Origin: Allochromatium vinosum DSM 180
GTDB lineage: Bacteria; Pseudomonadota; Gammaproteobacteria; Chromatiales; Chromatiaceae
DNA length: 64,000 nt
Direction: 5' to 3'
Assembly: GCF_000025485.1 (NCBI RefSeq)
Contig: NC_013851.1
Span: forward strand, 3,158,001-3,222,000
Shown here: positions 1 through 64,000 of the stretch, piece after piece
How the letters are laid out: each line of letters begins with the position of its first letter
Numbering within the stretch: position 1 is the first letter of the stretch
Notes under the pieces: model-generated
Told to the model about the DNA's origin: nothing
Seen by the model: only the letters and a program-made list of their open reading frames with translations
The model's database searches: none
Program-made: the position numbers and the translations under genes

Positions 1-582
1 TGCGCCCAGGTCGAACGTCACACGCTCGAAACCCAGATCCGCGTCAGTCTCGACCTGGACGGTCAGGGTCGAGCGTCCTTCAAGACCGGCGTGCCCTTCC
101 TGGAGCACATGCTCGATCAGGTGGCGCGTCACGGTCTGATCGACCTCGACATCGAGGCGGTCGGCGACCGACATATCGACGATCATCACACGGTCGAGGA
201 CCTGGGCATCACGCTCGGTCAGGCGCTCGCGCGTGCGCTCGGCGACAAGCAGGGCATCCGCCGCTATGGTCATGCCTATGTGCCGCTGGACGAGGCACTC
301 TCGCGCGTGGTGATCGATCTGTCGGGGCGACCGGGACTGGTCTATGGCGTCACCTTCACCCGCGCTCAGATCGGGGCCTTCGATGTCGATCTGTTCCAGG
401 AGTTCTTCCAGGGACTGGTCAACCATGCCGGGATGACGCTGCACATCGACAACCTGCGCGGCGTCAACTCCCATCACCAGGCCGAGACCATCTTCAAGGC
501 GTTCGGGCGTGCGTTGCGCATGGCCATCGAACCGGACCCGCGCATGGCCGGCATCACGCCCTCGACCAAGGGGACGCTGTAA
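1..582 (+). CDS. hisB: Imidazoleglycerol-phosphate dehydratase HisB (5' end outside the window)
   Basis: Dehydrates imidazole glycerol phosphate to imidazole acetol phosphate in histidine synthesis. The reading frame is open from base 1, so the N-terminus lies upstream of the window. Residues encoded from about base 172 read [12 protein letters not shown], the family metal-binding HHxxED motif. A second His-rich segment (NSHHQAE) follows near 466-486, and the C-terminus [16 protein letters not shown] is typical. It is the monofunctional type: no phosphatase domain is seen in the visible part. hisA follows 60 bases after the stop codon; hisH, often found between them, is absent. Confidence 0.97.
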
Positions 583-642
583 GGCGTCACCTCTGAAGCG
601 TTCATTCGACATCCCACAGCCATACAGCGAGAGAGCAATCCG

Positions 643-1383
643 GTGCTGCTGATTCCCGCGATCGATTTGAAGGATGGCCGCTGCGTGCGGCTGCGTCAGG
701 GCCGCATGGACGATGAAACCATCTTCTCCGACGACCCGGTCGAGATGGCCGGACGCTGGGTCGACGCCGGCGCCCGACGGCTGCATCTGGTCGACCTCAA
801 CGGCGCCTTCGCCGGCGAGCCGGTCAATGGCGCGGCCATCCGCGGCATCGCGGCGGCCTATCCCGAGCTGCCGATCCAGGTCGGCGGCGGCATCCGCGAT
901 GAGGCGACCATCGACGCCTATCTCAAGGCCGGCGTGCGCTACTGCATCATCGGCACCCAGGCCGTGCGTGAGCCTGAGTTCGTCGCCCGCGCCTGCCGCG
1001 CCTTCCCAGGGCACATCATGGTCGGGCTCGACGCCAAGGATGGACAGGTCGCCATCAACGGCTGGGCCGAGATCACCGAACATCGGGTCGAGGATCTGGC
1101 GCGGCGCTTCGAGAACGACGGCGTGACGGCCATCGTCTATACCGACATCGGGCGCGACGGCATGTTGTCCGGCCCCAATATCGAGGCCACGCGCGCCCTG
1201 GCCGAGGCGGTGCGGATTCCGATCGTCGCCTCCGGCGGCATCACCGACATCGACGACATCCGCGCCCTGTGCGAGGCGGGCGGCATCGAGGCCGCCATCA
1301 CCGGACGCGCCATCTACGAAGGGACGCTCGACTTTGCCGAAGGCCAGCGGTTGGCCGACATCCTGAGCGGTACCGAGCAATGA
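643..1383 (+). CDS. hisA: ProFAR isomerase HisA
   Basis: 1-(5-phosphoribosyl)-5-[(5-phosphoribosylamino)methylideneamino]imidazole-4-carboxamide isomerase, a TIM-barrel enzyme of histidine synthesis. The 246-residue length is normal. The N-terminus [12 protein letters not shown] carries the first catalytic Asp (D8), and YTDIGRDG carries the second near D168. Phosphate-binding glycines appear in VGGGIR and ASGGI. Translation starts at GTG 643, the position matching the conserved N-terminus. The stop overlaps the hisI start in an ATGA, so the two are translationally coupled. hisF, commonly between hisA and hisI, is missing. Confidence 0.97.
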
Positions 1384-1784
1384 GCGCGAACGATGTCTGG
1401 CTCGACGCCATCGCCTGGGGACCGGACGGTCTGGTCCCGGCCATCGCTCAGGAGCGCGGGACCGGCAGCGTGCTGATGCTGGCCTGGATGAATCGCGAGG
1501 CACTGCGTCTGACGCGCGAGACAGGACACGCCGTCTACTGGTCGCGCTCGCGCGCGCGGCTGTGGCACAAGGGCGAGGAATCCGGCCACCAGCAGGTGGT
1601 CCATTCGATCCGCCTCGACTGCGATGCCGACGTGATCTTGCTTGAAGTCGAGCAGAAGGGCGGCATCGCCTGTCATACCGGGCGCCATGACTGTTTCTAC
1701 CGCGAGCTGGATGCGGCCGGCGACTGGGTCGAGATCGCACCCGTGCTCAAGGATCCAAACGCCATCTATAGCGGCTCGAAGTAA
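1380..1784 (+). CDS. hisI: Phosphoribosyl-AMP cyclohydrolase HisI
   Basis: Opens the adenine ring of phosphoribosyl-AMP, the third step of histidine synthesis. The 134-residue protein starting at ATG 1380 ([13 protein letters not shown]) has the family signatures: W-R[12 protein letters not shown], DCDADV (metal-binding Asp residues) and [14 protein letters not shown] (zinc Cys/His). The frame is open further upstream to 1269, but that part only overlaps hisA. The start overlaps the hisA stop by 4 bases. It is separate from HisE, not the fused HisIE form of enterics. Confidence 0.97.
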
Positions 1785-1801
1785 CCAGGTAGCCTAGTGC
1801 C

Positions 1802-2119
1802 ATGAACGACGTACTCGACCGACTCGCCGAGGTGCTGGAGTCGCGCAAAGGCGCCGACCCGGACTCGTCCTATGTCGCCAAGCTCTACGCCAAGGGACTC
1901 GACGCCATCCTCAAGAAGGTCGGCGAAGAGGCCACCGAGACCGTGATGGCCGCCAAGGATGGCGTGCCCGACAAGCTCGTCTACGAAGTCGCCGATCTGT
2001 GGTTCCATACGCTGGTGCTGCTCGCGCAGCAGGGTCTGGGGCCGCGTCAGGTGCTCGACGAGCTGGACCGGCGCTTCGGTCTCTCGGGGCTGACGGAGAA
2101 AGCCGGCCGCCAGGGCTGA
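1802..2119 (+). CDS. hisE: Phosphoribosyl-ATP pyrophosphatase HisE
   Basis: Hydrolyses phosphoribosyl-ATP to phosphoribosyl-AMP, the step before HisI. The 105-residue all-alpha MazG-like protein has the Mg-binding pattern [15 protein letters not shown], with a further acidic patch at YEVADLWFH. It begins 17 bases after hisI and is followed 48 bases later by tatC, so the group is probably one transcript. Confidence 0.96.
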
Positions 2120-2167
2120 ACATAGATCACCAACCATCGAGCGTCCGCTCACTCTGGGGTTCGAACC

Positions 2168-3343
2168 ATGTCTCTCGCGATGCAGCCCGATGATCCGGGC
2201 GCCGAACAGCCGTTCATCTCGCATCTGGTCGAGTTGCGCGATCGTCTGATCCGCATGCTGATCGCCATCGGCGTGATGGTGCTGGTGCTGCTGCCCTTCG
2301 CGAACGGTCTCTATGCTTATGTGGCCGCGCCGCTCCTGGCGCAGTTGCCCGACGGCAACACCATGATCGCCACCCAGGTCGCCTCGCCCTTTCTGACGCC
2401 CTTCAAGCTGGCGCTGATCGCGGCGGTGTTCCTGTCGATGCCCTATCTGCTCTATCAGCTCTGGGCCTTCGTCGCGCCCGGTCTCTATCAGCACGAGAAG
2501 CGCCTGGCCGTCCCGCTGCTGGTCTCCAGCATCTTCCTGTTCTATCTCGGGATGCTGTTTGCCTACTACGTCGTCTTCCCGCTGGTGTTCGCCTTCATGG
2601 TCGGCACCACGCCCGATGGCGTGGCCATGATGACCGACATCTCGGCCTATCTGGACTTCGTGCTGACGCTGTTCTTCGCTTTCGGCGTCGCCTTCGAGAT
2701 CCCGATCGCGACCATCCTGCTGGTGGCCATCGGCGCGGTGACGCCCGAGGGACTGGCACACAAGCGGCCCTATGTGATCGTCGGCGCCTTTGTGGTCGGC
2801 ATGTTCCTGACCCCGCCGGACGTGATCTCGCAGACGCTGCTGGCGGTGCCGATGTGGCTGCTGTTCGAACTGGGAATCCTGCTGTCGCGAGTGCTGCTCA
2901 AGGGTCGGCTCGCCGAGGATTCCGACTCCGGCGAGCCGCCACCGGCCGGTTCGGCGCCGAAGCCGCTGCCCGTCACACCGAGCGCCGGCGGCGGGGCTGT
3001 CGGTCGCGAGCTGTCACCCGGCCTCGATGACCCGGATCGCTGGCGCCCCATGACCGACGCCGAGATGGAGACCGAGCTGGATCTGATCGATGCCGAGGAC
3101 GCACGTCTGGCCCAAGCCGCCAAGACGAACGCGCCCCCGGTCACGCCGGCCGGGTCATCCGCCGCCGAGACGCCGGCGATGCCCGTCGATCCGGTCGAAG
3201 ACAAGATCGTCCGCGCCAACCAATTGCGCGATCTCGGCAACGACTTCGCGGCGCGTCAGATGCTCTATCAGGTGCTGGAAGAGGGCGATGCGACCCAGCG
3301 TCAGGTCGCGCGCAACATCCTGAATCAGCTCGACGAACACTGA
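2168..3343 (+). CDS. tatC: Sec-independent translocase TatC with a FimV-like C-terminal extension
   Basis: TatC is the signal-peptide receptor of the twin-arginine protein export system in the inner membrane. Residues 1 to about 248 are an ordinary TatC with six hydrophobic segments and the conserved [30 protein letters not shown] and TPPDVISQ motifs. The remaining ~140 residues are unusual. A Pro/Ala-rich linker and an acidic stretch ([19 protein letters not shown]) lead to a helical end (about 344-391: [25 protein letters not shown]...) that resembles the FimV C-terminal TPR-like domain. The family is normally about 250 residues. tatA and tatB are not adjacent, although hisE-tatA-tatB-tatC is a common order. 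The extension continues in frame with no stop or frameshift, so it appears real. Confidence 0.93.
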
Positions 3344-3404
3344 CTGTGAGGTCCATCACGAAACGCGATCGAACGATTGGATTTTTTGCTTAGAAGATGG
3401 TGAT

Positions 3405-3419
3405 ATTGCTTTTGTCAAT
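3405..3419. promoter_or_regulatory. Possible LysR-type operator (ATTG-N7-CAAT)
   Basis: A perfect ATTG-N7-CAAT inverted repeat, which fits the T-N11-A consensus of LysR-type regulators, lies 22 bases upstream of the LysR gene in an AT-rich patch. Autoregulation is an inference. Confidence 0.4.
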
Positions 3420-3440
3420 GAATCTTGTGGTATACCATCA

Positions 3441-4442
3441 ATGGTCATCCGTAGGCCAAGAGTGAGTGTGACCGTGGGTTCAGGCTCCCAGATTCATTAC
3501 AAACAGAACCGACTCAAGCAGTTGCGCGCTTTCTGCCATGCCGCGCGCACCGGCAGCGTCAGTGCTGCCGCCGAGAAGATCTTTCTCAGTCAGCCAACCG
3601 TATCGCTCCAGATCCAGGCGCTCGAACGCGAGTTCGGGACCGTGCTCTTCGAGCGCCGCAGACCCAAGATCAAGCTCACGCCCGAGGGAGATCTGCTGTT
3701 CCAGATGGCCGAGCCACTGGTCGAGGGCATGGACAAGCTCCACGAGGCCTTCGCCACCCAGGCCGGGCGCGTGGATCAGGGGGTGTTGAACATCGCCGCC
3801 GGCGAGTCGACCATCCTCTACATCCTGCCCGAGCCGATCCAGGCCTTCGTCGAGCAGTATCCGGGCATCGAACTGAAGATGCACAACGTCACCGGGCGCG
3901 ATGGTCTGGCGATGCTGCGCGCCGACGAAGTGGATCTGGCGGTGGGATCGATGATGGAGATCCCGGACGACATCACGTATCGCCCCTTCGTGACCTATCA
4001 GCCGACCCTGATCACGCCGCTCGATCACCCGCTCGCCGGCAAGGAGCGGGTGACGCTGGAGGAGATCGCGCCCCATGGCCTGATCCTGCCGCCACGGCAT
4101 CTGAGCACCTGGCGCATGGTTGATCTGGTGTTCAAGCAGCACAACCTGAGCTATCGCGTGACCATGGAGGCCGGCGGCTGGGAGGTGATCAAGAAATATG
4201 TCGAACTGGGTCTCGGCATCTCGATCGTCACCGACGTCTGCCTCACGGGCGAGGAAAAGCTGAGCCGCATCCCGATCGGTCAGTATTTTCCGCGACGCAG
4301 TTACGGTATCGTGCAGCGTCGTGGTAAATTCCTCTCCCCACAGACGAAGTGTTTCATCAAGACGCTCGATCGCGCCTTTGCCGATCGTCTCGTCGAACCG
4401 CCGCCGCCACCGCAGCCGCAGACCGCCGGCGACACCGAATAG
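3441..4442 (+). CDS. LysR-family transcriptional regulator
   Basis: Probable DNA-binding regulator of 333 residues. An N-terminal winged helix-turn-helix (about 24-83: RLKQLRAFCHAARTGS..AAAEKIFLSQPTVSLQIQALEREFG) is followed by a periplasmic-binding-like effector domain (about 105-315). The ~20 residues before RLKQLRAFC are weakly LysR-like, so a later start is possible; ATG 3441 is the first good one. The C-terminal tail is Pro-rich (PPPPPQPQ). It stands alone between tatC and an XRE gene, so the target is not obvious. A T-N11-A box just upstream suggests autoregulation. CbbR-like or sulfur-assimilation roles are possible but not shown by the sequence. Confidence 0.88.
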   Translation: MVIRRPRVSVTVGSGSQIHYKQNRLKQLRAFCHAARTGSVSAAAEKIFLSQPTVSLQIQALEREFGTVLFERRRPKIKLTPEGDLLFQMAEPLVEGMDKLHEAFATQAGRVDQGVLNIAAGESTILYILPEPIQAFVEQYPGIELKMHNVTGRDGLAMLRADEVDLAVGSMMEIPDDITYRPFVTYQPTLITPLDHPLAGKERVTLEEIAPHGLILPPRHLSTWRMVDLVFKQHNLSYRVTMEAGGWEVIKKYVELGLGISIVTDVCLTGEEKLSRIPIGQYFPRRSYGIVQRRGKFLSPQTKCFIKTLDRAFADRLVEPPPPPQPQTAGDTE

Positions 4443-4653
4443 GAAGACGCCCTCTTGGGCTGACGCGCCCCGGAAGGCCGCTCTGAGCCAGAACGCGCCG
4501 GTGAACACCACCCGCGCCGGATGGCTGTCCGATGTATCCGCCCCCGCATCAAGGATGTGTGTCCCGCCTGCTCTCATGGCGGGGCGGGCATCATTCGCAT
4601 CTATCAACTAGCTTTATCACAACGAGACAGTCTTGCATAACATCAAGATCACC

Positions 4654-5031
4654 ATGGACCTGACGAAACGTATCGGCCAGCGCCTGCGCTCGGCCCGGCA
4701 TGAGCAGAAGCTCAGTCTCGCCGATCTGTCAGCCCGCACCAACTCATTGTCCAAGTCGCGCATCAGCAACTATGAGCAGGGCATCCGCCGCATGGGGCTG
4801 GAGGAGGCTCATGAGCTGTCCGTGGCCCTGGGCACGGTCACGCCGACCTATCTGCTGTGTCTCGACGATCGGGGACCGCTCTCGGATCGCGAGCTGGAGC
4901 TGATCGATCACTTCCGCCGCACCGACGAACGCGGACGCGAGACGCTGCTGAGTCTCGCACGATCCCAGCCGGATCACGACCCGGCCGAGGACGCGGCGCC
5001 CGAGACCCTGGACGAATCCGGGGACGCTTGA
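4654..5031 (+). CDS. XRE-family helix-turn-helix regulator
   Basis: Small DNA-binding protein of 125 residues from ATG 4654; a TTG at 4633 would add seven residues. The Cro/cI-type HTH spans roughly residues 5-65 (RIGQRLRSARHEQKLSLADLSARTNSLSKSRISNYEQGIRRM), followed by an acidic C-terminus rich in D/E/P. There is no effector or peptidase domain. It converges on hypE with only 10 bases between stop codons. The 211 bases upstream hold only a weak GC hairpin near 4562-4587 without a T run and no obvious promoter. Confidence 0.82.
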   Translation: MDLTKRIGQRLRSARHEQKLSLADLSARTNSLSKSRISNYEQGIRRMGLEEAHELSVALGTVTPTYLLCLDDRGPLSDRELELIDHFRRTDERGRETLLSLARSQPDHDPAEDAAPETLDESGDA

Positions 5032-5041
5032 GCGGCCGAGG

Positions 5042-6088
5042 TCAGCAGATGCGCGGCAGTTGCTCGCCCGCGAGCCAGTCGAGCAGACGCTCCCCGCCGA
5101 AACGGGTCTGCATCTGCACGAAGCCGAGCGGATCTTCGACGACCTCACCGATGATGGCGGCTTGCGCACCCAGCGGATGGGCGCGCATGGTCGCCAGCAG
5201 GGTTTCAGCCCGATCGGCCGGACAGATCGCCACCAGCTTGCCCTCGTTGGCGACATAGGCGGGATCGAGTCCGAGCAGTTCGCAGGCGGCCGAGACCGCC
5301 TCGCGGACCGGGATGTCGGTTTCGCGGATGCGCATCCCGACCCCGGATTGCTGGGCCAGCTCGTTGAGCGTGGTCGCCAGACCGCCACGGGTCGGGTCAC
5401 GCAGACAGTGGATGTCGGGCACGGCGGCGATCATGTCGGCGATCAGGCCATGCAGGGCGGCTGAGTCGGACTGGATCACCGTCTCGAAGCCGAGGTTCTC
5501 GCGCTGGGACAGGATGGCGATCCCGTGGTCGCCGATGTGGCCGTTGATCAGGATGACATCGCCCGGCCGCGCCCGGTCGCCCGAGATCGCGATACCCTCA
5601 GGTACCACGCCGATTCCGGTGGTGGTGATGAAGACCCCGTCGCCCTTGCCGCGTTCGACGACCTTGGTGTCGCCCGTCACGATGGCGACGCCTGCCTCAC
5701 GCGCGGCCTGCGCCAGACTCGCGACGATGCGCGCCAGATCGGCCAGCGGGAAACCTTCCTCCAGAACGAAGCTTGCGGCCAGATGCAGCGGTCGCGCCCC
5801 GGACATCGCCACATCGTTGATGGTGCCATGCACCGCCAGTGAGCCGATGTCCCCGCCCGGAAAGAACAGCGGCGAGACCACATGGGCATCCGTGCTCATC
5901 ACCAGCCGGCCGGGCGGGACGCTGAACAGCGCCTGATCGTTGCCCTGGGACAGCCATTCGTTGTCGAGCGCCTGTTTGAACAGTTCGTCGATGAGCTGAG
6001 CCATGGCGCGTCCGCCGGCGCCATGGCTCATGTCGACCCGGCCGTTTTCGAGATCCAGTCGGGCGGAAAAGCGTGATCTGGTGGTCAT
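5042..6088 (-). CDS. hypE: Hydrogenase maturation protein HypE (carbamoyl dehydratase)
   Basis: HypE receives a carbamoyl group from HypF on its C-terminal cysteine and dehydrates it to thiocyanate, the source of the cyanide ligands of NiFe hydrogenase. The 348-residue protein starts MTTRSRFSARLDLENGRVDMSHGAGGRAM and ends in PRIC, the required C-terminal Cys motif. AIR-synthase-like ATP-binding and C-terminal domains are complete. The start was placed at 6088 because upstream residues only overlap hypD; hypD stop and hypE start overlap in TGATG. It is third in a hypC-hypD-hypE operon. hypA, hypB, hypF and hydrogenase structural genes are not in the window. Confidence 0.97.
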   Translation of the reverse strand: MTTRSRFSARLDLENGRVDMSHGAGGRAMAQLIDELFKQALDNEWLSQGNDQALFSVPPGRLVMSTDAHVVSPLFFPGGDIGSLAVHGTINDVAMSGARPLHLAASFVLEEGFPLADLARIVASLAQAAREAGVAIVTGDTKVVERGKGDGVFITTTGIGVVPEGIAISGDRARPGDVILINGHIGDHGIAILSQRENLGFETVIQSDSAALHGLIADMIAAVPDIHCLRDPTRGGLATTLNELAQQSGVGMRIRETDIPVREAVSAACELLGLDPAYVANEGKLVAICPADRAETLLATMRAHPLGAQAAIIGEVVEDPLGFVQMQTRFGGERLLDWLAGEQLPRIC

Positions 6089-7215
6089 CAGTTTCGTCCT
6101 GAAGATGGCATGTGTGTTCGATGGCTCCAGTAGGCCGCGCACGCGCCCTCGGACGAGACCATACAGGCGCCCATCGGATTGTCCGGGGTGCAGACGGTGC
6201 CGAACAGCTTGCACTCGGTCGGCTCCTTGAGTCCGCGCAGGATGGCCGGGCACTCGCAACCCTTGATCTCGTGGCTCGTCTCGACCCTGACCGGAAAGCG
6301 GCGCTCGGCGTCCAGGTCGGCGTAGTCATCGGCGAGTGCCAGCGCACTCTCGGGCAGGAAGCCGAGTCCGCGCCACTCGAAGCTCGGGCGGGTGACGAAG
6401 ACGCGGGCCATGAGTTCGAGCGCTCGGGTGTTCCCGACCTCGCCGACGGCGCGGCTGTACTGGTTCTCGACCTCACGACGACCGTCGTTGATCTGGCGCA
6501 CCAGCATCAACGCCGACTGCATGACGTCGAGCGGCTCGAAACCGGCGATCACGACCGGAATGCCGAACTGGTTCGGTACGAACTCATAGGGTCGCGTACC
6601 GATCACCGTACTCACATGCGATGGCCCCAGGATGCCGTCGAGCCGCACGCCATCGGGTCCGGCCAGCGACAGGATGGCGCGCAGCGCGGGCGGCGTGAGG
6701 ACGTGGTTGCACAGGAAGGACAGGTTCTTCAGCCCTTCGGCGCGTGCCTGGAGGATGGCGACCGCCGTGGGCGGGGTCGTGGTCTCGAAGCCGATGGCCA
6801 TGAAGACCACCTGACGCTCGGGTTCATCGCGTGCGATCCGCAGCACGTCCTGGGTCGAATAGATCATGCGCACGTCGGCGCCGGCCGCCTTGGCCTTGAG
6901 CAGCGTCTGACGACCGCTCGCCGGCACCCGCATCAGATCGCCATAGGTGCAGAGCGTCACGCCATGCTCGCGCGTCATGGCCATGGCCTGATCGAGCCGT
7001 GCCATCGGCAGCACGCACACCGGACAGCCCGGACCATGGACGAAGCGCAGATTGGGCGGCATCAACTGCTGGACGCCATAGCGGAAGATGGCGTGCGTGT
7101 GTCCGCCGCAGAACTCCATCAAGCGGTATTGGCGCGCCGGATCGACCTCGGCGGCGATGGCGGCAGCCAGTTGGCGTGCCAGCCGTTGGTCGCGGAATTC
7201 GTCGATGTATTTCAT
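6088..7215 (-). CDS. hypD: Hydrogenase maturation iron-sulfur protein HypD
   Basis: HypD forms the Fe(CN)2CO scaffold with HypC during NiFe-hydrogenase maturation. The 375 residues contain the signatures MEFCGGHTHAIFRYG, HGPGCPVCVLP (cysteines for thiol chemistry and iron binding) and GFETTTPPTA. The C-terminal Cys set (GCECPAILRG..ECKLFG..C...GACMVSSEGACAAY) binds the 4Fe-4S cluster. Translation is coupled to hypC by an ATGA overlap at 7212-7215. Confidence 0.97.
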   Translation of the reverse strand: MKYIDEFRDQRLARQLAAAIAAEVDPARQYRLMEFCGGHTHAIFRYGVQQLMPPNLRFVHGPGCPVCVLPMARLDQAMAMTREHGVTLCTYGDLMRVPASGRQTLLKAKAAGADVRMIYSTQDVLRIARDEPERQVVFMAIGFETTTPPTAVAILQARAEGLKNLSFLCNHVLTPPALRAILSLAGPDGVRLDGILGPSHVSTVIGTRPYEFVPNQFGIPVVIAGFEPLDVMQSALMLVRQINDGRREVENQYSRAVGEVGNTRALELMARVFVTRPSFEWRGLGFLPESALALADDYADLDAERRFPVRVETSHEIKGCECPAILRGLKEPTECKLFGTVCTPDNPMGACMVSSEGACAAYWSHRTHMPSSGRN

Positions 7216-7487
7216 GCCGGCTTGGCGACCGCGTCAGCGTTACCCATCTCTTCGTCGAGCAGTCGCGTCATCTCGGCCATGAGCTTCAGCGTCTCCTGGG
7301 CCTCCTCCTCGCTGATCCGGTTGAGCGCATAGCCGACGTGCACCAGCACATAGTCGCCGACCTCCACCTCCGGAACCAGCGCGATCGAGACCTCGCGCGA
7401 CACTCCGCCCAGATCGACCACAGCCGTGTCGATGGCCGGATCGATGCGAGTGACATGGGTGACGCGAGCCGGAATGGCGAGACACAT
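7212..7487 (-). CDS. hypC: Hydrogenase maturation chaperone HypC
   Basis: Small HypC/HupF chaperone (91 residues) that binds HypD and delivers the iron centre to the hydrogenase large subunit. It begins MCLAIPARV, with the essential N-terminal Cys2. The start at 7487 is fixed by this motif and by an AGGAGT ribosome site a few bases upstream. It is first in the operon; its promoter must lie in 7488-7666, shared divergently with the methyltransferase. Confidence 0.96.
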   Translation of the reverse strand: MCLAIPARVTHVTRIDPAIDTAVVDLGGVSREVSIALVPEVEVGDYVLVHVGYALNRISEEEAQETLKLMAEMTRLLDEEMGNADAVAKPA

Positions 7488-7666
7488 GATGGACTCCTGG
7501 AACACTGTGGGCCTTGGGTCTGGCATTGGACTACGATCCAGACGCCGACTCAAGCCAAGACATGGCACCGGCCAGGCTGTATTCGCGCACAGTCAGGCGG
7601 GTTTTCCTTGGCGTCCCGGCCGTCTTTGCGGTTCAATCCACGCTTTTCGCCCGGAACGACACTAGC

Positions 7667-8257
7667 ATGCTCACTCCCGAACAACTCGCCGGTCTGCGCC
7701 GCGACATCCAGTTCTCGGCCCAACTCGGCGGCCGTACCCTCGAATTCCGCAGTACCTGGGGCCTGTTCTCGCCGCGCGAGATCGACGAGGGCACGCGCCT
7801 GCTCCTCGACCATCTGCACATCGAGCCGGGCGACGACTGTCTGGATCTCGGCTGCGGCTATGGCCCGATCGGTCTGACCCTGGCGGCGCTGGCACCCCTG
7901 GGCCGAACGCTCCTGGTCGACAAGGATTTCGTCGCCGTCGACTATGCCAACCGCAACGCCCGGCTCAACCGCCTCGACAATGCCGAGGCGCGTCTGAGCA
8001 ACGGCTTCGACCAGATCGAGCCGGAACGTCGCTTCGACCTGATCGCCAGCAATGTCCCGGCCAAGGTCGGCAAGGAACTGCTGGCACTCCTGCTGCACGA
8101 CGCCCACGCCCGCCTGCGCCCCGGCGGTCGGCTCTATCTGGTCACGATCAACGGACTGCGCCAGTACATGAAGCGCAATCTCAACGAGGTCTTCGGCAAC
8201 TACGACAAGCTCAAGCAGGGCGCGCACTACACCGTGGCCCTGGCACGGCGCAGCTAA
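7667..8257 (+). CDS. Class I SAM-dependent methyltransferase, RsmC/RlmG-like
   Basis: Probable rRNA guanine or related small-molecule methyltransferase of the 'MTS' group. Motif I is CLDLGCGYGPIGLTLA, a DKD acidic loop follows, and the catalytic-site motif is SNVPAK, in the place of the NPPF/NPPY motif of RsmC/HemK. ATG 7667 (MLTPEQLAGLRRDIQFSA) is preferred, giving 196 residues. The frame is open upstream to a TTG at 7514, but that part looks unconserved and lies in the divergent promoter region. It is isolated from RNA-modification genes. The target nucleotide cannot be told from sequence. Confidence 0.85.
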   Translation: MLTPEQLAGLRRDIQFSAQLGGRTLEFRSTWGLFSPREIDEGTRLLLDHLHIEPGDDCLDLGCGYGPIGLTLAALAPLGRTLLVDKDFVAVDYANRNARLNRLDNAEARLSNGFDQIEPERRFDLIASNVPAKVGKELLALLLHDAHARLRPGGRLYLVTINGLRQYMKRNLNEVFGNYDKLKQGAHYTVALARRS

Positions 8258-8296
8258 AAAAAGGCCGCGACGGCCGGGTGTGCGGCGGTCGCGGCC
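8256..8296. terminator. GC hairpin after the methyltransferase gene
   Basis: GGCCGCGA (8263-8270) pairs perfectly with TCGCGGCC (8289-8296). A run of seven A precedes the left arm, so the U-tract belongs to leftward transcripts, while no T-run follows in the rightward direction. It may act mainly against antisense or leftward read-through. Confidence 0.5.
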
Positions 8297-8351
8297 CAAG
8301 GGCTTGCTGCTCGGTGCGCCCCCGATCCCTGGAGCGTTCATTGGAGTTTTT

Positions 8352-8383
8352 TTCAGTAAATCATAATACACTAAATTACTGAA
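8352..8383. promoter_or_regulatory. Palindromic operator-like site upstream of bcp
   Basis: TTCAGTAA (8352-8359) and TTACTGAA (8376-8383) form a perfect 8-bp inverted repeat with a 16-base AT-rich spacer, in an AT-rich island within GC-rich DNA. This looks like a regulator-binding site overlapping a promoter for bcp; the regulator is unknown. Confidence 0.45.
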
Positions 8384-8431
8384 TATTCGGCGCGCGATTC
8401 CGACCGTCCGCCGCGCGGCGGGCGCGAGAGT

Positions 8432-8449
8432 TGACGACCTGAGTCGTCA
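8432..8449. promoter_or_regulatory. Second inverted repeat upstream of bcp
   Basis: TGACGAC (8432-8438) and GTCGTCA (8443-8449) are a perfect 7-bp inverted repeat spaced by 4 bases, about 50 bases before the bcp start. It could be an operator or a short leader hairpin. Confidence 0.35.
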
Positions 8450-8497
8450 TGCCTACATTCGGGACATCGTTCAACCCTGTCGATGGAGCACTCACCC

Positions 8498-8962
8498 ATG
8501 CTGCAACCCGGCGATCGCGCCCCGGATTTCGCCCTGCCCAACGCCGATATGGAGCCGGTGAGTCTCGCCTCGCTCAAGGGGCGGCGTCATGGCGTGATCT
8601 ATTTCTATCCCAAGGACGACACGCCCGGTTGCACCATGGAAGCGCTCGAATTCACCGACCTGCAAGCTGAGTTCGAGGCCGCCGGCACCGAGATCCTCGG
8701 CATCAGCCGCGACACCTGCGCCAGTCACGGCGCCTTCCGCGACAAGTACGGACTCTCGATCCATCTGCTCTCCGACAGCGATGGCGAGGTGTGCGAAGCC
8801 TATGGCGTCTGGCGCGAGAAGGAGGCGCACGGCGAGAAGCGCCTCGGCATCCTGCGCTCGACCTTCGTCGTCGACAAATCGGGCGTCATCCGGCACGCGC
8901 TCTATGAAGTCAAGCCCAAGGGCCACGCCGCCCAGGTGCTCGACCTGGTGCGCGCGCTCTGA
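8498..8962 (+). CDS. bcp: Thiol peroxidase of the Bcp/PrxQ type
   Basis: Peroxiredoxin that reduces hydroperoxides using thioredoxin. The 154-residue protein has the peroxidatic site YPKDDTPGCTMEA with Cys45. The resolving Cys that E. coli Bcp carries five residues later is Leu50 here, so it probably works as a 1-Cys type or uses another Cys (for example C77 in RDTCASH). ATG 8498 is chosen over 8483 because GGAG at 8485-8488 gives it good spacing and the conserved region begins MLQPGDRAPDF. Two inverted repeats lie upstream. The histidine kinase gene follows after 6 bases, so they may be co-transcribed. Confidence 0.94.
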   Translation: MLQPGDRAPDFALPNADMEPVSLASLKGRRHGVIYFYPKDDTPGCTMEALEFTDLQAEFEAAGTEILGISRDTCASHGAFRDKYGLSIHLLSDSDGEVCEAYGVWREKEAHGEKRLGILRSTFVVDKSGVIRHALYEVKPKGHAAQVLDLVRAL

Positions 8963-8968
8963 CCCCGG

Positions 8969-11389
8969 ATGTCCCCGGCCCGCGCGCCCGGCGTCAAGCT
9001 GCGCGCCTATATCCTGCTGTTCCTGCTGATCTTCGGCCTGATGCCGCTGATCCTGGCCGCGCTCATCAATCTGCCGCTGGTGCTCGATCGCACCGCGCTC
9101 TTCTATCAGCGCGCCTACCTGCAGAATCTGCGCGCGGACTTCCGCGATCTCGACCAGCATCTGGCCAGCCGTCACGAGATGATCCGCTTCCTGGCCAAGC
9201 TGCCCGATCCGGGACTGATCCTGGGCGCGCGCGGCGAGTCGGATCAGATCGATCTGGCGCGCGCGCGCTATACCACCTGGATCAACCAGATCCTGGCCGA
9301 TCAGCACGACGTCATCCAGATCCTGTTCGTCGACGCCGAGGGGCAGGAACGCTTCTGGCTGGTGCGTGATGCACACACCCAGGAGTGGCGCCCGACCGCC
9401 CAGCCCCCTCAGATCCCGAATCGCCAATTCCTCGATGCCGGATTGCAGAGTCAGCCCGGCGCGGTCATGGTCAGCCGTATCCGCGTCGACGCCCGCACCG
9501 GAGTCGATGATCCGCGCCAGCTCATGACGCTCAACCTGGTCAGTCCGATCGGCAGCGAGCAGGGCGACCCCAAGCCGGGCGTGGTGGTGCTGACCATCGA
9601 TGTCGGTGGGTTGGCGCAGTTCTACCGCAATACGCTCTGGGTCAATCACGACGGCAGCTATCTGCGTCCGGGGCAGCCGGCCAGCGGCCAGCCCGAGGCG
9701 TTCGAGACCTTTCCGGGACTGGCGGCGATCTTCGCCGAGGGCAAGCTGGCGTTGTGGAAGGGCGGTCAGGGCCGGCAGATGCTGTGGGTGCCCATGTTCC
9801 TGACCGAGGACGGCTTTCCGCTCTGGGTCGGGCGCGTGGTCGATCCCTCGCCGCTGGATGCCTTCCGCAACGAGCTGATCGTGCGGGTGCTGACCATCAT
9901 CGCCGTGCTGGTACTGGCGGTGATGGGGCTGGCGCGCTGGATCGCGGCGCGCGTCGAGCACTTCGGGCACGAGCTGCTCGGCGGCATCCAGCGCATTCTG
10001 CGCGACGGTCAGCCGCTGCGTTTCAGCTGGACCGGGCCGCGCGAACTGCGCGAACTCGGCGAGCGACTCACTGAGCTGGCTGCGACCCATGCCGAGCATC
10101 TGTATGCGGCGCGCGCCCATACCCGTGAACTGGAACGATCCAACCGCTACAAGTCGCAGTTCCTGGCCAATGTCAGTCATGAGCTGCGCACGCCGCTCAA
10201 TTCCATCCTGCTGCTGTCGAAGATGCTCGGCGCCGAAGGCAATGGTCTGAGTCCGACCCAGCGCCGTCAGGCCCAGGTCATCCACGAGGCCGGACGCGAT
10301 CTGCGCGCCCTGATCGACAACATCCTCGACATCTCACGCATCGAATCCGGGCGACTCGGCCTGAATCCGGAGCCGGTGGATCTGCGACCCATGCTGGAAG
10401 ATCTGATCGAACTCTTCAGCCCGCAGCTCGCCGACAAGCCGGTCGAGCTGAGTCTGCGGCTGGAGCCGGACGCACCCGAGCACATCCGGACCGATCGTGA
10501 CAAGCTGCGCCAGATCCTCAAGAATTTTCTCGCCAATGCCATCAAGTTCACCGAGTGCGGCGAGGTGCGCATCGAGGTCGGCGGATGCGCGGAATCCGAA
10601 CGGCCGCTGATCCTGAGCGTGATCGACACCGGCATCGGCATCCCGCCCGACAAACAGGAGATCATCTTCGAAGCCTTCCAGCAGGCCGACGGCTCGACAC
10701 GGCGCCGGTATGGCGGCACCGGGCTTGGGCTGGCGATCAGCCGCGAGCTGGCGACATTGCTCGGCGGCCGCATCGAGGTCGAGAGCACGCCGGGCATCGG
10801 GTCGCGCTTCTCGCTGCTGTTGCCGCTGTCGCCGGAGGGCGTGGCGCCGGAGACGCGGCCCGAGTCGGCGCCGGTGATCGCCGCATCCGCGTCGCTCGAC
10901 GCAGCCGATGAAGACACCGCGAGCCTGGAGGTGGCCTCCGAGTCCGCCTCCGAGCCGGGCGCCCCCTGGGTGCTCATCATCGAGCGTGATGTCAGGACGC
11001 TGATCCGGCTCACTTCCGAGCTGTCGCGGCGCGCTCTGCGCGTCCAGACCGCTGCTGATCTCGACGAGGCGCTGGAGACGCTGCGCGAGGAGGGCGAAGG
11101 CTGTGCGCTGGTGCTGCTGGCCGCCCAGCTGTCGACCGAGACGACCTGTGATACGATCCAGGCCCTTCTGGCCGAGACCCTGGGACCGCCTCCGGCGGTG
11201 GCGGTCATGGGGGCGTCGGATTCCGGCCCGCGACTCACGGACTGTCTTGACGGGGAGACGGTCGCGCGGCTGCCCAAGCCGATCGAGTCCGAAGCGCTCA
11301 CGGCGCTCCTGGCCCGGGTCATGGGACCGTCGGCAGGGGAGGCGCCTGGGCGGACTTCAGCCAGTCGTCAGGTAACGGAGGGGACATGA
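8969..11389 (+). CDS. Membrane hybrid sensor histidine kinase with a degenerate receiver
   Basis: Sensor kinase of 806 residues. A transmembrane segment near residues 10-35 and another near 305-330 bracket a periplasmic sensor of about 270 residues of double-Cache-like size. The kinase core follows: HisKA with [12 protein letters not shown] (His404), N-box [12 protein letters not shown]1 [10 protein letters not shown] and [12 protein letters not shown]. The last ~140 residues (from PWVLIIERD) have a receiver fold pattern, but the phosphoacceptor position reads VLLAAQLS with no Asp; only the Lys in RLPKPIE is kept. This domain is probably a pseudo-receiver. The gene overlaps the response regulator in ATGA, so the two form a pair. 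Confidence 0.93.
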
Positions 11390-12228
11390 CGCGCTACGCC
11401 GACTTCAAACTTCTGATCGTCGACGATCACGCCCACAACCTCTTCACCCTGCGCACGCTCATCGAGAGCCATCTCGACGTCACGGTGCTGGAGGCCAGTT
11501 CGGGCCAGGAAGCGATCGATCTGACCCATGCGCACCCGGACATCGATCTGATCATCCTCGACGTGCAGATGCCGGAGATGGATGGTTTCCAGACCGCCTC
11601 GCTCCTGAAGCTGCGCAAGCGCACCCGCGACATCCCGATCATCTTCCTGACGGCGGCGTTCAAGTCCGAGGAGTTCCAGCGCCGGGGCTTTGCGGTCGGG
11701 GCGGCGGACTATCTGCTCAAGCCGATCGAGGACGCCCAGCTCATCAACAAGATCAGCACCTATTTCCGGCTGATCGAGAAGGAGCGCGAACTCAACCGCA
11801 CCCTGGAGCTCAAGGTCGCCGAGCGCACGCGCGAGCTGGCCGAGGCGCGGCAGTATCTGGAGAACATCCTCAGCCACATGGGCGAGGCGCTGCTGGTGCT
11901 GGAGCCGGACGGACGCATCAAGCTGACCAATCCGGCCGCGCGGCGTCTGCTGGGTTACAGTGAGGCGGAACTGCTCGGTCTGGCCATCGGCGACGTGTTC
12001 GAGGAAGAGGGCGACGAACAGGCCGGCGCCTTCATGGGCACCTGGCTGGAGGCGCTGATCCGCACCGGGGCGCTGAGCAAGATCGAAGCACGCTTCATCG
12101 CCCGCGACGGGCGGCGGGTGCCGATCCTGTTCTCGCGCACGGCGGTGAAGGATACCGAGGGCCGGATCAGCGATATCATCTGTATCGCCAAGGACATGAC
12201 GGGCTACACCCGCATCGAGACCGATTGA
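11386..12228 (+). CDS. Response regulator with PAS output domain
   Basis: Partner of the preceding kinase, 280 residues. The receiver has acidic D13/D14, phosphoacceptor D59 ([12 protein letters not shown]), T89 and K112 (YLLKPIE), so it is functional. A coiled-coil linker (about 127-155, [21 protein letters not shown]) leads to a PAS domain (about 157-275). There is no DNA-binding, GGDEF or kinase domain, so the output is probably protein-protein interaction or relay back to a kinase. Start ATG overlaps the kinase stop. Confidence 0.93.
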
Positions 12229-12243
12229 AGTGAGGAGTGAAGG

Positions 12244-12582
12244 ATGAACGAGTCGAGCACACCCGAAGTTCCCGAAGAGGACGAAGACACCACCCTGACC
12301 GCCAACGCCCTCAAGGCGATGGCTCATCCGCTGCGCTGGAAGATTCTCTGCTCGCTCGGCAAGAGCGAACTGTCGGTCGGCGAGATCGTCGAGCGCACCG
12401 GCACCTCGCAGAGCAACATCTCACAGCATCTCGAACAGCTCAGGAACAAGAACATCGTGGTCGCGCGCAAGGAGGCCAATCGGATCTATTACCGCATCCG
12501 CAATGCGCAGCTGCTCGAACTCATCGGCATCATGCGCGAGGTGCTCTGTCCGGCCAATCTCGACGATCGCGTGCCGCACTGA
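12244..12582 (+). CDS. ArsR-family repressor of the SqrR/BigR/YgaV persulfide-sensor type
   Basis: Winged-helix repressor of 112 residues with a strong ribosome site (AGGAGTGAAGG) just upstream. The HTH is in SVGEIVERTGTSQSNISQHLEQLRNKNIV. Cys36 (RWKILCSLG, helix 2 region) and Cys102 (MREVLCP) are the only cysteines and are 66 residues apart, the same spacing as the dithiol pair of SqrR and BigR, and the LCP ending resembles the YCP of YgaV. Those proteins sense sulfane sulfur or persulfide and derepress sulfide-oxidation genes. The assignment is inference from this pattern. It lies 15 bases after the response regulator, which suggests joint expression with the two-component pair. Confidence 0.88.
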   Translation: MNESSTPEVPEEDEDTTLTANALKAMAHPLRWKILCSLGKSELSVGEIVERTGTSQSNISQHLEQLRNKNIVVARKEANRIYYRIRNAQLLELIGIMREVLCPANLDDRVPH

Positions 12583-12611
12583 AGCGCCTGAGGCTTCAGC
12601 GCTTCAGGCGC
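12580..12611. terminator. Hairpin between convergent arsR and chemoreceptor genes
   Basis: GCGCCTGA (12584-12591) pairs with TCAGGCGC (12604-12611); TGAAGCGC/GCGCTTCA offers an alternative stem. It sits exactly between two convergent genes and overlaps both stop codons. There is no long T-run, so a bidirectional terminator is likely but not certain. Confidence 0.5.
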
Positions 12612-14052
12612 CGTATTTCTCGACCAGCATCCGGTCGACCTCGCGCATGACCTGGAGGCTCGCTTCCTCGGCGGCGCGCATGGCCTGGAGGATGGTCTCC
12701 TGGAGTTCGGGACGCTCCTCCCAACCGCTACCCAGCCATGACAGGATCTGGTGCACGTTCTCGTGCACGCGCGCGTGCGGTTTGTCCAGGCCGGCGTAGG
12801 CGTGCGTCTCGCCGAAGTGCTCGTGTCCGCTCGTCGCGTACCAGCGGCCCAGGCGGCAGTTCTGATGATCGACGCGGATCGCCTCGACATGCTCGCTCTC
12901 GCGGCCGTCGGTCGCGATGGCCATGTAGGCGCGCTGCTTGTAGATCATGTGATCGACCTTGACCAGGGTACCGAACCCCATGTCGCGGGCATGGCGCGCG
13001 TGCGCCTGGGTCTCGCGCGCCGAGCCGGCGAATTGGGCGAAACGCTCTTCCATCTCGCCGATGACCGCGCTCGACTGACCGGCCATCTCGCGCATGGCGT
13101 CGGAGTTCTCGAGCATCCGTTCGCTTTCACCGCGCAGCTCGCCCATCACCTGACCGATGGACTCTGAGGCGCGCCGACTGCTCTCGGCGAGCTTGCGCAC
13201 CTCGTCGGCCACGACGGCGAAGCCGCGTCCGGCCTCGCCGGCGCGCGCGGCCTCGATGGCGGCGTTGAGCGCGAGCAGGTTGGTCTGGTTGGCGATCGTC
13301 GTGATGAGCTGCACGGCGGCCGTGACCTCCTGGCTGCGCGCGTTGAGTCGCGCCACGGCATCGGCGACGTGATTGATGCGCTCGGCGATGGCGTGCAGAT
13401 AGGTCACGACCTGACCGACGGTGGCTTGGCCATCCTCGGCCTCGCTCGCCGTGGTCGTGGCCAGATCGAGCACCGACTGCATCTCCCGGTTGACGCTCGC
13501 CAGATCCTGCTGACTGGAGGCCAGATTGGACAGCAGGTTGGTGCTGTTGAGTGCCTGAGTGCGTTCGAGCAGCCGGTAGCGTCCATGGGTGCGTTCGCGT
13601 TCAGCGCATTCGGCACGCAATCGTTCGCACTGCTTCAGTGCCTGCTCGAAGTCGCCCGACCAGTCGCGGTCGAGCTGTTGTCTGAGGGTTTCGAGTCCCG
13701 TGGCGCTCCCGCCGGTCGGGGTCTGAAAATAGACCTCCAGACGGTCCAGAAGGTCGTTCATTCCCCAGCAGAGACGGGCGATCTCGTCCTCGCACTGAAG
13801 GTGGGTGATGCGCTGCACGAACCGGCCGCGACCGGCCTGTTCGATCACCTGGGTCAGACGCGACAGGGGCGCGAAACCGCGTTGCAAGGAACGCTGCCCC
13901 CAGCCCGCGAGTCCGATGGCCGGAATCAGGATCAAGACCGTCCAGGGGACGAGCGCGGGAGCGAGCCAGGCGAGCACCGGAGCGACCAAGGTCAGCCCCG
14001 CGAGCGACCAGAGTAGCCATGAGATCCTCGATTGCAGGGGCGAGTGCGTCAT
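12604..14052 (-). CDS. Methyl-accepting chemotaxis protein with CZB domain
   Basis: Chemoreceptor of 482 residues. Two adjacent N-terminal membrane segments (about 10-50) leave almost no periplasmic domain. A HAMP-like region and a signalling domain follow, with hairpin tip [38 protein letters not shown]. The C-terminal ~115 residues form a chemoreceptor zinc-binding domain: [15 protein letters not shown]......[16 protein letters not shown] domains bind zinc through one Cys and several His and can sense zinc or oxidants such as hypochlorite. The gene is monocistronic and diverges from pabB. Confidence 0.94.
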
Positions 14053-14249
14053 GGAGACGAGTCCTGTGCGATAAGGGGGCTGGAAGGGAATCGAGGCGCC
14101 TGATCGTTGATCGTCAGCGATCGGGCCATCCGGCAGGCCGAGACCGATGGGCGATCATGCTACGATGGACCGCCCGGACCGACAAGCCTTGGCGGACGCG
14201 AGGCGCGCACAGTCGGCGACATTCCGTTCATACGATCGTTTCCCGCCCG

Positions 14250-15623
14250 ATGACCCCTTTGATTCGCGATTTCGAGTATCGACCCGATGCCGGCTCCTGC
14301 ATGGAGCGACTGCTCGACCATCCCTGGCCGGTGTGGCTCGACAGCGGGCGTCCGTTCAGCGATCAGGGTCGCTTCGACATCCTGACGGCCGATCCGGTCG
14401 CGACACTGGTCACGCGCGGCGCTGAAAGTACGTGGTGTGCCCATGGCTCGACGGGGCGCTCGCACGCCGACCCGCTCGATCTGTTGGGCGAGCTCCTGGG
14501 GCCGAAGCGTGAGACCGTCCCCGGATTGCCCTTCGTCGGCGGGGCGATCGGCTATTTCGGCTATGACCTGGCGCGCCGCTTCGTGCCGCTGCCGAGTCTG
14601 GCACACGATGCCGAGCGCCTGCCTGAGCTGGCTGTGGGGGTCTATGACTGGGCCTTGATCCTGGATCACGTCGCGCGGCGTGCCTGTCTGGTCGGCTGGG
14701 ATGCGCGTCGGCTCGACACCTGGGCGGCGCGGTTGTCGGCGCCGGTCGCGCGCCGGGTTCGCGAGCCGTTCCGGACGCTCGGCCCGGTGGAGTCCAATCT
14801 GACGCACGCGGGCTATCTTCAGGCGCTGGCAAGGATTCGGGACTATCTGATCGCGGGCGACTGTTATCAGGTCAATTTTGCCCAGCGCTTCGCCGCTCCG
14901 GTCACGGGTGATCCCTGGACGGCCTATCAGCGACTGCGGGCGCTCAACGCCGCGCCCTTCAGTGCCTATCTGAGCACGCCTGATGCGCAGATTCTGTGTT
15001 CCTCGCCTGAGCGCTTTCTCCAGGTCCGGGACGGCTGGGTCGAGACCCGCCCGATCAAGGGCACGCGCCCGCGCTCGACCGATCCGGTTGAGGATGCGCG
15101 TCTGGCCGAGTCGCTGCGTCTGAGTGCCAAGGATCGGGCTGAGAATGTGATGATCGTCGATCTGCTGAGGAATGATCTGGGGCGGGTGTGTGCGACCGGG
15201 AGCGTTCGGGTGCCGGCGCTGTTCGAGATCGAGCGTTTCGCCCGCGTCCATCATCTGGTCAGCACCGTTGCTGGGCGCCTGGATGCCGGACGCACGGCGC
15301 TCGATCTACTGCGCGCGGCCTTCCCCGGCGGTTCGATCACGGGCGCGCCCAAACGCCGCGCCATGGAGATCATCGAGGAACTGGAACCCAACCGGCGCGG
15401 TGTCTATTGCGGGGCTATCGGTTATCTGGGCTTCGATGGGGCGATGGATACCAACATCGTCATTCGTACCCTGGTCCACGCCGACAGCGTCGCCCGCTTC
15501 TGGGCCGGCGGCGGCATCGTCATCGATTCCGACCCCGAGTCCGAGTATCGCGAGACCTATCACAAGGCGGCACCCTTGCTCGATTTACTCCAATCGGCCG
15601 TTCAACATAACGCCTCGACTTAG
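14250..15623 (+). CDS. pabB: Aminodeoxychorismate synthase component I PabB
   Basis: Makes 4-amino-4-deoxychorismate from chorismate for folate synthesis, with glutaminase PabA. The 457-residue chorismate-binding enzyme starts at ATG 14250 (MTPLIRDFEYRPDAG); the open frame further upstream to 14019 lies in the divergent promoter region and is not conserved-looking. PIKGTRPR has the Lys that distinguishes PabB from TrpE (which has Ala). Also present are DRAENVMIVDLLRNDLGRV, GGSITGAPKRRAMEIIEELEP and YCGAIGYLGFDG. It is the last core gene before the integron region. Confidence 0.95.
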   Translation: MTPLIRDFEYRPDAGSCMERLLDHPWPVWLDSGRPFSDQGRFDILTADPVATLVTRGAESTWCAHGSTGRSHADPLDLLGELLGPKRETVPGLPFVGGAIGYFGYDLARRFVPLPSLAHDAERLPELAVGVYDWALILDHVARRACLVGWDARRLDTWAARLSAPVARRVREPFRTLGPVESNLTHAGYLQALARIRDYLIAGDCYQVNFAQRFAAPVTGDPWTAYQRLRALNAAPFSAYLSTPDAQILCSSPERFLQVRDGWVETRPIKGTRPRSTDPVEDARLAESLRLSAKDRAENVMIVDLLRNDLGRVCATGSVRVPALFEIERFARVHHLVSTVAGRLDAGRTALDLLRAAFPGGSITGAPKRRAMEIIEELEPNRRGVYCGAIGYLGFDGAMDTNIVIRTLVHADSVARFWAGGGIVIDSDPESEYRETYHKAAPLLDLLQSAVQHNAST

Positions 15624-15654
15624 CGGCATTCCCGTACAACCGAGGATGGGTATT

Positions 15655-15825
15655 ATGGATGCCGTTAGCGTTAGTCAGTTTGGAGACAATCTAAAAAGTC
15701 TCGTAGAGCAGGCAATTAGCGGGCATGAACCGCTTAGGGGTCATTCGCCGTTCCGGCGAGGACTTTTTCGTGGCCAATGCGGAAGACTGGGAGCGCGAGC
15801 AGTAAACTCTTTACATTCTGAGGTT
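15655..15825 (+). pseudogene. Broken Phd/YefM-type antitoxin gene
   Basis: MDAVSVSQFGDNLKSLVEQ..GHEPLR is the N-terminus of a Phd/YefM antitoxin. An extra G in the GGGG at about 15737-15740 shifts the frame. The family sequence resumes in another frame as VIRRSGEDFFVANAEDWEREQ, hits TAA at about 15802, and continues past the stop as TLYIL before homology ends near 15820. So it has a frameshift, a nonsense codon and a lost C-terminus. No toxin gene is adjacent. It sits at the left edge of the integron array. Confidence 0.72.
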
Positions 15826-15859
15826 CCCTCGGTTTTTCGGGTTCAACCACTTGTTAGGA
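15815..15859 (-). other. Probable truncated attC site of cassette 3
   Basis: Reading on the minus strand after the 15908 stop codon, the inverse core TCCTAAC lies at 15859-15853. It is the exact complement of the start of the same cassette (GTTAGGA, 17411-17405), as expected for a cassette and its own attC. It is followed by GGTTGAACCC...GGGAACC, a short imperfect stem. No clear right-hand core GTTRRRY follows before the antitoxin remnant, so the site looks cut off. Confidence 0.5.
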
Positions 15860-15907
15860 AATCGATACCGACACCGACTCGAGCGACCCAAAAACCAAAA
15901 ACGGTGG

Positions 15908-17287
15908 TTAAATAGTCCGGAATGCTTTGGCCTCGTCAAGACCGTTAAAGCTTTGCAGCCGTAGTGCAATCTCGATTAACACGATCCGAGCGAGGTAGGC
16001 AGCATGCTGCCGCTCAACCGCGAATGATTCCAGCCTGTCGTAGTGCGTTCCATGAAGTATCTGCGACCGGCCATGATCATAGATATCCTTGATTAATTGC
16101 TCTAGGGTGCGAGGGCGGACACCCTGTACCACCTGCGTATTTCTATCTGTGCCGGTAAGATGGACTACCATATCTCGAATGCCAACGTTCTTGCCTCCGC
16201 AGCACAACACATCAAGACAGGTACCAAGCTTAGCCAACGCTATCGCATCACTTGACTCACGGCATCCCTCACCGTACCAATCCAGTGCTGTCGCCCATCG
16301 ATTAGCAAGTTTTGGATGTGGGTGATTAGCCGGATCTACCAATCCATCTAGAATTGCTGCAAATGCCGGAATGATTTCCTTCATGTCAGCCACTGCTTGG
16401 CTCACCCGTTGAGGGGGCTGTATGGGAATCCGCTTCCCGAGTGAGCCGCCCGGTAACCAGAGAAACCCTTGGGTTTCGACCAGACTATTGCTTCCGACAG
16501 GGGGCAAGCGCTCGTCTTGAAGCGCCTGCTGCAGAAAACACTCGGGAGCTCCAAACCCTAAAGAAATTGCGTCAAGCGCTGCCTTGGCGACCAGTCTCGC
16601 AAGTTTTTGTGAAAAATTAAGTTCGTAGCCCCGAACAGCTACCTTGACCAAAGCTGGACACTCAGCGACCGCACCATAGACCAAATTTGCAATCCCCTCA
16701 ATGGGTGTGCGATCTCTGGGCTTCTGCAGCGCGTCCTTAAGAAGATCCTTCCAGCGATGGTTTGCATCTGGCCGGTCTAGGTAGTGGTCCTTCCCGCGTT
16801 GGGGGAAATCGACTGCATCTATCCAATCACCTCTATTCAGAAATATAACGGGGCCGAGGTGAAACGGACCCGATCTCTCCATTCCCAAAGTCCATGCGGG
16901 AAAATAGTGCGTATATTCGTTGGACATACTTGCAAGTCGCTCTTCTATGATCGACTTTAACTTTGTCAGAGCATTACCCTCGTCAGACTCATCTAATCTG
17001 GAAAAATGCCCAGCAGCATGCATGTCAGCAACAGCTTGGCGGACAAAATTTTTATAGCTTTCAAGTTCGACCCTCACCAAGTTATTGGCTCGATTTCGGT
17101 GGAGGATAGCAGAGACCCGCCAAAGACCTTCTCTTGCCTTCCGCGTAAAATATCGCTGCATACCGTTCTCTGCCGTCACGAAATCGGGAATTCCAATCTC
17201 TTCGGACCAAGGGGCTGCCCCCTGATGCAAATGGTCTAGCTCACCTACTAACGCAGCTAGTTCAGTCTTTAACCCCATATTTCCCAC
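15908..17287 (-). CDS. ApeA-like HEPN protein (integron cassette 3)
   Basis: Protein of 459 residues. The C-terminal half (RWATALDWYGEGCRESSDAIALAKLGTCLDVL...) resembles ApeA-like HEPN domains, and RSQILH (R407, H412) fits the HEPN R-x4-H ribonuclease motif. HEPN proteins of this group act in anti-phage defence and tRNA/RNA cleavage in known cases; the function here is inferred. No other domain is recognised in the N-terminal half. Start ATG 17287 has GGAAG upstream. GC content is clearly lower than in flanking core genes, and the gene is alone in its cassette with about 120 bases of leader. Confidence 0.7.
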   Translation of the reverse strand: MGNMGLKTELAALVGELDHLHQGAAPWSEEIGIPDFVTAENGMQRYFTRKAREGLWRVSAILHRNRANNLVRVELESYKNFVRQAVADMHAAGHFSRLDESDEGNALTKLKSIIEERLASMSNEYTHYFPAWTLGMERSGPFHLGPVIFLNRGDWIDAVDFPQRGKDHYLDRPDANHRWKDLLKDALQKPRDRTPIEGIANLVYGAVAECPALVKVAVRGYELNFSQKLARLVAKAALDAISLGFGAPECFLQQALQDERLPPVGSNSLVETQGFLWLPGGSLGKRIPIQPPQRVSQAVADMKEIIPAFAAILDGLVDPANHPHPKLANRWATALDWYGEGCRESSDAIALAKLGTCLDVLCCGGKNVGIRDMVVHLTGTDRNTQVVQGVRPRTLEQLIKDIYDHGRSQILHGTHYDRLESFAVERQHAAYLARIVLIEIALRLQSFNGLDEAKAFRTI

Positions 17288-17485
17288 TTCCGTTATACAT
17301 TTTAAACACTATTTATGCATGCACCACGATATGCCGCCCATATGCTAATTTTAAGCGCGCCGATCTGCCAAGCACTGGTAAGCCAGTGTATATCTGGCTC
17401 CCGCTCCTAACGACTGGCTAGCCGACCCAATACCGCGCTGGCACAGCATTGAATCATTTCGATAAACTCGGCGCGCGGTATTGGG

Positions 17486-18905
17486 CATCTCATTACACAC
17501 ATCTTCATAAGTCATGAGATTCCCTGGCGAATTTGATTCCGGCGGCCACGTCTCTGATGCGCTGCAAACCGAGCCAAATGGTTTTTACACCGGGTTCGCC
17601 GTCGCCCTTGCGTCCGAGAAAACCGCCCTGGCGGGCGATCAAGCGCAGCACGTCGTTGAGTCGCGGGGGCTGCTTGGGTACGGGCTTCTTGGCCAGGATG
17701 TAGGCCGCTTGCCACTCCTCGGGTTCGAGCAGCAGCGAGGCCTCCAGGTCAGGCACCGTGCGTCCCAGGCGCATCAATCGTGCGATGCGCCATCCCACCA
17801 CCAGAAACAGCGCGAAAGCGCGTTCCAAGCGCTCGACAGTGCCCAGTTGCAGGGCCTCGACCCGACAGCCTTCCTTGAGCACCAAGAACAGCAACTCGAT
17901 TTCCCAGCGCGCCCGGTACCATTCGATCAGTTCGACGACGGCCTCGAGCGTGTCGGCTCGACGGTTGGTCAGCAGACGCCATTCGATCGGTTTGACGCCC
18001 TTGGGGGCCTCAATTTCACGCGCGATCACGCCGGTGACCTCAAGGTGACCTTGGCGCCGGTCCGAGAGGCTCACCCGCTGCGCATAGAGTTCCTGGCGCA
18101 CCGTTCGGGCGGTGCGCCCGCGTCCAGGCGGCACGGTGAAGCGCACCTCCCCGAGCGGTTCAGTGTCCAGCACACGTCCCCACAGCTTCTGGCCCTCGCC
18201 ACCGGGCAACGCGCGGTTATGCTTGGCGCGCAACAGCCAATCGGCGGGGGTTGCCAAATCCCGAGCGCGCACCATCAGGTCCAGTATGTCGGCCTCACGA
18301 TCGGCCACATAGACCAGGCGGGTGTCGGGCAACTCCCTGGCCAGGTCCGCCACCCGTTCATAGCCTTCTTTCCAGCGCACACTCTCGGGGCCTCCCGGAC
18401 GCTGGCCGTCGGCGTCTTTTGGCTCGCGGGCCCACATCCAGGCATCCAGGACACCCAACGGTTCGCGCTCGGGCGTCACCGCGTAGGTCGGATGCAGGTA
18501 CATCCCGCGCTGGGCCTCGTAGCTCAAGGGACCAAGTCCTTTGATCGTCTGGCCGTTGAAGTCCAGCTCCGTGGTGTCCTGCAGACACAGCACCACCGGA
18601 TAGGCCGCCATGCGCCTCTGCGTGCACTGACGATGCGGCTCAAGAATGTCGAGCCAGTCGTAGCGTTCACTGCCGAGAAACCGATAGGCCGCCTGCGTCT
18701 CCGCCCAGCCGTTGCAGGCCCCAGGAATACTCGCCGTCGGATGCTCGGCCAGGCGCTCGATCAAGTGGATCGCACGCCGGTCGCGGCGCGTGTCGCCCAG
18801 ATCAATCGAGGCCAATTCTTCCGACGCCCAGCCCATCGTGTGCTCCAACATGTCTCAGAAAAAACAGTTCGCTATCGTACACTTAAAGTTCTGTGTAATG
18901 GGATG
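17486..18905 (-). mobile_element. IS4-family (IS50-like) insertion sequence with 9-bp target duplication
   Basis: The 1420-bp element is bounded by imperfect inverted repeats: left CATCTCATTACACACATCTT (17486-17505) and right, read on the opposite strand, CATCCCATTACACAGAACTT (18905-18886), 17 of 20 matching. GGTATTGGG occurs directly on both sides (17477-17485 and 18906-18914), a 9-bp target duplication as made by IS50/Tn5 relatives. It carries one intact transposase gene and lies within an attC stem. The intact ends and gene suggest a recent, possibly active insertion. Confidence 0.9.
17505..18851 (-). CDS. IS4-family DDE transposase
   Basis: Transposase of 448 residues, close in size to Tn5 Tnp (476). 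The N-terminus WASEELASIDLGDTRRDRR is the Tn5-type DNA-binding start. The DDE triad is QDTTELDF, VADREADI and the E of YRARWEIELLFLVLK, which is the YREK signature of IS4 family (Y-x2-R-x3-E-x6-K). No frameshift is present. Start ATG 18851 lies 54 bases inside the right end. Confidence 0.95.
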   Translation of the reverse strand: MLEHTMGWASEELASIDLGDTRRDRRAIHLIERLAEHPTASIPGACNGWAETQAAYRFLGSERYDWLDILEPHRQCTQRRMAAYPVVLCLQDTTELDFNGQTIKGLGPLSYEAQRGMYLHPTYAVTPEREPLGVLDAWMWAREPKDADGQRPGGPESVRWKEGYERVADLARELPDTRLVYVADREADILDLMVRARDLATPADWLLRAKHNRALPGGEGQKLWGRVLDTEPLGEVRFTVPPGRGRTARTVRQELYAQRVSLSDRRQGHLEVTGVIAREIEAPKGVKPIEWRLLTNRRADTLEAVVELIEWYRARWEIELLFLVLKEGCRVEALQLGTVERLERAFALFLVVGWRIARLMRLGRTVPDLEASLLLEPEEWQAAYILAKKPVPKQPPRLNDVLRLIARQGGFLGRKGDGEPGVKTIWLGLQRIRDVAAGIKFARESHDL

Positions 18906-18937
18906 GGTATTGGGCCGGAGCTGAGCCAATTGTTATG

Positions 18938-19873
18938 CTAACCGTTTCTATTCCTCATGCTTTGTAGAATCACGCGAAGTGCCTCTCCGTCCGACTCGTA
19001 AGCGCGCTCGATATCATCAGAAACGGCGGCACAGAGGATGTCGTCAATATCGGTGTGCTCAAAAATTAATCGAGGGGAGATGTGGAAAGAGAATTTCTGT
19101 CCGGGCATGAGTTCTCTACGCTTCTGAAACTCCTTGGTTACCGCATCTGCAGTAGGGAAGAGCACGTTTCCACCTCTAAGACGCAGGACGACGTTTCCGA
19201 GAAACACTGTCATTGGCGAGTGGTTTTGCACCTCAACACTTACGACGTCCTGAACCCCTTCATAACCGGTGACGAATGCGCCGTTGACCTTCACTCGCAC
19301 ATCTGGTTTTGGCAGTGTTGTCGGCTGAAGATTCTGAAACTGTGAAATTTCCGCCTTGTCTTTCCCTAATAGCTCCGCAATAACCTTAGTTAAATGAAGC
19401 TGAAACTGTTGCTGGAGATTACTCGCATCACTATACGTTCCGAGCAACCCTTTCTGTTGAAGATCTTTCTTTGTTTCTTGGAGTCTTTGATACTGATCTG
19501 TCGTTAAGGCATCTTGGGGTATAGCGCGCGAACAAAAATATATAAGAACGCGCTTCCCGCTTTCCCCCATTCGGTTGATTTCTTCGATAGAGCCGGATGC
19601 GTGCTCGTTCGTTGGCGTCCCAAGCCGATACCAGAAAACCGCAACACCAAAATCACAATGATCAACGATCTGTTTGTTTAATACGGACTGGGGTTCACCG
19701 GACATGTCAGGAGCGGAGTGTGTTTCCCATTTGACCAATTCAACTTTAGCTCCAAGCGCATTGCCAATTTGAGCGTTCCACTGGTTAACGGTATCGGTAA
19801 GCGCGACCCGTTCACTTTTAACATCGCTTGGAGAAATAAGCAAACATTTATACTCAATAACGGTTCTTGGCAT
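18938..19873 (-). CDS. DUF4062-like protein (integron cassette 2)
   Basis: Protein of 311 residues. The N-terminal ~110 residues (CLLISPSDVKSERVALTDTVNQWN...; FGVAVFWYRLGTPT...SGSIEEI) look like DUF4062, a Rossmann/TIR-like domain usually fused to NTPases of defence systems. Here it stands alone, followed by a coiled region (about 130-170) and a beta-rich C-terminus (about 190-285) unknown to me. Ribosome site AAGGGA precedes ATG 19873. The gene is low in GC. An IS5-family element lies 12 bases upstream of the start codon and cuts it off from any integron promoter. Its stop codon overlaps the attC inverse core. A defence role is inferred. Confidence 0.65.
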   Translation of the reverse strand: MPRTVIEYKCLLISPSDVKSERVALTDTVNQWNAQIGNALGAKVELVKWETHSAPDMSGEPQSVLNKQIVDHCDFGVAVFWYRLGTPTNEHASGSIEEINRMGESGKRVLIYFCSRAIPQDALTTDQYQRLQETKKDLQQKGLLGTYSDASNLQQQFQLHLTKVIAELLGKDKAEISQFQNLQPTTLPKPDVRVKVNGAFVTGYEGVQDVVSVEVQNHSPMTVFLGNVVLRLRGGNVLFPTADAVTKEFQKRRELMPGQKFSFHISPRLIFEHTDIDDILCAAVSDDIERAYESDGEALRVILQSMRNRNG

Positions 19874-19918
19874 AGTATTCCCTTAGAGGCTGTCTAGAAA
19901 CTGGAAAAACAGTCTTTT

Positions 19919-20566
19919 CTAGCTAGTAGCCAATTTATAGTGAATTTGATTATTGCAAATTTGGCGAAGCAACAACCGACTAGACGCCAAGTAAACTTGA
20001 GACTCACTTGAGGTTGGCTTACGCTCGTAATCTTTACTCAATCGACGCGAACGACCAAGCCAAGCGAATGTTCTTTCAACGACCCAACGACGTGGCAAGA
20101 CATGAAAACCTTGGCGACCGGTCTGCTTCTTAACAATAGTGAGCGTACAGGCAAACTGCTTAAATACCCACTCAATCAGCTCTGCCCCGGCGTAGGCTCC
20201 ATCCGCCCAAATAATTTTGACGGATTGGATGAGTAGAAATAAGCGTGCGATCACTTCGCGTGCAGCTGTGCCATCAAACATGTTGGCGGCATGCACCCAC
20301 ACGACAAGCACGCAACCCATTGTATCTACAACGATATGCCGCTTGCGACCTTTGACTAACTTACCGCCATCGAACCCAGAGGCCCGTCTAGACTCAGGGG
20401 TTCCCTTGACACTTTGGCTGTCGATGATCGCGCCTGTTGGATCTGGTTTTCGGTCTTTTTTTTTCGCGTAATTGCTCGCGTAAAGCGGTATTAAGATTTT
20501 CAAGCAATTTGTTATCTGTCCACTTATTGTAGTAATAGTTAACCAGTTTGTAGGATGGAAAATCAT
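19919..20566 (-). CDS. IS5-family transposase, ORF B (catalytic part)
   Basis: Catalytic DDE part. The authentic sequence begins near DRKPDPTGAIIDSQSVKG after the A9 run; residues before that are out-of-frame ORF A. Acidic residues are in IIDSQSVKG, WADGAYAG and VVERTFAWLGRSRRLSKDYE. It is probably made as an A-B fusion by slippage at A9. No internal stop is seen. Confidence 0.9.
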   Translation of the reverse strand: MIFHPTNWLTITTISGQITNCLKILIPLYASNYAKKKDRKPDPTGAIIDSQSVKGTPESRRASGFDGGKLVKGRKRHIVVDTMGCVLVVWVHAANMFDGTAAREVIARLFLLIQSVKIIWADGAYAGAELIEWVFKQFACTLTIVKKQTGRQGFHVLPRRWVVERTFAWLGRSRRLSKDYERKPTSSESQVYLASSRLLLRQICNNQIHYKLATS

Positions 20567-20765
20567 TTGGCAAATAACGCCACGGACAACCTGTTTTGTT
20601 TAAATAAAAAATAGCGTTCAAGATTTCACGTAGATCACTTGATCTTGGTCGGCCTGTTGTATAAGGCTCAAGTTCTTCGAAAATGCTTTCAACAATCTCC
20701 CATTCTTCATCGGAGATATCGCTTGGGTATTTTTGCGAAGATTCTTTTTTTGAAGTCATATTCAC
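20394..20765 (-). CDS. IS5-family transposase, ORF A
   Basis: N-terminal part (123 residues) of an IS427-type transposase: DISDEEWEIVESIFEELEP...GRPRSSDLREILNAIFYLNKTGCPWRYLPNDFPSYKLVNYYYNKW is the DUF4096 domain. It is in frame up to the A9 run, after which the residues (KRPKTRSNRRD...) are out of frame. A shift at A9 would join it to ORF B. Confidence 0.9.
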   Translation of the reverse strand: MNMTSKKESSQKYPSDISDEEWEIVESIFEELEPYTTGRPRSSDLREILNAIFYLNKTGCPWRYLPNDFPSYKLVNYYYNKWTDNKLLENLNTALREQLREKKRPKTRSNRRDHRQPKCQGNP

Positions 20766-20861
20766 GACATGAGTGAAGTTAATTGACTCGTGAACCTTGC
20801 CATATTTTCCAAAAAATATACATAAAAATCAATTTCTTAGTTTTTAGACAGCCTCTTAAAT

Positions 20862-20933
20862 GCATAACGTTAAGCTTCAGCCGCCGGTAGCGAGCGCAGC
20901 GAGTGACCGGTCGTCTGCAAGCGCTGTTTGGGC
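20862..20933 (-). other. attC recombination site of cassette 1
   Basis: On the minus strand the site runs from GCCCAAAC (20933-20926) to GTTATGC (20868-20862), 72 bases. L'' GCTTGCAG and L' CTGAAGC pair with one unpaired G, the hallmark of attC. The inner part (CCGGT..ACCGG and CGAGCGCAGCG) is a strong imperfect palindrome. It starts 16 bases after the stop of the AbiGi-like gene. Confidence 0.75.
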
Positions 20934-20949
20934 ACTTGCGTACCGGAGC

Positions 20950-22209
20950 CTACTTCCAAGATACATTGTAGAACATTCGATTCTCTAGATGATTCCCGTT
21001 GTAGAACGGGACATCATCGTAGTCCTCCGAACCGAGGAGCGAAAAATACCCGCACTCGAGTCCGAATTCCTGTGTGACTAAGCGTGCAAGCTCTTTCGCC
21101 ATAGTTTCTCTTTGGCGCAAATCCCGCCTGCTGCCAAACTCCGGCAACTTGGCAAGATAGCGACCATCTCTAGATACCGAAACGCGCCTCCGTGCCAGCA
21201 GACTCCTCGTTAAATCATGAGTGTTATCTAGTATCCACAGCCACACTCCTCCTCGCTCCAAAATGGGTGCGTTTGATTTCGCGGATTCCACCTGCAAAAT
21301 CATTTCTGTGAAACGCGAATCGATTTTGACTATCGCACCTTCAGATAGCGCATAGAATGGCTCTAAATCTATCATTGCATCATTAATTACCTTGGAAATA
21401 GCGTCTGGACTTCGAATGGATTCCAGGCTCGGCAGCGAATCTGCACTCATTATGAAGCGGTAATGATGTTGTTTCAGCACACCCCGGTCCACCAAGGTGA
21501 GTATGTCGCTTGCTATCCATCTAGCCTCCTCCGTTGTTTTAACCACAACACCCATTCCGCTACAGTTGCTAGATGAGATATCCAATCCTGGTATGTCAAC
21601 CGGAACATCAACAACGCCAAACTCTTCGAGTTTCTTCTCAAACTTAACCATTGAACCGCGATACGGCAACCGCCATTCCCGCTCATGACTCCAATCAAGG
21701 GTCCCGTTCATGCTTGGATTGAACGCTACATAGCGATACTGCTCTCTCAGCGGCAATAATTTTTCTTCAATTATTCTTGCCTCCCCGTCTGCACCATTCG
21801 ACAAGCGGGTTGACTTGTCGTCAAGGCCATAGATCACTGGATTTGCTCCCAGTTCAAATAGGCCGGCTTTGGGGAAGATAAGCGCGTAAGTGCTCATGGC
21901 TTCACCGCGTTTTTCCCGTGCGTTCCCAGCCTCGAGAAATGCTGCAAGCGGCATTTCTGTAAAACATACTGCTGGGGAAGCACCATAGATCGTTCTTCGA
22001 CCGTTTCGGTATGACCATGTTGCCCAGAGATGGCAATGCCGGATTGCACTGCGAAGCATGAAAATTGCAGACCAATTCACATCTTCGCGAATGTTTGCGA
22101 ATCCCATGCATTCAGGGACGATAGGGGCGGACGGCCCATCGATCGCGACGTTTCGAAAGAAATGAATCAGGTAATCCGAAAGGTCGAACCTGGTGGTGTT
22201 ATTCTTCAT
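20950..22209 (-). CDS. AbiGi/DUF2971-like protein (integron cassette 1)
   Basis: Protein of 419 residues, first cassette gene next to attI. The N-terminal half has YLIHFFRN, a central AVCFTEMPLAAFL and a later DWSHEREWRLPY. This order (CFTE...EREWR) resembles AbiGi and DUF2971 proteins, some of which are linked to abortive phage infection. The C-terminal ~150 residues are not recognised. It is low in GC relative to the core genes. Start ATG 22209 is only 7 bases after the cassette junction, so it must use an upstream promoter and probably leaderless or weak initiation. Function is inferred; confidence is moderate. Confidence 0.62.
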   Translation of the reverse strand: MKNNTTRFDLSDYLIHFFRNVAIDGPSAPIVPECMGFANIREDVNWSAIFMLRSAIRHCHLWATWSYRNGRRTIYGASPAVCFTEMPLAAFLEAGNAREKRGEAMSTYALIFPKAGLFELGANPVIYGLDDKSTRLSNGADGEARIIEEKLLPLREQYRYVAFNPSMNGTLDWSHEREWRLPYRGSMVKFEKKLEEFGVVDVPVDIPGLDISSSNCSGMGVVVKTTEEARWIASDILTLVDRGVLKQHHYRFIMSADSLPSLESIRSPDAISKVINDAMIDLEPFYALSEGAIVKIDSRFTEMILQVESAKSNAPILERGGVWLWILDNTHDLTRSLLARRRVSVSRDGRYLAKLPEFGSRRDLRQRETMAKELARLVTQEFGLECGYFSLLGSEDYDDVPFYNGNHLENRMFYNVSWK

Positions 22210-22293
22210 TCAGTTGCCCAACAGTGTATTTAGACAGCAGTCTGGCAACCAAGTGATACACTGACTGCAACCCAGCCCAAGAGTATCCCGTCC
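22210..22293 (-). other. attI-like site and integron promoter region
   Basis: Lies between the divergent integrase remnant and cassette 1. GTTGGGC (minus strand, 22222-22216) fits the GTTRRRY core and would be the crossover point. CAGTGTAT (22222-22229) and ATACACTG (22256-22263) form a perfect 8-bp inverted repeat around 26 bases. A possible cassette promoter on the minus strand has TTGGGC and TATCAC separated by 16 bases (about 22280-22253). Confidence 0.6.
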
Positions 22294-22815
22294 GTGACCG
22301 CTGTCAAGCCACATCGCGCACATCATGCGGACGGCTCTCCATCAAACTGGCAACGCTATCTCGACCTGCTCCAGCAACGCGGCGTTCCTGAGACCGCGCA
22401 ACGCTGGTACATGCGCCGTGTCGAAGAATTTCTGGACACCCTGAAACCCAAGGCGCTGTCGACGCTGAGCGCCGATCAAGTAACGAACTATATACGCCGA
22501 CTCTCTCAACGCCCTGATCTCGCCGACTGACAACGACGCCAGACCGTCGAGACTCTGCGACGCCTGCTGGTCGATCTGGCCCAGACCCAAGCCGGAAACG
22601 GAGTCGAAAGGGATCTATGGCGGGAGACCTCCTCCACCGCTCAAAACACGGAAAACCCTCCAGAAATCGGACCTCGCTTCGCACGCCCCACCCAGCGCTT
22701 CGCCATTCTCAAGGATCTATCACGCACGATCCGTGCGATGCAGTACTCGATCCGTACCGAACAGTCCTGCCTCGACTGGCGTCATCGCTTTCTACATCTT
22801 CTGCGCCGACAACTG
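22294..22815 (+). pseudogene. Decayed integron integrase (IntI), catalytic domain lost
   Basis: Starts at GTG 22294 (MTAVKPHRAHHADG..NWQRYLDLLQQRGVPETAQRWYMRRVEEFL), matching the extended N-terminal region found in some integron integrases. An in-frame TGA at 22528-22530 interrupts it, probably TGG(Trp)>TGA since the reading continues in the same frame. The N-terminal core-binding signature AMQYSIRTEQSCLDWRHRFLHLLRR then appears (about 22735-22808). After that homology ends; the catalytic domain with the R, H, R and Y residues is missing. The 160 bases up to 22976 hold no recognised gene. Confidence 0.8.
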
Positions 22816-22976
22816 AATCGCCCCAGCACTGGCCCCTGCCCTTGCTCGCCCCACTCCAATGGACCGACAATCCGATCCGAGCCTCGACCCTGCGGATCAC
22901 GGCCATCCCAGGACGCAGAAGAAAACCCGGCTGAAATGCCGACCGAGGCCGCCATCCATCAAGGGGACACACGATC

Positions 22977-25340
22977 ATGTCTGCGGATACGCAACGGCCG
23001 GCGCATCGCTGGCGCTTCAATCGACTCGGCGGTTTCGATCAGGTCATGATCGACTCGGGCGAGGACATCCGTCATCTGCCCGAACTCGACCCCAAACTCT
23101 GGGCCGCCCTGAGCTGCCCGACCTCGGGGCTGGAGTTCGACGCCCATACCCTGGCTCTGCTCGATACCGACGGCGACGGACGCATCCGCATCGACGAGAT
23201 CAAGGAAGCGGTGCGCTGGACCTGCCTCAGGCTCAAGGAGCCGGGTGATCTGTTCAAGCACGAAGCCGGTCTGCCGCTGGATGCCATCGACGACAGCACC
23301 GAGGAAGGACGCCTGATCATGGCCTCGGCCTGGCGCATCCTCGACAACCTGGAACGCACCGAGTCGACCGTCATCACAGCGGCGGAGACGGCCAATACGG
23401 CTCAGATCTTCGCCGGATCACGCTTCAACGGCGATGGCGTGGTGCAGCCGAGCGCGGCCCGCGACGAGTCGGTCGCCCAGGCGATCAGCGACATCATGCG
23501 CTGTGTCGGCTCGCGGCCCGATCGCAGCGGCGAGGAAGGGATCGATCAGGCGCTCTGCGACCGCTTCTTCGCCGAGGCGGCCGAGTATCTGGAATGGTGG
23601 GCGCAGGCCGAGGCCGACGCGGCCAACATCCTGCCGCTTGGCGAGGACACCGAATCGGCCGCCGAACTCTTCGAGTCGGTCAAGACCAAGATCGACGACT
23701 ATTTCACCCGCGCCCGACTGGCCGACTACGACCAGCGCGCCGCCGAGCTGCTCAATCCGGCCGAGAGTGACTATGCCGCCCTGGCCAACCGCACCCTGTC
23801 GCTGGAGACCGAGGATCTGGCCGGCTTTCCGCTGGCGCGCGTCGAGCCGGGACGTCCGCTGCCGTTGCGTCAGATGCTCAATCCGCGCTGGGCACGGGAG
23901 CTGGACGCCTTTCGCGCCCGCGTGGTGGCGCCGTTGCTCGGCGAGCTCGACAGTCTGAGCGAAGCCCAGTGGCTGGATCTGAGCACGCGCTTCGAGGCCC
24001 ATTCGGTCTGGCGTGCGCGTCGACGCGGCGCGCTGGTCGCTCCGCTGGGCGCGACCCGGCTGCGGGCGCTGGTCGAGGGACCGTACCAGCAGGCCATCGC
24101 CGACCTGATCGAGCAGGATCTGGAGCTGGCCGGGGTGTCGGACGCCATCGAGTCGGTCGACCGGCTGGTGCACTACTACCAGCACCTGGAGCCGCTGCTC
24201 CAGAACTTCGTCTCACTGCGCGACTTCTACACGCCGGGCCGCAAGGCGGTCTTCCAGGCCGGTACCCTCTATCTGGACGGGCGCGCGTGCGAACTCTGCG
24301 TGCGTGTCGACGACCCGAGCAAACATGCCGCGCTAGCCAATCTCAGCCAGATCTATCTGGCCTACTGCGACTGCCGACGGCGCGGCGGCACCGAGACCCT
24401 GACCATCGCCGCCGCCTTCACGGCCGGTGACGGCGACAATCTCATGGTCGGACGCAACGGCGTCTTCTACGACCGCAACGGCGACGACTGGGATGCGACC
24501 ATCGTCAAGCTCGTCGAGCATCCGATCAGCGCCGGGCAGGCGTTCTGGTCGCCCTACAAGCGGCTGGGGCGGATGATCTCGCAGCAGATCGAGAAATTTG
24601 CCGGCGCGCGCGACAAGGCCGTCGATGCCGGTGCCGAGCAGGGCCTGACGACACTGGCGACCAAGGCCCAGGAGCGTTCAGCCGGCGCCGCCGCGCCGGC
24701 GGCGACCCCCTTCGATATCGCCAAGTTCGCGGGTGTCTTCGCCGCCATCGGTCTGGCGGTCGGCGCCATCGGCACGGCCGTGGCCTCGGTCCTGACGGGT
24801 CTGCTGTCGTTGAGCTGGTGGCAGATCCCGCTGGCGCTGCTCGGACTGATGCTGGCGATCTCGGGACCATCGGTGCTGCTGGCACAGCTCAAGCTGCGTC
24901 AGCGCAATCTGGCTCCGCTGCTGGATGCCAACGGCTGGGCGGTCAACGCCCAGGCCCGGATCAGTCTCCCGTTCGGCGCCACGCTCACCAGTACGGCGCA
25001 GTTGCCCAAGGGAGCGATGCGTTCGCTGCGCGATCCCTTCGCCGACAAGAAGCGCCCCTGGAAGACCACGCTGGTGCTCATTGCCCTGATGGCGGGCGCG
25101 GTTCTGGCCTGGCGCGCGGGGTATCTGGACACCTGGATCGAACGCTGGATGCCGCAACAGACCGAGGAGACGCCGACGGTCGAACCGGCTAAGGTCGTAC
25201 CGGAGCCGGGCGAACCCGCGACTGACGCACCGGCGGAAACGCCTGAGTCTGCCGCACCCGGCAAAGACGACGCGGCACCCGACGAGGCGGCCGAGTCAAC
25301 GCCGGCAACGGACGAACCGGCGACCGACACAGCGGACTGA
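22977..25340 (+). CDS. Large EF-hand membrane protein of unknown function
   Basis: Protein of 787 residues that I do not recognise. Near residue 63 is a canonical EF-hand loop, DTDGDGRIRIDE (D63, D65, D67, E74). Weaker NGDG and DRNGDD calcium-loop-like patches follow. The middle (about 170-560) is soluble and mostly helical. Membrane segments lie near 583-645 (two or three, AGVFAAIGLAVGAIGTAVASVL and QIPLALLGLMLAISG) and near 697-713. The last ~70 residues are an acidic P/E/A/T-rich tail. ATG 22977 follows AAGGGG. It is followed 32 bases later by a phosphohexomutase gene on the same strand. GC content is of core type. Confidence 0.85.
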   Translation: MSADTQRPAHRWRFNRLGGFDQVMIDSGEDIRHLPELDPKLWAALSCPTSGLEFDAHTLALLDTDGDGRIRIDEIKEAVRWTCLRLKEPGDLFKHEAGLPLDAIDDSTEEGRLIMASAWRILDNLERTESTVITAAETANTAQIFAGSRFNGDGVVQPSAARDESVAQAISDIMRCVGSRPDRSGEEGIDQALCDRFFAEAAEYLEWWAQAEADAANILPLGEDTESAAELFESVKTKIDDYFTRARLADYDQRAAELLNPAESDYAALANRTLSLETEDLAGFPLARVEPGRPLPLRQMLNPRWARELDAFRARVVAPLLGELDSLSEAQWLDLSTRFEAHSVWRARRRGALVAPLGATRLRALVEGPYQQAIADLIEQDLELAGVSDAIESVDRLVHYYQHLEPLLQNFVSLRDFYTPGRKAVFQAGTLYLDGRACELCVRVDDPSKHAALANLSQIYLAYCDCRRRGGTETLTIAAAFTAGDGDNLMVGRNGVFYDRNGDDWDATIVKLVEHPISAGQAFWSPYKRLGRMISQQIEKFAGARDKAVDAGAEQGLTTLATKAQERSAGAAAPAATPFDIAKFAGVFAAIGLAVGAIGTAVASVLTGLLSLSWWQIPLALLGLMLAISGPSVLLAQLKLRQRNLAPLLDANGWAVNAQARISLPFGATLTSTAQLPKGAMRSLRDPFADKKRPWKTTLVLIALMAGAVLAWRAGYLDTWIERWMPQQTEETPTVEPAKVVPEPGEPATDAPAETPESAAPGKDDAAPDEAAESTPATDEPATDTAD

Positions 25341-25372
25341 TCGCACATACCTGAAAAACAGAGGAGTTCAGA

Positions 25373-26854
25373 ATGCACATTGGCGACTTGATGGCCGAGA
25401 GCGGTGTCGGTTTCGGCACCAGCGGCGCGCGTGGTCTGGCCGACCGGATGACCGACTGGGTCTGCTATGCCTATACGCTCGGCTTCCTGAGCTATCTGGA
25501 GCAGATCGAGGTCTGGTCGCCCGGCTCGGATGTCGGCCTCGGCGGTGATCTGCGCCCCAGCACGCCGCGCATCATGACGGCCTGCGCGCGCGCGGTGCGT
25601 GACAAGGGCGGCCGGCCAATCGATCTGGGATTCATCCCCAGCCCGGCGGTGGCCGCCTATGGCTTCGAACGATCGATCCCGACCCTCATGGTCACAGGCA
25701 GCCACATCCCGGACGATCGCAACGGCATCAAGTTCAATTTGCCCACGGGGGAGATCCTCAAGCCCGATGAAGCGGGCATCCGTGCTCAATCGATCGTGCG
25801 GCCCGAGGGACTCTTCGACGCCGGCGGCGCCTTCATCCAGGATCAGTCGGAAGTGCGGCCGGCATCCGACGACTCGGCGCTCGACGCCTATGTCGAGCGC
25901 TATCTGGACTTCTTCCCGCGCGATTGCCTCAAGGGTCTGCGGATCGGCGTCTACGAGCACTCCAGCGTCGCGCGCGAACCCTATGTCGCCGTGCTCTCGG
26001 GACTCGGCGCCGAGGTCACGCGGCTCGGTCGCTCCGAGGTCTTCGTCCCGGTCGACACCGAGGCGGTACGCCCCGAGGATCAGGCGCTCGCGCGCGAGTG
26101 GGCGGCGAGCGGCCGCTTCGACGCGCTGGTCTCGGCCGATGGCGACGGCGACCGTCCGCTGATCGCCGACGAACGGGGGCAGTGGCTGCGCGGCGACGTG
26201 GCCGGTGTACTGTGCGCGCGCCGGCTCGGGATCCAGGCGCTGGCCACGCCGGTCAGCAGCAACACGGTCGTCGAGCGCTGCAACGCCTTCCAGGCCGTCC
26301 GGCGCACCCGTATCGGTTCACCCTTCGTCATCGAAGGAATGCAGCATCTGATCGACGAGGGATTTGAGTCGGTCGCCGGCTACGAGGCCAATGGCGGTTT
26401 CCTGCTCGCCAGTGCGCTGAGGAACGCCGATGGCGGCGTATTGCGGGCGCTGCCGACCCGCGATGCGGTGCTGGTCGCCGTGGCCATCCTGCTCGATGCC
26501 GTTGAACGTGACCGGCCCGTTTCGGCTCTGGCGGCCGACCTGCCGCCACGCTTCACGCACAGCGACCGACTCAAGAATGTTCCGACCGAGATCAGTCGGG
26601 CACGACTCGCCGCGCTGCGCACGGGGCGACTGCAACACGACAAGGCGGCCATCGAGGCCGAGTTCGGTGCAGCATTCGGCCCGGTCGCCACACTCGACGA
26701 TACCGACGGACTGCGCATCACCTTCGATAGCGGCGAGATCCTGCATCTGCGCCCGTCCGGCAATGCCCCGGAACTGCGTGCCTATGCCGAAGCCGACAGC
26801 GCCGAGCGTGCCGAGGCCATGACGCGGATCGCCTTGGACACACTCGCGGTTTGA
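25373..26854 (+). CDS. Phosphomannomutase/phosphoglucomutase-family enzyme
   Basis: Alpha-D-phosphohexomutase of 493 residues with all four motifs: phosphoserine loop TGSHIP (S110), metal loop SADGDGDRP, sugar loop GYEANGGFL and phosphate-binding LRPSGNAPELRAY. It converts a hexose-6-phosphate to hexose-1-phosphate, feeding sugar nucleotides. The exact sugar is not determined by sequence; the SGARGL start and EANGG loop fit PMM/PGM types. It has a good ribosome site (GAGGAG). Confidence 0.92.
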   Translation: MHIGDLMAESGVGFGTSGARGLADRMTDWVCYAYTLGFLSYLEQIEVWSPGSDVGLGGDLRPSTPRIMTACARAVRDKGGRPIDLGFIPSPAVAAYGFERSIPTLMVTGSHIPDDRNGIKFNLPTGEILKPDEAGIRAQSIVRPEGLFDAGGAFIQDQSEVRPASDDSALDAYVERYLDFFPRDCLKGLRIGVYEHSSVAREPYVAVLSGLGAEVTRLGRSEVFVPVDTEAVRPEDQALAREWAASGRFDALVSADGDGDRPLIADERGQWLRGDVAGVLCARRLGIQALATPVSSNTVVERCNAFQAVRRTRIGSPFVIEGMQHLIDEGFESVAGYEANGGFLLASALRNADGGVLRALPTRDAVLVAVAILLDAVERDRPVSALAADLPPRFTHSDRLKNVPTEISRARLAALRTGRLQHDKAAIEAEFGAAFGPVATLDDTDGLRITFDSGEILHLRPSGNAPELRAYAEADSAERAEAMTRIALDTLAV

Positions 26855-26856
26855 AG

Positions 26857-26875
26857 TGGATCCTTTTGCGATCCA
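26857..26875. terminator. Short hairpin between the hexomutase and GH3 genes
   Basis: TGGATC (26857-26862) and GATCCA (26870-26875) are perfectly complementary with a 7-base loop containing TTTT. The stem is short, so it may only attenuate read-through before the GH3 gene. Confidence 0.35.
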
Positions 26876-26941
26876 GTGCACGAAATACAGACACAGATTT
26901 GCGTTACATTGACGCTCCGTCGACCGATCGAGTGAGGAACC

Positions 26942-28624
26942 ATGTCCGCCATTCTCAATGCTCTGATCCATACCGTCACACGCACGCGCTGGTACAACTT
27001 CATGGGGCGCTGCCGCAACCTGGAGCAGACCCAGCGTCGCCTGCTGGAAGAGCGCCTGGAGCGCAACGCCGACACGGTCTTCGGACGCGAACATGGCTTC
27101 GCGCGTCTGAAGTCACCCGCCGACTATGCACGCGCCCTGCCCGTCTCCAGTTGGGAGACGGTCGACCCCTATGTCGACCGTATCATCGCCGGCGAGTCCC
27201 ATGTCCTGACCGCCGGTCCCCTGCCCTCCATGTTCAACAAGACCAGCGGCACCACCGGCAAGCCCAAGCTGATCCCGGTGACACCCGAGAGCAAGCAGGG
27301 CAACGCGCTCAACCAGAAGGTCTGGGCCTTCGCCGCCGTCGGCACCCATCCGCGCTTTCTGATCGGCAAGGTGTTTCCGATCGTCAACAAGGCGGTCGAG
27401 GGCTACACGCCGCACACCAACATCCCCTATGGCGCGGTCTCCGGGCTGATGGTGCGCGATGCCCATCCGCTGGCGCGCGCCAAGTACGCCTATCCCTATG
27501 ACGCCATCGAGATCGAGGACTTCAACGCGCGCCGCTATGCGATGATGCGCTGTGCCGTCCCCGAGTCGGTCAGCTTCATCCCGGCCTCCAATCCCAATGC
27601 CCTGCTCAAGCTGTTCGAGAGCGCCGATGAGCACAAGGCCGACCTCTTGCGCGACATCCACGACGGCACGCTCTCGGCAAACCACGACATCCCGGGACCG
27701 ATCCGCGAGGCGCTGAGCCGCCGCTTCAAGCCCAATCCGGGCCGGGCGCGCGAGCTGGAGCGGCTGGCCGAGCGCGCCGGACGCCTCCAGCCGCGCGACT
27801 ACTGGCCGGATCTCAAGCTCATCGGCTGCTGGAAGGGCGGCACCGTGGGCCAGTTCGCCCAGCATCTGCACGACTGGTGCTCACCGCAACTCAAACTGCG
27901 CGACACCGGCTACATGGCCAGCGAGGCCCACATCACCATCCCGATCAGCGACGAGGGCAACAGCGGTCTGCTGACCATCCACACCAACTATTTCGAGTTC
28001 ATCCCGGAGGAGGAATTCGGACGCCCGGACGCGCGCGTGCTCATGGCCCACGAGCTGGAGATCGGCGTGCCCTATCAGATCCTGCTGACCACGGCCGGCG
28101 GGCTCTATCGTTACTCCATCAACGACGTCATCGAGGTGACGGGGTTCTATCAGGGCGCGCCGCTGGTGAGCTTCCTGCGCAAGGGGCGCGACGTGATGAA
28201 CCTGCAGGGCGAGAAGGTCAGCGCCAATCAGATCCTGATCGCCGTCCAGGGCGCCTGTGCCGAGACCGGCGTGACGCCCATGCATTTCATGGTCGTGGGC
28301 GAGTCGGCGACCTCGCGCTATCACCTGCACATCGAACCGGCCGGCGAGACGCCTGAGCAGAGCGTGATGCACCGTCTGCTCGCGAGCTTCGACGCCCGTC
28401 TGTGCGAGATCAACCATGTCTTCAAGCGCTATCAGGAGCTCGATATGCTCAAACCCACGGCCCTGTCGCTGATGGAGCGCGGCTGGCTCGGCGCCATCGT
28501 CGACCACCAGGTCGCCTCCGGGATGCGCGACATCCAGTTCAAGCCCACGGTCCTGGGTTCGGAACTCCCGCCCGGCGGTCGCCTCCTCTATACCCTCGAC
28601 ATCCGGGAGGGCGCGCCCGCATGA
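26942..28624 (+). CDS. GH3-family acyl-acid amido synthetase
   Basis: Adenylate-forming enzyme of the GH3 family (560 residues), which activates a carboxylic acid with ATP and joins it to an amine or amino acid. ATP motif FNKTSGTTGKPKLIPVT, a GYMASEAHITIPI motif (plant GH3 YGASEG) and GLYRYSINDVIEVTGFYQG are present. Plant GH3 proteins conjugate auxin or jasmonate; bacterial ones are mostly uncharacterised, so the substrate is unknown. GTGAGGA precedes ATG 26942. The stop overlaps the patatin start (ATGA), so the two are co-translated. Confidence 0.93.
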   Translation: MSAILNALIHTVTRTRWYNFMGRCRNLEQTQRRLLEERLERNADTVFGREHGFARLKSPADYARALPVSSWETVDPYVDRIIAGESHVLTAGPLPSMFNKTSGTTGKPKLIPVTPESKQGNALNQKVWAFAAVGTHPRFLIGKVFPIVNKAVEGYTPHTNIPYGAVSGLMVRDAHPLARAKYAYPYDAIEIEDFNARRYAMMRCAVPESVSFIPASNPNALLKLFESADEHKADLLRDIHDGTLSANHDIPGPIREALSRRFKPNPGRARELERLAERAGRLQPRDYWPDLKLIGCWKGGTVGQFAQHLHDWCSPQLKLRDTGYMASEAHITIPISDEGNSGLLTIHTNYFEFIPEEEFGRPDARVLMAHELEIGVPYQILLTTAGGLYRYSINDVIEVTGFYQGAPLVSFLRKGRDVMNLQGEKVSANQILIAVQGACAETGVTPMHFMVVGESATSRYHLHIEPAGETPEQSVMHRLLASFDARLCEINHVFKRYQELDMLKPTALSLMERGWLGAIVDHQVASGMRDIQFKPTVLGSELPPGGRLLYTLDIREGAPA

Positions 28625-29490
28625 CGGTCGAACACGCCCGACGTCCCAAGGTCGCCGTGGTGCTCTCCAGCGGCGGCATCAAGCCGCTGGCGGCGATCCC
28701 GCTGTTCGAGTTCCTCGACGAGGCACAGATTCCGGTCGACCTGCTGGTCGGCTGTAGCGGCGGCAGCATCATGAGCGCCATGCGCGGCTGCGGCTATGAC
28801 TCCGATCACATCCGTGAACTCATCGGTCGTGTGGCCCAGCGCGGCCTGTTCTCCTCGATCAACCTGCGCGCGGTGCTCGGCATGGGGCGTCTGCCCTTCG
28901 GGCGCTTCGACACGCGCACCGGACTGGTGCGACCGGCCAAGCTCAAGCGGGCGCTCTACGAAATGTTCGGCGACCGGCGGGTCGAGGACCTCAACCCCAA
29001 GACCGTGATCCAGACCACGGACATCCAGACCGGAGAGGGCGTGGTCATCGAAGAGGGACGGCTGACCGACGCGGTCTATGCCTCCAGCGCGGTGTTTCCG
29101 ATGCTGCCGCCGCTGGAGATGAACGGACGTCTGCTCGCCGACGGCTACTACACCTCGTCGCTGCCGGTGATGGAGGCCGTCAAGCGCGGCATGGACGTCA
29201 TCATCGCCGTGATCTTCCATGATCCGCTCGATCATCGGGCCAACGACTACATCGCCTGCCTGTCCAATTACTACACCATCCAGGGTGACGCCATCACCCG
29301 CTTCCAGCTGGCGCTCTCGATCAATCTGCACCACCACGAGATCATCATCATCAAGGTGCCCTTCAACCGTCCCATCAACATGTGGGACGTGCATCACATC
29401 CCCTACATCATCGAGACCGGTCAGGCCGTGGTCGAGCAGCGCCGGGCGGAGATCCTGGAAGCGATCTCCGCCTTCTCCGGCGGCGCCTGA
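28621..29490 (+). CDS. Patatin-like phospholipase/acyl hydrolase
   Basis: Serine hydrolase of 289 residues. The oxyanion motif is SSGGIKP, the nucleophile elbow GCSGGS (S46), and the Asp is in LADGYY (D174), giving the patatin Ser-Asp dyad. No signal peptide or membrane segment is seen, so it is cytosolic. Start ATG 28621 overlaps the GH3 stop; open frame further upstream belongs to another frame of that gene. Linkage to GH3 suggests it supplies or releases an acyl chain (inference). Confidence 0.93.
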   Translation: MTVEHARRPKVAVVLSSGGIKPLAAIPLFEFLDEAQIPVDLLVGCSGGSIMSAMRGCGYDSDHIRELIGRVAQRGLFSSINLRAVLGMGRLPFGRFDTRTGLVRPAKLKRALYEMFGDRRVEDLNPKTVIQTTDIQTGEGVVIEEGRLTDAVYASSAVFPMLPPLEMNGRLLADGYYTSSLPVMEAVKRGMDVIIAVIFHDPLDHRANDYIACLSNYYTIQGDAITRFQLALSINLHHHEIIIIKVPFNRPINMWDVHHIPYIIETGQAVVEQRRAEILEAISAFSGGA

Positions 29491-29504
29491 GACCGGAGCG
29501 CGGA

Positions 29505-29531
29505 CCGGCGCGGTTCAGACCACCGCGCCGG
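29505..29531. terminator. Hairpin between convergent patatin and MFS genes
   Basis: CCGGCGCGGT (29505-29514) and ACCGCGCCGG (29522-29531) form a perfect 10-bp stem with a 7-base loop overlapping the MFS stop codon. No T-run; probably a bidirectional stop for both genes. Confidence 0.55.
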
Positions 29532-30747
29532 CCGGTTCGGCCTCGCGTTCCAATGAGGCGATGACCCGGTTGCTGGTGGGCCAGAACAGCGCTGTGATCC
29601 CCAGCACGGCCACGCCACTGACCAGAGCGGCCTGATGCAGCCCCAGCCACTGCGCCAGCCAGCCGCCGAGCAGATTGCCGATCGGGATGGAGCCGAAGGC
29701 CGCCAGCAGATAGAAAGCCATCACGCCCGCGCGATGCTCGTCGTCGATGCCGAGTTGCAGAAGCGTATTGGCCGCCACGCCCTGGGCGATGTAGGCCATA
29801 CCCAGCATCAGGGTCACGCCGCCGACGACCCAGGCATGAGCACTCAGACTCAGCAGGATGAGCGAGAGTCCCAGCAGGACGGCCGCCTGCCGGAACAGCG
29901 GCCACAGGCGCTCCGGCCGACGCTGGAGTCCGACCACCAGCGCGCCGACCAGCGCACCGGCGCCGATACCGCCCATCAGCCAGCCGAGTCCCTGAGCGCC
30001 CGCCCCCATCACCTCGTGCGCCCAGACCGGCAGCAGCACATAGACCGACATGGTCGCGACCGCCACCGACAGATAGGAGAAGATCGGATAGCGCAGGGTC
30101 GGCGTGGCGAGGATGAAGCCCAGATTGCGCAGTGCGCCCCGGCTGGGGCGCGGCCCCATGCTCGATACCGGCTCACTCAGACGGATCAGCACCAGCGCGG
30201 CCAGCATGAACAGATAGCTCAGCGCATTGAGCAGGAAGCAGGGTGCCGGGCCGAGCTGAGCCATCAACCAGCCGGCGATCGGCGGACCGATGGCACGCGC
30301 GCTGTTGAAGAGCATCGAGTTGACCGAGATCGCCGCCGGCAAGGTCGCCTTGTCGTGGACCAGACGCGGCACGATCGCCTGCCGCGCCGGTCCGTCGAAG
30401 GCGGTCAGCAGGCTCTGGATGCAGCCCATGACCACGACGAGCGGCAGGGTCAATAACTCGAAGTGGGTGATCACGCCCAGGATCAGCGCCTGCACCATGA
30501 ACAGCGATTGCAGGACCAGCAGTAGCCGGCGCCGGTCGAAGCGATCGACCAGCGAACCGGCCAGCGGCAGCAACAGCAGCGCCGGCAGGTTCATCAGGGC
30601 CGTCAGATAGCCCAGTTGCAGAGCCGAGTCGGTCAACTGATACAGCAGCCAGTTGAAGGTCGTGCTCTGGATCCAGGAACCGATCAGGGACAACCCCTGC
30701 CCGGTGAAGAACAGGCTGTAGTTGCGTTCGCGAAAGACACTCAACAC
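29515..30747 (-). CDS. MFS exporter, EntS-like
   Basis: Inner-membrane transporter of 410 residues with about 12 hydrophobic helices, typical of the TMS/EntS-like MFS group (FRERNYSLFFTGQGLSLIGSWIQSTTFNWLLYQLTDSALQLG start; VDRFDRRRLLL between helices 2 and 3; FDGPARQAIVPRLV). Relatives export siderophores or small metabolites. Located 37 bases after the RimK::GH3 gene on the same strand, probably co-transcribed, so it may export the product of that enzyme. Confidence 0.92.
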   Translation of the reverse strand: MLSVFRERNYSLFFTGQGLSLIGSWIQSTTFNWLLYQLTDSALQLGYLTALMNLPALLLLPLAGSLVDRFDRRRLLLVLQSLFMVQALILGVITHFELLTLPLVVVMGCIQSLLTAFDGPARQAIVPRLVHDKATLPAAISVNSMLFNSARAIGPPIAGWLMAQLGPAPCFLLNALSYLFMLAALVLIRLSEPVSSMGPRPSRGALRNLGFILATPTLRYPIFSYLSVAVATMSVYVLLPVWAHEVMGAGAQGLGWLMGGIGAGALVGALVVGLQRRPERLWPLFRQAAVLLGLSLILLSLSAHAWVVGGVTLMLGMAYIAQGVAANTLLQLGIDDEHRAGVMAFYLLAAFGSIPIGNLLGGWLAQWLGLHQAALVSGVAVLGITALFWPTSNRVIASLEREAEPAGAVV

Positions 30748-30784
30748 GACGGTCGGCCTCCCGGCTGGACGTGATCCGCCCGGC

Positions 30785-33358
30785 TCATGACAGTTCCAGG
30801 ACGCGCTCGATCATGTCCGGACAGGGCACCGACTCGCAGATCATGGGCAGCTTGATCTGAGCCGTGGTGACGCCGGGGCGCAGACGTTCCTCATAGAGCC
30901 GATCCAGCCAGCCCGTTTTCATGAGCACCAGATGCGGTGGTTGCAGCAGCTCCTGGCCGCGCAGCAGCCGATAGGGTTCGGCCTGGGCGACCAGCGCCTG
31001 TTCCATGTCCGCCAGCCAGCGCGCCTCGGGCGGCGTGCCCTCAGACTCGATGCAGAAGGCATAGCGATGCTGGTCGGCGTCGGCGACCAGACAGAAATGG
31101 CGCCAGCGCACCTGATGCTCGGCCAGCGTCTGACGCAGGATCTCGGCGAGGAAGGCGCCGCTGAGCTTCTCGCCGGCCAGATTGGCCACGTCGCGGGTCT
31201 TGCTGACGAAGGCGATGTTGGGATTCTGATCGGTGAAGCCGGAGACACGCACGATGTCGTGCAGGTTGTAGCGATAGAGTCCCGAATAGCTGGTGACGAT
31301 CAGACCGTATTCCTGGCCGTCCTCGAGTTCGTGCGCCAGGAGCGGCTCACCGCCGTCGAGCGGCTGGAATTCGAGGAAATAGCCGAGGATGGCCAGTGGA
31401 CCGGCGCTGACACCCGGCTTCATGGGGACGTTGAACTTGCCCTCGCTGGCGCCATAGCCGCAATCGACCAGCAGCACGTTCTCGGGCAGCAGCGGGCGCA
31501 GACCCTCCAGATAGCGGCCGATGGTGCCGCCCAGCCAGCAGGAGATCACGCGCAGGTTCGGCCAGTAATCGCGCGGTTCGAGCCGGCCGCGTCGTGCGGC
31601 CATGTCGCGCAGCGCGCGTGCGCGTTCAGGATCAGGACTCAGGTCGCGTTCGAGTGTGGCGCGCAGGTCCGACGCCAGCGGCAGCGCCGCAGAGAGCGTG
31701 CCGTGCGCGATGTCGTCGATGAGCCGGTCGCGGTGCTGGTCGGCCGTCTCCAGCAGCGCGGTCATGCGGCCGGGATTGTTGCCGACCAGCAGACGCACCT
31801 CGGGCTTGGCCAGGGCGAAGCGCAGGATCAGATAGTCGAGCGTCTCGCGATCCGGTGCCTGGAGCACGGCGGGCGGGAAGGCCAGTCGGCGCTGGATCTC
31901 GGGCGAGGTGCCGGCGAGGGTCAGGCCGGAGGCGAAACCGACCGGGATACCGCAGGCCGTCTGGCCGAGCACCGCCGGATTGGACAGCGGGATGAAGAAG
32001 CCGTCCAGGAGTTTGGGGGCCAGCTTGATGAGCAGCGCGGTGCGGATACGGCTGACCAGCGACTTGGCGAACTCGCCTTCGGCGCTCTCGGGGATGTTCT
32101 TGAACGCGCCTGTGGTGCCTGTGGTGCTGATGAAGTGCGTCGGCTGACCGGCGAACAGCAGATCCTTCGCCCCCTGCTCCAGACGCAGGGCATCGGGCGC
32201 GACATCCGGCCACTCGCGGACCGGCACCCGGCGCCGGAACTCCGCGACCGAACGGATGGCCTCGAACCCGTGCGTCTGGCCGAATTCGGTGTGCGCGTTA
32301 CGCTGAAGGATGTCCAGCAGCACCTGCTGCTGGATGCGCTCGACCGAGCCGCAGGCCCCCATGAACAGTTGCACCAGTTCCGGCTCCGACTTGCCGCGCA
32401 GTTCGTCGAGCGAACGCAGCGCCTCGGCCTGACGCCGGAACCGCGCCTTGGCGCGTGCCTGGAGCTGGCGGCCGATGCTCTTGAGTATCTCGGCCGGGAC
32501 ATTGAGGGCGTTGCAGGACTCGATGCCCTGGAAGCCGGGCATTGAGTTGGCCTCGCCGACGACGAAGCCATCGCCCTTGAACAGCAGATCGATGCCGCCG
32601 ATGTTCAGACCGATGATGTCGATCACCTGCTGGGACAGCTCGCGAATCGCCTCGCTCATCGGATAGTCGTTCGCGCTGCCGCCGGCCGAGACGTTGGACT
32701 TGAAGCCCTCGGACGAACGGTTCTGGCGCAGCATGCAGACCTGCGGCCGGCCATCGATCACCAGCACGCGCAGATCGCGCCCCCGGCTGTCGGCGATGAA
32801 CTCCTGCGCCAGCAGGGCCGATTGACAGCGGGCGGCGTCGAGCATTTCGAGCAGGGTCTCGAGTTCCTTCTCGGAATGGATCAGGGACACGCCATGCCCC
32901 TTGGAGCCGTCGAGCACCTTGATGACGACCGGCAGGCCCAGGGTCTCGCGGATGAAGGCGGGCGAGGTCTCGGGGCGCACCAGGATGGTCCTGGGCACCG
33001 GCAGACCGGCGGCGGCCAGCAGTTGCAGCGTCAGCAGCTTGTCGCCGGTGCGCTTCAGGGTCTCGGCCCGGTTCACGCACAGCACGCCCTGGGTCTCGAG
33101 CTGTTGCAGCAGGGCCAGGTTGTAGGCATCGGCCTCCTCGACGAAGGCGGCGACGGCGAACATGGGCGCGGCGACCTCGATGCCCTTGTGCAGGAGACGG
33201 GTCGGCGCCTCGGGATCGAGGACCAGCTCGACATCCTTGGGGTCGACGACTTCAAGCCGTACACCGGCTGCCCCGGCCTCCTGGCAGGCGCGCGTGAGCT
33301 CCGGGATCTCCTGGCCTGTATAGAGCATCCAGCCATGCATCATCTGTGTCTGACTCAT
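30785..33358 (-). CDS. Fusion of RimK-type ATP-grasp ligase and GH3 amido synthetase
   Basis: Single 857-residue protein with two ATP-dependent amide-forming modules. Residues about 1-320 are a RimK/LysX-like ATP-grasp: LPVVIKVLDGSKGHGVSL, FIADSRGRDLRVLVIDG, NVSAGGSA and GGIDLLFKGDGFVVGEANSMPGFQGIE (metal-binding E/N). Residues about 340-857 are a GH3 domain: STTGTTGAFKNIPES, CGYGASEGKFNVPM and GLYRYNLHDIVRVSGFTDQ. The start is MSQTQMMHGWML (33358) with GAGAGG upstream; the open frame upstream lies within the terminator region. The enzyme probably extends or caps an amino-acid amide, but its substrates are unknown. It is followed by an MFS exporter and faces a GH3-patatin pair. Confidence 0.9.
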   Translation of the reverse strand: MSQTQMMHGWMLYTGQEIPELTRACQEAGAAGVRLEVVDPKDVELVLDPEAPTRLLHKGIEVAAPMFAVAAFVEEADAYNLALLQQLETQGVLCVNRAETLKRTGDKLLTLQLLAAAGLPVPRTILVRPETSPAFIRETLGLPVVIKVLDGSKGHGVSLIHSEKELETLLEMLDAARCQSALLAQEFIADSRGRDLRVLVIDGRPQVCMLRQNRSSEGFKSNVSAGGSANDYPMSEAIRELSQQVIDIIGLNIGGIDLLFKGDGFVVGEANSMPGFQGIESCNALNVPAEILKSIGRQLQARAKARFRRQAEALRSLDELRGKSEPELVQLFMGACGSVERIQQQVLLDILQRNAHTEFGQTHGFEAIRSVAEFRRRVPVREWPDVAPDALRLEQGAKDLLFAGQPTHFISTTGTTGAFKNIPESAEGEFAKSLVSRIRTALLIKLAPKLLDGFFIPLSNPAVLGQTACGIPVGFASGLTLAGTSPEIQRRLAFPPAVLQAPDRETLDYLILRFALAKPEVRLLVGNNPGRMTALLETADQHRDRLIDDIAHGTLSAALPLASDLRATLERDLSPDPERARALRDMAARRGRLEPRDYWPNLRVISCWLGGTIGRYLEGLRPLLPENVLLVDCGYGASEGKFNVPMKPGVSAGPLAILGYFLEFQPLDGGEPLLAHELEDGQEYGLIVTSYSGLYRYNLHDIVRVSGFTDQNPNIAFVSKTRDVANLAGEKLSGAFLAEILRQTLAEHQVRWRHFCLVADADQHRYAFCIESEGTPPEARWLADMEQALVAQAEPYRLLRGQELLQPPHLVLMKTGWLDRLYEERLRPGVTTAQIKLPMICESVPCPDMIERVLELS

Positions 33359-33394
33359 TCGAGACCGCCTCTCGTCAAGATTGCTCGGAATCGG

Positions 33395-33459
33395 AAAAGA
33401 GCCGCCAGTGATCGGCGACCAGCCTCGTGTGGCCTGCGGAGGCTGGATACGGGCGGCTC
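33395..33459 (-). terminator. Nested-stem terminator of ygiQ
   Basis: On the minus strand GAGCCGCC (33459-33452) pairs with GGCGGCTC (33406-33399), and inside it CCAGCCTC (33446-33439) pairs with GAGGCTGG (33426-33419). The right arm is followed by TTTT (33398-33395). An intrinsic terminator for ygiQ is the simplest reading; a structured leader of the following gene is also possible. Confidence 0.55.
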
Positions 33460-33504
33460 CGTGGCGCAGAGGATCGCACAACTGATGTCATCAGGGCGAG
33501 AACT

Positions 33505-35616
<2,112 letters not shown>

Positions 35617-35776
35617 CGTTGTCTGGAGCGTCGAACGGAGATCGGAACCACATTGTAGCGCCAAGACGGCGGCTGGACCCGTTGGGCGCAATCATCGAAA
35701 ATGCCCGCTCGAATCGACTGGCTTTTTCATCCGCGCGTCGGCTGCCGTTGCCGTCGTTGCAATCGAGGGTAATGAC

Positions 35777-36535
35777 GTGGATTTGGCAACCCTGTTGGGA
35801 TTGGTTGGCGCCATGGGCGTCATGATCGGCGCGATCGTGTTGGGCGGCGATGTCATGGTCTTCGTCGATATCCCTTCGATCGTCATCGTGTTCGTCGGAA
35901 CCGCCTTCGTGGTGCTGTTCCGAACCACATTCGGTCAGTTTCTGGGCAGCTTCAAGGTGGCGCTCGGGGCCTTCCTGAACAAATCGACCGCGCCCACGGC
36001 ACTGATCGAGGAGGCCGTGGCACTGGCCAACATCGCCCGCCGGGAGGGCTTACTCGCTCTGGAAGGCAAGCAGATTTCGCATCCCTTCCTCCAAACCGGC
36101 ATCAGTCTGTGCATCGACGGCCATCCGCCCGAGGTGGTGCAGAAAGTGCTGAGCAAGGACATCAATCTGGCCATCCAGCGCCAGGAGGCCGGTTACAGCG
36201 TCTTCAAGGCCACGGCCGAGGTCGCACCCGCCATGGGTATGATCGGCACACTCATCGGTCTGGTACAGATGCTGGCCAATATGTCCGACCCCAAGGCCAT
36301 CGGCCCAGCCATGGCTGTGGCGCTCCTGACCACCCTCTATGGGGCGGTGCTTGCCAATGCGGTCGCCACTCCGATCGCTGAGAAGCTCAAACTGCGCAGT
36401 GGCGAGGAAAAGCTCGCCAAGACACTGATTCTCGAATCTATTTCAGGAATTCAGGAAGGCTTGAACCCGCGCGTTTTGGAACAATTGCTCATGACCTATC
36501 TGCCGGAGCACCAGCGCCAGAGCAGTAAGGATTAG
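35777..36535 (+). CDS. pomA: Flagellar motor stator protein PomA (sodium type)
   Basis: MotA/PomA family of 252 residues with four membrane helices. GTG 35777 with GAGGG upstream gives MDLATLLGLVGAMGVMIGAIVLGG, a PomA-like N-terminus. The TM3/TM4 region AMGMIGTLIGLVQMLANM and VALLTTLYGAVLANAVATPIAEKL is typical. It pairs with pomB, 34 bases downstream, to form the stator ion channel. Confidence 0.93.
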   Translation: MDLATLLGLVGAMGVMIGAIVLGGDVMVFVDIPSIVIVFVGTAFVVLFRTTFGQFLGSFKVALGAFLNKSTAPTALIEEAVALANIARREGLLALEGKQISHPFLQTGISLCIDGHPPEVVQKVLSKDINLAIQRQEAGYSVFKATAEVAPAMGMIGTLIGLVQMLANMSDPKAIGPAMAVALLTTLYGAVLANAVATPIAEKLKLRSGEEKLAKTLILESISGIQEGLNPRVLEQLLMTYLPEHQRQSSKD

Positions 36536-36569
36536 TCACACTCAGCTTTGCTCCCATGAGGTCGATGCC

Positions 36570-37409
36570 ATGACCGAAGAATGCGAATGTCCCGACCCGC
36601 CAGCCGGCGCCCCCGAATGGATGGCCACCTTCGCCGACCTCATGTCGCTGATGATGTGCTTCTTCGTGCTGCTGCTGTCGTTCTCCGAGATGGACGTCAT
36701 CAAGTACAAACAGGTCGCCGGCTCGCTCAAAGCCGCCTTCGGCGTCCAGCGCGACATCCCGGCCCAGGAGGATCCGCTGGGCACCAGCATCATCATGCAG
36801 GAGTTCTCACCGGCTCAGCCGCAGCCGACCGTGATCAACGAAGTCAGGCAGCAGACCACGGACGAGTCCAAGCGTTTTCTCGAGATCCTCGACCCGGCGG
36901 TCGAGGATGCCCAGGACAAGGCCGAAGACCTCAAACAGGAACTCAAGAAGGAGATCGCCGAGGGTCTGATCGAGATCAATACCATCGACGATCAGGTCGT
37001 CATCCGCATCCGCGAAAAGGGTTCCTTCCCTTCGGCTTCAGCGCGAATCGATACGCCCTTCAAAGCGGCACTGATGAAGATCGCCGAGGCGCTCAACCAG
37101 GTCGAGGGCCGTATCCTGATCGCCGGACATACTGACGATGTCCCCATCGAAACGCTCGAATTCCCATCGAACTGGGTGCTCTCGGCCGCGCGCGCGGCGG
37201 CCGTGGCCCACACCATGACCCAGGTGGGCGGTATCGCGCCCGAGCGTGTCGAGATCCGTGCCCATGGCGACAACCGCCCGGTGGATACCAATGAGACCAC
37301 GGATGGTCGGGCCAACAATCGGCGGGTGGAGATCATCGTGCTCGGCGAGCGCAGTGAGCAGACTCTGCTCGAAAATAACGCCGACACCCGCGATGGCGGC
37401 AGTCCCTAG
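36570..37409 (+). CDS. pomB: Flagellar motor stator protein PomB/MotB
   Basis: Stator subunit of 279 residues with one TM helix carrying the ion-binding Asp (D23 in FADLMSLMMCFFVLLLSF) and a C-terminal OmpA-like peptidoglycan domain (GHTDDVP...NWVLSAARAAAV...NNRRVEI). A His-free linker of ~100 charged residues lies between. It is followed by a PilZ gene 13 bases later, a plausible c-di-GMP link to motility. Confidence 0.93.
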   Translation: MTEECECPDPPAGAPEWMATFADLMSLMMCFFVLLLSFSEMDVIKYKQVAGSLKAAFGVQRDIPAQEDPLGTSIIMQEFSPAQPQPTVINEVRQQTTDESKRFLEILDPAVEDAQDKAEDLKQELKKEIAEGLIEINTIDDQVVIRIREKGSFPSASARIDTPFKAALMKIAEALNQVEGRILIAGHTDDVPIETLEFPSNWVLSAARAAAVAHTMTQVGGIAPERVEIRAHGDNRPVDTNETTDGRANNRRVEIIVLGERSEQTLLENNADTRDGGSP

Positions 37410-37422
37410 GTGGAGAGAGCGA

Positions 37423-38088
37423 ATGACTAACGACGAACCAGTCCAGCCGGATGCGCTGGAAGAAGAGCATGATCGCGATCGGCGGCGCTATTTTCGCATC
37501 GAGGATCGGGTAGGCCTGCTGCTCGTCCCGGTCGATGCGGCACAAGAGGCCCAGCTGATCGAGAGTCTGGAGGCACCCAGTTCGCGTGCTGGTCTGTTGA
37601 ACGATCTGCAGGCCATCCGCGACCGCCATCTGCCCGAGCGCCGCACACTGGAATACAAGTTCCCGACCGTGGCGGCTTATGTCAAGGTGATCGAGAGCCA
37701 GATCGAGGCTCTGGCCCAGGCGATCGGCGATGGCGAGGGATTTCCGAATTCAGCCGACACCGAGGTCTGCCTCAGTGCTCAGGGGCTGGGGTTGCATTGG
37801 CCCGAGACCATCGACATCGACGGTCGGGTCGAACTGCGCCTGACACTCTTCCCCGATCGTGTTCATATCCACACCCTCGCACGGGTGGTGCGCTGTGATG
37901 ACGAGGGCGATCGCGGATATCGCCTCGCGCTCGACTTCACGCATCTGCGCGAGGCCGATCGCGAGGCCATCATCCGGCATGTCTACCGCTTGCAGCGTCT
38001 CCAGCTCCAGGCACATGCCGAGGAAGCCTTCGAGGCACGCTACCAGCAGTACTCGCTAAAGCTCAAGGACAAGCCCAAGCCCAACTAG
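37423..38088 (+). CDS. PilZ-domain protein
   Basis: Protein of 221 residues starting at ATG 37423 with GGAGAG upstream. The N-terminal [15 protein letters not shown] has the PilZ RxxxR c-di-GMP motif, and CLSAQGLGL stands in place of the second motif (D/N-x-S-x-x-G), whose Asp/Asn position is Cys here. About 90 residues of insert lie between. Operon position after pomAB suggests control of motor function by c-di-GMP. Its stop codon shares a CTAG with the RND gene stop on the other strand. Confidence 0.8.
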
Positions 38089-41000
38089 GTCGCCGCGCGA
38101 TCATCCTTTTCGGTGGTGACGCCACCAGAGGTGGTCGCCGCCGGGCGCATCCGCCCACGGATCAGCACGAAGAACAGCGGGACGAAGAGCACGCCGAGCA
38201 TCGTGGCCGCGACCACACCGCCGAGCACACCTGTGCCGATGGCGTTCTGCCCACCGGAACCGGCGCCCGTACCGAGCGCCAGCGGCAGTACGCCGAAACC
38301 GAACGCCAGCGAGGTCATGACGATCGGCCGGATACGCATCCGTGCCGCTTCCAGTGCCGCGCTCAGGGCATCACGTCCTTCTTCCTGAAGCGTCTTGGCG
38401 AACTCGACGATGAGGATGGCGTTCTTGGCCGAGAGCCCGATCGTCGCCAGCAAACCGACCTGGAAATAGATGTCGCTCGGCAGCCCGCGTCCGAGCGCGG
38501 CGACCACCGCGCCGAGCACGCCGATCGGCACCACCAGCATGACGGCGAAGGGCACCGACCAGCTCTCGTAGAGCGCCGCAAGCGCCAGGAACACCACCAG
38601 CGCCGAGAGCGCATAGAGCGCCGGAGCCTGGGCGCCGGCTGCGCGCTCCTCATAGGAGATCCCGGTCCACTCCAAGCCGATGCCGGGCGGGAGTTTCCGG
38701 GCCAGTTCCTCGACCGCGACCATGGCCGCGCCCGTACTCAGACCAGGGGCGGCCTGACCGAGGACTTCGGCCGAGGGCAGACCGTTGTAGCGCTCCAGAC
38801 GCGGCGAACCATAGGTCCAGGTTCCGGTCGCGAAGGCCGAGAAGGGCACCATGTCGCCATCGGCATTGCGCACGTACCAGGCGTTCAGATCCTCCGGCAG
38901 CATCCGATAGGGTCCGTCGGCCTGGACATAGACCTTCTTCACCCGTCCCTCGTGGACGAAGTCATCGATATAGGCGCTGCCCCAGGCCATCGAGAGCGTG
39001 CGATTGATGTCGGCCAGCGACAGCCCGAGCGCGCCGGCCTTGGTGCGGTCGACCTCGACCTGATACTGCGCCTCGTCCTCGCGTCCGTTCGGGCGCACGG
39101 CGATGAAACGCGGATCCTGCATCGCCATCCCAAGGAACTGACCGCGCGCGGCGGCCAGCACCTCGCGCCCGGCACCGGCCTTGTCCTGCAACTGCACGTC
39201 CCAACCCGAGGCGGTGCCCAGTTCGATGACCGCCGGCGGCGGGAAGGCGAACACGCGCGCGTCGCGGATGCGCGAGAAGGCCATCATGGCGCGTCCGGCC
39301 ACCGCCTTGACGTGCAGATCGGGCCGCTGACGCTCCGACCAGTCCCTGAGCTTGACGAAGCCGATGGCCATGTTCTGGCCCTGACCGGCAAAGCTGAAGC
39401 CCGAGACCGTGATGAGCTCCTTGACCGCTTCCTTCTCGTTCTCCAGGAAGTGCTTCTCGACCTGCTTGAGCACCTCGCGCGTGCGTTCGAGCGTAGCCCC
39501 CGAAGGCAACGTAGCCTGGATGATGAGGATGCCCTGATCCTCGTCGGGCAGGAACGACGTGGTCATGCGCTCATGCAGCACCACCAGGGCACCGACCAGG
39601 ATCAGATAGACGCCCAGGAAGATCCAGCGCCGGCGGGTGATACCGGCCACGCTCTTGCCGTAGACCGAGACACTGCGTTCGAAGTTACGGTTGAACCAGC
39701 CGAAGAACCCGCGACGCGGCCCATGCGGCATGGGCTTGAGCAGCGAGGCGGCCAGCGCCGGACTGAGCGTGAGCGCCACCACCACCGACAACAGCATGGC
39801 CGAGACGATGGTGATCGAGAACTGCCGATAGATGACCCCGGTCGAGCCGCCGAAGAAGGCCATGGGCACGAACACCGCCGACAGCACCAGGGCGATGCCG
39901 ACCAGCGCGCTGGTGATCTGATCCATGGATTTGCGCGTCGCCTCCTTGGGCGGCAATCCATCTTCGTGCATCACGCGCTCGACGTTCTCGACCACCACGA
40001 TGGCATCGTCGACCAGCAGACCGATGGCCAGCACCATCGCAAACAGCGTCAGGGTGTTGATGGTGAAGCCGAAGGCCGCCAGGATGCCGAAGGTGCCGAG
40101 CAGCACCACGGGCACGGCTATGGTCGGGATGAGCGTGGCGCGGAAGTTCTGCAGGAACAGATACATCACCACGAACACCAGGATCACCGCCTCGAAGATG
40201 GTCTTGACCACCTCACCGATGGAGATGCGCACGAAGGGCGTGGTGTCATAGGGGAAGACCGCCTCCATCCCCGGCGGGAAGAAGGCCGAAAGCTCGGTGA
40301 TCTTGGCCTTGACCGCGTCCGCCGTCTGCAACGCATTGGCGCCCGTGGCGAGCCGGATCGCCATACCGGCAGCCGGACTGCCGTTGTGACGCGCCATCTT
40401 GCCGTAGCTCTCGCTGCCCAGCTCGATGCGGGCCACGTCGCGCAGATGCACGGTCGAGCCGTCGGCCTGGGTGCGCAGCCGGATGGCGCCGAACTCATCG
40501 GGCGTGTTGAGCCGGCTCTGGACGTTGACGGTGACGTTGAGCTGCTGACCCTGGGGCGAGGGGATCGCGCCCAGTTGACCGGCCGAGACCTGAGCGTTCT
40601 CGGCCTCGATCGCCGCGACCACGTCCGACGGCGTCAGGCCGTACTGGTTGAGCCGGTTGGGGTCGAGCCAGATCCGCATGGCGTACTGGGCCTCGAACAG
40701 GGTGATCTCACCCACGCCGGGGACACGGCTGATCGGGTCCTTGACCAGACTGGCGGCATAGTCGCCCAGATCAGCGTTGGTCAGGCTCCCATCGCGCGAG
40801 ACGAAGGCCACGACCATCAGGAAGTTGCGCACGGATTTCGCGACCTGGATACCCTGGCGCACCACTTCTTCCGGCAGCAGCGCGTTGGCCAGTTGCAGCT
40901 TGTTCTGCACCTGCATCTGGGCCACGTCGGGATCGACGCCGTTCTCGAACGTCAGGGTGATGGTCGAGAGTCCGTTCGACTCGCTGGTCGAGGACATGTA

Positions 41001-41228
41001 GCGCAGACCGTCGAGACCGTTCATCTGCTGCTCGATGACCTGCGTCACCGAATCCTCGACGGTCTGGGCCGAGGCACCCGGATAGGTGGCGCTGATGGCG
41101 ATCGCCGGCGGCGCGATGCTCGGATACTGCGAGACCGGCAGGATGCGGATCGACAGCAACCCGGCCAGCATGATGACGATGGCGATGACCCAGGCGAAGA
41201 CGGGTCGGTCGATGAAGAAACGGGCCAT
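38085..41228 (-). CDS. RND multidrug efflux pump, AcrB/MexB-like (HAE1)
   Basis: Inner-membrane proton-driven pump of 1047 residues. It has the AcrB N-terminus [23 protein letters not shown], the TM4 proton relay [22 protein letters not shown] and twelve predicted membrane helices with two large periplasmic loops. Length and all landmarks match HAE1 pumps; the exported drug cannot be told. It is downstream of its membrane-fusion partner (21 bases) and is the last gene on the minus strand. No outer-membrane channel gene is adjacent. Confidence 0.95.
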
Positions 41229-41249
41229 GATGGGGTGCTCGGTGGTCGG

Positions 41250-42461
41250 TTAGTGAGTCGTGCCGGGACCGGACGCCGCCGCAACGGCCCCGGACGGCTG
41301 ATCGTCGAGCACCACGGGCTGGGCCTGACCGCCCGGACGCACCTTCTGAAGACCGTCGATGATCAACCGATCGCCGGGCGCCAGGCCCTCGTCGACCAGC
41401 CAGTCGCTACCCAGTGCGCGATCGGTCTTGAGCATCCGCTGCTCGACCACACCCTTGGCGTCGAGCACCAGGGCATAGGGCCGGCCGCGCCGGTCGCGCT
41501 GCACGGCGCGTTGAGGTGCCAGGATGGCCTCGGGGCGCGTGCCCTCCTCCACCCGAGCGCGCACGAACATGCCGGGCAGCAGGACGTGATCGGGATTGGG
41601 GAAGGTCGCGCGCAGTGTGACCGCGCCCGTGCCCGGATCGACGCTGACTTCGGAGAACTCCAGCCGGCCGGCGAGCGGATAGTCGCTGCCGTCCTCCAGC
41701 ACCAGGGTCACACGCGGCTGATCGCCGTCCGGACGCTGGAGACGCCCGTCTTCCAGTGCACGGCGCAGACGCAGAAGCTGGGCGCTCGACTGGGTGAGGT
41801 CGACATAGATGGGATCGAGCTGTTGGATGGTGGCCAGGGCCAGTTCCTGATTGGCCGTCACCAGCGCGCCCTGGGTGACGACCGAACGCCCGATGCGTCC
41901 GCCGATCGGCGCCGTCACCCGCGTATATTCCAGATCGATGCGCGCACGCGCCAACTCGGCCTCGTCGACCGCCACACTCGCGGCCGCCTCCTTGAGCGCC
42001 GCCTCAGCGTCGTCGAAGTCTTCCTGGCTGACCGCCTTGGCCTTGAGCAGATCGGCATAGCGCGTGGCCTTGAGCCGGGCGCGCTCGAAGGTCGCACGTG
42101 AGCGATTGAGCGCGGCCTGGGCGCTGTCATAGGTCGCCTGATAGACGGCCGGATCGATCCGGTAGAGCACCTGTCCCGAGCGAATCAGCGCGCCCTCCTT
42201 GAACAACCGCTCCTTGATGATGCCGCCGACCTGGGGTCGCACCTCGGCGACCCGATAGGACGCCGTGCGGCCCGGTAGCTCGGTGGTCAGGGTTGCCTCG
42301 CGCGCCTGGAGCGTGACGACTCCCACTTCGGCTGGCGGGCCGCCAGGGCCGCCCGGCCCCCCGCCCGGCGGTGCCGAGCGCTCACAGCCGACGACGGAGA
42401 GTGCCGCAACGAGCACGCACAGCCAGGCACCGGCCTGCTGCCGAGGGATCAGGGGGTTCAT
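41250..42461 (-). CDS. RND efflux periplasmic adaptor, AcrA-like lipoprotein
   Basis: Membrane-fusion protein of 403 residues. Signal peptide with lipobox near LSVVGC (Cys about 26), followed by a Gly/Pro-rich linker, biotinyl-lipoyl halves (VRPQVGGIIKERLFKEG; VTAPIGGRIGRS), an alpha-helical hairpin (about 100-170) and beta barrel. The start at 42461 (MNPLIPRQQAG) was chosen by signal peptide and GAGG upstream. Divergent tetR and a palindromic operator lie upstream. Confidence 0.94.
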   Translation of the reverse strand: MNPLIPRQQAGAWLCVLVAALSVVGCERSAPPGGGPGGPGGPPAEVGVVTLQAREATLTTELPGRTASYRVAEVRPQVGGIIKERLFKEGALIRSGQVLYRIDPAVYQATYDSAQAALNRSRATFERARLKATRYADLLKAKAVSQEDFDDAEAALKEAAASVAVDEAELARARIDLEYTRVTAPIGGRIGRSVVTQGALVTANQELALATIQQLDPIYVDLTQSSAQLLRLRRALEDGRLQRPDGDQPRVTLVLEDGSDYPLAGRLEFSEVSVDPGTGAVTLRATFPNPDHVLLPGMFVRARVEEGTRPEAILAPQRAVQRDRRGRPYALVLDAKGVVEQRMLKTDRALGSDWLVDEGLAPGDRLIIDGLQKVRPGGQAQPVVLDDQPSGAVAAASGPGTTH

Positions 42462-42491
42462 GGGCAACCTCGAGAGAGCACTAGGATTGTA

Positions 42492-42519
42492 TAGAACGTT
42501 CGTTCTAGAATGATCATTC
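42492..42519. promoter_or_regulatory. Double palindromic operator between the pump and TetR genes
   Basis: TAGAACG-TT-CGTTCTA (42492-42507) is a perfect 16-bp palindrome, and GAATGATCATTC (42508-42519) is a perfect 12-bp palindrome abutting it. The related half-sites (GAACG, GAATG) suggest two TetR dimers. The position between divergent genes fits autoregulation and pump repression. Confidence 0.75.
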
Positions 42520-42593
42520 AATCTAGACATTCGAGGCCGCGACGTCAAGTGCGGAGGCGTGCCTCCACAGCGAGAACGAGGAGCGATCCCCGC

Positions 42594-43205
42594 ATGACCC
42601 CGACGACCCGACCCGACCCAGAACAGACGCGCGCCCAGACGCGCCGACGTCAGATCCTGGATGCCGCCGCCATCTGTTTCGCGCGCGAAGGCTTCCACGG
42701 CACCAGTATCGCCGCACTCTCCAAGGCGGCGGGGATGAGTCCGGGGCACATCTACCATTTCTTCGAGAACAAGGAAGCGATCATCGAGGCCCTGGTCGAG
42801 CGCAAGCTGGAGCAGTCGCTGGAGATGGTGAGTCAGTTCGAGAACGCCGAGGACGTCTTCCAGGCGCTGATCGATCGCGTCGACATCGGGCTGAACGAGA
42901 AGACGGATCTGGACAACGCGGCGCTGGAGCTGGAGATTCTGGCCGAGGCGGCGCGCAACCCCAGGGTCGCGGCCAGCGTGCGTGCGGCCGACCGCATCAA
43001 GCACGAGCGCTTGATGGGCCTGCTGCGCAGCGTGCGACGTGCGCGCGGCTTGACGCACGACAGCGATGCCGCCGCCGTGACCGAAATCCTGATGGCCCTA
43101 TTCGATGGACTCGCCGCACGGGCCATCAACCATCCTGATCTGGATCGCGAAGCCTTGATTCCCCTGATCCGAATAGCGCTGCGCACCTTCATCGAAGGCC
43201 AATAG
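42594..43205 (+). CDS. TetR-family repressor of the RND pump
   Basis: AcrR/TetR regulator of 203 residues. The HTH is RRRQILDAAAICFAREGFHGTSIAALSKAAGMSPGHIYHFFENKEAI. ATG 42594 has AGGAG upstream; the frame extends to 42510, but that would cover the operator. It diverges from the AcrA-like gene, the standard layout for a local efflux repressor. Confidence 0.92.
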   Translation: MTPTTRPDPEQTRAQTRRRQILDAAAICFAREGFHGTSIAALSKAAGMSPGHIYHFFENKEAIIEALVERKLEQSLEMVSQFENAEDVFQALIDRVDIGLNEKTDLDNAALELEILAEAARNPRVAASVRAADRIKHERLMGLLRSVRRARGLTHDSDAAAVTEILMALFDGLAARAINHPDLDREALIPLIRIALRTFIEGQ

Positions 43206-43261
43206 CGCGGCCCCGCTTTCCGGTTCAGCCGTGTTCGTCCCCACAAACCACGCGCCCGGCT

Positions 43262-44896
43262 TCACAGCTGGAAGCGCATGGCGTGTCCCCTCAGCTCGTC
43301 GGCCAATTCCGACAGTCCGTGACCAGCCTGTTCGAGTTCGGTCATGCTGTCACGGGCCTCGCGCGTCCCTCCGCTGATCGAGAGGATGCCGCGACTGATC
43401 TCGACCGCGACCGCCGTCTGCTCCTCGGCGGCACTGGCGATCTGGGTCATGGTCTCCGAGATCCCGTCGACGGCTGCGGTGATCGCCTGAAGCGACTCAC
43501 CGGCCCGGCCGGCCGTGGCCATGGAGTCGCCGGCTCCCTGCTGGCTGCGGTTCATCTCGCTGGCGGCCTGTTGTGCGCTGTGCTGCAATCGCTTGACCAT
43601 GGCCTCGATCTCCTGGGCCGAGGACTGGGTACGCTGCGCCAGGGTCCGGACCTCATCGGCCACGACCGCGAAACCGCGCCCCACCTCGCCGGCACGCGCC
43701 GCCTCGATCGCGGCATTCAGCGCCAGCAGATTGGTCTGGCTGGTGATGGCCTGGATCACGTCAAGGATCTTGCCGATCTCCTGACTGTCGCGCTCCAGCG
43801 ACCGGATGCTCTCGCCGGACTGGGCGATACGCTCGGCCAGAGCGGACATGGAATCAATGGTCTCGGTCACGGCGAGCCGGCCTTGATCAGCGAGCCGCTT
43901 GGAGGCACGGGTGGATTCGGCCACCGAAGCGGTATTACGCGCCACCTCCTCGACCGAGGCCGTCATCTCCTCCATGGCGGTGGCCACCTGATCGGTTTCC
44001 TGGTGCTGACGCTGCGCCACCTCGCGGACCTGTGCCAGATTGCCCGACATCTGGCCGGTTGCCGAGGACAGCGTCATGGCCGAGCCGGTGATGCGCTCGA
44101 CCAGGGAGCGTAACTCAGTGACCATGCGATCGAAGTCGCGCGCGATGGCGCCGATCTCGTTCGGGACATCGAGATCCGTGCTGGCGGTGAGATTGGAATG
44201 TTCGACGATGCTGTGGATGGCGCGGCGCAAGGCACCGAGTTGTCCCGTGATGGAACGGTGAAACAGCCAGCCGAGCGCTACAACCACGACCAGCGCCGTG
44301 AGCGTGAACGCGATGGCCACGCTCGCCGAGGTCTGGTAGAGGGCGTGGGCGGCTTGCTGCTCGTCATGCGCCACCTCCAGTTGCAGATCGACCAGCTCGT
44401 TGAGCTTGGCGCTGACGGGATCGATGCTGTCATAGAGCGGACCATCGAACTCGTGCAGCTGCTCGGCCATGTTGCCGCGCTGCCCCTCCAGGCGGCGCAT
44501 GACCGCCGCGATCGCCGCATCGGCGCGCGTGAAGCGTTGTTCGGCTTCATCGGCCAAAGCCGCCTCCCGTGGAGAGAGGCGGGTCTGGAGATAGGTCGAC
44601 CAACGCGCGTGGATGCGTTCCTGGGCCTGGCGAATCCCGTCCAGCGCGTCCTCGGCGCTCATCCGGCCGGCATTGGCCTTGTTGACCGCGTCGATGATGA
44701 ACACCGCATAGTCATCCGCGATCCCCTTGAGTCCCTGCAAGGGAACGACGCGATCCAGGTAGATGCGATCGACGCCTTGGTCGACCTGCCGCAATGCCGC
44801 AGTCGCAACCAGGCCGATCAGCACCATGGAGACACTGGGGACCAAGGCCAGAAGGATCAGTTTGGTGCTGATGTTGGCGCGTTCGATGAGTCTCAC
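43262..44896 (-). CDS. Methyl-accepting chemotaxis protein with four-helix-bundle sensor
   Basis: Chemoreceptor of 544 residues. TM1 near 14-36, a periplasmic 4HB_MCP-like sensor (about 40-190, with acidic and Gln-rich helices), TM2 near 191-212, HAMP, then the signalling domain with tip [38 protein letters not shown]. Ligand unknown. Its stop faces tetR; the gap 43206-43261 shows no hairpin. Confidence 0.93.
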
Positions 44897-45000
44897 GTCC
44901 TACTCCTTAGCAGTGTCGATGAGCGTCATGATGACGGCAATCCCATCGTTTGGTCAGATCCCGAAACCGGCTGAAACCAGACCCGATCGGCTGGACGCGG

Positions 45001-45654
45001 TCAGTCGTTCCAGTAGAAGGACTGCTCGATCGCGCCGCTGGCCGGTATCTCGATATCGCGCGTCTGGACCTGACCGGCGTTGTCGACGCGCAGGACATAG
45101 CGTCCGGGTGCCAGGCTGGCATAGAACCAGGGGCCTTGGGAGACGGCTTCGAGCAGAGTCGGACCGGCGGCATCGTCGATGCGCACCCGGACGTCGGCCA
45201 GATAGGAACCTGAACCGGCGACGGCGAAGAGCAGGCGCAGGTTGAATTTGGATTTGACCTCCTGCATCTCGGTACGCTCGGAGAAGCCGATGCCGCCACT
45301 GATGTAGGGCACACCGCCGGCCACGTCGGTTGCAGGTGCGGGCGCTGGAACCGGAGCCGGAGCCGGCATCGGTGCGGGCTGAGCCTGAACGGGCGCGGCC
45401 GGTTCAGCGGGCAGAATGGCGCCGCCCGGCAGAACGGTCCCTGGCGGCAACAACATGCCTTCCTGAAGCACCGTACCCTGGGGAAGCTGGACCGCCGCCG
45501 GCGGTTGCTCGCCCGCAGGCGCGACGGCCCATTCGGTCCTCAGCCCCTGCTCGACCGGTGCGGGAGGAGCCGATCCGTACTGGGCCAGGACACCCGTCGG
45601 CAAGGTCAGCGCCAGCAACAGACCAAACCCGGGGGTCTTGTCGATTCGTGTCAT
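45001..45654 (-). CDS. Secreted Pro/Ala-rich protein with a C-terminal beta domain
   Basis: Protein of 217 residues with an N-terminal signal peptide (FGLLLALTLPTGVLA/Q). A Pro/Gly/Ala-rich middle (about 28-108) leads to a ~95-residue domain (NLRLLFAVAGSGSYLADVRVRIDDAAG...APGRYVLRVDNAGQVQTRDIEIPASG) with the pattern of a carboxypeptidase-regulatory-like beta sandwich. I do not recognise a specific family. Upstream of the chemoreceptor on the same strand, but about 100 bases apart. Confidence 0.72.
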   Translation of the reverse strand: MTRIDKTPGFGLLLALTLPTGVLAQYGSAPPAPVEQGLRTEWAVAPAGEQPPAAVQLPQGTVLQEGMLLPPGTVLPGGAILPAEPAAPVQAQPAPMPAPAPVPAPAPATDVAGGVPYISGGIGFSERTEMQEVKSKFNLRLLFAVAGSGSYLADVRVRIDDAAGPTLLEAVSQGPWFYASLAPGRYVLRVDNAGQVQTRDIEIPASGAIEQSFYWND

Positions 45655-45717
45655 GAAGTACCTCTCAGGTTTAATTCCGATGATCCGAAACCGTGCATCG
45701 AGGATAGTGCATTTTCG

Positions 45718-47184
45718 TCAGTCCGTCCCCGAGGTTCGACCACTCCAGCGACTCGGGAACTGACTCTCGATGACACCCGAGCGATGCAGGATGGCGATGC
45801 CGAGTACATGGCCCCGATAGCTCGCGATGACCTGTCCCGGCGGGTTGGCGGCCAGTTGCTCGGGCGTGGGCGCGAAGATCTCGCGGCGCAGATAGGCATC
45901 GCGCTGCTCGCGGCTGAGTTCCAGCCGAAAGCGCGTCACGTCCGGCCCGATGAGCAGCGCCCCGCTGGTGGTGGGCTTGGGCGGGCGGACGTTGGTGCGA
46001 TGGAAGAAGATCCCGCGTCCCTCGGCCGGCGGCACGGCGGGCGGCGCGTGATCGGCGGCCATCAGGTGCAGACCGCGCCTGGTCTGGCGATTGATGCGGT
46101 AGCGGCTCCAGTAGTCATCCGGCAGTCCGTATTTAGACAACAGACCGTCGAGCCATTCGTCATGCTCGCTTTCGGCGAGGGTGGCGAGTTCGGGTTCCGG
46201 CTCGGCCGGAAGTCCGGCCTCCTTCTCCAGCAGTGCGATGAAAAAGCCGCCGGTGTCGTTGCGGTGGGGCCAGAGGCGCCGGCATCGCGCCAGCTCGGGC
46301 GGCAGCGTGCGGCCCAGCCACTCGGTCACGCCGGGCGCGGCGTCGAAGCCGGGGATGTCGACGGTCCTCAGCCGCACCCGGCCCTCGCACTCGGCCAGAA
46401 TGTCGGCCACCACCAGCTCGTTCTCCTCAGGCGCGAAGGTGCAGGTCGAATAGAGGATCAGACCGCCCGGCCGGCAGCGCTGCACGGCCTTGCGCAACAG
46501 GGCGCGCTGGCGCGGCCCGAGCCGCTGGGAGCCGGCCGGATCGTGCCGCTGCAACAGGGACGGATTGCGCCGGATGGTGCCCTCGCTGGAACAGGGCGCG
46601 TCGAGCAGGATGCGGTCGAACTGACCGCCGGCAGTCGGCCAGTTGCTGGCGTCGCTCTGGGTGGTGGTCACATTGAGCACACCGAGCCGGTCCAGATTGC
46701 CTTGGAGCGCCTTGATGCGGCCATAGGAGATGTCGTTGGCGACGACCGTGCCCCGGTTGTCGAGCGCAAAGGCAATCTGGGCGGTCTTGCCGCCGGGCGC
46801 GGCGCACATGTCGAGCACGCGCTGACCGGGCTTGAGGTCCATGAGCGTGACCGGCAGTTGCGAGACGGCCTCCTGCGCATGGGCCAGACCCACGCAGTAC
46901 CACCACTGCTGACCGGCCCGGAACGCGGGCGGCAGATTCAGAGCGTTGGGCAGACCCTGGATCGGTTGCGGTGACAGTCCCTGCTCGACGAGCAGCTCGG
47001 TCAGCGCCTCGACCGAGATCCGCGCCGGATTGGCCCAGAGCGCGACCGGCAACGGGCGGCCGAGCGACTCGGCAAAGGCGTCCCAGTCGTCGACTAGATC
47101 GCGATAGCGTCCGAGCCAGGAGTCGGCGATCTGATCCGGCGTGGGGAGCGAGGCCGCGCTGGAGCGGGCGGTGCGTTGGTTCAT
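45718..47184 (-). CDS. RsmB/NOP2-type RNA m5C methyltransferase (RsmF/YebU-like)
   Basis: Methylates cytosine C5 in rRNA. The 488-residue protein has SAM motif VLDMCAAPGGKTAQI, the two catalytic Cys in LDAPCSSEG and YSTCTFAPEENE, and an N-terminal NusB-free RNA-binding region. The C-terminal ~170 residues (GRGIFFHRTNVRPPKPTTSGALLIG) are PUA-like, as in RsmF. The precise rRNA position is not determined. Confidence 0.88.
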   Translation of the reverse strand: MNQRTARSSAASLPTPDQIADSWLGRYRDLVDDWDAFAESLGRPLPVALWANPARISVEALTELLVEQGLSPQPIQGLPNALNLPPAFRAGQQWWYCVGLAHAQEAVSQLPVTLMDLKPGQRVLDMCAAPGGKTAQIAFALDNRGTVVANDISYGRIKALQGNLDRLGVLNVTTTQSDASNWPTAGGQFDRILLDAPCSSEGTIRRNPSLLQRHDPAGSQRLGPRQRALLRKAVQRCRPGGLILYSTCTFAPEENELVVADILAECEGRVRLRTVDIPGFDAAPGVTEWLGRTLPPELARCRRLWPHRNDTGGFFIALLEKEAGLPAEPEPELATLAESEHDEWLDGLLSKYGLPDDYWSRYRINRQTRRGLHLMAADHAPPAVPPAEGRGIFFHRTNVRPPKPTTSGALLIGPDVTRFRLELSREQRDAYLRREIFAPTPEQLAANPPGQVIASYRGHVLGIAILHRSGVIESQFPSRWSGRTSGTD

Positions 47185-47213
47185 ACAGAGAGTTCCTGAA
47201 ACATCGATTCGGT

Positions 47214-48701
47214 CTATTTGTCCGCCCTGGCCGTGCGCCGCCGGTCGAGCCGCCGGACGAACTCGGCGATCAGCCGTGCGTAGAGTTCATCGCCCAGCAC
47301 CCGATCCTCGACCCCGGCATCCAGACTGGGATTGTCGTTGACCTCGATCACGACCGGCCCCGTGGGCGTCTCCTTGAGATCCACGCCATAGAGTCCGTCC
47401 CCGATCAGGTCCGCCGCCTTGAGCGCAGTGCGCACGACCGCCGGCGGAACATCCGCGATGGCGAGCGTCTCGTGTCCGCCCTCGACATGACGCCCATCGC
47501 TCTCGTGCTTGACGATCTGCCAGTGATCCCGGCTCATCAGATATTTGCACGCGTAGAGCGGCTGGCGTCCGAGAATGCCGATACGCCAATCGAAGGGGGT
47601 ATAGAGAAATTCCTGAGCCAGGATCAGATCGGACTCCTTGAACAGTCGGGCGGCGATACGGGTCAGACTCGCTCGGTCCTCGGCCTTGTGGACGCCGCGC
47701 GAGAAGGACCCCTCGGGAATCTTGAGCACCACCGGATAGCCGATCCGCTCCTCGGCCTCCAGCAGATTCTCCTTACGCAGCACCAGCGTCTTGGGCCGCG
47801 GGATGCGATGCGCGGCCAGCAGTTCGGCCAGATAGACCTTGTTGGTGCAGCGCAGGATGGAGTCGGGATCGTCGATGACGACCATACCCTCGCTGTCGGC
47901 CTTCTTGGCGAAGCGGAAGGTGTGATGCCCGATGCGGGTGGTCTCGCGGATGAAGAGCGCGTCGTACTCGGCCAGACGGCTGTAGTCCTTGCGCTGGATG
48001 AGTTCGACGTTCACGCCCTGGCTCTTGCCGGCCTTGACGAAACGGGCGAGCGCCTTGGGGTCGGAGGGCGGCAGTTCCTCCTCCGGGTCGTAGAGGATCG
48101 CCAGATCATAGCGATAGGACAACCGCGCGCGCGGCTGGCGCCAGCGCTTGGACAGATAGCCCTCGAGCGCCGTGAACAGCGGACTCTCGACCTCGTTGGC
48201 CACGGCCGTGATCGGCAACGCCTTGATCGCGCCGATGCGCCAGGTGCCGTGCAACCGGAACTCGACCTTGAGGATGGGGCAGCGGAAGGTCTCGAAGATC
48301 AGGCGCGCCAGCGGCTGCAACTCCTTCACGTCGCACTGACCGAAGCAGATCGTCAGCTCATAGGCGGTCGGGACCAGCGCATTGGTCTTGCGCCGTCCGA
48401 GCAGACGCTGCGCCAGGATGTTGAGCTCCTCGGTCGCCAGATCGTAGAGTTCGCGGCTGGAGATCTCTTGAATGGTGCGTACCGTCGGAATGACCTTGTG
48501 CCCGCGCGCCTCGGCCAGCAGCGAGCAGTAATAGCCGAGCGAAAGGTAGCGATAACTGCGGCAGAGATTGATGACACGCAGATCGCGCTTGGCCGCCAGC
48601 TCGCCGCCGGCCAGATAGTCGCGCGCCGTGACCACGGGCAGACGCGGAAAACCGGGCTTCCAGTCGCCTGGTTGCTCCACCAACAACAGATGTTCAGCCA
48701 T
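47214..48701 (-). CDS. RimK-family ATP-grasp ligase with N-terminal RLAN-type domain
   Basis: Protein of 495 residues. The N-terminal half (LPVVTARDYLAG...RVINLCRSYRYLSLGYYCSLLAEARGHKVIPTV) is the RimK-like N-terminal (RLAN) domain, and the C-terminal half is the ATP-grasp (YPVVLKIPEGSFSRGVHKAED, GLYGVDLKETPTGPVVIEVNDNPSLDAGVED). This family makes C-N bonds to amino acids; the substrate is unknown. The neighbour upstream is a GNAT::C39 protein, a pairing I recall from other Gammaproteobacteria. Confidence 0.85.
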   Translation of the reverse strand: MAEHLLLVEQPGDWKPGFPRLPVVTARDYLAGGELAAKRDLRVINLCRSYRYLSLGYYCSLLAEARGHKVIPTVRTIQEISSRELYDLATEELNILAQRLLGRRKTNALVPTAYELTICFGQCDVKELQPLARLIFETFRCPILKVEFRLHGTWRIGAIKALPITAVANEVESPLFTALEGYLSKRWRQPRARLSYRYDLAILYDPEEELPPSDPKALARFVKAGKSQGVNVELIQRKDYSRLAEYDALFIRETTRIGHHTFRFAKKADSEGMVVIDDPDSILRCTNKVYLAELLAAHRIPRPKTLVLRKENLLEAEERIGYPVVLKIPEGSFSRGVHKAEDRASLTRIAARLFKESDLILAQEFLYTPFDWRIGILGRQPLYACKYLMSRDHWQIVKHESDGRHVEGGHETLAIADVPPAVVRTALKAADLIGDGLYGVDLKETPTGPVVIEVNDNPSLDAGVEDRVLGDELYARLIAEFVRRLDRRRTARADK

Positions 48702-48831
48702 GTGGATCGCGCTCGTTCATGGGGTCGGCCAGATATCGAAGCAAAGTGGAAGGTTTCAGGGTTCGCGCGGGCTCCGGGGACAGCCGCGCGGCCGGATCGC
48801 CCTGACAACGCACGAGACGCCCGTCGGTTGG

Positions 48832-49959
48832 TCAGTTGGAGACGAGCACGACGGCTTGCAGTCCGACCCGCCCATAGCGGGCCATGCGGGTGAATTCGTC
48901 GCGCTGGATCGGCATGTCGATGGAGTCGATGGTGGTCTCGCCGTTGGCGGTGTCGACATAGGGGTCGTGGACATAGACGAAGTGCTCATCGAAGCCGGTG
49001 ATCACGACCCAGTGCGGAAACTTCTCGCCATAGATGCGGTAGGAACTGATGAGCACCAGCGGCACGGCGCCGGCATCCCAGCGCTGCTGGATGTCCTGGA
49101 TGCCGAGCGTCCGGTAACGGATCGGGATGCCGCGTTGTTCGGCCTCAGCGAGCATGTCCTCGTGGACCAGACGCATGACTTCCTTCTTCTCGGGACTGCG
49201 CACCGAATCGACCAGCAGCACGCCGGTGTCGTTGACATAGACCTCGGCGGCGAAGTTCCGGCGCTGAGCGGCCAGTGCCAGACCGAGCGGGCCACAGCCG
49301 CCATGCCCCGAAGTCATGAAGATGGTGGTCGACTCGCGCCAGATGCGCAGTTCCAGGGTGCGGTTGAGCTCCAGGCTCGGGCGCAGCGCCTGCATGGCCA
49401 TCATCAGCGACGAGGGGCCGCAGGTGAAGTCCAGCGTTTGCTCGTAGAAGGGCACGCGCTTGAGCTCGGGCTTGAGACCGGGCGCCATCGCCTTCTCGTA
49501 GCGCAGCGCCTCCATGTGGTCTTCGTAATAGTCCGAGAGCACGCCGAAACGCCGATAGCCGGCGCGCTCGAACAGGTGTTGCGAGGCCAGATTGTCGCGC
49601 CGGATCTCCAGACGCAGATAGGCACGATCCTGCTCCCAGGCGGCCTGCTCGGCGGCGGCGACCAGGGCGCGCCCGAGACCCTGCCCGCGCGCCCGCGCGT
49701 CGATGGCGATCGAATAGATCCGGGCCACCGAGGTGGCGCGACTGAAGAGTACCAGCACATAGCCCAGCAGCTCGCCGTCGGCCTCGGCGACCAGCGTGCT
49801 CGCGCGTCCGCGCGTGAGCAGATAGCGGAACTGGCGCCGGCTGATCCGGTCAGTCTCGAAGCAGGCGTTCTCCAGCCGCAGCAGGGCGCTCAGATCACTG
49901 AGGACGGCAGGGCGGATCACGAAGGGCAGGATAGCGGCAGCGATTGACACACGTGGCAC
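48832..49959 (-). CDS. GNAT acetyltransferase fused to a C39-like peptidase domain
   Basis: Bifunctional 375-residue protein. Residues about 13-155 are a RimI-like GNAT fold (IAIDARARGQGLGRALVAAAEQ acetyl-CoA loop; ENPARNxx-like RDNLASQHLFERAGY). Residues about 165-370 are a papain-like C39 domain (DUF3335) with catalytic Cys in FTCGPSSLMMAMQ, His in HWVVITGFD and Asp in VHDPY. With the RimK-like gene it may make or trim a small peptide; this is an inference. Confidence 0.86.
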   Translation of the reverse strand: MPRVSIAAAILPFVIRPAVLSDLSALLRLENACFETDRISRRQFRYLLTRGRASTLVAEADGELLGYVLVLFSRATSVARIYSIAIDARARGQGLGRALVAAAEQAAWEQDRAYLRLEIRRDNLASQHLFERAGYRRFGVLSDYYEDHMEALRYEKAMAPGLKPELKRVPFYEQTLDFTCGPSSLMMAMQALRPSLELNRTLELRIWRESTTIFMTSGHGGCGPLGLALAAQRRNFAAEVYVNDTGVLLVDSVRSPEKKEVMRLVHEDMLAEAEQRGIPIRYRTLGIQDIQQRWDAGAVPLVLISSYRIYGEKFPHWVVITGFDEHFVYVHDPYVDTANGETTIDSIDMPIQRDEFTRMARYGRVGLQAVVLVSN

Positions 49960-50068
49960 GCCTGAGCGATTTCTATTGGAGCCGGCAAAGCCGACAATCT
50001 ACAGCGCGGCCCGAAAAACGCAAGATCGCTGCACCCATCGCCGTCGAGACCCGGAGAGCTTCAAGACC

Positions 50069-51241
50069 ATGACCACACAGTCCCCATCCCTCAAGACCAT
50101 GCTCGAAGGGCTGATCGGCACGCTCTCGGTGAGCAGCGTCACACCCGCCTTCGATCACAGCAACGAACCCTTGGTCACGCTGCTGGCCGACTGGCTGGAG
50201 AGCGCCGGATTCCGCGCCGAGATCCTGCCGGTCCCCGGACATCCGGGCAAGTTCAACCTGCTCGGCACGCTCGGCTCAGGCCCCGGCGGTCTGGTGCTAT
50301 CGGGTCACACGGATACCGTCCCCTTCGACGCCCCGCTCTGGACCCATGACCCGCTCAAGCTGACCGAAGCCGACGGGCGCTATTACGGGCTGGGCACCTC
50401 GGACATGAAATCCTTCTTCGCATTGGCGTTGGAGGCGGCGCGTGCGTTCCGCGCGTCGGATCTCAAGTGCCCGCTGATGATTCTGGCCACCGCCGACGAG
50501 GAATCGGCCATGCACGGCGCACGCGCGCTGGTCACGGCCGGACGGCCGCTCGGACGTCACGCCCTCATCGGCGAGCCGACCAATCTGCGGCCGGTACGTC
50601 TGCACAAAGGGGTGATGGGCGAATCGGTGCGGCTGGTCGGACGCAGCGGTCATGCCAGCGATCCAAGTCTGGGCAACAATGCGCTCGACGGCATGCACGA
50701 AGTCATGTCGGTGATCCTCGACTGGCGCGCTGAGTTGCAGCAGGCACATCGGCATCCGGCCTTTCCGGTCCCCTACCCCACAGTCAACCTCGGCCATATC
50801 CACGGCGGCGACAATCCCAACCGCATCTGCGGCGAGTGCGAGCTGCATCTGGATCTGCGCGTCCTGCCCGGCATGGATCCGGCTGACCTGCGCAACGCGC
50901 TGGCCGAGCGTGTCGCCGGGGTCGGCCGGCGGCGTGGGCTCCAGTGGTCGGTCGAGCCGCTGTTTGCGCCGATCCCGCCCGCCGAAACGCCGACGACGGC
51001 CGCTATCGTGCGCGCCTGCGAGTCACTCACCGGGCACGCGGCCGAGGCGGTCAGCTTCGGCACCGAGATGCCGTTCCTGAACCAGCTCGGGATGGACACC
51101 CTGATCCTGGGACCGGGCGACATCGCTCAGGCCCATCAGCCCGATGAGTTCCTGGCACTCGACCGCATCCCGCCGACGCTGGAGCTGCTGCGCGCGCTCA
51201 TCCGGCGGTTCTGTGTCGAGGGTGAAGCCGCCGCTGGCTGA
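50069..51241 (+). CDS. argE: Acetylornithine deacetylase ArgE
   Basis: M20 metallopeptidase of 390 residues that removes acetate from N-acetylornithine in arginine synthesis. Metal motifs GHTDTVPF, GTSDMKS and ADEESAMHGAR, dimer His in GRSGHAS and late PGDIAQAHQPDE are as in ArgE. ATG 50069 is chosen because the upstream frame (to 49976) lies in the divergent promoter region. It converges on hisC with 7 bases between. Confidence 0.93.
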   Translation: MTTQSPSLKTMLEGLIGTLSVSSVTPAFDHSNEPLVTLLADWLESAGFRAEILPVPGHPGKFNLLGTLGSGPGGLVLSGHTDTVPFDAPLWTHDPLKLTEADGRYYGLGTSDMKSFFALALEAARAFRASDLKCPLMILATADEESAMHGARALVTAGRPLGRHALIGEPTNLRPVRLHKGVMGESVRLVGRSGHASDPSLGNNALDGMHEVMSVILDWRAELQQAHRHPAFPVPYPTVNLGHIHGGDNPNRICGECELHLDLRVLPGMDPADLRNALAERVAGVGRRRGLQWSVEPLFAPIPPAETPTTAAIVRACESLTGHAAEAVSFGTEMPFLNQLGMDTLILGPGDIAQAHQPDEFLALDRIPPTLELLRALIRRFCVEGEAAAG

Positions 51242-51248
51242 AGCGCGC

Positions 51249-52334
51249 TCAGGAGGCCGTCAGTAGCGACTCCAGCGCCGTCACCAGGGCTGCATTCTCA
51301 GCGGGCGAACCCACCGTGAAGCGCAGACAGTCCTTGAGCAGGGGATGGGCGCCATCGAGGTTCTTGATCAGGATGCCGGCCTGCTTGAGTCCCTCGAAGA
51401 GCGCCCCGGCACGTCCCTCGGGGACGCGCGTGAGGATGAAGTTGGCCTCGCTCGGATAGGGATGCAGTCCGGGAATCCGGTGCAGCGCCTCCTGGAGCCG
51501 GGCGCGTTCGGCGCGGATGGTCCGCGTCTGCTCATCGAACACCGCCTTGTGCTTGAGCGCAAAGGCCGCTGAGACCTGGGTCAGCACATTGACGTTGTAA
51601 GGCAGCCGCACCTTGTCGATCTCGGCCAGCCACTCGGGTGGCCCGACCAGATAACCGAGCCGCAGTCCGGCCAGCCCCATCTTGGAGACGGTGCGCATCA
51701 CCAGCAGATTGTCCCAGTCGCCGACCAGCCCCATGAAGCTCGAATCGGTGAAGGGCGCGTAAGCCTCGTCGACGATGACCAGACCGGGCGCGGCCTCGAT
51801 GATCCGCACCATGTCGTCGGCGTCGAAGCGGTTGCCGGTCGGATTGTTGGGATAGGCCAGATAGACCAGCGCCGGTTGCTCGCGCTCGATGGCCTCCAGC
51901 ACCGCCGGCAGGTCGATCGAAAAATCCTCGGCCTGGAGCGGCACGCCGACATAGTCCATCCCGGCGAACAGCCCGATCATCCGGTACATGACGAAGCCCG
52001 GATCGACCGAGAGGATCTTGCGACCCGGCGCGGCGACCGTGAACGCCAGCATCTGGATCAGCTCATCGGAGCCGTTGCCGAGCAAGAGCCCCATGTCCTC
52101 GGGGATCTCCATCGCCTCGCGCAGGGCCGCCTGGAGCACGAGTCCCTGCGGATCGGGATAGCGGTTGAGTTCCAGTCCGCGCAGCGTCTCCAGCCAGTCG
52201 GCCTGGAGCGACTCCGGCCAGGTATAGGGATTCTCCATGGCATCCAGCTTGATCAGTCCGCTCGACTCGGGGACGTGATAGGCCCTGAGCGCGCGGATCT
52301 CGGGGCGGACCAGGGACTCGATGCGTGCGTTCAT
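51249..52334 (-). CDS. hisC: Histidinol-phosphate aminotransferase HisC
   Basis: PLP fold-type I aminotransferase of 361 residues that makes histidinol phosphate. PLP-site motifs [19 protein letters not shown] and DEAYAPF are present, and the Lys of [12 protein letters not shown] binds PLP. Start overlaps the hisD stop in ATGA. It is the last gene of murA-hisG-hisD-hisC. Confidence 0.96.
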
Positions 52335-53638
52335 GCCTCGAAGTCTCCGCGATACTCGGCCGAACGGGCGTGCGCCGTCAGTCCTTCGCCGCGCGCCAGC
52401 ACCGAGGCGGTCCGCGCCAGTCGGGCCGACCCCTCGGCCGAAGCCATGATCAGACTGGAGCGCTTCTGGAAGTCATAGACCCCGAGCGGCGAGGAGAAGC
52501 GCGCGGTGCGCGAGGTCGGCAGGACGTGATTGGGGCCGGCGCAGTAGTCGCCGAGCGCCTCGGCGGTATAGCGCCCCATGAAGATGGCCCCGGCGTGCCG
52601 GATGCGCCCGACGATCGACTCGGGATCGGCCACCGACAGCTCCAGATGCTCGGGGGCGATGTGGTTGGCGACCGCGATGGCGTCGTCCAGATCGCGCGCC
52701 AGGATCAGCGCTCCGCGTGCGCGCAAGGCCGCTTCGATGATGGGCGCGCGCTCCATGGTCGGCAGCAGCCGGTCGATGCTCGCGGCCACCCGATCGAGGA
52801 ACCCGGCGTCCCAGCTCACCAGGATCGATTGGGCATCCTCGTCGTGCTCGGCCTGCGAGAACAGATCCATGGCGATCCAGTCCGGATCTGTCTGACCGTC
52901 GCAGATCACCAGGATCTCGGACGGACCGGCGACCATGTCGATGCCGACCTGACCGAAGACGGCGCGCTTGGCCGTGGCCACATAGATGTTGCCCGGCCCC
53001 ACGATCTTGTCGACGCCGGGGATGGTCTCGGTGCCATAGGCGAGCGCGGCCACCGCCTGCGCCCCGCCGACGGCGAAGGCCCGATCGACACCCGCGACAT
53101 GCGCCGCCGCCAGCACCAGCTCGTTCAATTCGCCGTCCGGTGTCGGCACCACCATGATGAGCTCGGCCACACCCGCGACCTTGGCCGGGATGGCGTTCAT
53201 CAGCACCGAAGACGGATAGGCCGCCTTGCCGCCGGGGACATAGAGTCCGGCGCGATCCAGCGGCGTGACCTGCTGACCGAGCAGGGTGCCGTCTGGATCG
53301 CGATAGCTCCAGCCGCTGAGCTTCTGATGCTCGGCATAGGCCCGGATGCGTTCGGCCGCCGCTTCGAGCGCCTGACGTTGCTCGGCGGGGATGGTGTTCC
53401 AGGCCTGTTCCAGACGCGCGCGCGGCAGTTCCAGATCGGCGGGCGCGGCCGGCGTCCAGCGATCGAAGCGCGCGGTATAGTCCAGGAGCGCGGCGTCGCC
53501 CCGCGCCCGCACCTCGCGGATGATCTCGGCGACGATCTGCTGGACTCGATCATCGGAGACCGACTCCCAGGCCAGCAGCCCATCGAGACGGGTGTCGAAA
53601 TCTGAGTCCGAAGTGGAGAGACGTTGGATGTCGGTCAC
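52331..53638 (-). CDS. hisD: Histidinol dehydrogenase HisD
   Basis: Zinc-dependent enzyme that oxidises histidinol to histidine, the last two steps. The 435-residue length fits the family. [40 protein letters not shown] and GPSEI are conserved. I chose GTG 53638 ([11 protein letters not shown]) because it has AAGGA upstream and gives the usual length; a TTG at 53710 would overlap hisG and add 24 residues of atypical sequence. Confidence 0.94.
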
Positions 53639-53706
53639 GGCGGTAAGATCCTTGTTCGGTAAAGCGCGCCCGAAATCCGCAAAGGCTCCAAGCGCAAGAT
53701 GACGAC

Positions 53707-55697
<1,991 letters not shown>

Positions 55698-55710
55698 CTA
55701 ACGGGATCGT

Positions 55711-56040
55711 TCAGGTTGGTGGTGCGGCCGGAGCCAGCAGATCACCCAGGTTGGAGACGGCCGCAAGCCGGCCGAGCGAATCGGGCAGATGGGCATAGCT
55801 CAGGTGCAATCCACGACGGCGCGCCATCTCCAGCCATTCCAGCAGGAGCGCCAGACCGGCGCTGTTGGCCCGCTCGACCCCGGCGAGATCGACGACCAGT
55901 GACGCCTGACCGCGCGCCGCCGCCGTGCGCAGCAGCACCTGCCCCTCGACGGCGAGCCGGCCGACGGTATCGAAGTCGAGCACGCCGTCGAGCGTCCAGC
56001 GGTCAGGCTCGGACGCGGTCAGCCGGGCAGGAGGATTCAC
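55711..56040 (-). CDS. mlaB: STAS-domain protein MlaB
   Basis: Small cytoplasmic STAS protein (109 residues, GTG start) of the Mla phospholipid transport complex, binding the MlaF ATPase. LVVDLAGVERANSAGLALLLEWLEMARRRG contains the STAS strand-helix with D-x-S-like position ANSAG. Start overlaps the mlaC stop by 2 or 3 bases. Confidence 0.88.
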   Translation of the reverse strand: MNPPARLTASEPDRWTLDGVLDFDTVGRLAVEGQVLLRTAAARGQASLVVDLAGVERANSAGLALLLEWLEMARRRGLHLSYAHLPDSLGRLAAVSNLGDLLAPAAPPT

Positions 56041-56660
56041 TCCTGACCCTTGCGGTTCATCTCGCCGAGCCGTGCGATGAGTCCGTCGATGCCGTTCTGA
56101 CGGATCTCGGTGGCGAAGCTGCTGCGATAGTTGCCCACCAGGCTGGCGTTGTTGATGACCACGTCATAGACCTTCCAGCCGCCGCCGGCATTGTGCATGC
56201 GGTAATCGACCGGGATGGGCGTCGAACCGGCCTCGCGCACCTCGGTCGCGACCGTCACCATCGCAGGCCGGTTGCCCGGCTTGGACGGCAGATAGCGGAT
56301 CTCCTGACCCGAATAGCTCAGGAGCGAGCGCGCATAGGTGCGGATGAGCACCTGCTTGAAGCCATCGACCAGCTGGCGCTGCTGGGCCGGCGTGGCCTGA
56401 CGCCAGTACTGGCCGACCGCGCCCTGGGTGATGCGCTCGAAGTCGAAGTGCGGCAGGACGATGGTCTCGACCAGCCCGTAGATCAGCGACGGATTACGGT
56501 CGATCTCGGCGCGGCGCGCCTCCAGCGTGTCGAGCATGCGCTCGGCGGTGCGCTGGACCAGCGCGGTGGCCTCGTCCTGGGCGGCCAGGAGCGAGCCGCT
56601 CCAGGTGAGCGGTGCCAGCACCAGGAGTAACAATAGGAAATGACGTCGTTGAAGAAGCAT
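56037..56660 (-). CDS. mlaC: Periplasmic phospholipid-binding protein MlaC
   Basis: Carries phospholipid between outer and inner membranes. 207 residues with a signal peptide (LLLLLVLAPLTWSGSLLAA). The MlaC fold motif LVDGFKQVLIRTYARSLLSYSGQEIRYLPSKPG and the VDYRMHNAGGGWKVYDVVINNASLVGNYRSSF signature are clear. It is coupled to mlaD by a one-base stop/start overlap. Confidence 0.94.
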   Translation of the reverse strand: MLLQRRHFLLLLLVLAPLTWSGSLLAAQDEATALVQRTAERMLDTLEARRAEIDRNPSLIYGLVETIVLPHFDFERITQGAVGQYWRQATPAQQRQLVDGFKQVLIRTYARSLLSYSGQEIRYLPSKPGNRPAMVTVATEVREAGSTPIPVDYRMHNAGGGWKVYDVVINNASLVGNYRSSFATEIRQNGIDGLIARLGEMNRKGQE

Positions 56661-57127
56661 TAGCCGCTCTCACCCGCTTTCTTGAAAAGGAATTGTCCGA
56701 TCATCTGTTCGAGTACCAGCGCCGACTGCGTGTTGACGATCTCGTCGCCGTCGCGCAGCGGCTCGGGACTGCCGCCCGGCTCCAGACCGATGTACTGCTC
56801 GCCGAGCAGGCCGGCAGTGAAAATGCTGGCGAAGGTGTCGTCCGGGATCGAGTCGACCGCCGCGTCGATCCGCATCGAGACCACCGCCTCGTAGGTCTGC
56901 TTGTCGAAGCGCACCGACTCGACGCGCCCGATGCGCACACCGGCCATGGTCACGGGCGCGCGCACCTTGAGGCTGCCGACATTGGCAAAGCGCGCCTGGA
57001 CCAGATAGCCCTCGCCGGCCGTGTTCAGGCTGAGGTTGCTCACCTGCATGGCCAGGAAGAAGAGCGCGACCAGCCCCAGGGCCACGAAGGTTCCAACCGT
57101 CAGCTCGACATTGCGTCGTTTCGCCAT
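56660..57127 (-). CDS. mlaD: Phospholipid transport protein MlaD
   Basis: MCE-domain protein of 155 residues with one N-terminal TM (VGTFVALGLVALFFLAM) and periplasmic MCE domain (YLVQARFANVGSLKVRAPVTMAGVRIGRVESV). It forms the hexameric ring on MlaE. Confidence 0.95.
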   Translation of the reverse strand: MAKRRNVELTVGTFVALGLVALFFLAMQVSNLSLNTAGEGYLVQARFANVGSLKVRAPVTMAGVRIGRVESVRFDKQTYEAVVSMRIDAAVDSIPDDTFASIFTAGLLGEQYIGLEPGGSPEPLRDGDEIVNTQSALVLEQMIGQFLFKKAGESG

Positions 57128-57133
57128 CTCGAT

Positions 57134-57913
57134 TCAGTCTCCGAACATCAGCGCCGTCAATACGAAATCCAGCCCCAGCACCACCAGGGCCGCGTGCACC
57201 ACCGCGCGGGTGGTCGAGCGGCTCACGCCCTCGGAGGTCGGAACCGTGTCATAGCCCTGGAAGAGCGCGACCCAGGTCACGACCACGCCGAAGGCCAGAC
57301 TCTTGATCACACCATTGACCAGATCCTCGTCGAAGTCGATCTTGGCCTGCATCTGGCTCCAGTAGGCGCCCTCGTCGACCCCGAGCAGACCCACGCCGAC
57401 GAAATAGCCGCCCAGCACCCCGACGGCGCTGAAGATGGCCGCGAGCAAGGGCATCGACAGCACGCCGCCGACGAATCGCGGCACCAGGATGCGCCGCACC
57501 GGGTCGACGGCCATCATCTCCAGACCCGAGAGCTGTTCGGTGGCCTTCATCAATCCGATCTCGGCGGTGAGCGCCGAGCCAGCGCGCCCGGCCACCAGCA
57601 GGGCCGTGACTACGGGGCCGAGTTCGCGCACCAGAGACGCCGCGACCATGACGCCCAGACTCTCGGCGGCGCCGAACTGCGAGAGCACATAATAGCCCTG
57701 GAGGGCGAGCACCATCCCGACGAACAGCCCCGAGACGCCGACGATCAGGAGCGACAGCACGCCGATGTTGAACAGTTGCTCCCAGAGCAGACGCGGACGG
57801 CGCAGCACCTCGCCCAGACCGAGCAGGATCGCCAGCAGCAGCAGATGACCGCGCCCGAGCCGTTCCAGGGCGTCGAGCACGCCGCGACCGAGTCGCGCCA
57901 ATGGATCGAGCAT
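57134..57913 (-). CDS. mlaE: Phospholipid ABC transporter permease MlaE
   Basis: Inner-membrane permease of 259 residues with about five TM helices. Family hallmark [46 protein letters not shown] is present. The start at 57913 (MLDPLARLG) overlaps the mlaF stop; open frame upstream is mlaF in another frame. Confidence 0.95.
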
Positions 57914-58791
57914 CAGCGTCGCCTCCCGGTCAGCAGATCTTCGGCCAGCTCGGGGGCCGGATAGTGGAAATGCACAGGCCCGTCCGGCAGACCGTCCATG
58001 AACTGGCGCACCCACTCGGAGCGATCGGCGGCCAGTGCGTCCGGCGTGCCCTGGGCGACCACCCGCCCCTCGAAGATCACATAGAGATAGTCGGCGATGC
58101 TCGCCGTCTCGCGCACATCGTGCGAAACCAGGATGCTGGTCAGGCCCGAGGCGTCGTTGAGCTGGCGGATGAGCGCCATCAGCATCCCCATCGAGATCGG
58201 ATCCTGGCCGGTGAAGGGTTCGTCGTAGAGGATCATCATGGGATCGAGCGCGATCGCCCGCGCCAGCGCCACCCGGCGCGCCATGCCGCCCGAGAGTTCG
58301 CTCGGCATCAGGTCGCGCGCCCCGCGCAACCCAACGGCCTCCAGTTTGAGCAGCACCAGCTTGCGCACCATCGAGGCGCTCAGATTGGTGTGCTCGCGCA
58401 GGGGATAGGCGACGTTGTCGAAGACGCTCAGATCGGTCAGGAGCGCACCCGACTGGAAGAGCATCCCCATGCGCCGGCGCAGCCGGTAGAGTTCGGCCCT
58501 GTCGAGCCGGGTCACGTCCCGACCGTCGACGAGAATGGTTCCGGCGTCCGGGTGCAGTTGTCCGGTGATGAGCTTGAGCAGCGTCGTCTTGCCGGTCCCG
58601 CTCGGCCCCATCACCGCTGTCACCGCGCCGCGTCGGATGTCGAGATCGAGATCCTCGAAGATGACCCGCTCGCCGCGGCGAAAACTCAGACCACGGATCT
58701 CGACGAGCGCGTCCGAGACGGCGGCGACCGGATCGCTCACCGCGCCGCGGGTCTCCAGTACATCATCTGGCTCAAGCCCTTGCCCCGTCAT
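57913..58791 (-). CDS. mlaF: Phospholipid ABC transporter ATPase MlaF
   Basis: ATPase of the Mla system, 292 residues. Walker [14 protein letters not shown], signature [15 protein letters not shown], Walker [15 protein letters not shown], and H-loop SHDVRE. ATG 58791 is chosen; the N-terminal ~30 residues before [10 protein letters not shown] look non-conserved. It diverges from kdsD. Confidence 0.95.
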
Positions 58792-58928
58792 GATCCCAGC
58801 GTCTCGATCGAAACGTGCGATTCTCATCCTCACGGATGCCAGCGTCAAGCCATGCCGACGATCGGCGGCGAATCCGGCGCACGCTTCCGGCTGCGGCGAC
58901 AGGGCGGTCGCCTGGAGGTCTGGGCTTG

Positions 58929-58958
58929 CAGGATTTGCCGATACGGCCATCAATCCTG
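58929..58958. promoter_or_regulatory. Inverted repeat in the mlaF-kdsD divergent promoter region
   Basis: CAGGATT (58929-58935) and AATCCTG (58952-58958) are perfect 7-bp arms with a 16-base spacer. The region 58792-59065 separates the divergent mla and kds operons and should hold promoters for both. The repeat may be an operator; no regulator is known. Confidence 0.3.
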
Positions 58959-59065
58959 TTAATCTTGCCCCAGCCATCGATCTGGACCCTTCACGAATGT
59001 GCCGCTTGATCGATGCTCGCCCCCTGGTCCTCAATCACATCGAACCCAGCTGGATACGGCTCGCC

Positions 59066-60085
59066 ATGACTGAACGACGACGACTCGGCACACCGCCGGC
59101 TGTGCTCTCACCCGAGCAGGCCGGCCAGATCAAACGCCTCGGGCGCGCTGTGATCGAGACCGAGGCCAGCGCCGTGGCGGCGCTCGCCGAACGCCTGGAC
59201 GACGCCTTCGTCGCCGCCTGCGGCCACATGCTCGCCTGTGACGGGCGCATCGTGGTGCTCGGCATGGGCAAGTCCGGCCACATCGGCGGCAAGATCGCCG
59301 CCACCCTGGCCAGCACCGGCAGTCCGGCCTTCTTCGTCCATCCCGGCGAGGCCAGCCACGGCGATCTGGGCATGATCACCCCGCGTGACGTGGTGCTGGC
59401 CATCTCCAACTCGGGCGAGACCGCCGAACTGTTGACCATCCTGCCGCTCATCAAGCGGCTTGGCGTCCCCCTGATCGCCATGACCGGGCGGCGCGAGTCC
59501 ACGCTGGCACACGAGGCCGATGTCCATCTCGATATCAGCGTCGCCACGGAGGCCTGTCCGCTCGGTCTGGCGCCGACCTCCAGCACCACGGCGGCCCTGG
59601 CGATGGGCGATGCGCTGGCCATCGCGCTCCTGGAGAGCCGCGGCTTCACCGCCGAGGACTTCGCGCGCTCGCATCCGGCCGGCACGCTCGGACGGCGCCT
59701 GCTGCTGCACGTCGACGACGTGATGCACCAGGGCGAACGCCTGCCCTGGGTGGCGCTCGGCACGTCGCTACTCGATACGCTCGAAGAGATCTCACGCAAG
59801 GGGTTGGGCATGAGCGCCGTGGTGAACCCGGATGGCACCCTGGCCGGTGTCTTCACCGATGGCGACCTGCGCCGCGCGCTCGACCAGGGCATCGACGTCC
59901 ATCACACATCGATCGATACGGTCATGACGCGCCAATGCGCCACCATCCAGTCGGGCGCGCTGGCCGTCGAGGCCGTGCGTCTCATGGAGTCGCGCGCCAT
60001 CAATGGCTTGCTGGTGGTCGACACTGGAGGGCGCCTGATCGGGGCGCTCAACATGCACGACCTGCTGCGCGCTGGAGTCGTCTGA
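59066..60085 (+). CDS. kdsD: Arabinose-5-phosphate isomerase KdsD
   Basis: Converts ribulose-5-phosphate to arabinose-5-phosphate for KDO. 339 residues: SIS domain (VVLGMGKSGHIGGKIAATLASTGSPAFFVHPGEASHGDLGMI) plus two CBS domains from about residue 210. ATG 59066 (MTERRRLG) is used; the longer frame upstream is the divergent region. Confidence 0.95.
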   Translation: MTERRRLGTPPAVLSPEQAGQIKRLGRAVIETEASAVAALAERLDDAFVAACGHMLACDGRIVVLGMGKSGHIGGKIAATLASTGSPAFFVHPGEASHGDLGMITPRDVVLAISNSGETAELLTILPLIKRLGVPLIAMTGRRESTLAHEADVHLDISVATEACPLGLAPTSSTTAALAMGDALAIALLESRGFTAEDFARSHPAGTLGRRLLLHVDDVMHQGERLPWVALGTSLLDTLEEISRKGLGMSAVVNPDGTLAGVFTDGDLRRALDQGIDVHHTSIDTVMTRQCATIQSGALAVEAVRLMESRAINGLLVVDTGGRLIGALNMHDLLRAGVV

Positions 60086-60190
60086 GGATCGGCCCGCCGG
60101 ATTCGAGCGACTCCGTGCTCGTATTGACCCCATGCCGCGAAAAGGCTACAAGGGCACGCATTCCAACCCTGGACGCGATTCAATCACGAC

Positions 60191-60712
60191 ATGACAGAGC
60201 TTCGAGAACGCGCCTCACGCATCCGGCTGGTCATCTTCGACGTCGACGGCGTACTCACCGACGGCAGTCTCTACCTCGGCGACGATGGCCAGGAGTACAA
60301 GGCGTTCAATTCGCGCGACGGTCACGGCATGGTTCTGCTCCGGGAGAGCGGCATCCGTCTGGCCGTGATCACCGGACGCAACTCCAATGTCGTGCAGATG
60401 CGCATGGAGAGCCTGGGCGTCTCCGACATCTTCCAGGGCTATCGTCACAAACTCCCGGCCTATGAACAGCTCAAGCAGGTCCATGGACTCACCGACGATC
60501 AGGTCGCCTATGTCGGCGACGACATCATCGACCTGCCGGTGATGCGCCGGGTCGGGCTGGCGATCGCGGTCGCCGACGCCGATCCACGGGTGCGTGAGCT
60601 GGCCCACTGGCGCACCACGGCACCGGGCGGACGCGGCGCGGCACGCGAGGCCTGTGAATTCATCCTCGACGCCCAGGGACATCTCGAACCCCTGCTGGCC
60701 TCCTACGCATGA
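60191..60712 (+). CDS. kdsC: KDO-8-phosphate phosphatase KdsC
   Basis: HAD-family tetrameric phosphatase of 173 residues, makes free KDO. Motif I FDVDGVLTDG, TGRNSNV and GDDIIDLP are present. It is coupled to lptC by an ATGA overlap. The 105 bases from kdsD contain no obvious terminator. Confidence 0.95.
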   Translation: MTELRERASRIRLVIFDVDGVLTDGSLYLGDDGQEYKAFNSRDGHGMVLLRESGIRLAVITGRNSNVVQMRMESLGVSDIFQGYRHKLPAYEQLKQVHGLTDDQVAYVGDDIIDLPVMRRVGLAIAVADADPRVRELAHWRTTAPGGRGAAREACEFILDAQGHLEPLLASYA

Positions 60713-61323
60713 CCCACTTCGCCGAGCGTCAGTATGGAGCACGCCGCCAGTGGCTGCTCGGGGCCGGCTTCGTGCTCCTGGGACTCGGCGCCTGGTGGCA
60801 GCTTCGCTCCCTGCCCGAGGACGATGGCGTCCGCGCACCGCGCGAGCGGCGGCCGGACTATAGCGTCCAGGGGCTCGCCGCCCTGGAGACCGACGCCAGC
60901 GGCCAGCCGAGCCGGCGTCTGAGTGCCGAGCGGCTACGCCACTATGCCGACGAGGATCTCTCCGAACTCGATGAGCCGCGTCTGGTGCTCTATCGGCCCG
61001 ACGGGCCGCCCTGGTTCGCTCAGGCACGCCTGGGGCAGGTGCAGGCCGGCGGTGATCAGGTGCGCCTGACCGGCGCCGTTCGGTTCGACCGCGAGGCCGA
61101 CGCCACCAACCGCCCGGTCCATCTGCAAACCGAAGCCATGGACATCTGGCGCCAGACCGGACTGGCCGAGACCGATCTGCCGGTGCGTATCGACAGCGAC
61201 GGCGACTCAGTGACCGCCAACGGGATGAAGCTGTGGTACCTGGAAGACAGCTCGCGCACCAGCTTCCATGGCCGCGCCCGCATCCGGCTCTCACCCGAAC
61301 CCGAACGCCAGCCAGCACCATGA
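60709..61323 (+). CDS. lptC: LPS export protein LptC
   Basis: Inner-membrane anchored component of the Lpt bridge, 204 residues, with an N-terminal TM (LLGAGFVLLGLGAWWQL) and a periplasmic beta-jellyroll (ADYSVQGLAALETDASGQPSRRL-like start). It contacts LptA and LptFG. ATGA overlaps on both sides. Confidence 0.93.
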   Translation: MTHFAERQYGARRQWLLGAGFVLLGLGAWWQLRSLPEDDGVRAPRERRPDYSVQGLAALETDASGQPSRRLSAERLRHYADEDLSELDEPRLVLYRPDGPPWFAQARLGQVQAGGDQVRLTGAVRFDREADATNRPVHLQTEAMDIWRQTGLAETDLPVRIDSDGDSVTANGMKLWYLEDSSRTSFHGRARIRLSPEPERQPAP

Positions 61324-61832
61324 GGCGTCCCATGTTCTCCAGCTTTTCCAAGTGGCCGCCGCTCCTCGGCCTCCTGCTCGGCCTCGGTCTTGGCACGCAT
61401 GCCTGGGCGCTCGAAGCCGACGCCAGGCAGCCGATCTACATCGAGGCCGACGAGGTCGAGGTCAACGAGGCCAACAGCACCAGCGTCTATGTCGGCCATG
61501 TCCAGGTCGACCAGGGCAGCATGCGCCTGCTCGCCGACCATGTGACCGTCTACCATCGCGAAGATCGTCAGCCGCGTCTGATCATCGCGCTCGGCCAACC
61601 GGCCCGCTACAAGCAGTTACTCGACGACGACCAGGGCGAGGTCCAGGCCTTCGCCAAGCGCATGGAATACGACGCCGACAAGGACGAGCTGGCGCTGATC
61701 GGCGAGGGTCTGCTGATCCAGGGCGAGGATCGGCTCACGGGCGAACGCATCCTCTACGACCGGGCCAAGGCGCGTTTCCGGGCCGGCGGCGCGGGCCGGG
61801 TCAAGATCACCATCACCCCGGACGAGTCATGA
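61320..61832 (+). CDS. lptA: LPS transport periplasmic protein LptA
   Basis: Periplasmic bridge protein of 170 residues with a signal peptide (LLGLLLGLGLGTHAWA) and OstA domain (PIYIEADEVEVNEANSTSVYVGHVQVDQGSMRLLADHVTVYH). ATG 61320 overlaps the lptC stop; ATG 61332 is an alternative. Confidence 0.94.
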   Translation: MRRPMFSSFSKWPPLLGLLLGLGLGTHAWALEADARQPIYIEADEVEVNEANSTSVYVGHVQVDQGSMRLLADHVTVYHREDRQPRLIIALGQPARYKQLLDDDQGEVQAFAKRMEYDADKDELALIGEGLLIQGEDRLTGERILYDRAKARFRAGGAGRVKITITPDES

Positions 61833-62554
61833 GCGGTCTGCGCGCCGAACACCTGATGAAGCGCTACGGCAGCCGCCAGGTGCTCCAGGACGTCAGCGTC
61901 CGGGTCGAGCCGGGCGAGGTCGTGGGCCTGCTCGGACCCAACGGTGCCGGCAAGACGACCTGCTTCTATCTGATCGTCGGTCTGATCCAGGCCGACCAGG
62001 GCCGCATCCTGCTCGACGAGCGCGATCTCACCCGCCTGCCCATGCACGCGCGGGCGCGGGCCGGACTGAGCTATCTGGCCCAGGAGCCCTCGATCTTCCG
62101 CAAGCTGAGCGCACGCGAGAACATCCTGGCCATCCTGGAGACGCGACGCGACCTCAGGCGCGCCGAGCGCGAGGAGCGCTGCGAGCATCTGCTGGAGGAT
62201 CTGGGCATCGCGCATGTCGCCGACTCGCTCGCGCTCAGTCTCTCGGGCGGCGAGCGCCGGCGGCTGGAGATCGCGCGCGCCCTGGCGGTCGAACCCTCGG
62301 TGATGCTGCTCGACGAGCCTTTCGCCGGTGTCGATCCGATCGCCGTCGGCGACATCAAATCCATCGTCACCCATCTGCGCGATCGCTCCATCGGCGTGCT
62401 CATCACCGACCACAACGTACGCGAGACGCTCGCCATCTGCGACCGCGGCTACATCATCGGCGGCGGCACCGTGATCGCTGCCGGCGAGCCTTCAGAGCTG
62501 CTGGCCAACCAGCGCGTGCGCGATGTCTATCTGGGTGCCGATTTTTCCATGTAG
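61829..62554 (+). CDS. lptB: LPS export ATPase LptB
   Basis: ATPase of the LptB2FG exporter, 241 residues. Walker A GPNGAGKTTCFY, signature LSGGERRRLEIARAL, Walker B VMLLDEPFAGVDP, H-loop TDHNVRE. Start ATG 61829 overlaps the lptA stop. LptB-specific C-terminus EPSELLANQRVRDVYLGADFSM is present. Confidence 0.96.
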   Translation: MSGLRAEHLMKRYGSRQVLQDVSVRVEPGEVVGLLGPNGAGKTTCFYLIVGLIQADQGRILLDERDLTRLPMHARARAGLSYLAQEPSIFRKLSARENILAILETRRDLRRAEREERCEHLLEDLGIAHVADSLALSLSGGERRRLEIARALAVEPSVMLLDEPFAGVDPIAVGDIKSIVTHLRDRSIGVLITDHNVRETLAICDRGYIIGGGTVIAAGEPSELLANQRVRDVYLGADFSM

Positions 62555-62629
62555 ACTAGACTCAAATTACAGGCACCCTTATTGCTCAAATCACGTTAGA
62601 CGGAACACAGCCGGACGCCAACTCGATCG

Positions 62630-64000
62630 ATGAAGCCATCCATTCAGCTTCGACTCAGTCAGCAACTCACCATGACGCCACAGTTGCAGCAGGCGATCAA
62701 ACTGCTGCAACTGTCGACGCTCGAGTTGCAGCACGAGATCCAGGAGGCGCTCGAAAGCAATCTGATGCTGGAGGAAGGCGAGGAATCCGAGCGTCTCGAC
62801 GCCGGCGTGCTGGAGGACGCACGTCTGCCCCGGCTCGACGACGACCGCTTCCAGACCGACGAGACCCCGTCCGAATCGCCCCTGGAGCGCGAGGTGCGCG
62901 CCGAGTCCAACGAGATGCCGGAGGAGTTGCCGGTCGACACCCAATGGGCCGACGTCTTCGATGGCTATCTGCCGGCGACGGCGTCGGGTTCGAGCGACGA
63001 CGCCGACTACGACCCGCTGCTGCACCGCTCGCGCCCGCAGACGCTCTGGGATCATCTGACCTGGCAGCTGAACCTCAGCCGCCTGAGCGAGCGCGACTTC
63101 ATGATCGCCCAGGCCGTGATCGACGCCATCGATGCCGACGGCTATCTGCGCGCCGACGTCGGGGAACTCGTGGCCACCATCGACGATCCCACGATCGGCG
63201 CCGATGAGGTCGAGACCCAGATCCACCGCGTCCAGTCGCTCGATCCGGCCGGCGTCGGCGCGCGCGACCCGCGCGAGTGCCTGCTGATCCAGTTGCGCCA
63301 GCTGTCGCGCGAGACGCCCTGGCGCGATCTGGCCATCGCCGTGTGCGAGACCGGATTCGAGCACCTGCCGCGCGGCGACGTCACCGCCCTCGCGCGCCTG
63401 CTCAAGGAAACCGAGAGCGACCTGACCCGCGCGCTCGACCTCATCCGCGGACTCCATCCGAAGCCGGGCCGCTTGATCGAGGAGACGGCCTCGGAGTACG
63501 TTGTCCCCGACATCTTCGTGCGCAAGAAAGAGGGCCGCTGGCAAGTCGAATTGAACCCGGACATCACCCCCAGACTCAGGGTCAATGCCGACTATGCGCG
63601 TCTGGTGCGGCGCGCCGACCAGAGCGCCGACGGCCAGACGCTCAAGAGTCACCTGCAGGAGGCACGCTGGTTCATCAAGAGCCTGGCGAGCCGCAACGAC
63701 ACGGTGCTGCGCGTGGGCGCCAAGATCGTCGAGATGCAGCAGGACTTCCTCGAACATGGCGACGAGGGGATGCGTCCCATGGTCCTGCGCGACATCGCCG
63801 AGGCACTGGAACTGCACGAGTCGACCATCTCGCGGGTGACGACACAGAAATACATGCATACACCACGAGGCACCTTCGAACTCAAATATTTCTTCTCGTC
63901 CCACGTCAACACCACATCTGGCGGCGAATGCTCGTCGACGGCGATCCGCGCCCTGATCCGCAAGCTGATCGCGGGAGAATCCCCGCGCAAGCCACTCAGC
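62630..64000 (+). CDS. rpoN: RNA polymerase sigma-54 factor RpoN (3' end outside the window)
   Basis: Sigma-54, read to the window end without a stop (457 codons). Region I is MKPSIQLRLSQQLTMTPQLQQAIKLLQLSTLELQ, region II is acidic, then the core-binding domain and HTH (DIAEALELHESTISRVTTQKYMHTPRGTFELKYFFSS). The RpoN box at the very C-terminus lies beyond base 64000. ATG 62630 fits the conserved start. It follows lptB by 75 bases, the usual order. It can be read from the DNA directly even though a stop is absent. Confidence 0.97.
   Translation, partial: MKPSIQLRLSQQLTMTPQLQQAIKLLQLSTLELQHEIQEALESNLMLEEGEESERLDAGVLEDARLPRLDDDRFQTDETPSESPLEREVRAESNEMPEELPVDTQWADVFDGYLPATASGSSDDADYDPLLHRSRPQTLWDHLTWQLNLSRLSERDFMIAQAVIDAIDADGYLRADVGELVATIDDPTIGADEVETQIHRVQSLDPAGVGARDPRECLLIQLRQLSRETPWRDLAIAVCETGFEHLPRGDVTALARLLKETESDLTRALDLIRGLHPKPGRLIEETASEYVVPDIFVRKKEGRWQVELNPDITPRLRVNADYARLVRRADQSADGQTLKSHLQEARWFIKSLASRNDTVLRVGAKIVEMQQDFLEHGDEGMRPMVLRDIAEALELHESTISRVTTQKYMHTPRGTFELKYFFSSHVNTTSGGECSSTAIRALIRKLIAGESPRKPLS

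Follow-up and report, generated by a model that had tools for sequence, protein, structure and literature searches.

A rare, selectively maintained fusion of a RimK-type ATP-grasp ligase with a GH3 synthetase in Allochromatium vinosum and three related genomes

A gene of Allochromatium vinosum DSM 180 joins a RimK-type ATP-grasp ligase to a GH3 amido synthetase in one open reading frame, and comparison across genomes indicates that this fusion is real, rare and selectively maintained. It lies in the window, the whole 64,000-nucleotide stretch of DNA analyzed here (Table 1). The first-pass annotation had described two ATP-dependent amide-forming domains in one 857-residue protein, and its coordinates and domain calls proved correct against Pfam and NCBIfam. 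All three GH3 domain models of Pfam score above their curated cut-offs, placing the protein in the GH3 family, and the RimK family model (NCBIfam TIGR00768) is matched at 186.9 bits against a cut-off of 143.4. Among the best 25 of 35 NCBIfam rows no equivalog model assigns the RimK half a more specific function: the protein scores 116.7 bits for the ribosomal S6 ligase RimK (cut-off 331), 143.5 for LysX (275.6), 120.4 for MptN (350) and 80.5 for CofF (300). For the GH3 half, the equivalog model of the N-acyl-ornithine synthetase OlsH (NF052613, cut-off 620) gives 65.6 bits, lower than the 101.5 bits of GH3-A, a second and unfused GH3 synthetase of the window, and the 120.6 bits of a GH3-B, the type found in relatives at the place of the fusion. 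A structure prediction from a three-row alignment (the window and L033) was discarded at a mean pLDDT of 41.7, and a promoter and terminator scan gave no usable signal.

Table 1. Coordinates of the fusion, its domains and the neighboring features (window positions unless a locus is named)
Feature	Position	Strand	Remarks
RimK::GH3 fusion gene (F)	30785..33358	-	857 aa, open throughout
Rimk_N pre-ATP-grasp domain, residues 10-100	33059..33331	-	Pfam 24.6 bits, slightly below cut-off 26.4
RimK-like ATP-grasp domain, residues 105-295	32474..33046	-	Pfam 112.5 bits, cut-off 21
Linker, residues 301-334	32357..32458	-	Gapless across 4/4 fusions
GH3 N-terminal domain, residues 335-626	31481..32356	-	Pfam GH3 187.4 bits, cut-off 23.6
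GH3 central domain (GH3_M), residues 659-720	31199..31384	-	Pfam 61.1 bits, cut-off 23.6
GH3 C-terminal domain (GH3_C), residues 742-843	30830..31135	-	Pfam 35.8 bits, cut-off 23.6
MFS exporter (MFS_3 family), 410 aa	29515..30747	-	37 bp downstream of fusion, inside exchanged segment
GH3-A, second unfused GH3 synthetase, 560 aa	26942..28624	+	Convergent neighbor
Patatin-like lipase/acyltransferase	28621..29490	+	4-bp overlap with GH3-A
Segment exchanged relative to genus relatives G073/G124	29409..33507	.	DNA identity drop and gene content
HATPase_c_2 genes upstream of fusion in other loci	L034:2681-4186, L035:7467-8930, L036:8688-10265		

The longest possible ORF of the fusion frame begins at a TTG (position 33481) and encodes 898 aa; the ATG at 33358 has a purine-rich stretch upstream and coincides with the point from which the N-terminal sequence is conserved in the relatives. 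The first-pass annotation had named a frameshift near 32400, at the domain junction, as what could undo its reading. No such artefact is present, as the junction is crossed in a single reading frame and the alignment is gapless in all four known fusions. An origin in misassembly or frameshift, for which we found nothing in favor, is hardly credible given that the same fusion recurs in four genomes.

In the RimK half, K107, K147, D257, E269 and N271, presumably the ATP- and Mg-binding or catalytic residues of this type of enzyme, are invariant in all four fusions and align with identical residues in the five solved RimK-type chains compared. The GH3 half carries the three nucleotide-binding motifs of its family (STTGTTGAFK, GYGASEG and GLYRYNLHD). 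The earlier statement that all main motifs are kept thus holds for both halves, with one caveat in motif 1, where position 413 is threonine in A. vinosum and serine in the other three fusions. The aligned serine of OlsH, S115, is essential, and its replacement by alanine abolishes activity, according to the available text of the OlsH report (PMC12493201). We treat T413 as a caveat rather than a refutation, because threonine retains the hydroxyl and because some GH3 relatives carry alanine or glycine at the aligned position (28-row alignment).

A rough NG86 codon count over the six possible pairs of fusions points the same way for both halves, which look to be under purifying selection as judged from codon changes. 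For the RimK half all six pairs fall at dN 0.10–0.17, dS 0.68–1.90 and dN/dS of about 0.08–0.24, and for the GH3 half at dN 0.16–0.24, dS 0.69–1.32 and dN/dS of about 0.17–0.33. The linker stretch (residues 301–340) has a dN/dS above that of either half in 6/6 pairs; its dN exceeds that of the RimK half in every pair and that of the GH3 half in most. One might suppose from T413, given the essential serine aligned with it in OlsH (PMC12493201, available text), that one half alone is catalytic and the other binds or regulates. We consider this very improbable, since threonine keeps the hydroxyl, relatives vary at this position, and the remaining motif residues and low dN/dS are retained in both halves.

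That other genomes would carry the fusion, as the first-pass annotation had to expect, was borne out: the same collinear architecture is found in three more, 70–78% identical. The complete fusion thus occurs in 4 of the 194 genomes of the family (the window's own, G057 at 78%, G122 at 71% and G087 at 70%) and in 4 of the 210 genomes of the order. GH3 genes of any kind are themselves uncommon, being present in 3 of 8 genomes of the genus, 15 of 210 of the order, 12 of 398 in a phylum sample and 37 of 289 in the class of G618. In the other 11 GH3-bearing genomes of the order no GH3 frame is longer than 588 aa. When a class sample of 369 genomes was searched with a profile of the fusion, only the window's own match spanned both halves among the matches listed. 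The sole other frame of sufficient length in the phylum sample (876 aa, G871) is a fatty-acid hydroxylase::GH3 protein, not a RimK::GH3 one, and among the matches listed for the class of G618 no frame exceeds 697 aa. By Pfam, the GH3 frames of G871, G747, G870, G697 and G222 contain no RimK domain. Among 72,556 plasmid records, 58 match part of the fusion protein and none covers 80% of it, and a DNA search of window positions 27000–29000 against plasmids gave no match. Two short peptide patterns, whose reach is close relatives, gave 119 stretches in viral contigs, none of them confirmed, and a pattern scan of genome contigs with the same reach confirmed one of 50 candidate stretches. The whole-genome samples overlap and cover a small part of Pseudomonadota; Bacteroidota, the phylum reported in the source text available to hold most OlsH homologues, was touched by the close-relative pattern scan only. 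Within this range the RimK::GH3 fusion is rare.

In a GH3 tree, several outer branches of which are long and of unsure placement, the four fusions form one clade (100/100), with GH3-B as sister (92/98, just under the tool's star); further out come GH3-A (95/99) and then a group of fatty-acid hydroxylase::GH3 proteins with G530 (86/95). Two genomes of the same genus (G124 and G073) and two of the same family (G132 and G028) hold at one locus a GH3-A/patatin pair and an MFS exporter/GH3-B pair. A further genome, G031, has its two GH3 genes on separate contigs, and the genes after GH3-A there encode an alpha/beta-hydrolase and a cNMP-domain patatin. GH3-B adjoins an MFS exporter in all five. The window lacks a resident GH3-B, and the fusion occupies the place that GH3-B has in G124 and G073, between the exporter and YgiQ. 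We read the fusion as a paralogue of GH3-B with elaborations, which in A. vinosum has taken over the position next to an MFS exporter that GH3-B holds in relatives.

Identity along the locus shows that a segment has been exchanged relative to the two genomes of the genus. Relative to G073 and G124, DNA identity in 150-base bins is 86–99% on the left flank (below ~29.41 kb) and 69–77% in the exporter, and alignment resumes on the right at ~33.50 kb, with about 89% identity over 7.2–7.4 kb. The window's GH3-A, patatin and YgiQ share 91.0–97.5% identity with those of G124 and G073; its exporter is 71.0–73.2% identical to the exporters of the five relatives, which are 76.8–97.3% identical to each other. 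The simplest reading of these sequence comparisons is that exporter and fusion arrived together and displaced a resident exporter/GH3-B pair, probably in a single exchange, although there may instead have been two separate events or a rapid change of the exporter. The G+C content of the exporter (0.663) and the fusion (0.669) against 0.644 for the window does not mark the segment as foreign, and no genome that pairs a fusion with an exporter of the window's type turned up as a possible donor; beside the other fusions the MFS protein is of another type. The RimK half groups, in a tree of 25 rows, with four stand-alone ligases of unassigned role (Pseudoalteromonas, G008, G282 and G250), apart from 17 others, with 100/100 support but with very long branches flagged by the tool. 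The annotated neighbors of the closest stand-alone RimK relatives include no GH3; they are PrmC, GshB, a radical SAM protein and a benzoate transporter, and give no hint of the acceptor.

An MFS transporter adjoins the fusion in all three genomes in which the downstream side can be read, the contig of G057 ending there. That of G122 and G087 is an MFS_1 protein, 20–21% identical to the window's exporter, so that the MFS proteins found with the fusion are of two types, in line with a product that is exported or flipped. On the upstream side, the fusions of G057, G122 and G087 are preceded by a HATPase_c_2 protein of ~500 aa (67–68% identical to that of G087), to which the window's genome has no match. 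Its nearest NCBIfam model in two of three cases is RsbW, far below cut-off, and that of G057 has a GNAT match slightly below cut-off. Elsewhere in the window, within 47214–51241, a second RimK-like ATP-grasp protein (RLAN and RimK domains, 495 aa) adjoins a GNAT protein with a DUF3335/C39-like peptidase domain, and an M20 peptidase gene on the opposite strand. The window also encodes a 787-aa protein (22977–25340, plus strand) that neither Pfam nor NCBIfam matches at E 0.001, upstream of a phosphoglucomutase-like gene, and a Tn5-type transposase with DNA-binding, DDE and dimerization domains (17505–18851, minus strand).

RimK-type ligases join an amino acid to a carboxylate. We tentatively propose, as the likeliest of the readings considered, that the fusion is a bifunctional amide synthetase making a small molecule of the N-acyl dipeptide type, the GH3 half acting before the RimK half and the product leaving by the MFS protein. 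The GH3 half would adenylate a carboxylic acid, with a free fatty acid as the likeliest candidate, and acylate an amino acid at its amine (ATP to AMP and PPi). The RimK half would then phosphorylate the free carboxylate of the N-acyl amino acid and add a second amino acid, perhaps a glutamate-like one (ATP to ADP and Pi), and the adjacent MFS protein would export the product. Substrates, order of steps, export and product are all inferred. The reading is favored by OlsH, a bacterial GH3 protein that makes N-acyl ornithine from a free fatty acid, ATP and ornithine (PMC12493201, in the text available); if a GH3 half that acylates an amino acid and a RimK half that extends carboxylates work in series, an acyl-amino acid-amino acid product is expected. 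Of the two products raised by the first-pass annotation, that of peptide elongation followed by capping, with two successive amide bonds, would agree with what both families do chemically and with the neighboring exporter, as far as sequence can tell. A molecule flanked by two amino acids is a less natural outcome: both halves are expected to couple a carboxylate with an amino acid's amine, so that a linear acyl-amino acid-amino acid is the simplest product. Also counted in favor were the complete domains with their conserved motifs, the low dN/dS of both halves, the adjoining MFS transporters, the place of GH3-B taken by the fusion, and genes with a bearing on lipids or N-acyl amides near GH3 genes (the patatin after GH3-A, and a hydroxylase, an enolase-superfamily enzyme and a penicillin amidase elsewhere). 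Counted against were the rejection of glutamate, glutamine and glycine by OlsH, given in the available portion of its report (PMC12493201), the low score for the OlsH model, the sub-threshold equivalog scores of the RimK half among the rows listed, the GH3-free surroundings of its stand-alone relatives, T413, the polyketide synthase and radical SAM neighbors of other GH3 genes, and the fruitless look for a donor genome.

The steps might also run in the opposite order. The RimK half would first link an amino acid with an acid or with another amino acid; the GH3 half would next activate the new carboxylate and couple an amine or amino acid, or else cap the N terminus of the dipeptide with an acyl group. 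The E-64 pathway has this order: once an ATP-grasp enzyme has formed a pseudodipeptide, an amide bond synthetase of the ANL family acts on its carboxylate, with similar stepwise use mentioned for CysC and CysD of cystargolide (PMC12568646, available text). RimK also precedes GH3 in the chain. Nonetheless, we consider the reverse order unlikely. In the loci read, no RimK-like gene adjoins the nearest paralogues, GH3-A and GH3-B, so that the acyl-amino-acid step looks the older one and the order GH3 then RimK is favored; and the E-64 synthetases are said to show no sequence similarity to characterized bacterial ones, GH3 going unmentioned in the text available (PMC12568646).

It is also conceivable that the two halves act on separate substrates and that the fusion serves co-expression or complex formation, the GH3 half doing the job of GH3-B and the RimK half modifying a protein or another cofactor. 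Such a division would suit the varied acceptors of RimK-family ligases, the place of GH3-B that the fusion takes beside the exporter, and the poorly conserved linker. It seems improbable to us, however, since the halves stay fused, each with its catalytic residues, in all four genomes, and since enzymes of similar chemistry that occur as a fusion generally belong to one pathway. The sequential GH3-then-RimK reading can be carried further, to a single-chain, NRPS-independent lipodipeptide synthetase that forms both amide bonds of an N-acyl dipeptide by two unrelated chemistries, acyl-adenylate (GH3) and acyl-phosphate (RimK), hands the N-acyl amino acid from site to site, and is traded, in one cassette with the exporter, among purple sulfur bacteria; in this full form the idea is possible but less likely than not.

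GH3 genes of other genomes bear on the identity of the acid. In G511 (L092:7828-10395) and G871 (L103:754-3336), GH3 is fused to an N-terminal membrane fatty-acid hydroxylase; in G530 (L098) the two lie side by side, and an enolase-superfamily enzyme follows GH3 in G511 and G530. The hydroxylase half of G511 has its best match in the ornithine-lipid hydroxylase OlsE (205.6 bits, cut-off 475), a likeness that speaks for aminolipid chemistry in the clade nearest to the GH3 proteins of Chromatiaceae, and that slightly raises the GH3-then-RimK reading and slightly lowers the reverse order. In three genomes (L110, L111 and L112; G870, G222 and G697), GH3 lies directly beside a penicillin amidase (PF01804), as if maker and breaker of an N-acyl amide were paired. 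A different type of GH3 stands beside radical SAM genes in G042, G024 and G210 (loci L101, L100 and L102) and on an IncF plasmid of Citrobacter portucalensis (L117), and one GH3 gene is close to a Streptomyces polyketide synthase. In view of these last neighbors, the substrate may be an acid other than a fatty acid; the family seems to handle lipids in some settings and other acids elsewhere.

Ornithine lipid was considered as the GH3 product and rejected. The genome of A. vinosum has one OlsB-like N-acyltransferase gene (L118:1138-1899; G000:C1 near 120640), above cut-off for PF13444 and under cut-off for the OlsB models (160.5 bits against 350 and 144.7 against 320). With this gene present and the OlsH model scoring far under its cut-off, the GH3 genes need not serve an ornithine-lipid pathway. 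A literature search under the name Chromatium vinosum, the name Allochromatium being outside its scope, found nothing linking the organism with ornithine lipid.

If the two halves do work in series, a culturable bacterium with a published complete genome would possess a compact two-step amide synthetase, and a small molecule of one acyl group and two amino acids would be made without the usual large assembly machinery. Such an enzyme would be a sign of a class of acyl-peptide metabolites among phototrophs and would provide a biocatalyst for acyl dipeptides. It would also help to assign functions to bacterial GH3 proteins, of which OlsH is a characterized one and on the rest of which its authors call for work (PMC12493201, available text). 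The exchange provides a natural test: next to an exporter, one and the same position is held by the fusion or by unfused GH3-B in closely related genomes.

The first-pass annotation had thought the pairing of the two enzymes not described. As an architecture, RimK::GH3 is indeed new within the literature searched, which leaves most subscription journals outside, and it is built from two known enzyme families. Our search there found no fusion of GH3 with ATP-grasp, and the sole text that mentions RimK with GH3 uses the latter for glycoside hydrolase family 3; the available main text of a pyrite transcriptome study of A. vinosum names neither GH3, RimK nor Alvin_28 (the fusion's own tag was not tied down). 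The succession of activities is another matter, since an ATP-grasp enzyme followed by an adenylating amide synthetase, acting in trans, has been published for E-64 (PMC12568646, available text). The fusion would be consistent, by analogy, with such a succession of amide-forming enzymes without an NRPS, although the E-64 enzymes are separate fungal proteins and the main text available mentions neither RimK nor GH3.

With OlsH of Singulisphaera acidiphila the fusion shares the GH3 family and the three nucleotide motifs (PMC12493201, available text), and ATP-dependent N-acylation of an amino acid, as by OlsH, may by analogy be expected of its GH3 half. It differs in that OlsH has no RimK domain, in scoring far below the OlsH model, and in adjoining an MFS exporter, whereas OlsH adjoins an N-methyltransferase and an alpha/beta-hydrolase acyltransferase in the same account. 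With the RimK-family alpha-L-glutamate ligases (TIGR00768; solved examples 7qyr and 5zct) it has in common the Rimk_N and ATP-grasp domains and the ATP/Mg residues, but it falls below the equivalog cut-offs given above and is joined to GH3. The hydroxylase::GH3 proteins of G511 and G871 are likewise N-terminal fusions, with a GH3 of a neighboring clade, but their partner is a membrane fatty-acid hydroxylase and not a ligase. Closest of all is GH3-B (G124, G073, G031, G132 and G028), sister of the fusion's GH3 half and also found beside an MFS exporter, which is about 35–40% identical to the fusion in the aligned part and has no RimK half.
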